Part shown: piece by piece, positions 1 through 64,000 of the stretch | Layout of the letters: every line of letters begins with the position of its first letter | Position numbering within the stretch: position 1 is the stretch's first letter | Assembly: GCF_001026695.1 (NCBI RefSeq) | Contig: NZ_LDNB01000002.1 | Location: 407,029 to 471,028, forward strand | DNA from: Neobacillus vireti | GTDB lineage: Bacteria; Bacillota; Bacilli; Bacillales; Cytobacillaceae | Length of the DNA: 64,000 bases | Direction: 5' to 3' | The notes under the pieces: model-generated | The model's input: the letters and a program-made list of their open reading frames with translations, nothing else | The model's database searches: none | What the model was told of the DNA's origin: nothing | Made by a program: the position numbers and the translations under genes

Positions 1-631
<631 letters not shown>

Positions 632-651
632 ATAGCAGCCCTTTTAAATGC

Positions 652-751
652 AGTCCCGTGAGGCTGACAAAGGGGAAAAAGCCGTTCATTTTATTTAGGT
701 GCGGCAATTTCTAACCCTCTTTGTGCCTTCATGGTCAAAGAGGGTTTTTTT
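652..751 (+). promoter_or_regulatory. PyrR-dependent attenuator between pyrR and pyrP
   Basis: The PyrR binding loop AGTCCCGTGAGGCTGACAAA lies at 652-671 and is followed by GGGG. It matches the known anti-antiterminator consensus (AGTCC, GAGGCT, CAAAGGG). A strong terminator hairpin follows at 713-751. In the known mechanism PyrR-UMP stabilises the loop, which frees the terminator and reduces expression of pyrP and downstream genes. Confidence 0.88.
713..751 (+). terminator. Attenuator terminator before pyrP
   Basis: The hairpin has arms AACCCTCTTTG (713-723) and CAAAGAGGGTT (736-746), followed by a T run to 751. It is the conditional terminator of the pyrR-pyrP attenuator. Confidence 0.9.
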
Positions 752-785
752 ATTAAAAAAAATAATGAATTCGGGGGAAATTAGA

Positions 786-2096
786 ATGACTAACAAACCA
801 ATTTTAGACGTAAACGAGATTCCAAAACCGGGTCAATGGCTGACATTAAGCATTCAGCACTTGTTCTCCATGTTTGGGGCAACCATCCTTGTTCCATACC
901 TTGTCGGCCTAAGCCCCGCGATTGCATTAATCTCCAGCGGACTTGGCACCTTGGCATTTTTATTAATAACAAAAGGGAAAGTCCCGGCCTATCTAGGATC
1001 GTCATTTGCCTATATTATTCCAATTAAACTACTCAACGAAGCAGGGGGACCAAGTGCGGCAATGGTTGGAACCTTCCTTGCTGGTCTTGTATATGGGATT
1101 ATTGCACTGATCATCTGTAAGGCGGGTTACCGCTGGATCATGAAATTATTGCCTCCGATTGTAGTTGGGCCGGTTATCATTGTTATTGGCTTGTCCGTAG
1201 CCCCAACAGCACTTAGTATGGCGATGAATAACCCTGCAGGAAAGTACAGCATTCTTCATTTCTCTGCAGCTCTTGTTACACTTGCGGCAACTATTATCTT
1301 CTCGATTTTTGCAAAAAAAATATTAAGCATTATCCCAATATTAGCAGGAATTATCGTTGGTTATCTTTACTCGTTAATGGTGGGAATCGTTGATTTTGGA
1401 CCGGTAATGAAAGCTGGTTGGTTGGAAATGCCGGAATTTATCATCCCATTTGTCAGCTATAAGGTGAAATTTACATGGGATATTTTCTGGTTAATGGTAC
1501 CTGTCGCAGTGGTAACCATTTCGGAACATATCGGCCACCAGTTAATCCTTAGTAAGGTAGTAGGACGTGATTATATTAAGGAACCAGGCTTGCATCGTTC
1601 CATCCTTGGAGACGGAACAGCAACGATTATTTCAGCATTTGTCGGCGGTCCACCAAAAACAACTTACGGTGAAAATATCGGCGTCTTGGCAATTACCCGT
1701 GTCTACAGTGTATACGTGCTGGCAGGTGCAGCAGTTTTAGCGGTTATCTTCGGTTTCATTGGAAAAATAACAGCGTTAATTGGGACGATTCCGACACCGG
1801 TTATGGGTGGTGTCTCCATCCTATTGTTTGGAATTATCGCTTCTTCAGGATTACGAATGTTAGTCGATAGTAAAATTGATTTTGATGATAAACGTAACCT
1901 CGTCATTTCATCAGTTATTCTTGTCATCGGACTTGGCGGAGCTATTCTCAAGCTGCCATTTAAAGATATCCAAATTCAAGGGATGGCCTTAGCAGCAATC
2001 TTAGGTGTCGTGTTAAATCTAATTCTTCCTGGCCGGCAGCCGGTGACTGAAAACATCTTGGAAGAGGAAACGAAAGAAAAACAGAAAACAGCATAA
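786..2096 (+). CDS. pyrP: Uracil permease PyrP
   Basis: PyrP is a proton-coupled uracil importer of the NCS2 (nucleobase:cation symporter 2) family in the cytoplasmic membrane. The 436-residue protein is very hydrophobic, with about 12-14 membrane segments. It has the family motifs TISEHIGHQLILSK and FVGGPPKTTYGENIGVLA. An upstream in-frame GTG at 699 would extend it into the attenuator hairpin. ATG 786 is preferred because GGGGGAAA (773-780) precedes it and the protein then begins MTNKPILDV. It is read only when the 652-751 attenuator is antiterminated. Confidence 0.95.
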   Translation: MTNKPILDVNEIPKPGQWLTLSIQHLFSMFGATILVPYLVGLSPAIALISSGLGTLAFLLITKGKVPAYLGSSFAYIIPIKLLNEAGGPSAAMVGTFLAGLVYGIIALIICKAGYRWIMKLLPPIVVGPVIIVIGLSVAPTALSMAMNNPAGKYSILHFSAALVTLAATIIFSIFAKKILSIIPILAGIIVGYLYSLMVGIVDFGPVMKAGWLEMPEFIIPFVSYKVKFTWDIFWLMVPVAVVTISEHIGHQLILSKVVGRDYIKEPGLHRSILGDGTATIISAFVGGPPKTTYGENIGVLAITRVYSVYVLAGAAVLAVIFGFIGKITALIGTIPTPVMGGVSILLFGIIASSGLRMLVDSKIDFDDKRNLVISSVILVIGLGGAILKLPFKDIQIQGMALAAILGVVLNLILPGRQPVTENILEEETKEKQKTA

Positions 2097-2115
2097 TAAA
2101 GAAACCTTTTAACTA

Positions 2116-2220
2116 AGTCCAGAGAGGCTTACAAGGGTGTTAGACCTGAACCAGTCTGTTAAGAATGGTTTAGGTTTGGATCAATGCACCCTGATAGCAA
2201 GATATTAGGGTGCATTTTTT
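2116..2220 (+). promoter_or_regulatory. PyrR-dependent attenuator between pyrP and pyrB
   Basis: The loop AGTCCAGAGAGGCTTACAAG at 2116-2135, then GG, is a near-consensus PyrR binding site. An antiterminator is visible: AGGGTG (2133-2138) and GACCTGAACCA can pair with TGGTTTAGGTT and the CACCCT that forms the terminator arm. The alternative terminator is at 2185-2220. This controls pyrB and all later pyr genes. Confidence 0.93.
2185..2220 (+). terminator. Attenuator terminator before pyrB
   Basis: Arms TGCACCCT (2185-2192) and AGGGTGCA (2207-2214) are followed by six T residues. The left arm overlaps the antiterminator. Confidence 0.92.
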
Positions 2221-2246
2221 AATGCTAAGGAAGGAGTGGGAGAGGG

Positions 2247-3191
2247 ATGTTACATCATTTACTTACTACGAACGAATTAAAGGTGGAGGAAATTTATCAA
2301 CTACTTGAAGATGCGAGAAGGTTTTCGAAAGGAATGACCTGGAGGACGGAACAGCAAATGTTTACGGCAAACCTATTTTTTGAAAACAGCACAAGAACAA
2401 AATGCAGTTTCGAAGTAGCGGAAAGAAGATTAGGGTTAGGGGTTATTCCGTTTGAAGTGGAAACCTCAAGTGTCCAAAAAGGGGAAACGCTCTACGATAC
2501 TGTCAAAACATTGGAAGCGATTGGTGTCAATGCAATCGTCATTCGCCATGGGCAGGATCGATATTTTGATGAACTAGTTGGAAAAGTTAATATCCCAATT
2601 CTTAATGGCGGGGATGGCTGTGGTCATCATCCAACACAGTCGCTCCTTGATCTATTAACAATCCAGCAGGAGTTCGGCCGGTTTGAGGGCTTGAAAATTG
2701 CGATTATTGGCGATATCAGCCACAGCAGGGTAGCACGGTCAAATGCTGATGCTTTAACAAGACTCGGAGCAGAGGTCATTTTTTCTGGGCCGGAAGAATG
2801 GTTTGATAACCACAGTTTGCAATCAGCAAAATATAGACCAATTGATGAAGCAATCAGGGAAGCCGATGTAGTTATGCTGCTAAGGGTTCAGCATGAACGT
2901 CATCAAAGGAAGGGAAGCTTTACCGCTTCCGAGTATCATAACCAATTTGGCCTCACATTAGAAAGGGAAGGGCAAATGAAGCCAAACAGCATTATTATGC
3001 ATCCAGCTCCGGTAAACCGGAATGTGGAAATTGCTGATAGCTTGGTAGAATGCAAACGGTCAAGAATCTTTAAGCAAATGGAAAACGGTGTTTATGTCAG
3101 AATGGCTGCCTTAAAACGGTCAATTGAAAGCTTAATGGGAGGAAATCAATATGAAGCTGCTTATTCAGAACGCAAATTACATAGCATTTAA
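2247..3191 (+). CDS. pyrB: Aspartate carbamoyltransferase catalytic subunit PyrB
   Basis: PyrB joins carbamoyl phosphate and aspartate to form N-carbamoyl-aspartate, the committed step of pyrimidine synthesis. The 314-residue product has the phosphate-binding STRTK at residues 48-52 (STRTR in most homologues), [12 protein letters not shown] and the C-terminal [14 protein letters not shown] 2247 follows AAGGAGTG (2231-2238). The last 41 bases overlap the start of pyrC, giving translational coupling. No regulatory subunit (PyrI) gene is present, as usual in Bacilli. Confidence 0.97.
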
Positions 3192-4428
3192 TGGAGAAAA
3201 AGATCAGACAAATATTTTAATAGAAAACGGGATTATTACGGAAATAGAAAAGAAGATTGAGGCAGATGTGGAAAGAAAAGTGGATGCAACGGGAATGTTG
3301 GTTTCACCGGGATTTATCGACTTGCATGTCCACCTGCGCGAGCCTGGTGGAGAAAAGAAAGAGACAATTGCATCCGGAACTCTAGCTGCAGCAAGGGGAG
3401 GATTTACAACAGTTGCTGCCATGCCGAATACGAGACCGGTGCCTGACACCATAAACAATATGGAGGACTTGCAAAAGAGGATTCGGGAGACAGCTCATGT
3501 GAGGGTTTTACCGTATGCATCAATTACGACGAGACAGCTTGGCAAGGAATTGACAGACTTTGAGGCACTCAAAGAAGCGGGTGCTTTCGCTTTTACCGAT
3601 GATGGAGTTGGGATTCAGTCGGCGGATAAGATGCTAGCAGCAATGCGTAAGGCAGCAAAGGCAAATATGGCAATTGTTGCCCATTGTGAAGAAAATTTGC
3701 TGATTAATAAAGGTTGTGTCCATGAGGGTTCTTTCTCAGAAAAGCATGGATTAAATGGAATCCCATCTGTATGTGAATCGGTCCAGATTGCCAGAGATGT
3801 GCTGCTTGCTGAGGCAGCAGGCTGTCATTACCATGTATGCCATGTCAGTACGAAGGAGTCTGTCCGGATAATAAGGGATGCCAAGCGTGCAGGAATTCAT
3901 GTCACTGCGGAAGTCACCCCGCACCATTTATTACTAACGCAGGATGATATTCCAGGACTTGACGCCAACTTTAAGATGAATCCTCCGCTTAGGGATGCAA
4001 CTGATCGTGCTGCCTTAATTGAAGGCCTGCTTGATGGCACAATTGATTTCATCGCCACCGATCATGCACCACACACACTTGAAGAAAAAAGTGAAGGAAT
4101 GGAATTGGCACCGTTTGGCATTGTCGGTTTAGAGACAGCCTTCCCGCTCCTGTATACACATTTAGTGTTAAAAAATATTATTTCGCTTGAAGAGTTAATT
4201 GGCTTTTTAACGCTGAAGCCTGCCAAAAGTTTTGCCCTGCCGTATGGAAAATTGGAAGTGGGGGCTCGCGCTGATTTCGTTCTGTTGAATCTGAATAAAG
4301 AGCGAGAAATTGATCCATCCGGATTTCTATCTAAAGGGAAAAACACCCCATTTGCTGGCTGGAAATGTAAGGGCTGGCCGGAAATGACGATTGCTGACGG
4401 GCAGATAGTTTGGGAAAAGGGAGTGTAA
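3151..4428 (+). CDS. pyrC: Dihydroorotase PyrC
   Basis: This class I dihydroorotase is a zinc amidohydrolase that cyclises carbamoyl-aspartate to dihydroorotate. Its 425 residues contain the metal-binding [10 protein letters not shown] (His 59 and His 61), HCEEN, the zinc-ligand region CHVST, and the late DHAPHT motif. ATG 3151 lies inside the end of pyrB and has GGAGGAAAT just upstream. Confidence 0.97.
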
Positions 4429-4432
4429 TAGC

Positions 4433-5539
4433 ATGAAAGCACAGCTTATTTTAGAGGATGGAACGATTTTTATCGGTGACGGCTTTGGCGGTCATATGGA
4501 TACAATGGGTGAAATCGTATTTAATACAGGGATGACAGGCTATCAGGAGATTCTTTCCGACCCTTCCTATTGCGGGCAAATTGTCATGCTCACCTATCCT
4601 TTAATCGGAAATTACGGAGTAAACCGCGATGATTTTGAATCGATTAATCCTGCTGTGAAAGGATTGATTGTCAAGGAAGTGACTGATTACCCTTCGAACT
4701 GGCGTAGTGAATTCACTATCGATGAATATTTTAAAATGAAAAAAATCCCCGGTATTTCTGGGATTGATACGAGAAAATTAACAAGGATTATCCGTGAACA
4801 TGGAACTTTAAAAGGAGCCATTTGCAGCATTGAGCGGGATCCGCTAGAAGTAGTAAGCAGATTACGGCAAACAAGACTTCCGATTGATCAAGTGAGAACA
4901 GTATCCACAAAAAATTCATACCCAAGCCCTGGGCGCGGGAAAAGAATTGTCCTGGTTGACTTTGGCATGAAGCATGGAATTTTACGAGAATTAAATAAAC
5001 GTGGATGCGATGTCGTTGTTGTTCCATATCATACAACGGCAGATGAAATCTTCCAATTGCTTCCTGACGGGATACTGCTCTCAAATGGACCGGGAGATCC
5101 CAAAGATGTCCCGGAAGGTATCCATATGATTAAACAAGTACTGGGGACCATTCCGATATTTGGAATATGCCTTGGTCATCAATTATTTGCCCTTGCCTGC
5201 GGTGCGAACACAGTGAAAATGAAATTCGGCCACCGAGGTTCGAACCATCCTGTCAAGGATCTGGCTACAGGTAAAATTGCAATTACTTCACAAAATCATG
5301 GATACACGGTGGAAACAGAGTCATTGCATCAAACACGATTAGCGATTACACATGTCGCACTAAATGATGGGACGATAGAAGGCTTACAACATTTAGATTT
5401 CCCTGCCTTTACAGTTCAATATCATCCCGAGGCTTCCCCGGGACCAGAAGATGCAAACAGCTTATTTGAACAGTTTCTTGCCATGATTGATGCTGAAAAA
5501 CAGGAGGGAATAGTACGATGCCAAAACGTAAAGATATAA
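4433..5539 (+). CDS. pyrAA: Carbamoyl-phosphate synthase small subunit, pyrimidine-specific
   Basis: This is the glutaminase subunit that supplies ammonia to PyrAB. It has the CPSase small-chain N-terminal domain ([14 protein letters not shown]) and a class I glutamine amidotransferase domain with the nucleophile Cys 246 in GICLGHQLF and the His/Glu pair in [10 protein letters not shown]. Its 368 residues are typical. It starts 5 bases after the pyrC stop and overlaps pyrAB by 22 bases. Confidence 0.97.
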
Positions 5540-8500
5540 ACTCCATTTTAGTTATCGGTTCAGGACCAATTGTTATCGGCCAGGCGGCGGAATTTGACTA
5601 TGCCGGCACCCAGGCATGCATCGCCCTGAAAGAAGAAGGGTATCGGGTCATTCTGGTAAACTCGAATCCGGCGACGATTATGACCGATACGGAAATCGCC
5701 GATGCCGTTTATATTGAACCGCTCACAGTCGAATTTGTCAGCCGAATCATCCGCAAGGAACGTCCAGATGCACTTTTAGCAACATTGGGTGGTCAAACAG
5801 GCCTTAATCTTGCTGTGGAGCTGGCAAATTCAGGCGTACTACAAGAGTGTGAAGTCGAAATAGTAGGCACAAAGCTTTCCGCGATTAAACAAGCAGAAGA
5901 CAGAGACTTATTCCGCAGCTTAATGAATGAGCTAGGGGAGCCAATTCCGGATAGCGAAATTATCCACGAGTTTAAAGAAGCTGCAGCTTTTGTTGAAAAG
6001 ATTGGTTTCCCAGTCATTGTCCGTCCGGCCTTTACCCTTGGGGGAACTGGCGGAGGGATTTGTCACAATCTGGGAGAATTAGAAGGAATCGTTTCATCCG
6101 GATTAAAGAACAGCCCTGTTCATCAATGCCTGCTTGAAAAAAGTATCGCAGGCTATAAGGAAATCGAATACGAGGTCATGCGTGATGCCAATGATAATGC
6201 GATAGTGGTTTGCAACATGGAAAACATCGACCCGGTTGGCGTTCATACAGGTGACTCGATAGTTGTCGCACCAAGCCAAACCTTGAGTGACCGAGAATAT
6301 CAGCTGTTAAGAAATGTTTCACTTAAAATCATTCGTGCACTTGGAATTGAAGGAGGCTGTAACGTCCAGCTCGCTTTAGATCCGGTCAGCTTTAACTATT
6401 ATATAATCGAAGTAAACCCACGGGTAAGCCGTTCATCTGCCCTTGCATCGAAAGCAACAGGCTACCCAATTGCCAAGCTTGCTGCCAAAATTGCTGTTGG
6501 CTTAACACTTGATGAGATGATTAATCCGGTTACAGGAAAAACCTATGCCTGTTTCGAACCGGCACTCGACTATATTGTGACGAAAATTCCCCGCTGGCCA
6601 TTTGATAAATTTGAATCGGGAAACCGTTATCTTGGAACGCAAATGAAGGCAACGGGAGAAGTTATGGCCATTGGCCGGACGTTTGAGGAATCGCTGTTAA
6701 AAGCCATTCGATCTCTTGATGCCGGTGTCTGTCATTTCGAATTGACTGGGGCAGAGGAAATTGATGATGAGCTCCTCGAAAAACGGATTCATAAAGCAGG
6801 GGATGAGCGGCTCTTTTATATTGCCGAAAGCTTGAAGCGAGGAATATCAATTGAAACTATTCATCAATGGAGCAAAATCGATCTATTTTTCTTGAAGAAA
6901 ATGGCAGGGATCATTGAACATGAAGCCGAGCTAGCAGCCCGCCCATTTGACAGGGAACTTCTTTATGAAGTGAAGCAAAAGGGATTTTCTGATAAAAAAA
7001 TTGCTGAGCTTTGGGAAAGGAGTGAGCAGGAAATATTCGCTTTTCGCAAGGATGTTGGCATTCTCCCGGTTTATAAAATGGTCGATACGTGTGCTGCTGA
7101 ATTCGTGAGTGAAACACCGTATTACTATGGCACCTATGAGGAGGAGAACGAATCGCTTGTGACAGATAGAAAAAGTGTGATTGTTCTGGGCTCTGGTCCA
7201 ATCCGCATCGGCCAAGGGATTGAGTTTGATTATGCGACCGTCCATTCGGTGAAGGCCATTAAAGAAGCCGGCTATGAGGCGATTATTATTAACAACAATC
7301 CGGAAACCGTCTCAACTGATTTCAGTATTTCCGATAAACTTTACTTTGAGCCGCTGACGCTTGAGGATGTAATGCCTATCGTCGAAATGGAACAACCAAT
7401 TGGCGTGGTCGTTCAGTTTGGCGGGCAGACGGCAATCAATCTTGCTGCCGAGCTTGCAGAAAATGGGGTTAACATTTTGGGTACAAGTTTAGAGGCTTTG
7501 GACGGTGCGGAAGACAGGGATAAATTTGAACAAGCGCTCGAAAGGTTACATATTCCGCAGCCGCTGGGCAAAACGGCCTTGTCGGTGGAAGAAGCCATTG
7601 TAATTGCCGAAGAAATCGGTTATCCGGTATTAGTCCGTCCCTCATACGTCCTTGGCGGCCGGGCAATGGAGATTGTCTATCAAAAGCAAGAGTTACTTTA
7701 TTATATGGAAAATGCAGTTAAAATCAATCCGGAACACCCTGTCTTGATTGACCGTTATTTAACAGGGAAAGAAGTCGAAGTAGATGCCGTTTGTGACGGT
7801 GAACATGTTTTAATTCCAGGAATTATGGAACATATAGAACGGGCCGGCGTACACTCCGGCGATTCAATCGCTGTCTATCCGCCGCAGACACTCTCAGAAT
7901 CAGTTAAACAAACACTCGTTGAATATACAGAAAAATTAGCTTTAGGACTAAATATTGTCGGGCTGTTAAACATTCAGTATGTGGTATCAGAAAACCAAGT
8001 ACTTGTCCTGGAAGTAAATCCGAGGTCAAGTCGAACTGTTCCGTTTTTAAGCAAAATTACGAATGTCCCGATGGCAAAAATTGCGACAAAAGCGATTTTA
8101 GGCGTTTCCTTGACAGACCAAGGTTATCCAGCAGGTCTAATTCCTGAAAAAAATGGTGTGTTTGTCAAGGTTCCGGTTTTTTCATTTGCTAAGTTAAAAA
8201 GCGTTGACATTACACTCGGACCGGAAATGAAATCAACCGGCGAGGTAATGGGTAAGGATTTGACACTTGAAAAAGCACTATATAAAGGTTTGATTGCTTC
8301 GGGGATGAATATTCAGAGGTTTGGCACTGTGTTATTTACAGTGGCTGACAAAGATAAAGAAGAAGCCTTAAAGCTTGCCTTGAGGTTTGCGGCAAATGGA
8401 TACCGCCTAATGGCAACAAGCGGGACTGCTGGGGTGCTCGAGTCTGCTGGTTTGAAGGTAAAGGTTGTTGGGAAAATCGGCTCGGATGGTCAGACACTAC

Positions 8501-8720
8501 TGGATGTGATTCAAAGTGGTGAAGCGCAATTCATTATTAACACCTTAACAAAAGGAAAACAGCCGGAGAGGGACGGATTTAGAATTCGCCGTGGCGCTGT
8601 TGAAAATGGAGTTCCATGTTTAACTTCATTAGACACTGCAGATGCAATCTTAAAAGTAATCGAGTCGATGAATTTTTCCGCAGAAGCAATGGGTGTTGAA
8701 AATAAGGAGGAAGTCCTCAA

Positions 8721-8724
<4 letters not shown>
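5518..8724 (+). CDS. pyrAB: Carbamoyl-phosphate synthase large subunit, pyrimidine-specific
   Basis: PyrAB makes carbamoyl phosphate from bicarbonate, ammonia and two ATP. The 1068-residue protein is a tandem duplication: each half begins with a nucleotide-binding motif ([18 protein letters not shown] in the second half) and contains an ATP-grasp domain with conserved [15 protein letters not shown] or [15 protein letters not shown]. The last ~130 residues form an MGS-like allosteric domain (residues about 935-1068), where UMP/PRPP regulation acts in the family. ATG 5518 follows GGAGGG. The stop overlaps pyrK by 4 bases. Confidence 0.98.
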
Positions 8725-11116
<2,392 letters not shown>

Positions 11117-11120
<4 letters not shown>

Positions 11121-11761
11121 AACAGATAATTGCTGAAAAACTATTAGAAATCAATGCTGTAGCATTACGGCCGCAAGCTCCGTTTACCTGGACATCAGGA
11201 CTAAATTCACCGATTTATTGTGATAACCGCTTAACTCTCTCGTATCCTGAGGTTAGAAGGGAGATTGCAAACGGATTAAGAGATCTCATTCTCGAAAACC
11301 TTCCGGATGCAGAAGTTATCGCAGGTACTGCCACAGCTGGAATTCCGCATGCGGCATGGGTCAGCGAGCTTTTGAACTTGCCGATGTGTTACGTTCGCTC
11401 CAAGGCGAAGGGGCATGGCAAGGGCAATCAAATTGAGGGCAGTGTGGCAGCTGGGCAAAAGGTCGTTGTTGTTGAAGATTTAATTTCAACTGGCGGCAGT
11501 GTGATTACAGCTGTGCAGGCATTAAGAGAAGCAGGCTGTGACGTGCTTGGAGTTGTCTCAATTTTTACTTATGGGCTTGAAAAGGGAAGGCAGTCACTTC
11601 TCGAGGAAGAAATTAAGAGTCTCTCACTAACAGATTTTCCAACATTAATAGAAGTAGCCATTTCAAAAGGCTATGTCAGCGCAGAGGATCAGGATAGCCT
11701 GCTGTTATGGAGGAAGGACCCAGCTAATTGGAGGCAAAAAGAAGACATAACAAATAAATAA
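11117..11761 (+). CDS. pyrE: Orotate phosphoribosyltransferase PyrE
   Basis: PyrE transfers ribose phosphate from PRPP to orotate, giving OMP. The 214-residue protein has the PRPP signature [17 protein letters not shown] and the flexible-loop Lys region [15 protein letters not shown]. It is the last gene of the operon and starts within the pyrF stop codon (ATGA overlap). A hairpin follows at 11789-11821. Confidence 0.97.
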
Positions 11762-11788
11762 AAAAGCGGCGAAATTGATTGGTAAGAT

Positions 11789-11821
11789 AGAGGATGCCCT
11801 GGAACCTCGGGACATCCTCTA
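11789..11821. terminator. Hairpin between convergent pyrE and rqcH
   Basis: AGAGGATGCCC and GGGACATCCTCT form a stem in the 67-base gap between convergent pyrE and rqcH. The T-rich tail is short on both strands, so it may serve as a shared but weak terminator. Confidence 0.6.
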
Positions 11822-11828
11822 ATATTAT

Positions 11829-13538
11829 TCATTTCTTCAATTTCAACACTAATTCTTCATCCGGAGTCACATAGACCGTCTGCTGGTTGTCGTAAATCAC
11901 AAAACCCGGCTTAGCACCGCTTGGCTTTTTGACATGGCGGACTTTTGTGAAATCAACAGGCACGGAGCTTGAATTCCGTGCTTTGCTGTAATAAGCGGCC
12001 AAAATGGCTGCCTCCCGAATGGTTTCATCGGAGGGTTCTTTGCTGCGAATCACAACATGCGATCCCGGTATGTCCTTCGTATGCAGCCAAATTTCATCCC
12101 GTGCCGCCAATTTATTGGTCAAATAATCATTTTGCTTATTATTTTTCCCGACGATGATATCCGTGCCATCAGAGGATATAAAAAGATCCAAGACAGGCTT
12201 AACGTTCTGCACTTTCTTCCCGTTTCGTTTCCGTCGTTCGCGGATATAGCCGCCTTCAACAAGCTCTTCACGTATTTCCTGAATATCCTTCGGTGAAGCA
12301 GCCTGAACCTGTTGCTGTAAATTATCAAAGTAAGCTACTTCAGCAAGCGCGAGTTCGATTTGCTCCTCGACAACAGAAACGGCATTTTTTGCTTTTTGGT
12401 ATTTGGAGAAATACTTTTGCGCATTTTCAGATGGCGTCTTCCTCGGGTCGAGCGGGATCACAATGGTGCCACCCAATTCATCATAATAATCGAGAACTTC
12501 GATTTCCTTCATACCTTTTTTGGCCGCGTAAAGATTGGCGGTTAACAGTTCGCCAAAGCGCTGATATTGCTCAGCCCGTTCTGCTTCTTTTAACGTGTTC
12601 TCAAGCTTAGAGATCTTCTTTTCATTTTTTTCTTTTTCATTACTAATAAAGCGCTCTACATCATTCCCTTGCTGCTTTACGCGGTCGCGTTCTGCTTTGC
12701 CAAAATAATAGCGGTCAAGCATTTCACTTAAGGTTGGAAAACTTTTCGACTCTCCCTTTAAATGCTCAAGTGGAAAAAGATAGAACGATTCCTTTCCATT
12801 TGCCGATATAATCGATGGAGAAAGCTCACCTGCAGCAATTTTTCCAATTAAGCGGACAAACGTCTCAGGCACGGTCGTTCGATTAGCCAGACCACTTTGA
12901 AAAATCACTTCCTTAGCAAATAACGGGGACGTACCTGCAAAATGCTCAACCAGCTGGCGGTCAAGTTTGCCGCCTAGGAAATCCACTGACTTCAATACAT
13001 CCTCAACACCCGCCTCAAACGGATTTAATTTGTTTTGTTCAGGAGGGTATTTGTAAGGCTGTCCTGGCAATATCGCCCGGTGGCTGTTCACGGCAAAAGA
13101 GACATGCTTAATGCTGTCAAGAATAACATTCCGCGTTTTATCGACCAAAACAATATTGCTGTGCCGTCCCATAATTTCGACAATTAATTGTTTATAGCTA
13201 ATATCACCGATTTCATTTCGGCCCTTAATTTCAAAAATAATCATCCGGTCATTATTAACTTGATATAAATCCTCTAATATATATCCCTCAATATGCTTTC
13301 TAAGCAGCATACAGAACATTGGCGGTTCACTCGGATTATCATACGGTTCGTTAGTGAACTGAACCCGTGCATAGCTTGGGTGTGCAGATAAAAGCAGCTT
13401 TTGATTCACACCGTTTGCCCGAATGGTAAGAATCACTTCATTTTTATATGGCTGTTGAACCTTGTTAATCCGCCCGCCCTTTAGGGAACGAACAAGTTCA
13501 TCGACCATTGCTTTTGTAAATAAACCATCAAATGACAT
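11829..13538 (-). CDS. rqcH: Rqc2 homologue RqcH (NEMF/FbpA family)
   Basis: RqcH binds stalled 50S-peptidyl-tRNA complexes and adds C-terminal alanine tails that mark nascent chains for degradation. Older annotations call it fibronectin-binding protein A (YloA). The 569-residue protein has an N-terminal NFACT-N domain ([26 protein letters not shown]), a central coiled coil (about 280-410) and a C-terminal NFACT-R domain ([18 protein letters not shown]). An ATG at 13547 is in frame, but the ATG at 13538 gives the family start MSFDG and better spacing from AAAAGG. It runs against the surrounding genes. Confidence 0.93.
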
Positions 13539-13569
13539 CGAAAACATCCTTTTCTAAACATATGATTAC

Positions 13570-13599
13570 ATTATAACCTACTTAACTTAAATCTGTCTT
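13570..13599 (-). promoter_or_regulatory. Candidate sigma-A promoter for rqcH
   Basis: On the minus strand AAGACA (13599-13594) is followed 18 bases later by TATAAT (13575-13570), about 30 bases before the start codon. The -10 is perfect; the -35 matches 4 of 6. Confidence 0.5.
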
Positions 13600-13709
13600 A
13601 ATTTACCCAGCAATGGCAACTTAATATAGCATTTTTTGGGACGACCCTGAATAAGCTTTCTTTAGAGCTAGTACTTATAGGTATTTAAAGGGGGAAGTGA
13701 GATGGTCGG

Positions 13710-16388
13710 ATGAAATTCCATGAAATGAAGATAGAACAAGTAGAAAAGGCCTTAGAAACCGACTTTTCTTCTGGATTATCACAGGAAGAAGTGAAGAAGC
13801 GGATAAATGAGCACGGACTAAATGAATTGGACGAAGGAGAAAAGCAATCGGCTTTACTCTTATTTTTTAGTCAATTTAAGGATTTTATGGTGTTAGTCCT
13901 CCTAGCAGCAACCTTGATTTCCGGCTTGCTCGGCGAATATATTGATGCCATCGCCATTATTGCCATCGTCATTATTAATGGGTGCCTTGGTTTTTATCAA
14001 GAACGGAGAGCAGAGAAATCACTCCAGGCATTGAAGGAATTATCCGCACCGCATGTATCTGTATTGCGGGATGGGAAATGGCTGAAGATTCCATCAAAGG
14101 AAATCGTCATCGGGGATATTTTGAAGTTTACCAGCGGCGACAGGATTGGCGCTGATGTCCGTGTCGTTGAATCTAAAAGCTTAGAAATTGAAGAATCGGC
14201 GCTTACAGGCGAGTCTGTTCCCGTTTCAAAACATATCGATTGCTTAACAAATCCTAACCCGGGAATTGGCGATATGGAGAATATCGCCTTTATGGGAACG
14301 ATGATTACAAGAGGAAGCGGTGTCGGGGTTGTCATCGCAACAGGAATGAAAACCGCAATGGGACAAATTGCTGATTTACTGCAAAATGCAGAGTCACAGG
14401 ATACACCATTGCAGCGGCGCTTAGAACAGCTGGGGAAAATATTAATCACAGTCGCCTTGCTTTTAACCGTACTTGTTGTAGTGGTCGGTGTTTTACGTGG
14501 ACACGAAATATATGAGATGTTTTTAGCAGGTGTTTCGCTTGCAGTTGCAGCGATACCTGAAGGGCTGCCGGCGATTGTGACCGTGGCATTATCTCTCGGT
14601 GTTCAAAAGATGATTAAGAAAAATGCCATCGTCAGGAAACTTCCGGCCGTCGAAACACTTGGCTGTGCATCAGTGATTTGTTCTGACAAAACTGGGACGA
14701 TGACGCAAAATAAAATGACTGTTACCCACCTATGGAGCGGAGGACAAACATGGACAGTCGACGGAGTCGGCTACCAACCGCAAGGTAATTTTTATCGAAA
14801 TAAAGAAAAGGTAAACCCAAAAGACGAAAAAACCTTGCAGCAAATGCTGTTATTCGGGATGCTTTGCAATCATTCGGATTTGATCATGAAGGATGAGGAT
14901 TTCATTCTTGACGGGGACCCAACGGAGGGTGCACTGCTTGTAAGTGCGATGAAAGCTGGTTTTGATCGAAAAACATTATTGAATGAGTTTACAATCATTA
15001 ATGAATTCCCATTTGACTCTGCCAGAAAAATGATGAGTATTCACGTGAAAGACAAACAGGGCCGGCATTTCATTGTTACAAAGGGAGCACCAGATGTCAT
15101 TTTAGGGATTAGTGAATCGATTCTATGGGATGAACGCACGCATTTTTTAAATAAGCAAACAAAAATAAAGGTTCAGGATGCAATTGATGGTCTTGCAGCA
15201 AGGGCACTGCGAACGATTGCGGTTGCCTTTAAGCCAATCCCTGCTAATACGATCATCTTAAGTGAACATGAAGCAGAGAAAAAATTAACCCTAATTGGTG
15301 TCCAGGGAATGATTGATCCGCCGCGACCTGAAGTAAAAGATGCTGTCAAAGAATGTAAGGATGCAGGAATTAAAACCGTGATGATTACCGGTGACCATGT
15401 CATCACTGCCAAGGCGATTGCCGCCCAGCTCGGGATTTTAACTAGCAAAAGCAAGGTGCTTGATGGGAAGGCTTTGACTAATATGCAGGTTGAAGAGCTT
15501 GAAGATGTAGTTGAAGATGTGGCTGTGTTTGCAAGGGTTTCACCGGAGCATAAGCTAAAAATTGTTAAAGCATTACAAAATCGCGGACATATTGTTGCGA
15601 TGACGGGTGATGGTGTCAATGATGCTCCAGCGATTAAGGCGGCAGATATCGGGGTGGCGATGGGAATTACCGGAACAGATGTTGCCAAAGAAGCATCGTC
15701 GCTCATCTTGTTGGATGATAATTTTGCAACGATTAAGGCGGCAATAACAGAAGGCAGAAATATCTATGAAAATATACGAAAATTTGTCCGCTACTTACTA
15801 GCATCAAATGTTGGTGAAATATTGGTGATGTTGTTTGCGATGTTATTAGCACTTCCGCTGCCCCTTGTCCCCATTCAAATCCTTTGGGTAAACCTGGTAA
15901 CAGACGGACTGCCGGCCATGGCCCTCGGGCTTGATCGCCCAGAAGAAGACGTGATGAAACGGAGGCCAAGAAGCCCGAATGAAGGTGTATTTTCTCGTGG
16001 ACTGGGATGGAAGGTTGTCTCCAGAGGATTCCTAATTGGTATCGTGACTTTATTAGCATTTATGATTGTTTATCATAACGATCCGAGCCAGCTGGCTTAT
16101 GCACAAACCGTTGCCTTTGCCACCCTTGTTATGGCCCAGCTTATTCATGTGTTTGATTGCCGCAGTGAAAAGTCGGTGTTGTCAAGAAACCCTTTCGGTA
16201 ATCAATATCTTGTTTGGGCAGTCCTGTCTTCCCTTGCATTGATGTTTGTCGTGATTTATTATTCACCGCTGCAGCCGGTTTTCCATACCTTGCCTATCGC
16301 TGCAAAAGACTGGTTGTTAATCGTTGGGCTCTCCTCTATTCCAACTTTTTTACTAGCAGGATCATTTTTGTTAAGAAAAACAAAATAA
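13710..16388 (+). CDS. yloB: Calcium-translocating P-type ATPase (YloB-like)
   Basis: This is a P2A-type membrane pump expected to export Ca2+ using ATP. The 892 residues include the N-terminal cation ATPase domain, the dephosphorylation loop ALTGES, the ion-site helix PEGLPAIV, the phosphorylated Asp 326 in CSDKTGTMTQNK, KGAPDVIL in the nucleotide domain, and the hinge MTGDGVNDAPAIK. The C-terminal third holds several further membrane helices. It matches B. subtilis YloB closely from start (MKFHEM) to end. ATG 13710 follows a purine-rich GGGGAAGTGAG. It is divergent from rqcH. Confidence 0.94.
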   Translation: MKFHEMKIEQVEKALETDFSSGLSQEEVKKRINEHGLNELDEGEKQSALLLFFSQFKDFMVLVLLAATLISGLLGEYIDAIAIIAIVIINGCLGFYQERRAEKSLQALKELSAPHVSVLRDGKWLKIPSKEIVIGDILKFTSGDRIGADVRVVESKSLEIEESALTGESVPVSKHIDCLTNPNPGIGDMENIAFMGTMITRGSGVGVVIATGMKTAMGQIADLLQNAESQDTPLQRRLEQLGKILITVALLLTVLVVVVGVLRGHEIYEMFLAGVSLAVAAIPEGLPAIVTVALSLGVQKMIKKNAIVRKLPAVETLGCASVICSDKTGTMTQNKMTVTHLWSGGQTWTVDGVGYQPQGNFYRNKEKVNPKDEKTLQQMLLFGMLCNHSDLIMKDEDFILDGDPTEGALLVSAMKAGFDRKTLLNEFTIINEFPFDSARKMMSIHVKDKQGRHFIVTKGAPDVILGISESILWDERTHFLNKQTKIKVQDAIDGLAARALRTIAVAFKPIPANTIILSEHEAEKKLTLIGVQGMIDPPRPEVKDAVKECKDAGIKTVMITGDHVITAKAIAAQLGILTSKSKVLDGKALTNMQVEELEDVVEDVAVFARVSPEHKLKIVKALQNRGHIVAMTGDGVNDAPAIKAADIGVAMGITGTDVAKEASSLILLDDNFATIKAAITEGRNIYENIRKFVRYLLASNVGEILVMLFAMLLALPLPLVPIQILWVNLVTDGLPAMALGLDRPEEDVMKRRPRSPNEGVFSRGLGWKVVSRGFLIGIVTLLAFMIVYHNDPSQLAYAQTVAFATLVMAQLIHVFDCRSEKSVLSRNPFGNQYLVWAVLSSLALMFVVIYYSPLQPVFHTLPIAAKDWLLIVGLSSIPTFLLAGSFLLRKTK

Positions 16389-16402
16389 AGTATGTTATAA
16401 TC

Positions 16403-16437
16403 CAAAAGGTAATAGAGATGAGCTCTATTGCCTTTTG
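16403..16437 (+). terminator. Perfect 15-bp hairpin after yloB
   Basis: CAAAAGGTAATAGAG (16403-16417) pairs fully with CTCTATTGCCTTTTG (16423-16437), with one G-T pair and a 5-base loop. The bases after it are TGATTTT then A-rich, so the U tract is poor. It is probably the yloB terminator, but an mRNA-end or processing role for yloC is possible. Confidence 0.6.
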
Positions 16438-16491
16438 TGATTTTAAAAAAAATAATCCCGATCAATTTTTCACAGATTGGATGTGCCCGTG

Positions 16492-17367
16492 ATGGTTTTT
16501 AGTATGACAGGCTTTGGCAGAGGAAAGGCAGAATCGGATTCCTTCTCAGTGAATGTGGAAGTTAAAACAGTCAACCACCGATTTTGTGAGATGAATATCC
16601 GCTTGCCAAGACAGCTATTAAAAATAGAAGATAAAATAAAAAAGAGATTAAACCAGCATATTCGGCGCGGCAGGGTTGAGGTCTATGTTAGTGTTGAAGG
16701 GGAAGGCGTCGTTACCCGAACAGTCCATGTAGATTGGAAGTTGGTTGAAGAGTACTACCAATTCATCAAGCAGGCGCATGAAAAATTCGGCATTGAAGGA
16801 ACAATCACACTCCAGGATTTACTTAATCGAACAGATCTTTTACATATAGAAGAAAGTGAAGCTGGCAATGAAGAACTTGAGAATTTAGTATTAACCGCAA
16901 CAGAAGAAGCGGTTACCTTATTAAAGGAAATGCGCAGGGCCGAAGGGGAAGAATTGAAGAAGGATTTGCTGGCAATGCTTTCGCAATTAGAAGGAAATGT
17001 ATTTGAACTTCAAAAGTTTGCGCCGTTCGTTGTGCAATCATTCAAAGACCGTCTTACAAAAAGAATGCAGGAATTTACCAATGGGCAAATTGATGAAACG
17101 CGGATTTTAACGGAAGTGGCAGTTTTTGCAGACAAGGCTGATATAAATGAAGAAATTACAAGGTTAAAAAGCCACATTCAACAATTTATGCAAACAATAA
17201 ATGAACCGGAACCCATTGGCAGGAAGCTGGATTTTCTTGTCCAGGAAATGAATCGAGAAGCAAACACTATTGGTTCAAAAGCAAATGATTCCAACATTGC
17301 GAAAAGGGTAGTCGAAATAAAAAGCTTACTAGAGAAGTTGAAGGAACAAGTACAGAATATCGAATAG
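16492..17367 (+). CDS. yloC: YicC/YloC family endoribonuclease
   Basis: This is a YicC-family protein. Members are endoribonucleases affecting small-RNA and mRNA turnover; the role in Bacilli is not settled. The 291 residues begin MVFSMTGFGRG, the family hallmark, have VKTVNHRFCEMNIRLPRQL early, and end with the conserved PIGRKLDFLVQEMNREANTIGSKA block (residues about 241-264). ATG 16492 is chosen by this conserved N-terminus; its ribosome binding site (GGATGTG) is weak. An upstream TTG at 16477 is less likely. Confidence 0.9.
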   Translation: MVFSMTGFGRGKAESDSFSVNVEVKTVNHRFCEMNIRLPRQLLKIEDKIKKRLNQHIRRGRVEVYVSVEGEGVVTRTVHVDWKLVEEYYQFIKQAHEKFGIEGTITLQDLLNRTDLLHIEESEAGNEELENLVLTATEEAVTLLKEMRRAEGEELKKDLLAMLSQLEGNVFELQKFAPFVVQSFKDRLTKRMQEFTNGQIDETRILTEVAVFADKADINEEITRLKSHIQQFMQTINEPEPIGRKLDFLVQEMNREANTIGSKANDSNIAKRVVEIKSLLEKLKEQVQNIE

Positions 17368-17427
17368 GCCTTGTTTAGAAACTGATTTAGACGGTCAAAA
17401 TATATTATTGATGATTGGATTGAGACC

Positions 17428-18317
<890 letters not shown>

Positions 18318-18318
18318 A

Positions 18319-18537
18319 ATGTTGTATCCTTCTATTGATTCCTTGCTTGAAAAAATTGATTCTAAATATTCACTTGTCTCTGTTGCGGCGAAGCGTGCCC
18401 GTGTGATGTCGCAAATTAGAGATGAAAGACTGCCAAAATATGTTTCCTATAAGTATGTAGGGAAAGCATTAGAGGAAATATACAGCGGTGAACTGACATA
18501 CCGGATTTCCAAAAAAGCAGAAACAACTGCTGAGTAA
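18319..18537 (+). CDS. rpoZ: RNA polymerase omega subunit RpoZ
   Basis: Omega is a small subunit that stabilises RNA polymerase assembly. The 72 residues start [20 protein letters not shown] and contain [10 protein letters not shown], typical of Bacillus RpoZ. An in-frame TTG at 18310 would overlap gmk. ATG 18319 follows GGAGGT (18305-18310) and fits the family N-terminus. Confidence 0.95.
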
Positions 18538-18569
18538 GCGAAACAGCGTGTTCTTATAATGGATGGAAG

Positions 18570-18600
18570 AAGGCCTGACGTAGAGTGTCAGCCTTTTTTA
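18570..18600 (+). terminator. Terminator after rpoZ
   Basis: AAGGCCTGAC and GTCAGCCTT form an imperfect stem with the loop GTAGAGT, followed by a T run. It ends the gmk-rpoZ unit; the remainder of the gap to coaBC shows no gene. Confidence 0.8.
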
Positions 18601-18714
18601 TTTCTTTTAAAATTTTTGTCGAATTAGAGCAGGTAAAAGATGAAATATTGCCTGATTTAAACGATAATAAAAAGATAGACGTCGTGAATGGTAAAACTAT
18701 GGGGGGATTTAATC

Positions 18715-19938
18715 ATGATTAAGGATAAGAACATATTATTATGTGTGACAGGCGGAATAGCTGTATATAAAGCAGCTGCCCTGACAAGTAAGCTTGCTCA
18801 AGCTGGGGCACATGTTAGAGTTATATTGAGCGAATCTGCAGCGAAATTTGTATCCCCGTTAACCTTTCAAGCCTTATCCCGCAATGAAGTGTATACCGAT
18901 ACCTTTGATGAGAAAAATCCTCAGGTCATCGCCCATATTGACCTTGCTGATTGGGCGGATTTAATTCTCGTGGCACCGGCAACCGCCAATACAATTGCTA
19001 AATTAGCGGGTGGCATTGCTGATAATATGATTACGACTACGCTGCTTGCGGCTGTTGCACCTGTTTGGATTGCCCCTGCAATGAATGTTCATATGTACGA
19101 CCATCCAGCGGTAAAAAAGAACCTCTCGTTATTAGCTGAATATGGCTATCAATTCATCGAGCCAAGTGAAGGCTGGCTTGCCTGCGGTTACGTTGGTAAA
19201 GGACGCTTAGAGGAACCGGAGAAAATAGTAGCGTTAATTCAAAATTACTTCGGAAATAATCAAGCAAATCAACTAAACGGGAAAAAGGTGTTAATAACCG
19301 CAGGTCCGACGCGGGAGAAAATTGACCCGGTCCGCTTCATTTCCAACCATTCCAGCGGAAAAATGGGATATGCTTTAGCAGCAGAGGCGAAAAGGCAGGG
19401 TGCCGATGTGGTCTTAGTTTCCGGCCCCGTTCAAATACCGGCTCCATCCGGTGTTGAGATTGTTAAGGTCGAGAGTGCAGAAGAAATGTATAATGCCGTA
19501 TTAACCCGATTTGATAGTGCAGATTTCGTGATAAAAACAGCGGCTGTCGCAGATTATCGCCCAAAAATCACCCATGATTATAAGGTGAAAAAACAGGCAG
19601 GGGACACGACGATAGAGTTCGAACGAACGAAAGATATCTTGTTTGAGCTTGGGCAGCGAAAGACGAAACAAATACTTGTTGGCTTTGCGGCAGAAACAAA
19701 TAACGTGGAAGAATATGCAAGGAAAAAGTTACTTGCGAAAAATGCCGATATGATTGTCGCTAACAATGTGAAGGCTTCCGGGGCAGGGTTTGGCACGGAT
19801 ACGAACATTGTGACACTGTTTAAGCGGAATGGGACGATGACGGAATTACCGCTAATGTCTAAAACAGCTGTAGCAGAAAAAATAATTGAAGAAATTACTG
19901 CTCTTCTGAAGGAAATGAATAAAGATGGAAATCGCTAG
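18715..19938 (+). CDS. coaBC: Bifunctional phosphopantothenoylcysteine decarboxylase / phosphopantothenate-cysteine ligase CoaBC
   Basis: CoaBC makes 4'-phosphopantetheine during coenzyme A synthesis. The N-terminal half is the FMN decarboxylase ([24 protein letters not shown], and the active-site Cys region [12 protein letters not shown]); the C-terminal half is the ligase ([21 protein letters not shown]). Total length is 407 residues from ATG 18715, which follows GGGGGGATT. An in-frame ATG at 18688 lacks a site. It overlaps priA by 14 bases. Confidence 0.95.
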
Positions 19939-22336
19939 TGTGATTGTGGATGTACCGGCAAAACAAACGGATAGGGCCTTCGATTATTTAATTCCTGACA
20001 AATGGAGAGATACCATTCAACCTGGCATGAGGGTAGTTGTTCCATTTGGTCCAAGAAATATTCAAGGATTTGTCATTGAGCTGAAAAAAGAATCTGAGGT
20101 TAAGCAGTTAAGAGAAATCATTGAGCCGATGGATCTTGAACCGATTTTAAATCATGAATTACTGGCGCTTGGAAACTGGCTGACGGAAAATACACTCTGT
20201 TTTAAAATATTTGCCTATCAGGTAATGCTGCCGGCAGCCTTAAAAGCGAAATATGAAAAATTGGTTAAACTGGCTCCGGGAGTAGAAATAAGTGCACTCC
20301 CGTTATCATTGCATTCATATTTCGTAAAGAATGGAAAACTGGATTGGCAGGATGCTTTGAAGAATGGAATTGTTTCCTTATTACAAAAGGAAACTGCAAA
20401 AGGTCATCTTGAAGTCCAATATATCGTGAAGGAAAAAGTCAGGAAAAAACAACGGAAATATATCCGACCACTCGTTTCCCAAGCAGTCTTAACAGAAGAA
20501 ATGGGGAAATTACCAGTAAATGCAGAAAAGCAGAAACAAGTAATAAGCTTTTTTATCGAACGTTTTGCTCCAATTGAAATGAGACTGCTAGTAGCTGAGC
20601 TGAATATCACAGCTTCGACTGTTAAAGCTTTAGTTGGTAAAAGGATTCTAGGTGAGGAAGAAGTAGAGGTATATCGCGACCCGTATGAGCATCGAAGTTT
20701 CGAAAGAACGAAACCAATGCCCTTAACTAAGGACCAGCAAACTGCAATTGAACCTATATTAAATGCAGTGGAGCAAAATCTGCATGAGGTATTTTTACTC
20801 TATGGGGTAACTGGGAGCGGCAAGACGGAAATCTACCTGCAATCGATTCAAGAAGTTATTGAAAAAGGACAGGAAGCAATTGTGCTTGTACCGGAAATTG
20901 CCCTCACCCCTCAGATGGTGAATCGTTTTAAAGGCAGATTCGGTGACTTAGTCGCTGTATTACACAGCGGGTTGTCGGCCGGGGAGAAATATGATGAGTG
21001 GCGCAAGATTCAACGGAAGGAAGTAAAGGTCGTCGTTGGAGCCAGGTCAGCTATTTTTGCTCCATTTGAAAACCTTGGCATCATTATTATCGATGAAGAG
21101 CACGAAACGAGTTATAAGCAGGAAGAAATGCCGCGGTACCATGCGCGGGATGTGGCGATTGAAAGGGCGAAAACCTATAGCTGCCCTGTTGTCCTTGGAA
21201 GTGCAACACCTTCACTTGAGTCTTTTGCCAGAGCACAAAAAAAGGTATATCATCTTTTAACACTGCCAACACGGATGAATAACCAGACTCTTCCGCCAGT
21301 CGAAATCATTGACATGCGCGAGGAACTTCGCGAAGGCAACCGATCAATGTTTTCTCGAAAGCTGTTTGACATGCTCAAGGATCGAATTGAGAAAAAGCAA
21401 CAAACTGTCTTGTTTTTAAATAAGCGCGGCCACTCCTCATTTGTGATGTGCCGCGACTGTGGTTATGTCATGAATTGTCCGAATTGCGACATCTCGCTTA
21501 CTTATCACCGCGTTAATGAGCAGATGAAATGTCATTATTGCGGCTATGAAAGTTTTGTCCCTAAGGCATGTCCAGAGTGTTCAAGTGAACATATCCGCTA
21601 TTTTGGAACGGGTACACAAAAGGTAGAGGATGAACTGGGGAAAATCCTTCCTGAGGCAAGGGTCATCCGGATGGATGTTGATACAACGGGACGTAAAGGT
21701 TCACATGAACGATTATTAAAGGATTTCCAGGACGGAAAAGCAGATATTCTACTAGGAACGCAAATGATTGCCAAAGGGCTTGACTTCCCCAACATTACTC
21801 TTGTCGGGGTGCTTTCTGCCGATACGATGCTGCATTTACCGGATTTCCGTTCATCAGAAAAAACCTTTCAACTGTTAACGCAAGTCAGCGGGCGGGCAGG
21901 ACGCCATCAATTGCCTGGTGAGGTCATTATTCAAACCTATACGCCTGAACACTACAGTGTCGAGCTTGCTGGAACACAAGATTATGATCTCTTTTATCAG
22001 CAGGAAATGTTGAACCGAAAAATGCATCATTATCCACCGTTTTATTTTCTATCACTTATTACCATCAGTCATGAACAGTTGTTGGCTGTTGTTTCAGCAA
22101 CAGAGAAAATCGTCAACTATGTCCAGTCGCGGTTATCACCAGAAGCAGTCGTGTTAGGACCTGCAGCATCGCCTATACCTAGGATTAATAATAGATATCG
22201 CTATCAATGTCTGATAAAATACAAACGGGAACCGAACTTGACAACTACTTTAAGAACAATTCTCGATCAATACCAAAAGGATACTAAAAGCGGGCTGCAA
22301 GTTTCAATCGACGTAAACCCGTTTATCTTAATGTAA
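19925..22336 (+). CDS. priA: Primosomal replication restart helicase PriA
   Basis: PriA recognises abandoned replication forks and reloads the replicative helicase. The 803 residues include an N-terminal fork-binding domain (VDVPAKQTDRAFDYLIP), Walker A GVTGSGKTE near residue 296, the DEEH box, a zinc-binding insertion with paired CxxC motifs (CRDCGYVMNCPNC, CHYCG, CPEC), and the helicase C-terminal VSGRAGR motif. It is slightly longer than many homologues but in the normal range. Confidence 0.96.
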   Translation: MEIASVIVDVPAKQTDRAFDYLIPDKWRDTIQPGMRVVVPFGPRNIQGFVIELKKESEVKQLREIIEPMDLEPILNHELLALGNWLTENTLCFKIFAYQVMLPAALKAKYEKLVKLAPGVEISALPLSLHSYFVKNGKLDWQDALKNGIVSLLQKETAKGHLEVQYIVKEKVRKKQRKYIRPLVSQAVLTEEMGKLPVNAEKQKQVISFFIERFAPIEMRLLVAELNITASTVKALVGKRILGEEEVEVYRDPYEHRSFERTKPMPLTKDQQTAIEPILNAVEQNLHEVFLLYGVTGSGKTEIYLQSIQEVIEKGQEAIVLVPEIALTPQMVNRFKGRFGDLVAVLHSGLSAGEKYDEWRKIQRKEVKVVVGARSAIFAPFENLGIIIIDEEHETSYKQEEMPRYHARDVAIERAKTYSCPVVLGSATPSLESFARAQKKVYHLLTLPTRMNNQTLPPVEIIDMREELREGNRSMFSRKLFDMLKDRIEKKQQTVLFLNKRGHSSFVMCRDCGYVMNCPNCDISLTYHRVNEQMKCHYCGYESFVPKACPECSSEHIRYFGTGTQKVEDELGKILPEARVIRMDVDTTGRKGSHERLLKDFQDGKADILLGTQMIAKGLDFPNITLVGVLSADTMLHLPDFRSSEKTFQLLTQVSGRAGRHQLPGEVIIQTYTPEHYSVELAGTQDYDLFYQQEMLNRKMHHYPPFYFLSLITISHEQLLAVVSATEKIVNYVQSRLSPEAVVLGPAASPIPRINNRYRYQCLIKYKREPNLTTTLRTILDQYQKDTKSGLQVSIDVNPFILM

Positions 22337-22406
22337 AATCGGTGAAAATAAAGATAACATAATAATAAAATACATCTTAAAAACCAGATAATATGGAGGA
22401 ACAGCT

Positions 22407-22892
22407 TTGTCAATACGAAAAATTGTCATGCATCCTGCCGAGATTCTTGAGCAGATATGCAGACCTGTAGAAAAATTTGATAAAAAACTTGCAAAAATAC
22501 TTGATGATATGTATGACACAATGATAGAAAATGATGGGGTCGGCCTTGCAGCACCGCAAATCGGACTAAACTTGCGTGCTGCAATTGTTGATATCGATGA
22601 TGAATTTGGAACAATTGAAATGATTAACCCGCGAATTGTGAAAACAGCTGGCGAACAAACAGGACCAGAGGGTTGCTTAAGCTTTCCTGACCTTTTTGGC
22701 GAAGTAACAAGGCCTGACTTTGTAAAGATTGAAGCCTTTGATCGAAAAGGCAGGAGCTACTCACTTGAAGCAGAAGGTTTCCTTGCTAGGGCGATTCAAC
22801 ATGAAATTGATCATCTTGACGGAATATTATTCACGACCAAGGTAATTCGATACCTCAAGGAAGATGAGTTAAAAGGAGTAGAGACTGAATGA
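22407..22892 (+). CDS. def: Peptide deformylase Def
   Basis: Def removes the formyl group from nascent proteins. Its three motifs are complete: [17 protein letters not shown] and QHEIDHLDG, supplying the Cys and two His metal ligands and the catalytic Glu. The 161-residue length fits a type 1 deformylase. It starts with TTG at 22407, with ATGGAGGA (22393-22400) 6 bases upstream. It overlaps fmt by 4 bases. Confidence 0.96.
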
Positions 22893-23833
22893 CGAAAATT
22901 GTATTTATGGGGACCCCCGATTTTTCTGTGCCGGTCTTGCAGCAAATCATTAACGATGGATATGAGGTCATTGGCGTTGTCACTCAGCCAGACCGTCCAG
23001 TAGGCAGAAAAAAGCTGTTAACACCCCCACCGGTCAAGGTAGAGGCCTTAAAACAAGGGATCCCCGTCTACCAGCCAGAAAAAATCCGTCAAGAAGAGGA
23101 ACTTGCGAAAATCCTGTCCTTAAACCCAGATTTAATTGTTACAGCAGCCTTTGGGCAAATTCTGCCGAAGAAGCTGTTAGAGGCGCCTAAACATGGCTGC
23201 ATAAATGTCCATGCCTCACTGCTGCCGGAACTTCGAGGTGGAGCTCCGATCCATTACGCGATTATTCAAGGTAAAAAGAAAACTGGTGTTACCATCATGT
23301 ACATGGTTGAGAAATTAGATGCCGGTGATATTATAACAAGTGTTGAGGTGCCAATTTCAGAAGAAGACAATGTTGGTACACTTCATGAGAAGTTAAGTGC
23401 GGCAGGGGCAAAATTGCTATCTGAAACTTTAAAGCCCCTAATTGAAGGGCAACTCACGCCAAAGCCGCAAAACAATGCGGAAGCAACATTTGCTGCCAAC
23501 ATTAAGCGGGAACAGGAAAAGATTGACTGGACAAAAACGGGTGAAGAAATCTATAACCATATTCGCGGGATGAATCCTTGGCCGGTTGCCTTTACATTGA
23601 TGGATGGTCAAGTCTTAAAAATATGGCGAGCTGAAAAGGTAACAGGTTTAATGAAACAAGAGCCTGGAACGATCTTGAAAATTGAGTCAGATGGCTTGAC
23701 GGTTAGTACGGGAAATGAAACCGCCATTAAAATTATTGAACTTCAGCCATCAGGGAAAACAAAAATGATGAGTGAACAATTTTTACGCGGTGCAGGTTCA
23801 AAAATATTAATAGGCAGCAAGCTAGGAGATTAA
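22889..23833 (+). CDS. fmt: Methionyl-tRNA formyltransferase Fmt
   Basis: Fmt adds the formyl group to initiator Met-tRNA from 10-formyl-tetrahydrofolate, the partner reaction to Def. The N-terminal formyltransferase domain has [18 protein letters not shown], with the catalytic Asn-His-Asp region (INVHASLLP and KLDAGDI). The C-terminal tRNA-binding domain begins near residue 205. It has 314 residues and lies 1 base before rsmB. Confidence 0.96.
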
Positions 23834-23834
23834 C

Positions 23835-25184
23835 ATGACTTCAACGAAAAAAAATGTCCGGGCAATTGCCATGGACCTGTTAGTGACGATCGAGAAAAAC
23901 CAATCTTACAGTAATTTGCTTCTTAACAGCACAATTGAAAAAAACGAATTATCGCCTGTAGATATCGGATTACTGACAGAATTGACTTATGGGACATTGC
24001 AAAGACGAATGGCGCTGGACTTCTTTTTAAAGCCGTTTGTCAAAGACAATAAGAAATTAGCAAATTGGATTCATCATTTACTAAGACTAACGCTTTATCA
24101 AATGGTTTATCTCGACCGAATTCCCGACAGAGCAGCTATCTATGAAGCGGTTGAAATTGCAAAGGAACGCGGGCATAAAGGGATTGCCAGTCTGGTAAAT
24201 GGGGTCCTCCGGAGTATACAAAGAGAAGGACTTCCATCTTTGGAGGCGGTAACGGATCCGAACGAAAGACTTGCACTTGAGACCAGTCATCCAGAATGGC
24301 TGGTTACTAGATGGGTTAACCAATTTGGCTATGATAAAACGAAAGAAATGTGTGAGATAAACTTAACGGCGCCAATGCAAACTGCAAGAGTAAATCTCAC
24401 AAAGATTTCCCGTGATGAATGTATCGCCATTTTGGAAGAAGACGGTTTTCAAATTGAAAAGAGCCCGGTCATTCCTGAGGCAATCAGGTCGTTAAAGGGA
24501 AATTTAGCTTCAACCATTGCTTTTAACTATGGGATGTTCACGATTCAAGATGAAAGTTCAATGCTTGCTGCCTATGCATTGGGTGCAAGGCAGGATGAAT
24601 TTATCCTCGATGCCTGTGCTGCCCCTGGCGGTAAAAGCACGCATATTGCTGAAAAAATGAACAATACCGGCGAAGTGATATCGGTTGATCTTCATCAGCA
24701 CAAGGTAAGATTAATTAATGACAATGCCAAACGTTTAGGATTAGGAAACATAAAAACAAGTGTCTCTGATTCTAGACATTTACAGGAAAAGTTTAAGCTT
24801 GAATCCTTCGATCGCATTCTTCTCGATGCTCCTTGCTCGGGGCTTGGCGTAATGAGGAGAAAGCCTGATATGAAATATACGAAAACAGAAAAGGATTTAG
24901 AGCGCTTAAGCACTATTCAGCAAGATCTCATAGCATCAGTTACCCCATTATTGAAAAAAGGCGGCATTCTCGTCTATAGTACATGTACAGTAGATAAACA
25001 AGAAAATCAAGATACGGTTGCAACATTTTTGCAGAATAATCCGGAATTCGAAGCAGATCTATCCTTTAAAGATAGGATGCCAGAAGCGATTCAGCCATTT
25101 ATTACTGGCTTTGACCTGCAAATATTCCCGCAGGATTTTGGCTCGGATGGCTTCTATATAGCAGTTTTAAGAAAGAGGGTGTAA
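23835..25184 (+). CDS. rsmB: 16S rRNA (cytosine-967-C5)-methyltransferase RsmB
   Basis: RsmB methylates C967 of 16S rRNA with S-adenosylmethionine. The N-terminal ~145 residues are NusB-like; the C-terminal half is a Rossmann methyltransferase with DACAAPGGKSTHIAE, the first catalytic Cys in LDAPCSGLG and the second in VYSTCTVDKQEN. The 449-residue length is standard. It is part of the tightly packed def-fmt-rsmB-rlmN run. Confidence 0.95.
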   Translation: MTSTKKNVRAIAMDLLVTIEKNQSYSNLLLNSTIEKNELSPVDIGLLTELTYGTLQRRMALDFFLKPFVKDNKKLANWIHHLLRLTLYQMVYLDRIPDRAAIYEAVEIAKERGHKGIASLVNGVLRSIQREGLPSLEAVTDPNERLALETSHPEWLVTRWVNQFGYDKTKEMCEINLTAPMQTARVNLTKISRDECIAILEEDGFQIEKSPVIPEAIRSLKGNLASTIAFNYGMFTIQDESSMLAAYALGARQDEFILDACAAPGGKSTHIAEKMNNTGEVISVDLHQHKVRLINDNAKRLGLGNIKTSVSDSRHLQEKFKLESFDRILLDAPCSGLGVMRRKPDMKYTKTEKDLERLSTIQQDLIASVTPLLKKGGILVYSTCTVDKQENQDTVATFLQNNPEFEADLSFKDRMPEAIQPFITGFDLQIFPQDFGSDGFYIAVLRKRV

Positions 25185-25187
25185 CAG

Positions 25188-26279
25188 TTGGAACAATTAA
25201 ATACAACTGAGACGAAGACAACATTGGACATGAATAAGAAATCGATTTACTCTTTACAGCTTGACGAATTAAAGGCCTGGCTGTCAGAAAACGGTGAAAA
25301 ACCATTTCGGGCTGAGCAAATTTTTGATTGGCTCTATAAAAAGCGAATTACCACCTTTGAAGATATGAGTAATGTCGCAAAAGGCTTGCGTGATAAACTG
25401 TCAGAAAATTTTCAGCTGACAACACTTAACACTGCAATTCAGCAAACATCTGCTGATGGAACGATAAAGTTTCTCTTTGAACTGCATGACGGGTATTCAA
25501 TCGAAACTGTGCTTATGCGCCACGATTACGGGAACTCTGTTTGTGTAACGACTCAGGTTGGCTGCCGGATTGGCTGTACTTTTTGCGCCTCCACGCTTGG
25601 CGGTCTTAAAAGACATTTGGAAGCAGGCGAAATTGTCGCTCAAGTAGTCAAGGTACAACAAACACTTGATGAAACAAATGAACGGGTTGATTCGGTTGTT
25701 ATCATGGGGATTGGTGAGCCCTTCGATAACTACGATAATATGCTTTCATTTTTAAAAATCATTAACCATGAAAAAGCGCTTAATATTGGGGCGCGCCATA
25801 TTACGGTGTCGACAAGCGGAATCGTTCCAAAAATTTATAAGTTTGCCGATGAAAAAACGCAAATAAATTTTGCAATTTCACTGCATGCACCGAATACGGA
25901 ATTACGTTCAAGATTAATGCCGATTAACAAAGCATATAAACTTGATGACTTAATGAAAGCAGTACGGTATTATATCGATAAGACAGGTCGCAGGATAAGC
26001 TTTGAATATGGTCTTTTTGGCGGTGTGAACGACTCGGTCGAGCATGCGGAAGAATTGGCTGGCCTATTAAAAGGACTCAAGTGCCATGTGAATCTAATTC
26101 CCGTAAACTATGTGCCTGAAAGAGATTATGTCCGGACCCCAAAAGAAAAGATTTTTGCCTTTGAAAAAACATTGAAAAATCTAGGAATTAATGTAACCAT
26201 TCGCCGGGAGCAGGGGTCAGATATTGATGCAGCATGTGGTCAGCTTCGTGCAAAGGAGCGAAAAGAGGAGACGAGGTGA
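25188..26279 (+). CDS. rlmN: 23S rRNA/tRNA adenine-C2-methyltransferase RlmN
   Basis: RlmN is a radical SAM enzyme that methylates C2 of A2503 in 23S rRNA and A37 in some tRNAs. The [4Fe-4S] motif is [24 protein letters not shown] and the C-terminal DAACGQL (the methyl-carrying Cys) are present. The 363-residue start is TTG 25188, with AGAGGGTG 7 bases upstream. ATG 25230 has no site and would trim residues that align with B. subtilis RlmN. Confidence 0.95.
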
Positions 26280-26285
26280 CAAAAA

Positions 26286-27035
26286 GTGAAGGCTGTATAT
26301 AGAACGGATCGAGGCAGGATCCGACAGAATAATGAGGACAGTGTTGGAACTTTTGTTAACCGGGACGGACATCGCCTAGCCATCGTAGCTGATGGTATGG
26401 GCGGTCACCGCGCCGGGGATGTTGCAAGCAATATGACTTTGACACATTTACAGGAAATGTGGGAGGAATCAGAAGGTATACAAACAGCGGATCAGGCAGA
26501 AGCATGGCTGAAAACGCATATTCTCCATGTAAATAAATTATTATTTGAACATGCTAATAATAACCCGGAATGTGAAGGGATGGGTACGACTATTGAAGCG
26601 GTGATTGCTACCCAGCTCTTTTCAACACTTGCTCATATTGGCGACAGCCGCTGTTATATCTTAAATGATACGGGATTTCAGCAATTAACCGAAGACCATA
26701 CTCTCGTAAATGAATTAGTTCGTACTGGTCAAATTTCAAAAGAGGATGCAGAGCATCATCCTCGGAAAAATGTTATTTTGCGCGCATTAGGGACAGAACC
26801 GGATGTAAAAATCGATATTAAAACGATTATGTTTGAGGAAGGCGATTTTCTTCTTTTATGTTCCGATGGATTATCGAATAAGGTAAATGAATCGTTCATG
26901 GCTGCAATCCTGCAAAACGAAGATTCGCTTGAACAAAAAGCTTCAACACTAATTGACATGGCAAATGAAAATGGTGGAGAAGATAACATCACCCTAATCA
27001 TATTAGAGTTTAACGATGAAATTGAAAGAGGGTGA
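26286..27035 (+). CDS. prpC: PP2C-family protein phosphatase PrpC
   Basis: PrpC dephosphorylates targets of the partner kinase PrkC. The 249-residue PP2C domain has the metal-binding VADGMGGHRAGD, GDSRCYIL, LCSDGLSNKV and a C-terminal GGEDNITLII. The start is GTG at 26286. It lies 6 bases before prkC. Confidence 0.96.
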   Translation: MKAVYRTDRGRIRQNNEDSVGTFVNRDGHRLAIVADGMGGHRAGDVASNMTLTHLQEMWEESEGIQTADQAEAWLKTHILHVNKLLFEHANNNPECEGMGTTIEAVIATQLFSTLAHIGDSRCYILNDTGFQQLTEDHTLVNELVRTGQISKEDAEHHPRKNVILRALGTEPDVKIDIKTIMFEEGDFLLLCSDGLSNKVNESFMAAILQNEDSLEQKASTLIDMANENGGEDNITLIILEFNDEIERG

Positions 27036-27041
27036 AGCTAA

Positions 27042-29015
27042 ATGCTAATTGGGAAAAGAATAAGCGGCCGCTATAAAATATTGGAAATGATTGGCGGAGG
27101 CGGTATGGCCAATGTATATTTGGCTCATGATATGATTCTTGACCGCGATGTTGCAGTAAAGATGCTTCGTCTCGATTTTGCTAATGATGAAGAATTTATC
27201 CGCAGGTTTCACAGAGAAGCACAATCGGCGACAAGCCTTGCCCATCCAAATATCGTTAATATTTTTGATGTTGGTGAGGAAAATGATCTTTATTATATTG
27301 TGATGGAATTTGTCGATGGAAAAACACTAAAACAATACATACAACAAAATTCTCCTATAAAAATGGAAGATGCAATTGAGATTATGAGTCAGCTTACTTC
27401 AGCGATTACTCATGCTCATCAAAACCATATTATCCATCGTGATATTAAGCCGCATAATATTTTGGTAGATCATAATGGCAACGTAAAAGTCACCGATTTC
27501 GGAATTGCTATGGCGCTAAGTGCAACGAGCATAACCCAAACGAATTCTGTACTTGGTTCTGTTCATTATTTATCACCGGAACAAGCTCGTGGCGGTATGG
27601 CAAACAGGAAGTCTGATATTTATTCGCTGGGGATTGTGATGTTTGAGTTATTAACAGGCAGGCTTCCGTTTTCCGGGGAATCAGCCGTATCAATAGCACT
27701 TAAGCATCTACAATCAGAGACACCTTCTGTTAGAAGATGGAATCCAAATATTCCGCAAAGTGTTGAAAACATTGTATTAAAGGCTACTGCAAAAGATCCA
27801 TTCCATCGTTATAACAGTGTTGATGAGATGGAGGAAGATTTAAGAACAGCTCTCGATCCGGAAAGAATGAATGAATCAAAGTTTGTCACTCCGATTGATA
27901 ATGAGGCGACAAAGGCCATCCCGGTAATTACTAATGACCAGCTTAAAAACCTTGATGAAACTTTAGTCCACAGCAGCGGGAAACCGGTGAAACCAAGCAA
28001 AGAATCAAAAAAAAATGAAAAAAAAGATAAGAAACGAAAAAAATGGCCGTTAATATTAATATCTACCTTCCTGGCACTTGTCATTCTAGGATTATTAGCT
28101 TTTACAATTTTACCAGGAATGTTGTCTCCAAAGGACATCAAAATTCCAGATGTCAGTGGTATGAATTTAGATGATGCTATTTCCAAGCTTAAACTTAAAG
28201 GACTAGAGGTTGGAGATAAGATTGAAATCACTGACAATGTAGTCAAAAAAGGGAACGTTATCAAGACAAATCCTGAAATTGGGTCGACGGTTAAGGAAAA
28301 TTCGAAAATTACCCTCTACGTAAGTTCCGGAAAAGAAAAATATGAACTGTCAAATTATCTGGGGCGCAGCTATGAGGATGTCTTCAGCTTATTAAAAACT
28401 AAAAACTTTAAAGATATTAAAAAAATTGAGAAAAACGATGAAAGTGATCCAGGAACGATTATTAGTCAAAACTATCCTGAGGGTAAAAAAGTGGTTCCTG
28501 AAGAGACGATTTTAGAGTTTGAGGTTAGTAAAGGTCCAGTAAAAATTACCTTAAAGGACTTAACACAATACAATGTAAATGGTGCTCAGGATTACGCCTT
28601 ATTAGTTGGGCTGACATTAGACGCCTCTCAAGAAAAATATGATGACAATATCCCGGCAGGCATGGTTATTTCGCAATCACCCGAGAAGGGAACAACAATG
28701 ACAAAAGGTGACAAGGTTACCGTAATCATTTCAAAAGGGAAAGAAGAAAAACCGCCAAAAGAGTTAATTATAGAACTGTCAATACCTTTTGAACCAGCTG
28801 TGCCAGGGGAGCCAGGACAGAAACAATTAGTTACCATTTTCATTCAAGATGCGTATCACAGTATAACAGATACGGCAGAGTCCTTTTATATTACCGAAGA
28901 TATAAAGAAACCAATAAAATTATATATTCCATTTAACGGGAAAGCAAAATATCAGGTCATTCGTGATGACAAGGTTTTATTCGATGAAAATAAAAGCTAT
29001 TCAGATACGGAGTAA
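27042..29015 (+). CDS. prkC: Serine/threonine protein kinase PrkC with PASTA repeats
   Basis: PrkC is a membrane kinase that senses muropeptides or lipid II with its external PASTA domains; in Bacillus it affects germination and stationary-phase physiology. Residues about 10-270 are a Hanks-type kinase (GGGGMANVYLA, VAVKML, HRDIKPHNILV, DFG). A K-rich juxtamembrane stretch precedes one helix at about 336-358. Three PASTA repeats follow (about 365-570, each with a xIPDVSG-like or QSPEKGT motif). The last ~85 residues form a further extracellular domain. Its 657 residues are similar to B. subtilis PrkC (648). Confidence 0.95.
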   Translation: MLIGKRISGRYKILEMIGGGGMANVYLAHDMILDRDVAVKMLRLDFANDEEFIRRFHREAQSATSLAHPNIVNIFDVGEENDLYYIVMEFVDGKTLKQYIQQNSPIKMEDAIEIMSQLTSAITHAHQNHIIHRDIKPHNILVDHNGNVKVTDFGIAMALSATSITQTNSVLGSVHYLSPEQARGGMANRKSDIYSLGIVMFELLTGRLPFSGESAVSIALKHLQSETPSVRRWNPNIPQSVENIVLKATAKDPFHRYNSVDEMEEDLRTALDPERMNESKFVTPIDNEATKAIPVITNDQLKNLDETLVHSSGKPVKPSKESKKNEKKDKKRKKWPLILISTFLALVILGLLAFTILPGMLSPKDIKIPDVSGMNLDDAISKLKLKGLEVGDKIEITDNVVKKGNVIKTNPEIGSTVKENSKITLYVSSGKEKYELSNYLGRSYEDVFSLLKTKNFKDIKKIEKNDESDPGTIISQNYPEGKKVVPEETILEFEVSKGPVKITLKDLTQYNVNGAQDYALLVGLTLDASQEKYDDNIPAGMVISQSPEKGTTMTKGDKVTVIISKGKEEKPPKELIIELSIPFEPAVPGEPGQKQLVTIFIQDAYHSITDTAESFYITEDIKKPIKLYIPFNGKAKYQVIRDDKVLFDENKSYSDTE

Positions 29016-29098
29016 TTTTTACTGTTGAAGGAAATTATTGAACGAAATATTACAGGGGAAATAAACATTTGGAAAGATAAAATGCAAGGAGTGTGGCT

Positions 29099-29980
29099 AT
29101 GCCTGAAGGGAAAATTGTCAAAGCATTAAGCGGTTTTTATTATGTGCTTCATAACGAGGAACTGACCCAATGCCGCGGAAGAGGTGTGTTTCGCAAGAAC
29201 AAAATTACCCCGCTTGTAGGTGATGAAGTGGTTTTTCAAGCTGAAAATGACCTTGAAGGTTACATTCTCGAAGTGAAAGAGCGGAAGAATGAATTGGTCC
29301 GTCCGCCGATTGCAAATGTGGATCAGGCAATTCTTGTTTTTTCTGCTGTAGAACCAGATTTCAGCACCGTTTTATTGGATCGGTTTCTTGTATTGGTTGA
29401 ATTTAATCATATAGAACCATTAATCTGTATTACGAAAATGGACCTGGCAACGACAGCTCAAAAGCAAAAGATAGCCGAATTTGCTGATCAATATCAAAAA
29501 GCCGGTTATGAAGTAATCCTTACATCTTCAGAAACAGCAGCAGGGATAGAACAATTAAATCCCCATGTGGAAAATAAAATATCGGTATTTGCTGGACAGT
29601 CGGGTGTGGGGAAGTCCTCATTGCTGAATGTCCTTAGGCCGGGACTTGAATTAAAAACCAATGATATATCCGCACATCTTGGCCGTGGAAAGCACACGAC
29701 CAGGCATGTTGAGCTGATTAAAATTGGAAATGGACTTATCGCAGACACACCAGGCTTTAGTTCGTTAGAATTTACTAACATTGAAGCGGAAGATTTGACC
29801 TCCTGCTTTCCTGAATTACAAAAGGCGAGTGAGTCTTGTAAATTTAGGGGCTGTTTACATGTGACTGAGCCAAAATGTGCCGTTAAGTCAGCAGTTGAGA
29901 CAGGTGAAATTCCCGATTATCGTTATAAACATTATTTGGATTTCCTCCAGGAAATCAAAGATAGAAAGCCGAGGTATTAA
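29099..29980 (+). CDS. rsgA: Ribosome small-subunit-dependent GTPase RsgA (CpgA)
   Basis: RsgA is a circularly permuted GTPase checking late 30S maturation. The 293 residues carry an N-terminal OB fold, the permuted G motifs (G4 TKMD, then [12 protein letters not shown], then [11 protein letters not shown]) and a C-terminal zinc knuckle with [19 protein letters not shown] 29099 follows AAGGAG (29086-29091) and gives the family start [15 protein letters not shown] 29093 is in frame but too near the site. Confidence 0.95.
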
Positions 29981-29982
29981 AC

Positions 29983-30627
29983 ATGGTGAAAATAGCACCT
30001 TCGATTCTTTCAGCCGATTTTTCAAAATTGGGGGAAGAAATTGTAGCTGTTGAAAAAGGGGGAGCTGACTATATCCATATCGATGTTATGGATGGTCACT
30101 TTGTACCAAATATTACAATTGGACCGCTTATTGTAGAGGCAATTCGTCCGCTAACAAAGCTGCCGCTAGACGTCCACTTGATGATCGAGAACCCTGATCA
30201 ATATATCGAAGCGTTTGTCAAGGCAGGTGCTGATTATATTACAGTACATGTGGAAGCATGCCGTCATTTGCACCGGACAATCCAAACTATTAGAGCTTTT
30301 GGTATTAAAGCAGGTGTGGTCCTTAACCCGGCTACTCCCGTAGAAACCATCCAACATATCATTGGTGACATTGATATGGTGTTGTTAATGTCAGTAAATC
30401 CAGGATTTGGCGGTCAAAAATTCATTCCTGAGGTCCTTCCGAAAATCAGGAAAGTCAAAGAACTGGCAGCTGAAAAAGGGGCGTCGATTGAAATTGAAAT
30501 TGATGGCGGTGTAAACCCAGAAACAGCTAAACAATGTATGGAGGCCGGTGCAAATGTACTCGTTGCAGGCTCGGCAATTTATAATCAACCCGATTATGCG
30601 AAAGCAATTTCGTTAATTAGAGGGTAG
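29983..30627 (+). CDS. rpe: Ribulose-5-phosphate 3-epimerase Rpe
   Basis: Rpe interconverts ribulose-5-phosphate and xylulose-5-phosphate in the pentose phosphate pathway. The 214-residue TIM barrel begins [16 protein letters not shown] and has [30 protein letters not shown] and [12 protein letters not shown]. It starts 2 bases after rsgA and ends in a terminator. Confidence 0.97.
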
Positions 30628-30653
30628 AGCCGGCTGACAAAGCTGGCTTTTTC
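30628..30653 (+). terminator. Terminator after rpe
   Basis: The arms AGCCGGCT and AGCTGGCT, with a GACAA loop, are followed by a T run. It closes the prpC-rpe run and lies before thiN. Confidence 0.85.
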
Positions 30654-30676
30654 TGTATTGAAAAGGAGTATGTCAT

Positions 30677-31324
30677 ATGATAATAAATATACTTGCCGGA
30701 GGTCCTGAAGAACTTCTGCCAGAGTTGACCGACTATGCAGAGGAAAACACTGTTTGGGTTGGTGTTGACCGCGGTGTATTTCATCTTTTAAATAGAGAGA
30801 TAATGCCTGAAATTGCGTTTGGTGATTTCGATTCGGTTTCACCGGAGGAATTAGAATTCATTGAAAAGCACGTATCAAATATGCAGCGATACAAGCCAGA
30901 AAAGAATGAAACCGATATGGAGCTTGCCCTCAATTGGGCATTGGCGCAGGAACCGACAATGATTCGCATGTTCGGGGCGACAGGGGGCAGGCTTGATCAT
31001 TTATTTGCAAATATGCATCTGCTGCTAAATCCACTCAAAGAAAAAAATCCAGCAACTGTTTATTTAATTGATCGTCATAACATCGCTTTTTTGAAAGGAC
31101 CAGGCAGTTATACAATTGAAAAAATGAAAACAAAAAAATATATATCCTTTGTTCCTTTAACACTTGATGTGAGTGGCATTACGCTTGAAGGCTTTAAATT
31201 TCCTTTGAAGAATCGTCATATTTCACTTGGCTCTACACTATGTATTAGTAATGAACTTATTAGTGATTATGGTACTTTTTCATTTTCCGAAGGCATATTA
31301 ATAGTGATAAGAAGTCATGATTAA
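30677..31324 (+). CDS. thiN: Thiamine pyrophosphokinase ThiN
   Basis: ThiN makes thiamine pyrophosphate from thiamine and ATP. The 215-residue protein has VGVDRGVFHLL, FGDFDSVS and the substrate-site motif EKNETDMELAL, then GATGGRLDHLFANM. ATG 30677 follows AAAAGGAGTATG. Confidence 0.95.
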   Translation: MIINILAGGPEELLPELTDYAEENTVWVGVDRGVFHLLNREIMPEIAFGDFDSVSPEELEFIEKHVSNMQRYKPEKNETDMELALNWALAQEPTMIRMFGATGGRLDHLFANMHLLLNPLKEKNPATVYLIDRHNIAFLKGPGSYTIEKMKTKKYISFVPLTLDVSGITLEGFKFPLKNRHISLGSTLCISNELISDYGTFSFSEGILIVIRSHD

Positions 31325-31416
31325 TAGGTACTGATTTCGTTCGTTAGAATAAAATGTAGAGCGTACGAAAAAAGTTGAATTAAATAAGCTGGGGAAGATT
31401 TGTGAGGAGGGACAGT

Positions 31417-31500
31417 ATGAAATTTTATACAATTAAACTGCCGAAGTTTTTAGGTGGAATTGTCCGAGCGATGATTGGAGCGTTTAAGAAAAACGAATAG
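31417..31500 (+). CDS. spoVM: Stage V sporulation protein M SpoVM
   Basis: SpoVM is a tiny amphipathic helix that marks the curved outer forespore membrane and anchors SpoIVA for coat assembly. The 27-residue product begins MKFYTIKLPKFLGGIVRAMI and ends GAFKKNE, differing only in its tail from the 26-residue B. subtilis protein. ATG 31417 is preceded by GAGGAGGGA (31404-31412). It is expected to be read by sigma-E in the mother cell; no clear sigma-E motif was identified. Confidence 0.95.
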   Translation: MKFYTIKLPKFLGGIVRAMIGAFKKNE

Positions 31501-31515
31501 AGCGATAAATCTTAT

Positions 31516-31545
31516 GGCACCCATTCATTAGTGGGTGCTTTTTAT
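31516..31545 (+). terminator. Terminator after spoVM
   Basis: GCACCCA (31517-31523) and TGGGTGC (31532-31538) form the stem, followed by TTTTTA. Confidence 0.88.
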
Positions 31546-31570
31546 TATACTTTATTTGGGGGACACTATA

Positions 31571-31598
31571 AGAAAGAGCATCCTATTGAAGGATGCTC
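31571..31598 (-). terminator. Terminator after rpmB (minus strand)
   Basis: Read on the minus strand, GAGCATCC and GGATGCTC form a stem with a 7-base loop, followed by TTTCTT. It faces the spoVM terminator in the convergent gap. Confidence 0.8.
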
Positions 31599-31634
31599 AC
31601 GTCTTCTTATTATCCGGCTCTTGCGCTTTTCTTA

Positions 31635-31823
31635 TTATACGCGTTCTACTTTACCGGATTTTAACGCTCTTGCAGAAACCCAAACACGCTTAGGCTTTCC
31701 ATCAACAAGAATACGTACTTTTTGTAGGTTAGCACCCCATGTACGCTTGTTAGCGTTCATAGCGTGAGAACGGTTGTTACCAGTTGTTGTTTTCTTTCCA
31801 GTGACTACACATTTACGTGGCAT
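31635..31823 (-). CDS. rpmB: 50S ribosomal protein L28 RpmB
   Basis: L28 is a structural protein of the large ribosomal subunit. The 62-residue product begins [20 protein letters not shown] and continues with [27 protein letters not shown]. On the minus strand its site AAGGAGGGAAA is clear. It is monocistronic and opposes spoVM and yloU, as in B. subtilis. Confidence 0.97.
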
Positions 31824-32172
31824 AATGATTTCCCTCCTTAACTACCAAAAGCTTTATACAGCAATCTTTAGTTGCTTCATCTGGATATAGAAAAATGGCC
31901 GTGCCAAATTTTCTAGTCTTGAGATACCTTAATAATTTATCATACAACTTATTTGAATGCAATAGTTGTATCAAAACCTTTCAAGAAAAATACCTTGACA
32001 TTAGAAAAAGCGGACTCCCCCTTTTAGTGAAGTACACTAGTCACGGGGAGCTGGAGCTTGACAATTCACAAAGTTAACATATAGTATTCATGCAGGTATG
32101 ACTTTCAATATTGGATTGACTATAGTAAAATGACTGTAGTCAAGGAGCAATTATCCAAAGGGGGAACGATTC
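31824..32172. other. Gap between divergent rpmB and yloU
   Basis: The 349-base gap between divergent rpmB and yloU holds the rpmB ribosome binding site (about 31830-31843), an inverted repeat ATACAACT/AGTTGTAT (31942-31949 and 31964-31971), an AT-rich middle, and a second inverted repeat at 32116-32143 before yloU. No convincing gene was seen; an open frame from 31895 lacks a ribosome binding site. Confidence 0.6.
32116..32143 (+). promoter_or_regulatory. Inverted repeat upstream of yloU
   Basis: TTGACTATAG (32116-32125) and CTGTAGTCAA (32134-32143) are complementary at 9 of 10 positions with an 8-base spacer TAAAATGA. It lies 30 bases before yloU. A TAAAAT, possibly a -10, falls in the spacer, which would fit a repressor site, but no clear -35 was found. 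Confidence 0.4.
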
Positions 32173-32535
32173 ATGTCCATTGAATTAAAAACAAAGTACG
32201 GACAAATTGATATTTCAAACGAAGTAATCGCTACCATTGCTGGCGGTGCGGCTATCGAATGCTACGGAATCGTCGGTATGGCCTCTAAAAATCAAATTAA
32301 AGATGGAATTACGGAAATACTGCGAAGAGAAAATTTCACTCGAGGCGTGATTGTACGCCAAGAAAATGAGGCATTACATATTGATATGTACATTATTGTC
32401 AGCTATGGAACGAAAATTTCCGAAATTGCCCACAACGTGCAATCAAAGGTTAAATACACCCTTGATAAAACTGTTGGACTTGCCGTTGACTCGGTAAATA
32501 TTTACGTTCAGGGAGTTCGTGTGACGAACCCGTAG
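32173..32535 (+). CDS. yloU: Asp23/Gls24 family protein YloU
   Basis: This is a 120-residue Asp23/Gls24 (alkaline shock) family protein. Members are cytoplasmic and often membrane-associated in envelope stress responses. Conserved stretches are ISNEVIATIAGGAAIECYGIVGM and VSYGTKISEIAHNVQSKVK. GGGGG precedes ATG 32173. It is next to yloV, the standing gene pair in Firmicutes, suggesting a shared role in lipid or envelope homeostasis. Confidence 0.92.
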   Translation: MSIELKTKYGQIDISNEVIATIAGGAAIECYGIVGMASKNQIKDGITEILRRENFTRGVIVRQENEALHIDMYIIVSYGTKISEIAHNVQSKVKYTLDKTVGLAVDSVNIYVQGVRVTNP

Positions 32536-32550
32536 TGAGGAGGAAAGTTT

Positions 32551-34233
32551 GTGTCAATTACAGCATTAGATGGAAAACGTTTTGCCGAGATGATCATACA
32601 AGGTGCCAATCATTTGGCTGCAAATGCAAAAATGGTCGATGCATTAAACGTTTTTCCTGTGCCCGACGGTGATACTGGAACAAATATGAATTTATCTATG
32701 ACCTCCGGCGCAAAGGAAGTAAAGAATAATGTTCAGGAACATATTGGAAAAGTAGGGGTGGCCCTTTCCAAAGGGTTACTGATGGGGGCGCGCGGCAATT
32801 CAGGTGTCATTCTTTCCCAATTATTTCGTGGATTTTCTAAGGCAGTTGAAACAAAAGCGAAAATTTCCGCGAAGGATTTTGCGCAAGCCTTAGAAGCAGG
32901 AGTTGAAACAGCATACAAAGCTGTCATGAAGCCTGTCGAAGGAACAATTTTAACAGTAGCGAAGGATTCAGCTAAAAAGGGTGTTCAAGCAGCCCAAAAT
33001 TCTACTGATATTATTGACATTATGGAAGAAGTAGTAAGAGAAGCAAAGGCATCCCTGAAGCGCACACCAGACCTGCTGCCTGTTTTAAAAGAAGTCGGCG
33101 TTGTTGACAGCGGCGGTCAAGGGCTTGTGTTCGTTTATGAGGGATTTCTTGCTGTTCTAAAAGGTGAAGAACTGCCAGAATCATCCGATTTACTTCCATC
33201 CATGTCTGAATTGGTTAGTGCAGAACACCATAAAAGTGTCCAAGGTCATATTAATACAGAAGATATCGAGTTTGGCTATTGCACGGAATTTATGGTGAGG
33301 TTTGAACAGCAAAAGACAGCCAAACATCCATTTGATGAAGGTGTATTCCGCAATGATCTTAGCAGATTAGGTGATTCTTTATTGGTTATCGCGGACGAAG
33401 ATGTTGTCAAAGTCCATATTCATTCCGAGCAGCCAGGTGAGGTATTAACTTACGGTCAGCGTTACGGTAACTTAATTAATATGAAAATCGAAAACATGCG
33501 CCAGCAGCACTCCAATATTGTTGGTGAGTCCCATCAGGCTTTAGTTTCTGAACGCCCTGAATCTTCTAAAGAAATTCAAGAATACGGAATTGTTACGGTT
33601 TCAATGGGTGCAGGAATTGCTGATTTATTTAAAAGTATTGGAGCGCAAGCAGTAATTGAAGGCGGGCAAACAATGAATCCGAGTACGGAGGATATTGTCA
33701 AAGCCATAAAACACGTAAATGCCAAAAAGGTGTTTATTTTACCAAATAACAAAAATATCATTATGGCAGCAGAACAGGCTGCCGATGTTGCCGAAGAAGA
33801 AATTTATGTAATACCGTCTAAAACGGTGCCACAAGGACTTTCTGCGCTGCTTGCGTTTAATCCTTCAGCAGACGTGGCAGCAAATGAAGCAGCAATGAAG
33901 GATGCCTTGAAGCACGTTAAGACCGGTCAAATCACTTTTGCTGTCCGTGACACACAAATCGATGGCTTAGAAATCGAAAAAGATGATTTCATGGGTATTG
34001 CCGAAGGGAAAATTATTGTAAAAAACAGAGATAAAGGAAAAGTGGCGGAAGATCTGTTAACAAAGATGCTCGATGAGGACTCGGAAATTTTAACCATCAT
34101 CTATGGTGAAGGCGTGACCGAGGAAGAAGTAAATAATCTAGCACGATTTGTTGAAGAACACTATGAAGACGTGGAAATCGAAATCCATAACGGCCAGCAG
34201 CCATTGTATTCATTTATCTTTTCAATTGAATAA
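32551..34233 (+). CDS. fakA: Fatty acid kinase catalytic subunit-like protein FakA (YloV)
   Basis: FakA phosphorylates fatty acids bound to FakB (DegV) proteins so they can enter phospholipid synthesis. The 560 residues contain an N-terminal DhaL/Dak2 nucleotide domain (NVFPVPDGDTGTNMNLSM, MGARGNSGVILSQLFRG) up to about 200, a middle domain, and a C-terminal DegV-like domain (EIYVIPSKTVPQGLSALLAF). The start is GTG 32551 after GAGGAGGAAA. It sits near fapR-plsX. Confidence 0.92.
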   Translation: MSITALDGKRFAEMIIQGANHLAANAKMVDALNVFPVPDGDTGTNMNLSMTSGAKEVKNNVQEHIGKVGVALSKGLLMGARGNSGVILSQLFRGFSKAVETKAKISAKDFAQALEAGVETAYKAVMKPVEGTILTVAKDSAKKGVQAAQNSTDIIDIMEEVVREAKASLKRTPDLLPVLKEVGVVDSGGQGLVFVYEGFLAVLKGEELPESSDLLPSMSELVSAEHHKSVQGHINTEDIEFGYCTEFMVRFEQQKTAKHPFDEGVFRNDLSRLGDSLLVIADEDVVKVHIHSEQPGEVLTYGQRYGNLINMKIENMRQQHSNIVGESHQALVSERPESSKEIQEYGIVTVSMGAGIADLFKSIGAQAVIEGGQTMNPSTEDIVKAIKHVNAKKVFILPNNKNIIMAAEQAADVAEEEIYVIPSKTVPQGLSALLAFNPSADVAANEAAMKDALKHVKTGQITFAVRDTQIDGLEIEKDDFMGIAEGKIIVKNRDKGKVAEDLLTKMLDEDSEILTIIYGEGVTEEEVNNLARFVEEHYEDVEIEIHNGQQPLYSFIFSIE

Positions 34234-34247
34234 GGAACGGCTAAAAT

Positions 34248-34283
34248 AGAAGGGAGACTAAAAGGGTCAGTCCCTTCTTTTTT
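34248..34283 (+). terminator. Terminator after fakA
   Basis: AGAAGGGAGACT and AGTCCCTTCT pair with a 2-base bulge, followed by TTTTTTG. It separates fakA from recG. Confidence 0.8.
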
Positions 34284-34341
34284 GTTTATAAATATCTTAA
34301 TATAACGTTTTATTGGTAATTTCGCTAAGGGAGAGAGAAAT

Positions 34342-36390
34342 GTGTTCGATAATCTTAACCAATCAGTAACGGCTCTGAGGGGAATTGGGGAAGAAACAGC
34401 AGAAGCTCTTGCGGAAATGAAAATCTATACAATCCATGATTTATTAGAATATTTCCCTTACCGGTATGAGGATTATTCGCTTAAGGATTTAACGGAGGTA
34501 CAGCATGATGAGAAAGTGACCGTCGAAGGGAAGGTTCACAGTGAGCCTTCTCTTGCTTTCTATGGAAAAAAGAAATCAAAGCTGACTATCCGAGTTTTCG
34601 TCGGGTCATACCTAATAAAAGTAGTTTTCTTCAACCAGCCCTATTTAAAAAATAAAATCATCATGAATGAAACGATAACGGTAACAGGAAAATGGGATGC
34701 ACATCGGCAAACCATTACCGCAAATGAAATGCAGGCAGGTCCCAACGCTAAAGAAAAAGGCTTTGAACCTGTTTACTCGTTACGAGGTAAAATAACCACA
34801 AAAGGAATGCGGAAATTTATTAACATTGCCTTTAATCAATATGGACAGTTCATCGAAGAGACCCTTCCCGAAACATTTTTAACAAAATATCGGCTCTTGA
34901 ACAGGCAGGAGGCTAGTAGGAAGATGCATTTTCCTGACACTCCAGAGGATGTGAAGCAGGCGCGGCGGCGTTTTGTCTATGAGGAATTTTTGTTGTTTCA
35001 ATTAAAGATGCAGGCGTTAAGGAAATTTGAACGGGAGCACTCCCCAGGAATCACCCAAAACTATGATTTGACCAAAGTGAAGGAATTTATCAATAGTCTG
35101 CCCTTCCCATTAACAAATGCGCAAAAACGGGTCGTTAATGAAGTGTTAGCGGAACAAAAATCTCCATTCCGAATGAATCGCCTTTTACAAGGAGATGTTG
35201 GTTCCGGGAAAACTGTGGTAGCGGCGATTGGTTTATTTTCCAGTATAACTGCAGGCTTTCAAGGGGCTTTAATGGTACCAACAGAAATCCTGGCTGAGCA
35301 GCATGCAGAATCACTGAAAATCCTCCTTGAACCTTTTGGGGTCAAGTGCAAACTCTTAACAAGTTCCGTAAAAGGAAAACGGAGGCGCAAGATCCTTGAA
35401 GAATTAGCAGAAGGTAATGTTGATATATTGATTGGTACCCATGCCTTGATTCAGGATGAGGTAATTTTTAAAAGACTCGGTTTTGTCATTACTGATGAAC
35501 AGCACAGGTTCGGTGTTGAACAGCGGAGAGTATTGCGAGAAAAGGGAGAAAATCCTGATGTACTGTTTATGACCGCGACACCAATCCCCCGGACGCTGGC
35601 GATTACGGTATTTGGCGAAATGGATGTATCGGTCATTGACGAGATGCCTGCCGGAAGAAAGTCTATCGAGACCTATTGGGCGAAGCCGGAAATGCTTGAG
35701 CGCGTCCTTGCCTTTGTCGAAAAAGAATTAGTAAAAGGTCATCAAGCCTATGTTATTTGCCCGCTCATTGAAGAATCGGACAAGCTAGATGTGCAAAATG
35801 CCATTGATGTCCACACAACTTTAACGCATTATTTCCAAAATCGTTATAAGATTGGTCTGATGCATGGTCGCTTAGGTGCGGATGAAAAGGATTCGGTCAT
35901 GAAGCAGTTTAGCGCAAATGAAGTGCAGGTGCTCGTCTCAACAACCGTAGTGGAGGTTGGGGTGAATGTCCCGAATGCGACGATGATGGTCATTTATGAT
36001 GCGGAGAGATTTGGTTTGTCACAGCTGCACCAGCTGCGCGGACGTGTCGGCCGCGGCAGTGACCAATCCTATTGCATCTTGCTTGCTAGTCCCAAGTCTG
36101 AAGTTGGTCAGGAACGTATGAGAATCATGACTGAAACGAATGATGGCTTTGTATTAAGTGAAAAGGATTTAGAGTTACGCGGACCGGGAGACTTTTTTGG
36201 AAAAAAACAAAGCGGTGTTCCAGAATTTAAGGTTGCAGACATGGTTCATGATTACCGCGCCTTAGAAACGGCAAGAAATGATGCAGCGATGCTCATCAAG
36301 TCGGAAACCTTCTGGACATCACCTGATTATAAGAACTTAAGAGCACAGTTAGAGGAATCTGGCGTTTTAGAAGGAGAGAAACTTGATTAA
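34342..36390 (+). CDS. recG: ATP-dependent DNA helicase RecG
   Basis: RecG remodels stalled forks and Holliday junctions. The 682-residue protein has an N-terminal wedge/OB domain (LLEYFPYRYEDYS), Walker A GDVGSGKTVVA near residue 288, the DEQH box, and helicase C motifs VEVGVNVPNA and QLRGRVGRG. The GTG start at 34342 follows AAGGGAG (34327-34333) with 8-base spacing. B. subtilis has sdaAB-sdaAA before it; they are absent here. Confidence 0.96.
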   Translation: MFDNLNQSVTALRGIGEETAEALAEMKIYTIHDLLEYFPYRYEDYSLKDLTEVQHDEKVTVEGKVHSEPSLAFYGKKKSKLTIRVFVGSYLIKVVFFNQPYLKNKIIMNETITVTGKWDAHRQTITANEMQAGPNAKEKGFEPVYSLRGKITTKGMRKFINIAFNQYGQFIEETLPETFLTKYRLLNRQEASRKMHFPDTPEDVKQARRRFVYEEFLLFQLKMQALRKFEREHSPGITQNYDLTKVKEFINSLPFPLTNAQKRVVNEVLAEQKSPFRMNRLLQGDVGSGKTVVAAIGLFSSITAGFQGALMVPTEILAEQHAESLKILLEPFGVKCKLLTSSVKGKRRRKILEELAEGNVDILIGTHALIQDEVIFKRLGFVITDEQHRFGVEQRRVLREKGENPDVLFMTATPIPRTLAITVFGEMDVSVIDEMPAGRKSIETYWAKPEMLERVLAFVEKELVKGHQAYVICPLIEESDKLDVQNAIDVHTTLTHYFQNRYKIGLMHGRLGADEKDSVMKQFSANEVQVLVSTTVVEVGVNVPNATMMVIYDAERFGLSQLHQLRGRVGRGSDQSYCILLASPKSEVGQERMRIMTETNDGFVLSEKDLELRGPGDFFGKKQSGVPEFKVADMVHDYRALETARNDAAMLIKSETFWTSPDYKNLRAQLEESGVLEGEKLD

Positions 36391-36395
36391 AGTAC

Positions 36396-36442
36396 AAAAA
36401 GTAGAGAGTAGGATGGATTTTTCCCTTGCAATCTACTTTTTT
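36396..36442 (+). terminator. Long-loop terminator after recG
   Basis: AAAAAGTAGA (36396-36405) pairs with TCTACTTTTT (36432-36441), with a 26-base loop and an adjoining T. The right arm overlaps the spacer of the fapR promoter. Confidence 0.55.
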
Positions 36443-36454
36443 AAATTTTATACT
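36426..36454 (+). promoter_or_regulatory. Sigma-A promoter of the fapR operon
   Basis: TTGCAA (36426-36431), a 17-base spacer and TATACT (36449-36454) form a near-consensus sigma-A promoter, directly followed by a FapR box. Confidence 0.85.
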
Positions 36455-36458
36455 ACTC

Positions 36459-36476
36459 TTAGTACCTAGTCATAAT
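36459..36476 (+). promoter_or_regulatory. FapR operator
   Basis: TTAGTACCTAGTCATAAT matches the known FapR box (TTAGTACCTAGT core) and lies just downstream of the -10. FapR bound here would block its own operon; malonyl-CoA releases it. Confidence 0.9.
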
Positions 36477-36495
36477 ATCTCGGACGGTGTGGATC

Positions 36496-37062
36496 ATGAA
36501 AAGAAGCAAAAAAGAACGGCAGCAATTATTAACTTCAACTATTAAAGAGAATCCTTTTATTACAGATGATGAATTAGCTGAAAAGTTTCAAGTGAGTGTG
36601 CAGACGATTCGGTTAGACAGATTAGAACTATCGATTCCGGAACTCCGTGAACGGATAAAAACGGTGGCTGAGAAACGATTCGAAGACGAAGTCCGCTCCT
36701 TGCCATTGGAAGAAATTATTGGGGAAATCATTGACATTGAATTAGATCAAAGTGCTATTTCCATATTTGATGTAAAAGAAGAGCATGTCTTTATGCGAAA
36801 TAATATTGCCCGCGGCCATCATGTTTTTGCCCAGGCAAATTCCCTTGCCGTTGCGGTTATTAATGATGAATTGGCTTTAACAGCCAAAGCAAATATCCAA
36901 TTTAAGCGGTTGGTGAAATTGAATGAGCGGGTAATTGCTAAAGCTCGGGTGACGAAAATTGATGAGAACGTAGATCGAACATTCGTCGAAGTGACAAGCT
37001 TTGTGAATAATGAGCTTGTTTTTACCGGAGACTTTGAAATGTACCGTTCGAAAAATCGTTAA
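36496..37062 (+). CDS. fapR: Malonyl-CoA-responsive repressor of fatty acid and phospholipid genes FapR
   Basis: FapR represses fatty acid synthesis genes until malonyl-CoA binds. The 188 residues have an N-terminal helix-turn-helix ([25 protein letters not shown]), a linker helix and a hotdog-fold ligand domain ([21 protein letters not shown]). ATG 36496 is chosen by homology and GGTG at 36486-36489; GTG 36487 in frame is an alternative. It leads the fapR-plsX-fabD-fabG-acpP operon. Confidence 0.95.
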
Positions 37063-37075
37063 AGGATGAGGCAAA

Positions 37076-38071
37076 ATGAAACTAGCAATCGATGCAATGG
37101 GCGGCGACAATGCCCCTAAAGAAATCGTCTTAGGGGCAATGAAGGCTGTTCAAGCATTTTCTGATATACATATCACCCTTGTCGGGGATGAAAACAAAAT
37201 TAAAGAAACATTATCGGCACACGATCGGATTTCTGTTTTACATACAACTGATGTCATTCTTGGAACAGATGAACCGGTAAAAGCAGTTCGCCGCAAGAAA
37301 AATGCCTCTATGGTGCTTGCTGCCCAGCAGGTAGCTGATGGATTGGCAGATGCCTGTATTTCTGCGGGCAATACAGGGGCATTAGTTGCCGCAGGGCTTT
37401 TCGTTGTTGGCAGAATTGATGGGATACACCGACCTGCTTTAGCGCCAACATTGCCGACTATTGGCGGCGAAGGCTTCCTGCTCCTCGATGTCGGCGCAAA
37501 TGCTGATGCCAAGCCTGAGCATTTGCTGCAAAATGCGATAATGGGATCCATCTACAGTGAAAAAGTAAGAGGTATATCTAAACCACGTGTCGGTCTTTTG
37601 AATATTGGCACAGAAGAAAAAAAAGGAAACGAACTGACAAAACAAACATTTGAACTTTTGAAAAATGCAAATTTGAATTTCGTCGGCAATGTGGAGGCAC
37701 GTGATTTGCTGGATGGTGTTGCGGATGTGGTCGTTACCGATGGATTTACAGGCAACATGGTGTTGAAGACGATTGAGGGAACTGCACTTTCAATGTTTAA
37801 GATGTTGAAAACAGCTTTAATGAGCAGTTTTAAGAGTAAAATGGCTGCCGCTGTGCTGAAACCAAATCTTAAGACCTTAAAAAATACCATGGATTATTCT
37901 GAATATGGCGGCGCAGCTCTTTTTGGCTTAAAGGCTCCAGTTATTAAGGCTCACGGCTCGTCAAACGGACAATCCATATATAGTGCCATCAGACAAACAA
38001 GGGAAATGGTTAGCAATGATGTCGGTGGATTAATTAAACAAACAATTGAAACTGATAATTCGGAAAAATAG
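37076..38071 (+). CDS. plsX: Phosphate acyltransferase PlsX
   Basis: PlsX converts acyl-ACP to acyl-phosphate, feeding PlsY in phospholipid synthesis. The 331-residue protein begins [18 protein letters not shown] and has [21 protein letters not shown] and [13 protein letters not shown]. It lies 13 bases after fapR. Confidence 0.96.
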
Positions 38072-38090
38072 TCGAAAAAGGAGTGTTGAA

Positions 38091-39038
38091 ATGAGTAAAA
38101 TAGCATTTGTGTTTCCAGGACAAGGGTCACAAGCAGTTGGAATGGGGCAAGAGTTGGCAGAAAAGCACTCTGAGGTTATGGAATATTTTCTTAAAGCCGA
38201 TAAAAAGTTAGAAACAAAGCTGAGTACCCTTATCTTTGAAGGTCCAAAAGAGGAATTGACTTTGACAGTCAACACCCAGCCGGCACTTTTAACAACCAGT
38301 ATCGCAATTTTGGATTTCTTCCGCAAATCCGGGGTTAGGGCTGATTATGTTGCTGGTCACAGTTTAGGGGAATATACGGCACTTGTTGCTGCGGGCGCCA
38401 TTTCCTTTGAAGAGGGAGTATATGCCGTCAGAAAACGCGGAGAATTTATGGAAATTGCTGTCCCTAACGGTGAAGGCTCGATGGCAGCTGTTTTAGGACT
38501 TGACCGTGAAGCTTTATCTGCGGTAACAACTGAAGTAACTGAATCCGGTTTCCCTGTGGCATTAGCTAATTTAAATTGTCCAGGTCAGATTGTCATTTCA
38601 GGATCGAAGAAAGGCGTCGAACTTGCTGGAAGAAAGGCGAAAGAAGCGGGGGCAAAAAGGGTACTGCCATTAGAGGTAAGCGGCCCATTCCATTCGCCAT
38701 TAATGAAACCAGCTGCTGAACAGCTTCGTGAAGTATTGGATGCTACAGAAATGCAGGATGCTCAAATTCCGGTTATTGCAAATGTGACTGCAGAGCCAAT
38801 CTTTTCCGCCGCTGAAATAAAAGATAAATTAATTGAACAGCTTTATTCCCCAGTGTTATGGGAAGATTCTGTCCAGAAAATGATTGCCTTAGGTGTCGAC
38901 ACATTTATTGAAATTGGACCTGGAAAAGTTCTTTCCGGCTTAATCAAGAAAATTGATAAAACAGTTAAAACGTATTCCGTATCGGACGAGGAAAGTGCTC
39001 TAGCAGTTGTGGATGCGCTAAAGGAGGAAAAATTATGA
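38091..39038 (+). CDS. fabD: Malonyl-CoA:ACP transacylase FabD
   Basis: FabD moves malonyl from CoA to acyl carrier protein. The 315 residues start [19 protein letters not shown] and have the nucleophile Ser in [14 protein letters not shown] plus the later His in [12 protein letters not shown] 38091 follows AAAAAGGAG; the ATG at 38046 is inside plsX. It overlaps fabG by 4 bases. Confidence 0.96.
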
Positions 39039-39778
39039 TTTTAGCTGGAAAAGCAGCCTTGGTTACTGGTGCTTCAAGAGGCATCGGCAGGGAAATTGCC
39101 TTGGAACTGGCCAGACAAGGAGCCAATGTGGCCGTTAACTTTGCCGGCAGCGAAGCAAAGGCTAATGAAGTAGTCGACGAAATCAAAGCCATTGGCAGAG
39201 AAGCATTTGCGATAAAATGTGATGTGTCAAATGTTGAAGAAGTGACCGAGATGGTTAAAAAAACGATTGATGGTTTCGGTAAACTAGACATTCTTGTTAA
39301 TAACGCCGGGATTACAAAGGATAATTTATTAATGAGGATGAAAGAAGAAGAATGGGATGATGTGATTAACATTAATCTTAAAGGCGTCTTCTTAGTCACT
39401 AAAGCAGTTACAAGACAAATGATGAAGCAGCGGGTTGGCCGGATTATTAATATTGCTTCCATCGTCGGGGTAAGTGGAAATCCTGGTCAAGCGAACTATG
39501 TGGCCGCAAAAGCAGGTGTCATTGGTTTAACCAAAACGACAGCAAAAGAGCTTGCTACCCGGAAAATTACCGTTAATGCAATCGCACCAGGCTTCATCAC
39601 CACTGATATGACCGATAAATTATCCGAAGAAGTAAAAGCAGAAATGTTAAAACAGATTCCTTTAGCAAGATTAGGAGAGCCTAAAGATATCGCTAAACTT
39701 ACAACATTTATCGCATCAGATGATTCATCATATATTACAGGACAAACATTCCATGTAGATGGCGGAATGGTAATGTAA
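39035..39778 (+). CDS. fabG: 3-oxoacyl-ACP reductase FabG
   Basis: FabG is the NADPH-dependent beta-ketoacyl-ACP reductase of fatty acid elongation. It is a 247-residue short-chain dehydrogenase with [16 protein letters not shown], the catalytic Ser in IINIASIVG, Tyr/Lys in YVAAK and the C-terminal [14 protein letters not shown]. Confidence 0.96.
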
Positions 39779-39795
39779 TTTTAACAAAAACATAG

Positions 39796-39824
39796 TGTAT
39801 TATTTGGGTGAAATACTCTATAAT
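39796..39824 (+). promoter_or_regulatory. Possible internal promoter for acpP
   Basis: A perfect TATAAT (39819-39824) lies 24 bases before acpP, but the -35 position is poor. ACP is needed in excess of other operon products, so an internal promoter is plausible. Confidence 0.35.
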
Positions 39825-39847
39825 AGCTTGAGGGGAGGTGAGCAAGC

Positions 39848-40081
39848 ATGGCAGATGTATTAGAACGTGTTACAAAAATCATCGTTGACCGTTTAGGTGT
39901 AGACGAGTCTCAAGTTAAGCTTGAAGCTTCGTTTAAAGATGATCTTGGCGCTGATTCCCTTGATGTAGTTGAACTAGTAATGGAATTAGAAGATGAGTTC
40001 GATATGGAGATTTCTGACGAGGATGCTGAAAAAATCGGCACAGTTGGTGATGCTGTTAATTACATAAATAGCACGAAATAA
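39848..40081 (+). CDS. acpP: Acyl carrier protein AcpP
   Basis: ACP carries growing acyl chains on a phosphopantetheine arm. The 77-residue acidic protein has the modified Ser in [17 protein letters not shown] very strong GGGGAGGTGAGCAAGC precedes ATG 39848, consistent with high expression. A terminator follows. Confidence 0.97.
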
Positions 40082-40098
40082 TCGTTGGATTTATCCAT

Positions 40099-40124
40099 AA
40101 AGCTCCGTTTTCAAACGGAGCTTT
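40099..40124 (+). terminator. Terminator after acpP
   Basis: AAAGCTCCGTTT and AAACGGAGCTTT form a perfect 12-bp stem with a TC loop. A second weaker hairpin (CTTGGC/GCCAAG, 40141-40166) with a T-rich tail follows. Confidence 0.85.
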
Positions 40125-40243
40125 ATTCTGTAAGATAGAACTTGGCGGAGTAACCTATCTGCCAAGTTTCTTTGCGTTTTAATGAAAACTTTTTTAAACT
40201 AAAGAGTAGTGGTATGTAAATAATATGCAAGGTGGAGACTTAA

Positions 40244-40984
40244 ATGCGCAATAATGGCAAGGAAAAAGCTTTGAACAATAGCGCAAAAGAAAATCAATTT
40301 CAGGATTTTCAAAACAAAATCGGAATTAAAATGGGTAACGAGAAATTATTAAAGCAAGCTTTTACTCATTCATCCTATGTGAATGAGCATCGAAGAAAGC
40401 CTTTCGAAGATAATGAAAGACTTGAGTTTTTAGGAGATGCCGTACTGGAGCTTACTGTTTCGCAATTCCTCTTCAAAAAATATGCAACGATGACCGAAGG
40501 AGAATTGACCAAGCTTCGAGCTGCAATTGTATGTGAGCCGTCACTTGTTTCATTTGCTAATGAATTAAACTTTGGAAGCTTAATTTTGCTTGGCAAAGGA
40601 GAAGAGATGACTGGGGGAAGAGAGCGTCCGGCATTGCTTGCAGACGTATTTGAGGCATTTATCGGGGCGCTATATTTAGACCAAGGAATTGAAGCAGTCA
40701 TTTCATTTCTTGAGATTACCGTCTTTCCTAAAATCAACGCTGGTGCTTTTTCTCATGTGATGGATTTTAAAAGTCAATTACAGGAACTGATTCAAAGAGA
40801 TGCAGCGGGTTCGATTGAATATCGTGTTCTACAGGAAAAGGGACCTGCCCATAGTAAAGAGTTTGTTTCCAAGGTATCATTAAATGGTAAAGAATTAGGC
40901 GTTGGGACTGGAAAATCGAAAAAAGAAGCGGAACAGCATGCCGCACAAATGGCGCTTGATGTATTAAAAACAAAAACAACCTAG
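40244..40984 (+). CDS. rnc: Ribonuclease III Rnc
   Basis: RNase III cleaves double-stranded RNA in rRNA precursors and some mRNAs. The 246 residues have the signature [14 protein letters not shown] near residue 59, the second acidic site region [13 protein letters not shown], and a C-terminal double-stranded RNA-binding domain (from about 170) ending in a [13 protein letters not shown] motif. AAGGTGGAG precedes ATG 40244. Confidence 0.96.
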
Positions 40985-41038
40985 AATAAACGAAGTGTTT
41001 GCAGGAGAAATCCCTGAAAAGCATAGGGAGGATAAAAG

Positions 41039-44000
41039 ATGTTTTTAAAACGGTTGGACATTATTGGTTTTAAATCTTTTGCTGACCGCATTAGTGTTGA
41101 TTTTGTTCGTGGAGTAACAGCTGTAGTAGGTCCGAATGGCAGCGGCAAAAGCAATATCACCGACGCAATCCGCTGGGTTTTGGGGGAACAGTCGGCTAAA
41201 TCGCTAAGAGGCAGTAAAATGGAAGATATCATTTTTTCGGGCAGTGATACAAGAAAGGCACTTAATATTGCTGAAGTGACGCTCACATTGGACAATCAAG
41301 ACCAGGGATTAGCGATTGATTACAATGAGGTAAGTGTGACACGGAGGGTGTCGCGCTCCGGTGATAGTGAGTTTTCTATCAATAAACAGCCATGCAGGCT
41401 AAAGGATATTATTGATTTATTTATGGATTCCGGGCTTGGCAGGGAAGCATTTTCGATTATCAGCCAAGGGAAGGTAGAAGAAATATTAAATAGTAAAGCA
41501 GAGGACCGCAGAACGATTTTTGAAGAAGCGGCAGGGGTGCTAAAATATAAAAATCGCAAGAAAAAAGCGGAGCTAAAATTATTTGAAACGCAGGACAATT
41601 TAAACCGAGTCAATGATATTTTACATGAGCTTGAAAGCCAAGTTGAGCCTTTGAAAATTCAAGCGTCAATGGCCAAAGATTTTTTAGAGAAAAAAGAGGC
41701 GCTTGAAAAAATTGAGGTTGCTCTAACCGTATATGAAGTGGAAGACCTCCATAAGAAATGGGAAAATTTATCGAATCAACTAGAAGAGCATCAGGAAGAG
41801 GAACTGAAGCTGTCCACACTTCTTCAAGTGAAAGAAGCAAAAATAGTTGAAACACGAGACCAAATAGCGGCGATAGATGAGTCGATTACTGACTTGCAAA
41901 ATGTTCTTCTTTTTGCAAGTGAAGAACTTGAAAAGCTAGAAGGCCGAAAAGAGGTTTTAAAGGAAAGAAAGAAAAATGCAGCCCAAAATAAAGAGCAGCT
42001 AAAAACGAATATTTCCGATCTAACCGAGCGAATCAGTAAGCTAAAGAAAACTCAGGAAATGCATGCCGAGTCAGTTAAAGATCTTGGTGGACAAGTTAAA
42101 GTATTACAAGCAAGCCTAAAAGAAAAACAAGAAAAATTACTATTATTTTCTGAAAATATCGATGAAAAAATCGAAAGCTTAAAAAGTGAATACATTGAAC
42201 TGTTAAATGAACAAGCTGGCGCAAAAAATGAAGTTAAATACATTGAACAACAGCTTGAGCAGCAGGAGAGGAAAAATGCTCGACTTGATGCAGAAAATGA
42301 AAAATACCTTCAGGAACGACAACTTGCACAATCTAAAAAGGTCGAAATTCAATCGGGATTAGAAGCAAGTCAAGAAAAATTAGCGAACCAGGTTGTTACC
42401 TTTCGCGAACAGCAGCGGAAGCTTGAAACGGTAAAAGATAATTATCAAAAACAAGAAAAGACGTTATATCAAGCCTACCAGCTCCTACAGCAGGCTAAAT
42501 CGCGAAAAGAAATGCTTGAAGAGTTGGAAGAAGATTATTCTGGTTTTTTCCAAGGTGTTAAAGAAGTTCTAAAAGCACGTGGAAATAAACTGAAGGGAAT
42601 TGAAGGGGCAGTTGCAGAGCTTGTAACGGTTCCTAAAAAGTACGAAGCCGCTCTTGAAACGGCCTTTGGGGGCGCCCTGCAGCATATTGTCGTTGATAAT
42701 GAACAAAATGCACGTTCAGCCATCCAATTCTTAAAGCAGAATTCATTTGGCCGGGCTACTTTTTTACCGCTTAATGTCATGAAAGGAAGACCATTATCGC
42801 CGGCACAGCTTTCTTCTATTCAAAATCATCCAGCGTTAATTGGACCGGCTGTAAGTCTTGTGAAATTTGAGCAGAAGTATGTCGAGGTTATCAATAACCT
42901 TCTAGGCAATGTCGTGATAACGAGTGATCTAAAGGGTGCCAATGAATTGGCGAAGATCCTTCAATACCGCGTTCGTTTGGTAACACTTGATGGTGATATC
43001 GTCAATCCCGGCGGTTCGATGACAGGCGGTGCTGTAAAACAAAAAACCTCTTCTTTATTATCACGAAAAGGAGAGCTTGAGGATTTAAAAGCTAAGCTTG
43101 TCATAATGGAGGAGAAAACAGCTGGCCTAGAGCAGATTGTTAAAAGCTTGAAAGAGGAAGTTCAAATTGCGGAAGCACGTCTTGAAGAAATACGCAAGAA
43201 TGGTGAAGAGCTGAGGTTAAACGAACAAGCAATTAAAGGAGACCTTCGTGAAGCGGAACTTGGAGAAAAGAATATCAATGACCGATTAGCAATTTATGAT
43301 TTAGAAAAAGGGCAATTGATTGATGAACAAGCAGCACTTTTGAAAAGAAAATTGGAATTAAGAGAAGCACTAGAGACCTATACGGGAACTATTGCACAAC
43401 TTGATGGTCAGATCATAAAACTGACGGAACAAAAGACAAATGACCTGACATCAAAAGAAACATTGACATCTGAAATAAATGACCTTAAAGTCGAATTTGC
43501 TTCCAAAAATGAGCAATTTCTTCATACAAAAGAGCGCTTTACCCTCATTAAAAATGATTTAGATGAAAGTGAACAAAAACTGGCTGATTATAGCGAAGAT
43601 CTTAACCTCTTAACATCGGAAATGACGAATAGCTCATCAGGCGAAGAACAGCTAGAAGCGGCAGCAATAACGAAACAGCAGGACAAAGAAGCGACCTTAC
43701 AGTTAATTACAGCAAGAAGACAAGAACGATTACAGCTTCAGGGAGCACTTGAAGATACAGAATTGGAGGCAAAAGAATTAAAGAGACTCCATAAAGGAAT
43801 GATTGTCGGTTTAAAGGACGAGGAAGTGAAAATCAACCGCTTGGATGTGGAGTTAGAAAATCGCCTTGCTCATTTACGGGAAGAATACCTGTTATCGTTT
43901 GAAGGGGCAAAAGAGCAATATCCATTAACCATTCCTCCTGAAGAGGCGAAGAGAAAAGTCAAGCTTATTAAGCTAGCCATTGATGAACTCGGGTCTGTCA

Positions 44001-44605
44001 ATCTTGGTGCAATTGAAGAATATGATCGCGTCTCTGAACGCTATCAGTTCCTAAATGAACAAAAGACGGACCTTCAAGAAGCAAAAGACACCCTGCACCA
44101 AGTCATTGAAGAAATGGATACAGAAATGAAAAAACGCTTTGAACAGACCTTTACAGGGATTCGCGGGTATTTCGAACCGACATTCCGGGCCCTCTTCGGC
44201 GGTGGAAAAGCAGATCTTGTGCTTACCGTACCAGAAGACTTATTAAATACAGGTGTGGAAATTGTTGCTCAGCCGCCTGGGAAAAAGCTCCAGAATCTAG
44301 GCTTGTTATCGGGTGGAGAACGAGCCTTAACAGCTATTGCGCTATTATTTTCGATTTTAAAGGTCCGTCCTGTGCCCTTCTGTATTCTTGATGAGGTGGA
44401 AGCAGCCCTGGATGAAGCCAATGTTCAACGCTTCAGTCAATATTTAAAGCGCTATAGCGAGGAAACACAGTTTATCGTGATTACCCACCGTAAAGGGACG
44501 ATGGAGGAAGCAGATGTACTTTATGGGGTAACCATGAAGGAGTCCGGTGTTTCAAAGCTTGTGTCTGTACGTCTTGAGGATACTAAGGAACTTGTAGAAA
44601 CATAA
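41039..44605 (+). CDS. smc: Chromosome condensation and segregation ATPase SMC
   Basis: SMC forms ring dimers with ScpA/ScpB that organise and separate chromosomes. The 1188-residue protein has an N-terminal Walker A GPNGSGKSNITDAIRWVLGE (near 32), long coiled coils, a hinge domain around 510-670 (LVTVPKKYEAALETAFGGALQ, GGSMTGG), and a C-terminal signature LLSGGERALTAIALLF plus Walker B CILDEVEAALD. The length equals the Bacillus norm. Confidence 0.98.
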   Translation: MFLKRLDIIGFKSFADRISVDFVRGVTAVVGPNGSGKSNITDAIRWVLGEQSAKSLRGSKMEDIIFSGSDTRKALNIAEVTLTLDNQDQGLAIDYNEVSVTRRVSRSGDSEFSINKQPCRLKDIIDLFMDSGLGREAFSIISQGKVEEILNSKAEDRRTIFEEAAGVLKYKNRKKKAELKLFETQDNLNRVNDILHELESQVEPLKIQASMAKDFLEKKEALEKIEVALTVYEVEDLHKKWENLSNQLEEHQEEELKLSTLLQVKEAKIVETRDQIAAIDESITDLQNVLLFASEELEKLEGRKEVLKERKKNAAQNKEQLKTNISDLTERISKLKKTQEMHAESVKDLGGQVKVLQASLKEKQEKLLLFSENIDEKIESLKSEYIELLNEQAGAKNEVKYIEQQLEQQERKNARLDAENEKYLQERQLAQSKKVEIQSGLEASQEKLANQVVTFREQQRKLETVKDNYQKQEKTLYQAYQLLQQAKSRKEMLEELEEDYSGFFQGVKEVLKARGNKLKGIEGAVAELVTVPKKYEAALETAFGGALQHIVVDNEQNARSAIQFLKQNSFGRATFLPLNVMKGRPLSPAQLSSIQNHPALIGPAVSLVKFEQKYVEVINNLLGNVVITSDLKGANELAKILQYRVRLVTLDGDIVNPGGSMTGGAVKQKTSSLLSRKGELEDLKAKLVIMEEKTAGLEQIVKSLKEEVQIAEARLEEIRKNGEELRLNEQAIKGDLREAELGEKNINDRLAIYDLEKGQLIDEQAALLKRKLELREALETYTGTIAQLDGQIIKLTEQKTNDLTSKETLTSEINDLKVEFASKNEQFLHTKERFTLIKNDLDESEQKLADYSEDLNLLTSEMTNSSSGEEQLEAAAITKQQDKEATLQLITARRQERLQLQGALEDTELEAKELKRLHKGMIVGLKDEEVKINRLDVELENRLAHLREEYLLSFEGAKEQYPLTIPPEEAKRKVKLIKLAIDELGSVNLGAIEEYDRVSERYQFLNEQKTDLQEAKDTLHQVIEEMDTEMKKRFEQTFTGIRGYFEPTFRALFGGGKADLVLTVPEDLLNTGVEIVAQPPGKKLQNLGLLSGGERALTAIALLFSILKVRPVPFCILDEVEAALDEANVQRFSQYLKRYSEETQFIVITHRKGTMEEADVLYGVTMKESGVSKLVSVRLEDTKELVET

Positions 44606-44622
44606 TTTAAGGAAGTGAAAAA

Positions 44623-45609
44623 ATGAGCTTTTTCAAAAAGTTAAAGGAAAAAATTACGAAATCGACGGATTCCGTAACAGAAAAGTTTAAAGAAGGTTTG
44701 ACGAAAACAAGGGATAGCTTCTCTGGAAAGGTCAATGACCTTGTGGCCAGATATCGGAAAGTCGATGAAGACTTCTTTGAAGAATTAGAGGAAATCTTAA
44801 TTCAGGCTGATGTCGGCTTTGGCACGGTTATGCAGCTGATCGATGAGCTTAAGATAGAGGTCAAACGCCGCAAGATTCAAGACCCGAAGGAAGTTCAAAG
44901 TGTTATTTCCGAGAAGCTTGTTGATATTTATAATGCTGGGGAGGAACAATCCTCACAATTAAATATCCAGAAGGACGGGCTGACAGTAATATTATTTGTC
45001 GGGGTTAATGGTGTTGGAAAAACAACGACGATTGGCAAACTTAGTTATAAGTTTAAGAGTGAAGGGAAAAAAGTATTGCTGGCTGCGGGTGATACCTTCC
45101 GTGCCGGAGCGATTGAACAGCTTGAAGTATGGGGTGAAAGAGTTGGCGTCGAGGTGATTAAACAGGCTGAAGGCTCTGACCCGGCAGCAGTTATGTACGA
45201 TGCTATCTCTGCGGCCAAATCCCGCCAAGCAGATATTTTACTCTGTGACACAGCCGGCCGCTTGCAGAATAAAGTGAATTTAATGAAAGAACTTGAAAAG
45301 ATAAAGCGTGTAATTGAGAGAGAAATTCCTGGTGCACCACATGAAGTCATTCTTGTTCTAGATGCGACAACCGGGCAAAATGCGCTTATTCAAGCGAAAA
45401 CCTTTAAGGAAGTAACCAATGTTACGGGGATTGTCCTTTCGAAATTGGACGGAACAGCGAAAGGCGGCATCGTGCTAGCGATTCGCAACGAATTAAAAAT
45501 TCCCGTAAAATTCGTCGGTCTAGGTGAAAAAATGGATGATCTTCAAGAATTTGATGCAGAAAAATATGTTTACGGCTTATTTGCTGATCAGGTTGAAGAA
45601 ACAGAATAA
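44623..45609 (+). CDS. ftsY: Signal recognition particle receptor FtsY
   Basis: FtsY is the membrane receptor for the signal recognition particle and pairs with Ffh (encoded at 58475). The 328 residues have an N-domain, then the GTPase G1 GVNGVGKTTTIGKL near 125, DTFRAGAIEQL, DTAGR and TKLDGTAKGG. A basic amphipathic N-terminus is the membrane-targeting helix. A strong terminator follows, before an unrelated operon. Confidence 0.97.
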   Translation: MSFFKKLKEKITKSTDSVTEKFKEGLTKTRDSFSGKVNDLVARYRKVDEDFFEELEEILIQADVGFGTVMQLIDELKIEVKRRKIQDPKEVQSVISEKLVDIYNAGEEQSSQLNIQKDGLTVILFVGVNGVGKTTTIGKLSYKFKSEGKKVLLAAGDTFRAGAIEQLEVWGERVGVEVIKQAEGSDPAAVMYDAISAAKSRQADILLCDTAGRLQNKVNLMKELEKIKRVIEREIPGAPHEVILVLDATTGQNALIQAKTFKEVTNVTGIVLSKLDGTAKGGIVLAIRNELKIPVKFVGLGEKMDDLQEFDAEKYVYGLFADQVEETE

Positions 45610-45626
45610 ATTGAAAAGCATGGATG

Positions 45627-45657
45627 AAAACAGCAGCTAAAAACTGCTGTTTTTTTA
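45627..45657 (+). terminator. Terminator after ftsY
   Basis: AAAACAGCAG and CTGCTGTTTT form a stem with loop CTAAAAA and a run of seven T. It isolates the next operon from rnc-smc-ftsY. Confidence 0.9.
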
Positions 45658-45693
45658 TTATATTCCAATTTTAATTGCATTTTTTGGATAAAG

Positions 45694-45707
45694 GTGTAAA
45701 AATACAC
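45694..45707. promoter_or_regulatory. 14-bp palindrome before the ABC/MoxR operon
   Basis: GTGTAAAAATACAC is an inverted repeat (GTGTA, AAAA, TACAC), 116 bases before the first gene of the eight-gene operon. The surrounding gap 45658-45822 is AT-rich. No convincing sigma-A promoter was found. It may be an operator. Confidence 0.35.
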
Positions 45708-45822
45708 TAAAAGACATTTTTGTGGATGAGATGGAAATAATTAAAAACTTTTATAAAATTGTAGTGTGGTAGAGAGAATTTTTCGTCAATTTAATAGACA
45801 GGCTTTTAGAGGGGGAATTTTT

Positions 45823-48192
45823 TTGCTAAAGAAAAAGCTATTATTTATTTTATTGTTATGTCTTTTTTTTGTGAATCAAGGAGTTGAGCCAACAAAGGCT
45901 GAAAGTAATTTTATCAGAATAGCAGTAAAGGAAGGCTTTGATGGAAAGATAAAAAGCGGGCGCGGCTTTCCTATTCAAGTGACAGTTGAAAACAGCGGTG
46001 CTGATTTTAGCGGCGATATCCTTTTCAACTTTGCCACTTCCTATAATTCAAGCGGAGCAAAGGCAATTTCAATCGATGTACCAAAGGGGAGTAAAAAAAC
46101 CTATTCCCTTTCAATCCCAGCCTATTCAGAAGACTATTCCAATAATGGTCAGATAAAACAATCGATATTCTTATATAAAGGCAGCTGGAAGGATAATCAC
46201 GAACAAGACTTTATTGGCGATAAAATGTTAAAACCTAAATATATTGACCAAGACAAAAGGACAATTGGCTTCCTTAGCGAGGATTCCGATCGTCTGAAAG
46301 AATTGAAGGTTATGGCCTTAGCTAATCAAATCGAACCAATCGTGCTCACTGAGGACATGGTTCCTGAAGATGAAATCGGTTTAGATTCACTGGATTACAT
46401 ATTGATAGATGAGTTTGCTATTTCAAAGTTTAAGAAACCGCAACAGCAAGCAATCCTGAACTGGATTCAAAACGGCGGAAAATTAATTGCTGGGGCGGCT
46501 CCAAATGCAGCCAGTTCCTATGGAAGCCTATACCAAGTTCTGCCGATGAAACCTGATAAAGAGGTGGCTGCCGAAACGAAGTTCTTCCAGTTAACCCCGG
46601 CATTACTTGCATTTCAACACATCCCAGTCTTTGTTGGACAAGTGGAGGTGGGAGCTGAAATTACTGTAAGAAGCGGTGATTTACCGATGGTCGTTCATAA
46701 AGGCTACGGCGCAGGGGAAATTTGGCAAACGGCATTTTCGCTCGGTGATGAACCGCTTTCTTCCTGGAAGGAATATGGACAATGGTTTGCAGCGAGCCCG
46801 ATGCTTAGCAGTACGTCTAAGTCTCAATTACAAAATGGCGGTCAAAACCCATTTGACATGTTATTTAATGAATTCGCAGAGATAAATGAATATTTCTCTT
46901 CCACTCAGTTTTCTGTGGGACAGATTAGTTTGTTTCTGTTCATGTATCTCCTGCTGCTCGCTCCGTTTCTCTATTTCTTGTTAAAAAGGCTGGATAAACG
47001 CGAGCATGCCTGGTGGATTATTATCGGTGCAGCTGTCCTATCATCCGTTGGCATCTTTGCCATCGGGGCAAAGGACCGGATTGCAAAACCGCAAATGAAT
47101 CAAACGGGAATTTATAAAGCAGAAAATGACCAGTTAACAGGTCTTGAGGCTGTTACCCTCCTATCTAACACTAGCGGTGATTATCAGGTAGGCTTCTCGA
47201 AAGGGAGCTTCTATGGTGTACCCGGCCCATCGAATATGGCTGTAAGTGATGGGAAACGTTATGCTGTTCTCGAGAATGGCCGGAAATCCAGCAGTGTTAC
47301 ATTTCCGAATGTGGAATTTTGGGCAACTAGAACTTATTTTGGGCACGCCTCTAAGCAAAATGCCGGTCAATTTGATATCAAGCTATCTTATGAAAATAAA
47401 AAGTTAACTGGAACAATCGTCAACCAATTTCCATACGATTTTGAAGAACTATACATTTGGTCTGGAAGTCAAAAAATTAACCTTGGGTCGCTGAAGCGGG
47501 GAGAAAGTTTAACGGTAAACGAAACATTTCAGCAGGATTATCTGGCTGGACCATACAGTCAGGGGAATTCCTTCCAGGTTCCAAACTCACAGCAGGAAGT
47601 GGATAAATTTAAAAAGAAAAGAATGGAATATGTTGCGATTGAAAATTTGTACAACAATTCCCAATCGGAAAATCAACCAATTCTATATGGCTACACAAAG
47701 GACTCAGTTATTGAAGCAGATATTAAAGGAAAAAACGAGTCTATAAAAGGATTAAGCTTAATTTATCAAACATTAGCATTAGACACGAAGTTTTCAGGTT
47801 CATTTACAATCAAGGATGACATGCTAAGGACCCATCTTAATATAATCCATGGCGGATTCTTTAATGATAGCTCGGAAAATCGCCGTGAAATGGATCTTGA
47901 TGATGGTGAATATGATTATGTCTTAGAACTCCCGAACCAATTGTCAAAAATGAAACGTGAGTTCAAAGATTTAGAGATTACGTGGCAAGGTACAAATATC
48001 ACCTGCTCACTGCTAAATCATTCAAACGGCACATTCTTGCCGTTAACTAATTCTCCTGCGGTCATCAAGGAACATCTTGATGAGTTTATATCAAAAGATG
48101 GAGTTATCACCATAAAATTAATAAAAACAGGACAAGGTGACCCTCATGTTAGGATGCCTGCGCTTTCAATAAAGGGGGAAATCAGCCAATGA
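45823..48192 (+). CDS. Secreted/membrane ectoprotein with amidotransferase-like region, first gene of ABC-MoxR-VWA operon
   Basis: Function is unknown. The 789-residue protein starts with TTG 45823, 7 bases after AGAGGGGG (45808-45815). It begins with a signal peptide (MLKKK, then a hydrophobic run to about residue 27). A beta-rich ectodomain follows. Around residues 175-300 there is a stretch resembling class I amidotransferase-like folds (LDYILIDEF, LNWIQNGGKLIAGA, later GAGEIWQTAFSLG), without an obvious catalytic triad. Two membrane helices lie at about 366-387 and 397-416, with a second external beta-rich region (417-789). An in-frame GTG at 45766 would mask the signal peptide. Its stop overlaps the next gene by 4 bases. 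It may be the outside-facing component of the ABC system. Confidence 0.85.
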   Translation: MLKKKLLFILLLCLFFVNQGVEPTKAESNFIRIAVKEGFDGKIKSGRGFPIQVTVENSGADFSGDILFNFATSYNSSGAKAISIDVPKGSKKTYSLSIPAYSEDYSNNGQIKQSIFLYKGSWKDNHEQDFIGDKMLKPKYIDQDKRTIGFLSEDSDRLKELKVMALANQIEPIVLTEDMVPEDEIGLDSLDYILIDEFAISKFKKPQQQAILNWIQNGGKLIAGAAPNAASSYGSLYQVLPMKPDKEVAAETKFFQLTPALLAFQHIPVFVGQVEVGAEITVRSGDLPMVVHKGYGAGEIWQTAFSLGDEPLSSWKEYGQWFAASPMLSSTSKSQLQNGGQNPFDMLFNEFAEINEYFSSTQFSVGQISLFLFMYLLLLAPFLYFLLKRLDKREHAWWIIIGAAVLSSVGIFAIGAKDRIAKPQMNQTGIYKAENDQLTGLEAVTLLSNTSGDYQVGFSKGSFYGVPGPSNMAVSDGKRYAVLENGRKSSSVTFPNVEFWATRTYFGHASKQNAGQFDIKLSYENKKLTGTIVNQFPYDFEELYIWSGSQKINLGSLKRGESLTVNETFQQDYLAGPYSQGNSFQVPNSQQEVDKFKKKRMEYVAIENLYNNSQSENQPILYGYTKDSVIEADIKGKNESIKGLSLIYQTLALDTKFSGSFTIKDDMLRTHLNIIHGGFFNDSSENRREMDLDDGEYDYVLELPNQLSKMKREFKDLEITWQGTNITCSLLNHSNGTFLPLTNSPAVIKEHLDEFISKDGVITIKLIKTGQGDPHVRMPALSIKGEISQ

Positions 48193-49124
48193 TTGAAATC
48201 ATCGATTTAACCAAAAAATACGGAAAGTTTACCGCCCTTGATTCATTAAATCTAACAATTGAAAAGGGTACTGTTTTTGGCTTTGTTGGACAAAATGGTG
48301 CCGGCAAATCTACTACGTTTTCGATTTTAGCGACCTTGTTATCTCCTACTTCGGGAACGGCGTATATTAATGGCCATAATATTTCAAAGGAACCAAAAAC
48401 GGTCCGCAGCCAGATAGGCTATATGCCCGATTTCTTTGGCGTCTATGACCAGTTAAAGGCTGTCGAATATTTGGATTTCTATGGAGCGAGCTATGGGATC
48501 AGCCAGAGTGAGCGAAGCAAATTGATTCCCCAGCTTCTTGAATTAGTAAATTTAACGCAAAAACAAGATTCATATGTCGATGTGCTGTCAAGGGGGATGA
48601 AGCAGCGGCTCTGCCTTGCACGGTCATTGATACATGATCCGGAAGTACTGATTCTCGATGAGCCTGCTTCCGGTCTTGACCCGAGAGCACGGGTGGAAAT
48701 GAGAGAAATCTTAAAAGAACTAAAGAATATGGGGAAAACCATTTTGATCTCTTCGCATATTCTTCCTGAACTGGCAGAAATGTGTGATTCCATCGGGATT
48801 ATTGATCAGGGTCGATTAGTAGCGGAAGGGTCAGTTAATGAAATCCAGCAGCGTCTTAGGGGGGAAAAGCTAATCATTGCCAAGCTGTACCGAGAATTAG
48901 ACAGAGCGGTAAATTTTTTCGAGGACCAGCCGCTGGTGAGTCAATTGGCGAAACGGGATGATGGGGAATCGCTTCAGTTCATGTTTAAAGGAAGTGTGGA
49001 AGAACAGGTACAAATGTTAAAAAATGCTCTATTACATGATATCCCGATTGTCAGCTTTTCGGAAATCGAAACGAATCTGGAAGATGTCTTCATGGAAATA
49101 ACGAAAGGAGTGGAACTTTCATGA
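48189..49124 (+). CDS. ABC transporter ATP-binding protein (CcmA/GldA-like)
   Basis: This is the ATPase of an ABC-2 type exporter. In its 311 residues Walker A is GQNGAGKST (34-42), the Q-loop region IGYMPDFFGVYDQL, the signature LSRGM (133-137; usually LSGGQ or LSGGM), Walker B VLILDEP (to residue 159) and the switch His in SSHILPE. The C-terminal ~80 residues are an accessory domain ending LEDVFMEITKG, common in drug/polymer export ATPases. It overlaps the permease gene by 4 bases, so the two are partners. Substrate is unknown. Confidence 0.93.
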   Translation: MIEIIDLTKKYGKFTALDSLNLTIEKGTVFGFVGQNGAGKSTTFSILATLLSPTSGTAYINGHNISKEPKTVRSQIGYMPDFFGVYDQLKAVEYLDFYGASYGISQSERSKLIPQLLELVNLTQKQDSYVDVLSRGMKQRLCLARSLIHDPEVLILDEPASGLDPRARVEMREILKELKNMGKTILISSHILPELAEMCDSIGIIDQGRLVAEGSVNEIQQRLRGEKLIIAKLYRELDRAVNFFEDQPLVSQLAKRDDGESLQFMFKGSVEEQVQMLKNALLHDIPIVSFSEIETNLEDVFMEITKGVELS

Positions 49125-49969
49125 GAAATCTTCTACTTAATCCCGTATTAAATAAGGAATTTAAGCTAAGGTTCCGCTCATTTAAAGGTTTTCTCGGACT
49201 AGCTTTTTATTTACTGGCACTTTCCATCTTGATTATTGGCTTTATTTATTTAGATACCCGGAACTCACCGATGGGGCTGTTCCGACCAGATCAAAGCAGA
49301 AGTATGTTTATGATGCTGTCGTTTATTCAAATGGGGTTAATTCTGTTTATTACCCCGGGGTTAACGGCAGGTGTTATTAGCGGTGAACGGGAAAAGCAAA
49401 CATTAAATATTTTATTAACAACGAATCAGAGCTCAACGAGCATTATTTTAGGCAAACTGATTTCGTCTGTTTCATTTTTATTATTGATGATAGTGGCGAG
49501 TATGCCTATTTACAGCATTGTCTTTCTGTTTGGCGGAATTTCTCCCGGACAGGTAGTAACCATTCTAGGGTATTACATCTTTACCATCTTTGCATTCGGA
49601 AGTATTGGCATCTTCTTCTCGACACTTATCCGAAGAACCATCATTGCGATGATCAGTACCTACGGGGTAACCCTTTTTCTAACAGCGGGTACAGCTTTTC
49701 TATATGCCATATCAATGTCGGTCAATCAAATGGGGATGGCCACTAATAATCCCGTTCCCTATTTCTTTGCCATGCTCAACCCAATGATGAATCTCCTCGG
49801 TTTTCTTGAACCGGATGCATTTAGAGAATTATCCAGCCAATCTGGGGTGGGAATCGATTTCCCATTATGGGCAGCCTATTTGATTTCTTATACGATTATT
49901 TTTCTCGTTATGCTGATGATCAGTATCCGGAAGTTGCGTCCAAATATGAAAGTAAGGTCGAAAGAATAG
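49121..49969 (+). CDS. ABC-2 type transporter permease (GldF-like)
   Basis: The membrane partner of the ATPase has 282 residues and about six membrane helices (about 22-45, 62-85, 110-135, 140-165, 175-195, 245-270). The cytoplasmic motif ISGEREKQTLNILLTT after helix 2 is typical of ABC-2/GldF permeases. It is followed within 10 bases by the next gene. It could export a polymer or lipid, or act mechanically; the sequence does not say which. Confidence 0.9.
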   Translation: MRNLLLNPVLNKEFKLRFRSFKGFLGLAFYLLALSILIIGFIYLDTRNSPMGLFRPDQSRSMFMMLSFIQMGLILFITPGLTAGVISGEREKQTLNILLTTNQSSTSIILGKLISSVSFLLLMIVASMPIYSIVFLFGGISPGQVVTILGYYIFTIFAFGSIGIFFSTLIRRTIIAMISTYGVTLFLTAGTAFLYAISMSVNQMGMATNNPVPYFFAMLNPMMNLLGFLEPDAFRELSSQSGVGIDFPLWAAYLISYTIIFLVMLMISIRKLRPNMKVRSKE

Positions 49970-49979
49970 GATGAGGAAA

Positions 49980-51530
49980 ATGGAGGATAAAAGCCAGTTT
50001 TATCAGTTGCTGAAGCCTGTTCTCAGGCAGCTCCTAATCAAAAGGACGGCAGTGGAAATCCACTATTGGCTGCTAGCTGCCTCAGTCTTCTCAGTGCTGC
50101 TCCTATTGGCGGCGCGGGTTTTGGTCATTCCTTTCTACCATGAAGTGCTTTGGAGTGGCTGCTTCCTCCTTCTACCGGTATTTGTTTTTCGGATTTGGCG
50201 GAATCAGCCGGGGTGGAGGGAAGCGGCACAGCTATTTAACGCTTATATTCCTGAAGACCGCGTCATAACAGCCCTATCGTTTTTAGATGAAGAGGGGATG
50301 CTTCAGAAATTGCAACTTGCTGAAGCAATCACCTTGATGAAAAAGGAACAGCACCGTGTTTTGGCACGGAAAAAAGGCTATTTTTCACCAAAGTGGCTCT
50401 TGATAGCTGCGGTTTTCTTTTGTCTCACAGCACTCCTCAATTTTTTGCACAATCAAAATCTGCAATTAGCGGCAAAAAAAGAAACGGAAATGGCGATCAT
50501 GAAGAAGGTCGAAAAAAAGCTGGAAGAAAAGGCGAAAAAGGAACAAAACAAGGAAGTGAAAAAAGCGCTGGAAAAAGCTCAGGAATTAATGATAAAAACC
50601 TCCAACCCTAAAGAAGCATTATCAGCGTTAGCTAAACAAAAAAAAGAGCTGGAACTAAAAGCCTTAAAGGAACAGGAAAAACAAGAAAACTTCCAAGCAT
50701 GGCTGCAGGAATTGAAAAATAGTGATTTAAATAAATTGGCGGCTGCTCTGGAAACGAAGGATAGTAAAAACATCCAAAAAGAACTGGAACAGTTAAATAA
50801 AAAATATAGTTCATTAACCGAAAGTCAAAAGAGGGCACTCAGCAGGATGAGTGGTTCAGATAAAAAGCTTTCGGAAAAAGAAGTAGCAGAACTCACGAAG
50901 AAGATTTCCGAAGCACTAAACTCAGAAAATAAACTGACGGAACTTGCTGAAGCAAAAGCTGCACTTGGTGAGGCGGCTAATAGCCTGCAAAGCGAAATGC
51001 TAGCTAACGGAATTCAGTCCGAACAACTTGCCGTTAATCCATCCAGCCAGTCTGAGGGAGGAAAGTCGAACAGTCAAAACAGCAAAAATGGCAATCCTTC
51101 AAGCGCTTCAAATGGAAGCGGCCAAGGACAGCAGCCCTCAGGAAAAGAATCACAAGGCAATGGTTCACAAGGGAATGGAAATGGCTCTGGAAACGGAAAT
51201 GGGACAGGTGCTGGCAAGGGCTCGGGAACAGGAGCGGGAGGAGCCGGTGCCGGGCTGGGGCCGGGTTCCCGTCAACTGCTTACTATTCCAGAGAAATTAG
51301 CTGGTAAAAACAATCTTGAAACAGATTCCGGAAAGATTGGAAAGGGCAGGCCGACAGAACAATATGAAGGCAATGGACCGATCTTAAAAGGACAGCTTCG
51401 TTCCTACCAAGAAGTATATGGGAATTATGCAGATGTCTATCGAAAAAGTACCGACCGGGTAAAACTCCCTGCTGATTTAGAAGAAATCGTCAAAAACTAT
51501 TTTTTATTGCTTGATCCCAATAAGGAGTGA
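49980..51530 (+). CDS. Membrane protein with K/E coiled coil and Gly/Asn/Ser-rich linker (DUF4175-like architecture)
   Basis: Not firmly recognised. The 516 residues have three N-terminal membrane helices (about 28-50, 56-73 and 138-156), a highly charged Lys/Glu coiled coil (about 163-350), a low-complexity Gly/Ser/Asn/Gln linker (about 353-430) and a compact C-terminus with SYQEVYGNYADVYRKS and LPADLEEIVKNYF. This layout recalls DUF4175-type proteins beside MoxR/VWA genes in other phyla (from memory). ATG 49980 is preferred because AGGA (49968-49971) is 8 bases upstream; ATG 49971 is the alternative. Base composition in the linker is unusually G-rich. Confidence 0.8.
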   Translation: MEDKSQFYQLLKPVLRQLLIKRTAVEIHYWLLAASVFSVLLLLAARVLVIPFYHEVLWSGCFLLLPVFVFRIWRNQPGWREAAQLFNAYIPEDRVITALSFLDEEGMLQKLQLAEAITLMKKEQHRVLARKKGYFSPKWLLIAAVFFCLTALLNFLHNQNLQLAAKKETEMAIMKKVEKKLEEKAKKEQNKEVKKALEKAQELMIKTSNPKEALSALAKQKKELELKALKEQEKQENFQAWLQELKNSDLNKLAAALETKDSKNIQKELEQLNKKYSSLTESQKRALSRMSGSDKKLSEKEVAELTKKISEALNSENKLTELAEAKAALGEAANSLQSEMLANGIQSEQLAVNPSSQSEGGKSNSQNSKNGNPSSASNGSGQGQQPSGKESQGNGSQGNGNGSGNGNGTGAGKGSGTGAGGAGAGLGPGSRQLLTIPEKLAGKNNLETDSGKIGKGRPTEQYEGNGPILKGQLRSYQEVYGNYADVYRKSTDRVKLPADLEEIVKNYFLLLDPNKE

Positions 51531-51535
51531 CTCAA

Positions 51536-52543
51536 TTGACACAATTAAAAGAGAAAGAAACTCAATTTATCACGGCAGCGGAACAGCTTAAGACGGTAAA
51601 GCAAGAGCTAATGAATTTTATCGTTGGCCAAGAGGAAGTGATTGACCAGGTACTATGGAGCATTTTCTCTGGAGGACATGTGTTATTGGAGGGGCTGCCG
51701 GGGCTTGGAAAAACAATGCTTGTCCGGTCGATTGCGTCATGCCTGGATTTATCGTTTAATCGAATCCAATTCACACCTGATTTAATGCCATCTGATATTA
51801 CTGGAACGATGATTCTGCAGCCGGGAACCGACGGCCGGCAGGAGTTTGCCTTTCATGAAGGGCCATTGTTTGGCCATATTATTTTAGCTGATGAAATAAA
51901 CCGGGCCACTCCCAAGACACAAAGCTCTCTATTAGAGGCAATGGCCGAGCAAACGGTAACTGTTATGGGCAGCACAAAACAGCTTTCCAAGCCCTTCTTT
52001 GTGCTGGCAACGCAGAACCCGATAGATATGGAAGGCACATACCCGCTCCCTGAGGCACAAATGGACCGGTTTATTTGTAAAATTCATGTCGGCTATCCGA
52101 CCAAAGCAGAACTAAAAGAGATTGCCTTAAGAACGACAGGCCTAAAAGTTCCTCAATTAAATAAAATATTAGGATCATCAGAAGTCTTAGCCTTACAGCA
52201 GCTCTCGAAGGAAATTTTAGTCTCAGATGATTTATTAAATGCGGCCGTATCGATAATTGATGCTACCCATCCGGCTTCAGCGGAAGCACCGGAAAGAATC
52301 AAACAATATGTTCAATTTGGGAGCGGCCCCCGCGGATTACAAAGTCTTATCCACATGGCAAAAACGAGAGCACTATTTGCCGGCAGATACCATATTTCAA
52401 TCGGCGATTTAAAGAGGACGGCCATCCCGGTCTTAAGGCACCGGCTTTTATTGAATTTTGAAGGAGAGGCAAACGGTGTGACCCCGGATGACCTGATTGC
52501 TGATGTATTGGAGCAGGCTGGAAAGGATGTTAGTCAGCGATGA
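51536..52543 (+). CDS. MoxR family AAA+ ATPase
   Basis: MoxR AAA+ ATPases act as chaperone-like machines that mature or activate protein complexes, usually with VWA partners. The 335 residues have Walker A GLPGLGKT (residues 54-61), Walker B ILADEINRATPKTQSSLLEAM (Asp 119, Glu 120) split by the pre-sensor motif, sensor 1 FVLATQNPIDMEGTYPLPEAQ, and a C-terminal lid domain with GPRGLQ. TTG 51536 is preferred over GTG 51527 since AAGGAG (51522-51527) is 8 bases from the TTG. It lies directly before its DUF58 partner. Confidence 0.94.
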   Translation: MTQLKEKETQFITAAEQLKTVKQELMNFIVGQEEVIDQVLWSIFSGGHVLLEGLPGLGKTMLVRSIASCLDLSFNRIQFTPDLMPSDITGTMILQPGTDGRQEFAFHEGPLFGHIILADEINRATPKTQSSLLEAMAEQTVTVMGSTKQLSKPFFVLATQNPIDMEGTYPLPEAQMDRFICKIHVGYPTKAELKEIALRTTGLKVPQLNKILGSSEVLALQQLSKEILVSDDLLNAAVSIIDATHPASAEAPERIKQYVQFGSGPRGLQSLIHMAKTRALFAGRYHISIGDLKRTAIPVLRHRLLLNFEGEANGVTPDDLIADVLEQAGKDVSQR

Positions 52544-53409
52544 CAGCCCAAATGCATTCCATGCTTTCACGACTGCAAAAACGGAGATTAATGGCGAAAA
52601 CCCGGAGGCGCGGCGCTCATAAAGGGGGGAGGACGGCGAATAAATTTGGTGCTTCCCTGGAATTTTCAGATTTTCGTCTTTATCAGCCCGGCGATGATGT
52701 CCGCCAGATAGACTGGAATATTTACGGCCGGACGCAGAGGCATTATATTAAACGGTTTTTAGATGAACAAGAATTAGCAGTTACCGTTTTTTTGGACGCT
52801 TCGAGTTCGATGCAGGCAATTGTTTCAAAATGGAAAAGAGCAAAGGAGCTCGCTGCCGCCTTTAGTTATATTACTCTTAGCGGTGAAGATCGCTTGTCGT
52901 TCATTCCTGTTTCGTCGGTGTCATACGCAAAGGTAAGTAGGAAAGGGTCTGTATATGGTAAAACTGTATTTTTTGAAATCCTCCAGTTACCAGAACAGCA
53001 AGCAGCAGGAACATTTACGGACAACCTTCAAAAAAACAGCTTGAAGAATAATCAGCTGGTGATTCTTATCACGGACGGTCTTGAGCCGCTTGCTTCATTT
53101 GAAGCGCTTTTTCGATTAATTGCTGCCGCTAAACAGGAGGTTAAACTAATCCAACTATTGAGCAGGGAGGAACTCGACCCAATTTATTCGGGCGATGTAA
53201 AATTAATTGATAGTGAGTCAAATGAAAGTGTGAATGTTACGATGAGTGATTCGATTCTCGTAAACTATCGAAAGCAAGTAACAGAGCATAATCGCAGTCT
53301 TGAAGCATTATGCCGCCGATTTGGGTTCAGTTATTTATTAACGGCAGATGATGCTGACCTTAATGATTTTTTGTTTCATGAGTGTTGCGCAAAAAGAATC
53401 CTTTATTAA
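52540..53409 (+). CDS. DUF58 domain protein with VWA-type metal site
   Basis: This is the usual partner of MoxR ATPases. The 289-residue soluble protein has the DUF58 signature FSDFRLYQPGDDVRQIDWN (43-60) and IYGRTQRHYIKRF, then a VWA-type DASSS metal-site motif (86-90) and later LVILITDGLE. The long N-terminal membrane helices seen in some DUF58 proteins are missing. Its start overlaps moxR by 4 bases. I infer that it is the substrate or adaptor remodelled by the MoxR ATPase. Confidence 0.92.
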   Translation: MTAQMHSMLSRLQKRRLMAKTRRRGAHKGGRTANKFGASLEFSDFRLYQPGDDVRQIDWNIYGRTQRHYIKRFLDEQELAVTVFLDASSSMQAIVSKWKRAKELAAAFSYITLSGEDRLSFIPVSSVSYAKVSRKGSVYGKTVFFEILQLPEQQAAGTFTDNLQKNSLKNNQLVILITDGLEPLASFEALFRLIAAAKQEVKLIQLLSREELDPIYSGDVKLIDSESNESVNVTMSDSILVNYRKQVTEHNRSLEALCRRFGFSYLLTADDADLNDFLFHECCAKRILY

Positions 53410-53424
53410 CCAGAGGTGATGAAG

Positions 53425-55200
53425 ATGTACTTTGCTAACAGATTGTTTTTTATACTTGTCATTTTTATCGCCTTTGTTGTGTTATTATATTTTTTCCGCA
53501 AACAATACAACGCGGTCATCAACCCAGCTAATCTCCTTTGGCAGCAGGCTATGAATGAGTGGAATGCCTCGCCTTGGATTCAAAAATTACAGCAAAATCT
53601 CTTGTTTTGGCTGCAAATCGCTGCTCTTACATTATTAATGTTGGCATTGGCAAAACCGATATGGTTCTCAGAAGGGATTAAGGGGAATCAAATCATTTGG
53701 ATTGTAGATACATCGGCAACAATGTCAGCGATGAAGGCGGACAAGCCGCTCATTGAACAATCTAAACAACAAATGAAGCAAATGGCCGAGCGCTTAACTG
53801 GTCAGGAAGTAACCATGATTATTGCCGGTGCAAAGCCGAAAATCCTATTGAGCCGGGAAACCGATGCAGCCGTGATTCAACGGGAGATTGCGGGGCTTAC
53901 TGTTACATACGAACATGAAAATATCGAAAAGGCTGTAAAGCTTGCAGAATCACTAGTACACAATAAAGATACGGTGATTCATTTGTTTTCTGATTCTGTG
54001 AAAAAGGCAGACATGAAAGCAGATCTTACTAATATCCCCTATGAGATTCACAATGCTGCCGGCATACAAGATAACGTCGCCATCCTTTCCTTTGGGGTTG
54101 CGGCTAAAGAAAAACGAATTTCCGGACTGGCCGTTTTGGAAAACCAAGGGAAGAAGCAGGTAACATATCCCTTTGTCATTACCAGTGAGGATTCGGTTGT
54201 TTTTCAACATGAAGTAACAATTCCAGCCGGTCGACAAGTGGTGATAAATATTCCCGATTTGCCGGAGCACCGCTTTTATCAAGCGTCGATAAAAGCTGGG
54301 GATCATTATACGGCTGATAATGAATTAACAGCTGTTTACTCAGACTTGAATCCGACCATCCATGCACTTGGCGAAGTGAATCCCTTTTTTATTAAAGGGC
54401 TGGAAACCTTGGGCATCAAAGCAGTCCAGCTTGATGCAAAAAACTCTCTAGCATTAAAGGAAAGTGGAATCATTCTTGCTGAAGGCCTTCCTGTTAATGA
54501 ATTGCCGAAAATGCCGGTTATTTACATTAACAAATCCAAAAATCAGGATGAACTCATAGAAGTAAAGGAACCAATCGAGAGCATGGGTTCGCCGCTTACA
54601 GAATATGTTGATCTCGGCAAAACCTACATAAAATACGCGTCAAACCCGATAAAGGGAAATTGGGAAAACATTGTAACTAGCGGCGAACACCCGCTGATTC
54701 AAACGGGAACAATCAATGGACAGCCGGCTATCCTGATGAATTTTTCGCTTGAGAATACCGATTGGCCGCTGCACCCGGGGTTTCCAATTTTCCTCTATAA
54801 TAGCTATCAGTGGCTGTCAAAGCAAACAGGCTTTCTTGGTTATTTTCAGCCTGGCGAGGAAAAATGGCTTCAGCTTGATAGTAAAAAGTCCGTTTTGGAA
54901 ATCTATAATTCTACTGGAAAGAGCTTATCAACGCTCCAGTTAAATACGGAGAATTTTAAAGCTCCCTATAAACCAGGAATCTATCAAGCCGTAGCTGATG
55001 AACATGTGTATTATTTCTCAGTTCTGCTTGATGATCGCGAAAAAAAACCGGAGACAGCCCCGTCGTTTAGATTAAATCAATCAACGGCAAATGATACTGA
55101 ACTGGCCTTGAAGCCAAATGAATCATTATGGTTTTGGCTGACGCTCATCGTACTGGCACTGCTTATGGTGGAATGGGAGGTTTATCGAAAATGGCTATAG
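53425..55200 (+). CDS. BatA-like membrane protein with VWA domain
   Basis: The 591-residue protein has an aerotolerance/BatA-type N-terminus: a first helix at about 4-24, then a second at 60-82, then a VWA-like domain beginning IIWIVDTSATMSA (Asp 95; metal site DTSAT rather than DxSxS). A beta-rich part and a region with weak amidotransferase resemblance follow, and a third helix lies near the C-terminus (about 568-586). ATG 53425 follows AGAGGTG with 6-base spacing; GTG 53416 and ATG 53419 are less well placed. It overlaps the next gene by 10 bases. It was not assigned a specific substrate. Confidence 0.85.
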   Translation: MYFANRLFFILVIFIAFVVLLYFFRKQYNAVINPANLLWQQAMNEWNASPWIQKLQQNLLFWLQIAALTLLMLALAKPIWFSEGIKGNQIIWIVDTSATMSAMKADKPLIEQSKQQMKQMAERLTGQEVTMIIAGAKPKILLSRETDAAVIQREIAGLTVTYEHENIEKAVKLAESLVHNKDTVIHLFSDSVKKADMKADLTNIPYEIHNAAGIQDNVAILSFGVAAKEKRISGLAVLENQGKKQVTYPFVITSEDSVVFQHEVTIPAGRQVVINIPDLPEHRFYQASIKAGDHYTADNELTAVYSDLNPTIHALGEVNPFFIKGLETLGIKAVQLDAKNSLALKESGIILAEGLPVNELPKMPVIYINKSKNQDELIEVKEPIESMGSPLTEYVDLGKTYIKYASNPIKGNWENIVTSGEHPLIQTGTINGQPAILMNFSLENTDWPLHPGFPIFLYNSYQWLSKQTGFLGYFQPGEEKWLQLDSKKSVLEIYNSTGKSLSTLQLNTENFKAPYKPGIYQAVADEHVYYFSVLLDDREKKPETAPSFRLNQSTANDTELALKPNESLWFWLTLIVLALLMVEWEVYRKWL

Positions 55201-57986
55201 AGCTTAAATATCCCATCCTTCTGCTATTAATAATACCGGCTTCTTTTCTGGTTTATCGATATTTTAAACAAATAAGTGCTTCAATCAGTCCTGAAAAAGT
55301 GGTGATTGGCTGTCTAAGAGCGGTTCTATTTTTCTTGATTATTTTTGCGCTGACGATTCCGCAAATTTTGCTGCCAATTAAAGAGGAAATGATTATTTTT
55401 CTTACAGATCGCTCCGCAAGTTTTGAAGATGCGGAAACCGGGGTAATCGAGTGGATTGATGAAAGCACCCAATCAAAGAAAGCAAATCAATCATTTGCGA
55501 TAGCGTCGTTTGCTGATGGTGTGATTGTCGAACAATCGCTGTCAAATAAAAAAACAGTGTTAGATCAATTTAACGGGAAAGTGAAAAATGGTGAAACAAA
55601 TCTAGAAGAGGGAATTGGCTTCGCTGCTTCACTGCTGAAAACAGGGCAAAGCGGCAGGATTGTCCTTTTATCCGATGGAAATGAAACGGTCGGTACTAGT
55701 AAAGAGGCTGCGAAACTATTAAAAAATCAGAGGCTTGAGTTAGATTATGTCCGATTCAAGCAAAAGTTTCGTGAGGATATGGCCATCACAAGGCTGGATG
55801 TTCCACCCACTTTATATGAGGGAGAAAAAGCAAATATTGCGGTTTCGATTGCAAGTAATGTCGAAAAAACAGCTGATCTAAGAATCTCCTTAAACAACAA
55901 AGATATTCTCCATGAGAAGGTTACTGTAAAAGAGGGGCAAAATGAGTTTACCTTTTCAGATAATGCCGCTGAGCCGGGAATGTCGATTTATAAGGCTGAG
56001 ATTGCCGCGGAAAAGGATACCTTTAGCGAAAATAATACCCTCTATGCGGTCACAAATGTCAAGGGAACACCAAGAGTACTCGTAGTTCAAGGAAATCAAG
56101 ACGACCCATTAGCAGAAATTTTACAAGCCTCTGGGTTAATCACCGATAAGCTTATTCCCGAGAGGCTTCCAACAACCTTGGCAGGATTTTTGCAATACCA
56201 ATCGATCATTTTTAATAATGTTCCTGGAACGAAGGTCAGCGAACAGCAAATGAATTTGATTGAAAAAGCAGTCAAAGAATTTGGCACCGGCTTTGTGATG
56301 CTCGGTGGAGAGGACAGCTTTGGTCTCGGCGGTTACTTTAAAACACCAATAGAGAAATTGTTACCTGTCGACATGGACATTAAAGGAAAAAAAGAGATGC
56401 CCTCACTTGGATTGGTAATTGTTATTGACCGGTCTGGAAGTATGAGCGGCAATAAACTGACATTAGCGAAGGAAGCGGCAGCACGATCGGTAGAGTTATT
56501 GCGGGAAAAAGATACGCTTGGCTTTATTGCCTTTGATGACCGCCCATGGGTGATTGTTGAAACCGCACCGCTTGAAAACAAGAAAAAGGTTATTGAAAAA
56601 ATCCGCTCTGTTTCTGTTGGCGGCGGAACGAATATTTACCCCTCACTTGAAAAGGCTTATCAAGAGCTAAATGATTTAAAGCTGCAAAGAAAACACATTA
56701 TTTTGTTAACGGACGGACAGTCAGCCGCTGGCGGTGATTATCAAACGCTTATTTCAGAGGGGAAAAAAAATAAAATAACGTTGTCAACGGTTGCCTTAGG
56801 CTCGGATGCCGATCGAAACCTGTTAGAAGACCTTGCCGGTCAGGGGAGTGGACGATTTTACGATGTTACCGATGCGTCTGTTATTCCGAGCATTCTTTCA
56901 AGGGAAACGGTTATGACCACAAGAACCTATATTGAAGACCATCCTTTTTATCCTGTTGTGCAGCCCTATCCAGAATGGACAGCCATTTTTGAACAGGGAA
57001 TTCCAAAAATGAATGCCTATATTGCGGTAACCGCGAAAGATAGGGCGCAGGTGCCGCTTATTAGTGAAAAAAAGGATCCGGTTCTTGCAGAATGGCATTA
57101 TGGTTTAGGAACCACCTTAGCGTTTACGTCTGATATGACGGGAAAATGGTCTGGTGACTGGGCTAAATGGGCTAACTGGCCGCAATTTTTGAATACTCTG
57201 GTAGTAAAGTCGCTGCCACAATATGACAGCGAGCCGTTCCGTTTTACAATTGAAAAGGAAAATGACAATACGGTGGTCCAATTAAAAGCAGCAGATGGGC
57301 AATTTAGTCCATTAGATGTATCTGTTGTTTCACAAAATGGTACGGTCATCGACACAAATTCTAAGCCGACAGCTCCAGGTGAATTTGAAGTGAGTTTTCC
57401 AAATAAGCCCGGTATGTATTTTTTGCGTGTGAAACAAACGAGCGAGGAAGGGCAGGATAAATTGTTTCAAACAGGCTTTTCGGTTCCCTATTCGGATGAA
57501 TATTTGTTAAAAGCAACCAATACTGCTTTATTAAAAGAGCTCGCGGAGCTTACAGGCGGAAAAGAATTGCAGGCGGCAAAGGAAGCGTTTCGACCGTTAC
57601 AACAAAAGCCAAAACGCAAAGAACCAATTAGTGAACAGCTTTTATTAGCTGCTTTCCTCCTGCTTGTGTTCGAGATTCTAATAAGGAGACTAGGCTTTCA
57701 GCCATTTCTATCCTTACTGCACCTGCGGAAGAAACCCTCGAAAAAAGGTGAACAGGAAGGTGCAGCAGTATTAAAGCAGCTTTCAAGGGCGAAGGCAAAG
57801 GTGAAGTCAAGGGTTGAAAGTAAACGAGAGGTAACAGAATCTAAGCAAGAAAAAACGAAGGAAAAGCGGCGGGAACCTTCGCTGCCAACAGTTGCGAAAA
57901 AGCGGAATCCCGTACCGGAAGTGTCCACTGAAGAAAAGGAAGAACGCATGAAACGTTTGCTTGAAGCAAAGAACAGAAAGAAGTAA
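55191..57986 (+). CDS. Large VWA/amidotransferase-like membrane protein
   Basis: The 931 residues have two N-terminal helices (about 6-24 and 37-62), a first VWA-like domain with DRSAS at Asp 73, beta-sandwich segments (about 190-290), an amidotransferase-like stretch (about 300-400: FGTGFVMLGGEDSFGLGG), a second full VWA domain with DRSGSMSG (Asp 413) and ILLTDGQS, a further beta region, a C-terminal helix (about 814-836), and a Lys/Arg/Glu-rich cytoplasmic tail of ~95 residues. ATG 55191 follows GGGAGG. It is the last gene of the operon. It is the likely membrane-spanning hub with both outside VWA domains and an inside charged tail. Confidence 0.86.
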   Translation: MAIELKYPILLLLIIPASFLVYRYFKQISASISPEKVVIGCLRAVLFFLIIFALTIPQILLPIKEEMIIFLTDRSASFEDAETGVIEWIDESTQSKKANQSFAIASFADGVIVEQSLSNKKTVLDQFNGKVKNGETNLEEGIGFAASLLKTGQSGRIVLLSDGNETVGTSKEAAKLLKNQRLELDYVRFKQKFREDMAITRLDVPPTLYEGEKANIAVSIASNVEKTADLRISLNNKDILHEKVTVKEGQNEFTFSDNAAEPGMSIYKAEIAAEKDTFSENNTLYAVTNVKGTPRVLVVQGNQDDPLAEILQASGLITDKLIPERLPTTLAGFLQYQSIIFNNVPGTKVSEQQMNLIEKAVKEFGTGFVMLGGEDSFGLGGYFKTPIEKLLPVDMDIKGKKEMPSLGLVIVIDRSGSMSGNKLTLAKEAAARSVELLREKDTLGFIAFDDRPWVIVETAPLENKKKVIEKIRSVSVGGGTNIYPSLEKAYQELNDLKLQRKHIILLTDGQSAAGGDYQTLISEGKKNKITLSTVALGSDADRNLLEDLAGQGSGRFYDVTDASVIPSILSRETVMTTRTYIEDHPFYPVVQPYPEWTAIFEQGIPKMNAYIAVTAKDRAQVPLISEKKDPVLAEWHYGLGTTLAFTSDMTGKWSGDWAKWANWPQFLNTLVVKSLPQYDSEPFRFTIEKENDNTVVQLKAADGQFSPLDVSVVSQNGTVIDTNSKPTAPGEFEVSFPNKPGMYFLRVKQTSEEGQDKLFQTGFSVPYSDEYLLKATNTALLKELAELTGGKELQAAKEAFRPLQQKPKRKEPISEQLLLAAFLLLVFEILIRRLGFQPFLSLLHLRKKPSKKGEQEGAAVLKQLSRAKAKVKSRVESKREVTESKQEKTKEKRREPSLPTVAKKRNPVPEVSTEEKEERMKRLLEAKNRKK

Positions 57987-58047
57987 TATATATAGGGATA
58001 GTGCGGTAGTGTCTTTTCTATTAGTCCCTCTATGTAAAGATATTTTC

Positions 58048-58076
58048 TTGACAGAAATAGTATGACTGTGTAAACT
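58048..58076 (+). promoter_or_regulatory. Sigma-A promoter for ylxM-ffh
   Basis: TTGACA (58048-58053), 17 bases, then TAAACT (58071-58076), about 50 bases before ylxM. It makes ylxM-ffh independent of the preceding operon. Confidence 0.8.
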
Positions 58077-58126
58077 ACTCTTGTAAAGGCTTTTCACTTA
58101 ACATTGGTATTGGAGGGAACCCATGC

Positions 58127-58462
58127 ATGATGCTTGAAAAGACAACACGAATGAACTATCTTTATGATTTTTACTATTCGTTGTTAACACCAAAGCAGCA
58201 AAGCTATATGTCTCTCTATTATTTAGATGATTACTCCCTTGGGGAAATTGCTGAAGAATATGATGTAAGCCGTCAGGCCGTGTATGATAATATTAAACGG
58301 ACGGAAGCAATGCTTGAGGAGTACGAGGAAAAGCTGCGATTATTCCAGAAATTTCAAGAGCGCGTAAAACTAATCAAGCACGTAAAAGAATTGCTTAATG
58401 AGGAGAACCCTTCAAAGCAGGCAATGTTAGAAACTGTTGCCGAGCTTGAGAAATTAGATTAG
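58127..58462 (+). CDS. ylxM: Sigma-70-like helix-turn-helix protein YlxM (SRP-associated)
   Basis: This 111-residue protein is of the YlxM/p13 family, linked to the signal recognition particle. The motif [39 protein letters not shown] (residues about 20-58) forms the helix-turn-helix. ATG 58127 follows GGAGGGAA. The neighbouring ffh supports an SRP-related role. Confidence 0.94.
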
Positions 58463-58474
58463 GAGGCGGCATGA

Positions 58475-59827
58475 ATGGCATTTGAAGGATTAGCCGACCG
58501 ACTGCAAAATACTATCCAAAAAATCCGTGGAAAAGGGAAGGTCTCGGAAGCGGATGTTAAAGAAATGATGCGCGAAGTCCGCCTTGCGCTGCTTGAAGCT
58601 GACGTAAATTTCAAAGTTGTCAAAGACTTTGTGAAAAAAGTCAGCGAACGTGCCGTAGGGGTGGAAGTACTAAAAAGCTTATCTCCAGGTCAGCAAATCA
58701 TTAAAATTGTTAATGAGGAATTGACCGCGTTAATGGGGGGCGAGCAAAGCAAGATAGCAGCATCAAACCGTCCGCCAACGGTCATCATGATGGTCGGGCT
58801 GCAGGGTGCTGGTAAAACGACAACAACTGGTAAGCTTTCGCTCTTGCTTCGAAAGAAGTACAATCGCAAGCCATTGCTAGTTGCCGCGGATATTTACCGT
58901 CCGGCTGCAATTAAGCAGCTGCAGACTCTCGGCAAACAATTAGATATGCCGGTTTTTTCTCTCGGCGATCAAGTGAGCCCGGTTGAAATTGCCAAACAGG
59001 CAATTGAGAAGGCGAAAGAGGAGCATCATGATTATGTCTTGATTGATACGGCTGGCCGTCTGCATGTCGATGAAGCATTAATGGGCGAGCTGAAGGACAT
59101 TAAAGAATTAACCAAGCCGGATGAAATCTTCCTTGTTGTTGATGCCATGACGGGGCAGGATGCTGTCAATGTAGCTCAAAGCTTTAATGAACAGCTTGGT
59201 TTAACCGGAGTTGTCTTGACAAAGCTAGACGGTGATACTCGAGGCGGAGCCGCACTCTCAATTCGCGCTGTAACCCAAACGCCGATTAAATTTGTCGGTC
59301 TTGGCGAGAAAATGGACGCATTGGAACCGTTCCATCCAGAACGAATGGCTTCAAGAATTCTCGGCATGGGCGATGTGCTGACCCTGATTGAAAAGGCACA
59401 GGCGAATGTCGATGAACAAAAGGCGAAAGAGTTAGAGCAGAAAATGCGGACAGCGTCATTTACGCTGGAGGATTTTTTGGAACAGCTCGGCCAGGTCCGC
59501 AATCTTGGTCCGCTTGATGAATTATTAAAAATGATGCCTGGTGCAAACAAAATCAAAGGTTTGAATAATATGCAAATCGATGAGAAGCAAATTGCCCATG
59601 TAGAAGCAATCATCAGGTCGATGACCAAGGCAGAGAAAAATAATCCGGAAATCCTGAACTCCAAACGGAAAAACAGGATTGCCAAAGGCAGCGGCCGTAC
59701 TGTCACTGAAGTGAATCGTTTGCTCAAACAGTTTGAAGATATGAAAAAAATGATGAAGCAAATGACAGGCATGCAGCAAAAAGGCAAGAAAAAAGGCGGG
59801 TTTAAATTTCCATTTAAACCGTTTTAA
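58475..59827 (+). CDS. ffh: Signal recognition particle protein Ffh
   Basis: Ffh is the GTPase of the signal recognition particle; it binds 4.5S/scRNA and signal peptides and docks with FtsY. The 450 residues have the N-domain, G1 GLQGAGKTTTTGKL (near 106), DIYRPAAIKQL, DTAGRL, TKLDGDTRGGAAL, and a Met-rich M-domain from about 300 ending MKQMTGMQQKGKKKGGFKF. A repeat follows the stop. Confidence 0.97.
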   Translation: MAFEGLADRLQNTIQKIRGKGKVSEADVKEMMREVRLALLEADVNFKVVKDFVKKVSERAVGVEVLKSLSPGQQIIKIVNEELTALMGGEQSKIAASNRPPTVIMMVGLQGAGKTTTTGKLSLLLRKKYNRKPLLVAADIYRPAAIKQLQTLGKQLDMPVFSLGDQVSPVEIAKQAIEKAKEEHHDYVLIDTAGRLHVDEALMGELKDIKELTKPDEIFLVVDAMTGQDAVNVAQSFNEQLGLTGVVLTKLDGDTRGGAALSIRAVTQTPIKFVGLGEKMDALEPFHPERMASRILGMGDVLTLIEKAQANVDEQKAKELEQKMRTASFTLEDFLEQLGQVRNLGPLDELLKMMPGANKIKGLNNMQIDEKQIAHVEAIIRSMTKAEKNNPEILNSKRKNRIAKGSGRTVTEVNRLLKQFEDMKKMMKQMTGMQQKGKKKGGFKFPFKPF

Positions 59828-59831
59828 ATCG

Positions 59832-59946
59832 AAAAGCGGAAGCGCCTTGGTCAGGGGCGACAAGCATAAGACAGGCGCTGACAGAAGGCGTTCTTTTGCC
59901 TTCCGAAGCGATTGGCTTATGACTCGAGCCCCTAGGCGCTGGAGCT
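59832..59946 (-). repeat. Bacillaceae intergenic imperfect-palindromic repeat, copy A
   Basis: Copy A lies between ffh and rpsP. It shows AAAAGCGGAAGCGCCTTGG on one end and CCTAGGCGCTGGAGCT on the other, with an internal stem GAAGGC/GCCTTC (59884-59889 and 59898-59903). It aligns with the reverse complement of copy B at 63629-63747. Confidence 0.8.
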
Positions 59947-60025
59947 AGACAGTCATCTAATTTCAAAAAATTACTCGTTTTATTTTGCGGAATTATTGGA
60001 AATAATGACTGTAAAGAAAAAACAC

Positions 60026-60054
60026 TTTACAAATGATTTAAGAATTGATATTAT
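60026..60054 (+). promoter_or_regulatory. Sigma-A promoter for rpsP
   Basis: TTTACA (60026-60031), 17 bases, TATTAT (60049-60054), with rpsP starting 39 bases downstream. Confidence 0.75.
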
Positions 60055-60093
60055 ACTATCTTGTGTGAAACTATTCGGAGGTGCTTATTTAAA

Positions 60094-60366
60094 ATGGCAG
60101 TTAAAATTCGTTTAAAACGTATGGGAGCTAAAAAAACTCCTTTCTATCGTATCGTAGTAGCAGATTCTCGTTCTCCTCGTGACGGACGTTACATTGAAAT
60201 CGTTGGAACTTACAACCCTGTAACGCAACCGGCTAAAGTAGAAATCAACGAAGAATTAGTTCTTAAATGGTTAAAAGACGGTGCAAAACCATCTGATACT
60301 GTTCGGAACCTGTTCTCAAACCAAGGCATCATGGAAAAATTCCATAATGCAAAATTAAGCAAGTAA
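60094..60366 (+). CDS. rpsP: 30S ribosomal protein S16 RpsP
   Basis: S16 is a small-subunit assembly protein. The 90-residue product starts [20 protein letters not shown] and has [22 protein letters not shown] 60094 follows GGAGGTG (60076-60082). Confidence 0.97.
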
Positions 60367-60378
60367 TCGCAGGCGATT

Positions 60379-60609
60379 ATGAAGGACCTAATCGAAACGA
60401 TTGTTAAGCCTCTTGTTGATTTTCCGGAAGATGTGCATGTGCTTGTCACGGAAGACGATTCGCGAATTACCTATCTGCTTTCTGTTAACAAGACAGACAT
60501 GGGAAAAGTGATTGGCAAGCAGGGGCGTGTTGCAAAGGCCATTAGAACTGTTGTATATGCAGCGGGATCATCACAACAAAAGAAAATTTTTCTAGAAATT
60601 GGTGAATAG
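60379..60609 (+). CDS. khpA: KH-domain RNA-binding protein KhpA (YlqC)
   Basis: KhpA is a small RNA-binding protein that pairs with KhpB (Jag) in cell division and RNA regulation in Firmicutes. The 76 residues form one KH domain with the GKVIGKQGRVAKAIRTVV loop (IGKQG). It follows rpsP by 12 bases in a conserved pair. Confidence 0.93.
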   Translation: MKDLIETIVKPLVDFPEDVHVLVTEDDSRITYLLSVNKTDMGKVIGKQGRVAKAIRTVVYAAGSSQQKKIFLEIGE

Positions 60610-60625
60610 CTTTTTGCATCTAGAT

Positions 60626-60656
60626 AAAAGGGAGGAATAAAAATCCTCCCTTTTTT
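60626..60656 (+). terminator. Terminator after khpA
   Basis: AAAAGGGAGGA and TCCTCCCTTTTTT form a strong hairpin with T tail. Confidence 0.9.
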
Positions 60657-60686
60657 GCTATAAAAAATGCAAAAGGGGGCCTTATT

Positions 60687-61073
60687 ATGCAAATAATCCA
60701 AGCAGTTATCGTTAAGCAACTATTAACAGAAAATAGTAAACAACAGCTTTTCAATGGTTATCATTCCAAGAAGCTGCAGCTCCAGAAAGAGTGCGATCAG
60801 CTTCAATTCGAATTAAAACGGTTAGAAAAGTCCAAAAGCCTTTCACCGGGAACATTAAAAAAACAATTTGAAAAAGAAATTCAAATGCGCAAAGAAAAAA
60901 TAAAGCTTCTTGAGTTTCAAGCGGAACAATTACATATCCTACCCTTAGGCAGTGAAATAAAGGAAAAAGAAGTTCAGGCCCTTGTAGAATTAAACGTCGG
61001 TGACAATTGGGATGAACGGTTTGGCCAATCTGAAATTATCGTAAGCGACGGTGTAATAGTAGAAATTCGCTAG
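60687..61073 (+). CDS. ylqD: YlqD family coiled-coil protein
   Basis: The 128-residue protein is of unknown role. Residues about 10-90 form a charged coiled coil ([19 protein letters not shown] and [17 protein letters not shown]), followed by a small domain with [11 protein letters not shown] and ending VIVEIR. It precedes rimM, as in B. subtilis, so it is placed with rRNA and ribosome assembly genes. Confidence 0.85.
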
Positions 61074-61086
61074 AGGTGTGAAAAAT

Positions 61087-61605
61087 ATGGAAAAATGGTT
61101 CAACGTTGGGAAAATCGTCAATACACAGGGGATAAAAGGTGAAGTACGAGTCATTTCAAAAACTGACTTCCCTGAGAAACGCTATAAAGCCGGGAATGTT
61201 TTATATTTGTTTATGCCAAATTCAAATACCCCATTTGAACTAACAGTCAAAAGCCACAGGACACATAAAAATTTTGAATTACTTACATTTGAAGGTTTTA
61301 ATAATATCAATGAAGTTGAAAAATTCAGGGACGGAATTTTGAAAGTGCCGGAATCACAACTTAGCACATTAGCAAAAGATGAATTTTATTACCACGAAAT
61401 TATCGGCTGCCTTGTTTCCACAACTGAAGGAGAGGAAATCGGAAAAATAGCTGAAATTCTCTCCCCTGGTGCCAATGATGTTTGGGTGGTTAAAGGAAAA
61501 GGCGGTAAGGAAGTCCTAATCCCGTATATCCATGATGTAGTTAAGAAAGTGGATGTACAAGAAAAAATCGTTATCATTGAGCCAATGGAAGGATTACTTT
61601 CATGA
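61087..61605 (+). CDS. rimM: 16S rRNA processing factor RimM
   Basis: RimM binds 30S/S19 and helps 16S rRNA maturation. The 172 residues start [22 protein letters not shown], with an N-terminal RimM domain and a C-terminal PRC barrel ([17 protein letters not shown]). ATG 61087 follows AGAGGTG (61072-61078); GTG 61078 overlaps the site. Confidence 0.95.
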
Positions 61606-62345
61606 TGCAGATTGATATTCTGACCTTATTTCCAGAAATGTTTTCCGGCGTGCTGGGACAATCAATTTTGCAGAAAGCGGCCGAGAAATCAGCGGTCAAC
61701 TATAATGTCGTAAATTTCCGTGAATATGCCGATAACAAACATTCAACGGTTGATGACTATCCATATGGCGGCGGGGCAGGCATGGTATTAAAACCGCAGC
61801 CAATCTTTGATGCGGTTGCAGCTCTGAAGGAAAAGGCCAAAAGCAGCAAACCAAGGGTGATTTTGCTTTGCCCGCAAGGCGAACGCTATGAGCAGCGAAA
61901 AGCGGAGGAGCTGGCAAATGAAGAGCATTTACTATTTATTTGCGGCCATTATGAGGGTTATGATGAACGAATCCGTGAGCATGTGGTAACGGATGAAATC
62001 TCGATTGGTGATTATGTCCTGACTGGCGGCGAGCTTGGAGCAATGGTCGTGATCGACAGTGTGGTCCGTCTTTTACCGGAAGTATTAGGAAATCAGGAAT
62101 CACATCAGAAGGATTCGTTTAGTACGGGGCTCTTAGAGCACCCACATTACACTAGACCCGCAGATTTTCGCGGCATGAAGGTGCCTGATACATTGTTGTC
62201 AGGAAATCATAAATTAATTGAAGAATGGCGGAATAAAGAGGCATTACGCCGTACACTTTTAAGACGCCCGGATTTATTGGATAAAATAGAACTCACAGCA
62301 AAACAAGAAAAATGGTTAGAAGAAGTAAAAAAAGATTGCGAGTAA
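61602..62345 (+). CDS. trmD: tRNA (guanine-37-N1)-methyltransferase TrmD
   Basis: TrmD methylates G37 of tRNAs and prevents frameshifting. The 247-residue SPOUT protein has [39 protein letters not shown] and the knot motif [16 protein letters not shown]. The start is ATG 61602 or the adjacent ATG 61605; it overlaps the rimM stop. Confidence 0.96.
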
Positions 62346-62347
62346 TA

Positions 62348-62376
62348 TTGCGAGCCTGCAATAAATATGGTATGAT
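62348..62376 (+). promoter_or_regulatory. Sigma-A promoter for rplS
   Basis: TTGCGA (62348-62353), 17 bases, TATGAT (62371-62376). Transcription would begin near 62383 with the L19 leader. Confidence 0.8.
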
Positions 62377-62404
62377 ACTACTTGTGACTTGGGCTGATAT
62401 ATTT

Positions 62405-62833
<429 letters not shown>

Positions 62834-62843
62834 TATGAAAAGG

Positions 62844-62877
62844 AAAGAGCTTGCTTTAGGAGCAGGCTCTTTTTTTT
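62844..62877 (+). terminator. Terminator after rplS
   Basis: AAAGAGCTTGCT and AGCAGGCTCTTT form the stem, followed by a T run to 62877. Confidence 0.9.
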
Positions 62878-63058
62878 AATACATATCTTCTTCTTTGATA
62901 GAAAGAATAATCATATTGGACTCCCCGAATTGTTACTGTTTTTTAAACAAATTATTAAAGTTTGATTAAAAAGATAATCCCATCGTGTTAAATTTGTTTA
63001 AGTTATGTAAAATAGGCTGTATAAAACATTTTTTTTAATAGTGATTGGTGGGGATTGT

Positions 63059-63616
63059 ATGACAAAAAAGAAAAATGAACTTTGGGAATGGACAAAGGCC
63101 CTGTTGATTGCTGTAGCCTTGGCAGCGGTTATCCGCTACTTTCTTTTTGCTCCAATTGTAGTTGATGGCCTATCGATGATGCCGACATTGAAAGACCAAG
63201 ACCGAATGATTGTTAATAAGTTCAGTTATGAAATTGGAGAGCCGAAGCGGTTTGATATCATCGTTTTTCATGCCCCGGAGAAAAAGGATTATATAAAACG
63301 TGTAATTGGACTGCCAGGCGATACAATCGAGTATAAAGATGATACGTTATATGTTAACGGAAAAGCGTATAAAGAGCCGTATTTGGATGAATATAAAAAA
63401 CAAGTAGAGGACGGTCCGTTAACCGATCCGTTTACTTTGCAAGAAAAAATCGGCCGGCAAACAGTTCCGAAAGGGCAATTGTTTGTCATGGGAGATAATC
63501 GCCGCTGGAGTAAAGATTCCAGACACATCGGAACGATTCCAATGAGTAAGGTAATCGGGAAAACTAATGTTGTCTATTGGCCGATTAAAGATGCACATTT
63601 TGTTACAGTGAAATAG
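63059..63616 (+). CDS. sip: Type I signal peptidase SipS/LepB family
   Basis: This signal peptidase removes signal peptides from exported proteins at the outer face of the membrane. The 185 residues have one N-terminal membrane helix (about 13-33), the catalytic Ser 39 in VDGLSMMPTL, the catalytic Lys 80 in KDYIKRVIGLPGD, and the boxes GDNRRWSKDSR. GGTGGGGA precedes ATG 63059. It lies between rplS and rbgA, as in many non-subtilis Bacillus genomes. Confidence 0.94.
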   Translation: MTKKKNELWEWTKALLIAVALAAVIRYFLFAPIVVDGLSMMPTLKDQDRMIVNKFSYEIGEPKRFDIIVFHAPEKKDYIKRVIGLPGDTIEYKDDTLYVNGKAYKEPYLDEYKKQVEDGPLTDPFTLQEKIGRQTVPKGQLFVMGDNRRWSKDSRHIGTIPMSKVIGKTNVVYWPIKDAHFVTVK

Positions 63617-63628
63617 AACTTACTATCC

Positions 63629-63747
63629 AGCTTCAGCGCCTAGCCCCTCTATGGTCTACAGCCAATCCGTCATGAAGGTTAAAAAGCAACCTTCCTGCCG
63701 GCTTGTCTTATGCTATGCCTAAGGCTGGTCAAGGCGCTTACGCTTTT
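63629..63747 (+). repeat. Bacillaceae intergenic imperfect-palindromic repeat, copy B
   Basis: Copy B has CAGCGCCTAG at its left end and GGTCAAGGCGCTTACGCTTT at the right, and an internal stem GAAGGTT/AACCTTC (63674-63680 and 63688-63694). It matches the reverse complement of copy A. Its right end is adjacent to the rbgA ribosome binding site. Confidence 0.8.
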
Positions 63748-63763
63748 AGAGGAGGTGGCAGCT

Positions 63764-64000
63764 TTGACGATCCAATGGTTTCCTGGCCATATGGCCAAGG
63801 CTCGCAGAGAGGTCACGGAAAAGTTAAAACTGGTTGACATTATTTTTGAATTGGTTGATGCAAGAATCCCGTATTCCTCGCGAAACCCGATGATTGATGA
63901 AATTATCCAGCATAAACCAAGATTAGTCTTGTTAAATAAAGCGGATATGGCAGATAAAGACGTGACAAGGGAATGGATTGCCCACTTTGCGGATAAAGGG
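63764..64000 (+). CDS. rbgA: Ribosome biogenesis GTPase RbgA (YlqF), 5' part
   Basis: RbgA is a circularly permuted GTPase needed for late 50S assembly. The visible 79 codons begin [20 protein letters not shown] and continue with the [19 protein letters not shown] and the permuted G4 NKADM motifs. TTG 63764 follows AGAGGAGGTGG (63748-63758) at the edge of repeat B. The frame runs off the window end. Confidence 0.97.

Follow-up and report, generated by a model that had tools for sequence, protein, structure and literature searches.

To our knowledge, the roles of GldA-GldF-GldG and of MoxR-DUF58-VWA operons are both still open questions. In the available portions of the literature, GldA, GldF and GldG are described as likely partners in one ABC transporter (PMC5682007), an archaeal GldG-like DUF4350 protein (arCOG01314) is reported from operons with MoxR and vWA genes that are predicted to encode a complex for secretion or membrane remodelling (Makarova et al. 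2015, PMC5898192), and sugar binding is proposed for GIFT domains (PMC7226087), one of which lies at the N-terminus of IFT52 (PMC10191852). Here we describe a Neobacillus operon whose first gene, g1, most probably codes for the large external portion of a membrane pump of soil bacilli that is still uncharacterised; the system would be a variant of a known, poorly understood kind of cell-surface machine. Among the matches listed in a literature search whose coverage leaves out most subscription papers, no publication dealt with this operon and no paper contained the word DUF7408.

The operon lies on the + strand of the window, i.e. the whole stretch of 64,000 nucleotides that was analysed. Downstream of g1 (45823..48192), g2 (48189..49124) encodes an ABC ATPase of DrrA/GldA-like type (PF00005, DrrA1-3_C) and g3 (49121..49969) an ABC-2 permease (PF12679, 1.1e-7) with a weak GldF match (TIGR03518, 2.9e-8, 34 bits for a cut-off of 288.5). 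The ATPase scores under both curated cut-offs, with 272.1 bits against TIGR01188 (cut-off 312.45) and 244.1 bits against TIGR03522 (cut-off 402.6); of the curated families, DrrA (drug export), not GldA, gives the highest score. Then follows g4 (49971..51530), coding for 519 aa with N-terminal hydrophobic stretches, a charged middle and a Gly-rich tract; no informative Pfam match was found among the families listed for 20 members, and a DUF4175-like identity was discarded, DUF4175 being absent among the 25 of 56 families listed. The last four genes, g5 (MoxR-type AAA+ ATPase, PF07726 5.5e-62; 51527..52543), g6 (DUF58 protein, PF01882 5.9e-28; 52540..53409), g7 (BatA N-terminus and VWA, PF07584 and PF13519; 53416..55200) and g8 (55191..57986), form a MoxR-DUF58-Bat/VWA operon by their AAA_3, DUF58, BatA N-terminus and VWA matches, with Pfam scores above the cut-offs. 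This set resembles the Bat and cmdA-D operons, in the available text of which neither a g1-like gene nor an ABC pair is mentioned (PMC5700661). The arCOG01314 operons share with this locus a GldG-like secreted domain next to MoxR and vWA genes, and 18 of the 54 members of the g1 family match DUF4350 at E values of 1 or lower (best 2.7e-4); here, however, the constant partners are an ABC ATPase and a permease, and g1 has two ectodomains, whereas a single C-terminal transmembrane segment is described in the accessible part of that report (PMC5898192).

The g1 open reading frame was verified from its TTG start at 45823 to its stop at 48192, and encodes a secreted or membrane protein of 789 aa, with a likely ribosome-binding site, AGAGGGGG, upstream of the TTG (45808-45815). 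We built an AlphaFold2 (AF2) model on a 54-row alignment that includes the window (mean pLDDT 83.9, pTM 0.81). It displays a helix at residues 2-18, corresponding to the signal peptide, beta strands at 31-141, an alpha/beta domain at 146-324, a pair of neighbouring helices (365-389, 393-421) and a beta-rich part at 424-787. This bears out the layout proposed from the sequence alone, namely a signal peptide, an outer part, two helices near the middle and a second ectodomain. The predicted signal peptide (residues 1-26; 45823..45900), read from sequence and alignment, is likely cleaved after ...TKA (PAKA and AEA in relatives) and precedes an N-terminal beta domain (residues 27-140; 45901..46242), in which the CARDB profile matches 5/54 family members at E up to 1 (best 0.0016). 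The class I amidotransferase-like (GATase1-like/DUF7408) domain spans residues 144-332 (46252..46818); the transmembrane helical hairpin (residues 365-421; 46915..47085) then separates it from the beta-rich second ectodomain (residues 423-789; 47089..48189). With a mean column identity of 0.647 (residues 363-422), the hairpin ranks top among the long segments, and its tip (residues 384-400; 46972..47022), carrying an invariant D-x-R-E..WW, is the best-conserved stretch of all (17 columns, 6 of them invariant, with a mean column identity of 0.805). The tip, which would lie on the cytoplasmic side, can be made out in four proteins (L126, L128, L137 and L139) among five inspected from loci that hold only g1-g2-g3, L136 being the exception.

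We compared the modelled alpha/beta domain with PDB structures using VIA-align. Residues 144-332 adopt an amidotransferase-like alpha/beta fold, with Z scores of 12.5-17.8 to several GATase-fold structures, the closest being 2gk3 (Z 17.8, rmsd 3.1, 186 aligned), 3soz (Z 17.7) and 3rht (Z 16.6), and both stretches that had suggested such a fold at the outset (NGGKLI and a LILIDEF-type stretch, actually YILIDEF) fall inside it. The GIFT domains of IFT52 (5fms Z 14.2, 5fmr Z 14.1) and of 6s7t chain G (Z 12.1), which we take to be OST48 (OST48/Wbp1), are eukaryotic and resemble the g1 domain in fold. This relation is not specific, since IFT52 scores within 1 of a ThuA-like protein (13.7) and chain G ties with YaaE-type proteins. 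At the sequence level, DUF7408 (PF24157) matches 49/54 family members with E values of 1 or lower, the best being 4.1e-10, with g1 of the window at 15.7 bits, under the gathering cut-off of 27 bits, and the source genome itself gives no DUF7408 match at E 0.001. A phmmer search of g1 against the PDB returned nothing at E 10, and its profile three matches (E 0.67-1.8), 3soz among them; no match to g1 was found in a plasmid collection.

Class I glutamine amidotransferases carry a nucleophile cysteine at the elbow. In the alignment of 54 members, which includes the window, residues 146-332 hold no Cys at all, and no His is found among the conserved positions of the domain. The earlier remark that catalytic residues are not seen therefore holds for the nucleophile. 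That g1 would be an active amidotransferase or hydrolase, as its class I amidotransferase-like fold could suggest, is hardly conceivable: the lack of Cys rules out an amidotransferase, the conserved positions hold no His, and the domain probably sits on the secreted side.

A related domain is present in the last gene. Counting from the M at 55191, g8 comprises an N-terminal VWA, a GATase1-like domain split by a second VWA, a C-terminal beta region and a helix at 814-834. The two halves of the split domain (residues 294-401, 56070..56393, and residues 579-676, 56925..57218, the latter with PF07090 at 1.4e-7 over 602-666) flank the inserted VWA (residues 402-578; 56394..56924), delimited from an alignment of 42 members and VIA-align. 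In this VWA, D413, S415, S417, T480 and D508 are invariant in the 42 members and correspond to the MIDAS pattern. PF07090 (GATase1_like) scores 31.8 bits in the window's g8 (cut-off 27 bits) and reaches E 0.01 or better in 42/42 members, window included. Residues 294-676 of g8 match the same entries as g1 144-332, namely 3soz, 2gk3 and 3rht (Z 27.0, 26.9 and 24.8, with the VWA at about 402-578 within the range), i.e. STM1381, STM3548 and a Planctomyces limnophilus protein; differences are that the first two PDB titles say cytoplasmic whereas the window's domains belong to secreted proteins, and that the g8 domain is split by the VWA.

Comparing profiles with hhalign, the g1 and g8 domains align at E 6.5e-5 over 159 columns when the g8 VWA columns are left out, with a score of 36.2 versus at best 21.5 in 100 column-shuffled profiles. 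Note that this result requires the omission, since with the VWA kept in the alignment drops to 11.3% over 58 columns. The sequence-only reading had seen an amidotransferase-like region at residues about 300-400 of the last gene; the common domain stands, but that interval is only its first half, the VWA splitting it. Likewise, the suggested kinship of first and last proteins is confirmed for this domain and was found nowhere else. Whole-protein kinship was rejected, the two beta domains of g1 giving only 0.2% and 1.6% against the GATase-like domain of g8 (its other beta regions lying outside the comparison). The domain may not be limited to these two proteins, and from profile matches g7 may be a further carrier: DUF7408 matches 2/19 g7 family members at about residues 310-455 (best 2.5e-5, residues 309-453, in the L054 protein). 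A clear third copy in g7 was not retained, since hhalign remains low (g1-g7 5.9% over 47 columns, g7-g8 0.4%, g7-PF09822 1.0%) and support comes from those two DUF7408 matches. Among the off-target pairs of the hhalign comparison, the N-terminal beta domain of g1 and the middle of g7 came highest, with 7.4% over 14 columns.

We then examined gene order in relatives, reading the gene content of distant loci in 16-20 Kbp fetched per locus. The trio g1-g2-g3 is found in order in 80/80 loci of named genomes (with g1 broken into two frames in L064) and in 20/20 distant Bacillota loci. All eight genes are present in order in 74 of the 80 named loci, one with a split g6, and in 11 of the 20 distant ones; in one further distant locus a contig end interrupts the series. 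In 5-6 named loci the MoxR-DUF58-VWA genes are missing or reduced to remnants, and they are missing in eight distant loci, where the trio stands alone and none of the genomes has a g8 match at 1e-40. Among the named loci, L052, L057, L058 and L064 keep the trio with only remnants of the later genes, g8 included; in L068 the trio stands alone without g8, and L061 shows about 1.2 Kbp without g4 between the trio and the locus end. Across 299 genomes, g1 is detected in 47 (E 1e-3) and g8 in 40 (E 1e-40), both in 32; 15 of the 47 g1 genomes thus have no g8 at E 1e-40. The VWA part also occurs without detectable g1, since 8/299 genomes have only g8; a diverged g1 is possible there, as the g8-only genome G222 belongs to the same genus (g34) as G047, G094 and G133, whose g1 matches are weak. 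Within the genus of the source genome, 52/61 genomes give no g1 match, so that the function of g1 is dispensable at the species level.

A close counterpart of the trio is GldA-GldF-GldG (TIGR03522, TIGR03518, PF09822/TIGR03521): a GldA-like ATPase and a GldF-like ABC-2 permease, both below equivalog cut-offs, adjoin g1, itself a membrane-anchored ectodomain protein with, as in GldG, a GATase/flavodoxin-like domain. The g1 domain aligns with 30 Bacillota PF09822 (GldG-like) proteins by hhalign at E 4.6e-4 (52 columns, 32.8% probability), scoring 35.6 versus at best 20.8 in 100 shuffles; the g8 domain shows no such link (1.0%). However, g1 of the window does not match PF09822 or TIGR03521 at E 0.1 (Pfam, NCBIfam), nor at E 1 (Pfam), and PF09822 is absent among the 25 families (the commonest of 54) listed for the other 53 members; the ORF of a distant relative (G243) matches it at 3.0e-4, below the cut-off. 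The gene order also differs: g1 lies upstream of the ATPase and permease genes, whereas in 26/30 Bacillota loci the PF09822 gene has a permease just upstream (weakly g3-like, 13.6-38.3 bits). So does the architecture, with a mid-protein hairpin and two ectodomains in g1. The source genome has no clear GldG, since its single PF09822 match, located elsewhere in a frame of 2206 aa, is marginal, with 35.8 bits for a cut-off of 34.7. In short, g1 would work like GldG, yet fails GldG membership.

Starting from what is established for g1 (its predicted fold, the absence of the nucleophile, the gene order and the separability of the trio), we infer the following as to topology, complex formation, coupling, ligand and role in the envelope. 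With slightly better than even confidence, g1 is an extracellular subunit that resembles GldG and has no enzymatic role; it would belong to an ABC system of GldA/GldF-like type that is often coupled to a MoxR-VWA module. It would be the large outer subunit of an ABC-2 type membrane system with g2 as the ATPase and g3 as the permease; after cleavage of the signal peptide, the N-terminal half (beta and pseudo-amidotransferase domains) would be outside the cell, the hairpin would span the membrane twice and the C-terminal half would be outside again. We propose that the permease, the ATPase or both provide the docking site for the hairpin with its short charged tip (LK[KR]xDKREHAWW), so that ATP-driven movement would be transmitted to the ectodomains. 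A partner protein or a glycan of the cell surface could be the ligand of the pseudo-amidotransferase domain, along the lines of what is suggested for GIFT domains. Most close relatives also have the MoxR-DUF58-BatA/VWA-VWA module next to the trio; its VWA proteins are probably outside too, and its AAA+ ATPase probably assembles or remodels the complex. The likely task of the system is to maintain the cell envelope or to export to it.

Other readings assign these parts differently. It is doubtful, though conceivable, that the whole operon is a Gram-positive envelope machine, whose ABC motor would drive an external ring or arm of g1, g8 and perhaps g7 with dead amidotransferase domains, assembled by the MoxR AAA+ protein through VWA domains, with a VWA switch inside the dead-enzyme domain of g8. 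We regard as unlikely that g2-g3 export a small amphiphile or a peptide as a DrrA-type system, with g1 as an accessory or immunity-like protein at its surface and the MoxR-VWA genes sharing the transcript for a separate function: the ATPase does score best with DrrA and carries the DrrA1-3 C-terminal domain, and the trio occurs without the other genes in those eight distant loci, but the conservation of all eight genes in order in most named and distant loci argues for a joint function. Still less probable is a partnership of g1 and g8 through their common domains, like an extracellular pseudo-enzyme heterodimer; the hhalign match and the 32 genomes with both genes speak for it, whereas the 15 g1 genomes lacking g8, the trio without adjoining MoxR-VWA genes in L068 and the eight distant loci, and the four loci with g8 remnants speak against it. 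First and last genes as a fixed pair were thus not upheld, the pairing is less certain than the common domain, and the constant partner of g1 is the ABC ATPase-permease pair.

The locus unites the two kinds of modules in a single operon that culturable bacilli have either completely or not at all, and there are relatives in which they are apart: retention of the ABC trio where MoxR-VWA genes are lost provides a natural test of the role of each part. If the envelope-machine reading were true, Gram-positive bacteria would have here their equivalent of GldAFG, the gliding ABC system, combined with the Bat/MoxR system. Concerning signals, a promoter scan yielded 28 sites versus 26.8 in shuffles, i.e. 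no excess, and a consensus scan 22 terminator-like sites in the region versus 14.5 in shuffles, including a terminator-like hairpin on the + strand after ftsY and before g1 (45626..45654).

The eight-gene operon lies between ftsY (44623-45609), which is followed by a terminator-like hairpin (45626-45654), and ylxM-ffh (from 58127), and its genes, g1 to g8, are all on the + strand and overlap or stand a few bases apart. Family or curated profile matches assign g2 to the ABC ATPases and g3 to the ABC-2 permeases, and family matches assign g5 to MoxR, g6 to DUF58 and g8 to VWA proteins with a GATase1-like domain; g7 (53416-55200) is a BatA-VWA gene, and g4 (49971-51530) gave no informative family match among the matches listed. 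The 20-member alignment of g4 retains a Gly-rich tract and a conserved C-terminal segment. The host genome carries three DUF58 loci beyond that of the operon (C9, C25 and C12:296105), and its nearest named relative by the g1 protein is N. novalis (90% identity).

We collected 230 relatives of g1 and retained the best 80 loci (L014-L093), from which, with the window, 54 of 81 rows remained in the alignment (A2) after a similarity cap; L064 was dropped, its frame being broken. The other alignments hold 42 of 71 collected sequences for g8 (A3, window included), 20 of 57 for g4 (A4) and 19 of 69 for g7 (A5), and the window's own protein is counted among the members throughout.

The g1 gene starts with a TTG codon at 45823. 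The sequence-only reading had proposed for its product a signal peptide, a helical hairpin in mid-protein and a part on either side of it, all of which are seen in the AF2 model (pLDDT 83.9, pTM 0.81): a signal peptide helix (residues 2-18; the aligned sequences show TKA, PAKA and AEA sites), a beta domain (27-140), an alpha/beta domain (144-332), the hairpin (365-421) and a beta-rich region (423-789). The amidotransferase-like fold suspected from sequence was confirmed for residues 144-332 by comparing the model, using VIA-align, with 979 chains preselected with Foldseek. The top structure was 2gk3 (Z 17.8, rmsd 3.1, 186 aligned), followed by 3soz (Z 17.7) and 3rht (Z 16.6); below these, where the ranking is not informative, came IFT52 (Z 14.2 and 14.1), the ThuA-like 1t0b (13.7), GH42-type domains (about 12-13) and PLP synthase glutaminase subunits (about 12-12.5).

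A region of the same kind had been suggested in g8, together with a comparison of the two predicted structures, and this comparison places both proteins on 2gk3, 3soz and 3rht. In the AF2 model of g8 (pLDDT 80.7, pTM 0.59), residues 294-676 matched 3soz (Z 27.0, rmsd 1.8, 199 aligned), 2gk3 (Z 26.9) and 3rht (Z 24.8) in VIA-align, and the g8 profile found the same entries in the PDB by sequence (3soz 1.4e-6, 3rht 2e-5, 2gk3 0.008). The VWA domain sits within this segment (structure rows at about 402-578), so that PF07090, matched by 42/42 g8 members, is reported for the second half of the GATase1-like domain only. The embedded VWA has invariant MIDAS-type residues, and the GATase1-like domain that encloses it spans window 56070-57218. 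When g1 residues 140-340 were compared by hhalign with g8 residues 300-680 minus columns 405-590, i.e. with the VWA columns removed, the two domains matched over 159 columns (probability 64.2, E 6.5e-5); retaining the VWA left a match of 58 columns at 11.3%, which is what a split domain should give. Controls were low: at most 1.7% for the g1 domain paired with any of three VWA regions or with one g7 region, 1.5% for a reversed profile, and 7.4% over 14 columns for the top remaining off-target pair (g1 N-terminal beta domain versus g7 middle), while 100 column shuffles scored at most 21.5 versus 36.2 observed. The first and last proteins therefore have one domain in common, which in the last is split by a VWA domain.

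With a threshold of E 1, the DUF7408 profile (PF24157) recognised 49/54 g1 members, the best with 4.1e-10, the window g1 falling under the cut-off (15.7 of 27 bits); with a threshold of E 0.01 it recognised 4/42 g8 members, the best with 2.5e-4. At the E 1 threshold it also reached 2/19 proteins of the g7 alignment (L054, residues 309-453, 2.5e-5; L051, 0.0038), so the g7 family possibly carries a third copy of the domain, judging by these profile hits, though hhalign gave a g7 copy no support.

The observation that catalytic residues were not seen in g1 is right for the nucleophile. Class I amidotransferases need a Cys nucleophile, and Cys is absent from residues 146-332 in all 54 aligned members, which argues strongly against catalysis by the g1 domain. 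Its invariant residues are G218, G219, G234, G298, Q302 and F305, and D156, P181, D196, A210, W214, G224 and P241 are nearly so.

The neighbourhood of g1 points to its likely partner. Among the best 80 of the 230 relatives, 73/80 named-genome loci carry g1 to g8 in order, as does L062 with g6 split. Five others (L052, L057, L058, L064, L068) have lost g5-g7 and retained the g1-g2-g3 trio, with a g8 remnant in L052 and L058, a g8 and a faint g4 remnant in L064, abutting g4 and g8 remnants in L057, and none of g4-g8 in L068; in L061 the locus ends about 1.2 kb after the trio. The two-part g1 reading frame of L064 (9932-12386, a Rossellomorea chromosome) reflects a frameshift or a sequencing error. 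In 20 distant loci chosen from 46 other g1-positive genomes the trio is adjacent in 20/20; all eight genes are present in 11/20, L125 breaks off inside g7 where its contig ends, and 8/20 have the trio only (16-20 kb fetched), with no g8 at 1e-40 in any of these eight genomes. The genes that follow in the trio-only loci mostly differ, apart from a next gene common to L139 and L141 and a later AAA-type gene common to L128 and L134. A g2 match accompanies g1 in 27/29 short distant loci (L095-L123, overlapping the 20), L109 and L110 being apparently cut by contig ends.

Of 299 genomes, 47 have g1 (E 1e-3), 40 have g8 (E 1e-40) and 32 have both (Fisher p 3e-24, the genomes being related and hence not independent). 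In the remaining 8 with g8 alone (G079, G103, G121, G142, G176, G222, G229, G305), either g1 has diverged or the MoxR-VWA operon stands without the ABC trio. The hairpin is the most conserved long part of g1 (mean identity 0.647 versus 0.47-0.55 for ectodomain segments), above all at its tip (residues 384-400, 0.805), and the tip motif D[KR]R[DE]..W is readable in four of five trio-only proteins inspected (L126, L128, L137, L139; absent from L136). On these observations we favour a model in which the hairpin contacts the ABC pair.

g1 would act as an extracellular ABC-system subunit without enzymatic activity, in the manner of GldG, which likely forms an ABC transporter with GldA and GldF (PMC5682007). 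Our best reading is that g1 works like GldG but is no GldG member, because it has no PF09822/TIGR03521 match among Pfam and NCBIfam profiles and differs in gene order and protein build. In favour of the likeness, the g1 domain matched 30 Bacillota PF09822 proteins along 52 columns with a probability of 32.8% (E 4.6e-4), its score of 35.6 exceeding those of all 100 shuffles (at most 20.8), and g2 matches GldA (244.1 bits) and g3 matches GldF (2.9e-8), both under the cut-offs. g2 scores better against DrrA than against GldA. As to gene order, a permease match (13.6-38.3 bits) lies just upstream of the PF09822 gene in 26/30 loci (of the others, L154, L155 and L174 are short and L163 is not). Separate PF09822 genes occur above the cut-off in 49/299 genomes of Bacillota (30 loci examined, L149-L178). 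An envelope role for the operon is suggested by analogy with published accounts: sugar binding proposed for GIFT domains (PMC7226087), GldG itself, an archaeal DUF4350/GldG-like protein that is encoded with MoxR and vWA genes and for which membership of a secretion or membrane-remodelling complex was predicted (PMC5898192), and Rhizobium cmdA-D defects that reportedly alter envelope and morphology (PMC5700661). Among the papers listed in our literature searches, none came up that reports an ABC trio with a mid-hairpin, two-ectodomain subunit and a MoxR-VWA module sharing its dead amidotransferase domain; the components are of already known kinds.

Within Neobacillus, g1 is matched in 9/61 genomes, own genome counted, and the eight genes form an all-or-none unit in the interval from ftsY to ylxM (window 45609-58127). 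Among 30 genomes surveyed there (L179-L208), the gap between these two genes is about 91-240 bp in 24/24 genomes without g1, and a g8 match lies at most 1.5 kb from ylxM in 6/6 genomes with g1. Because ftsY is likewise upstream of g1 in many Cytobacillus and Niallia loci, it seems more likely that an old operon was repeatedly lost than that it was recently gained.
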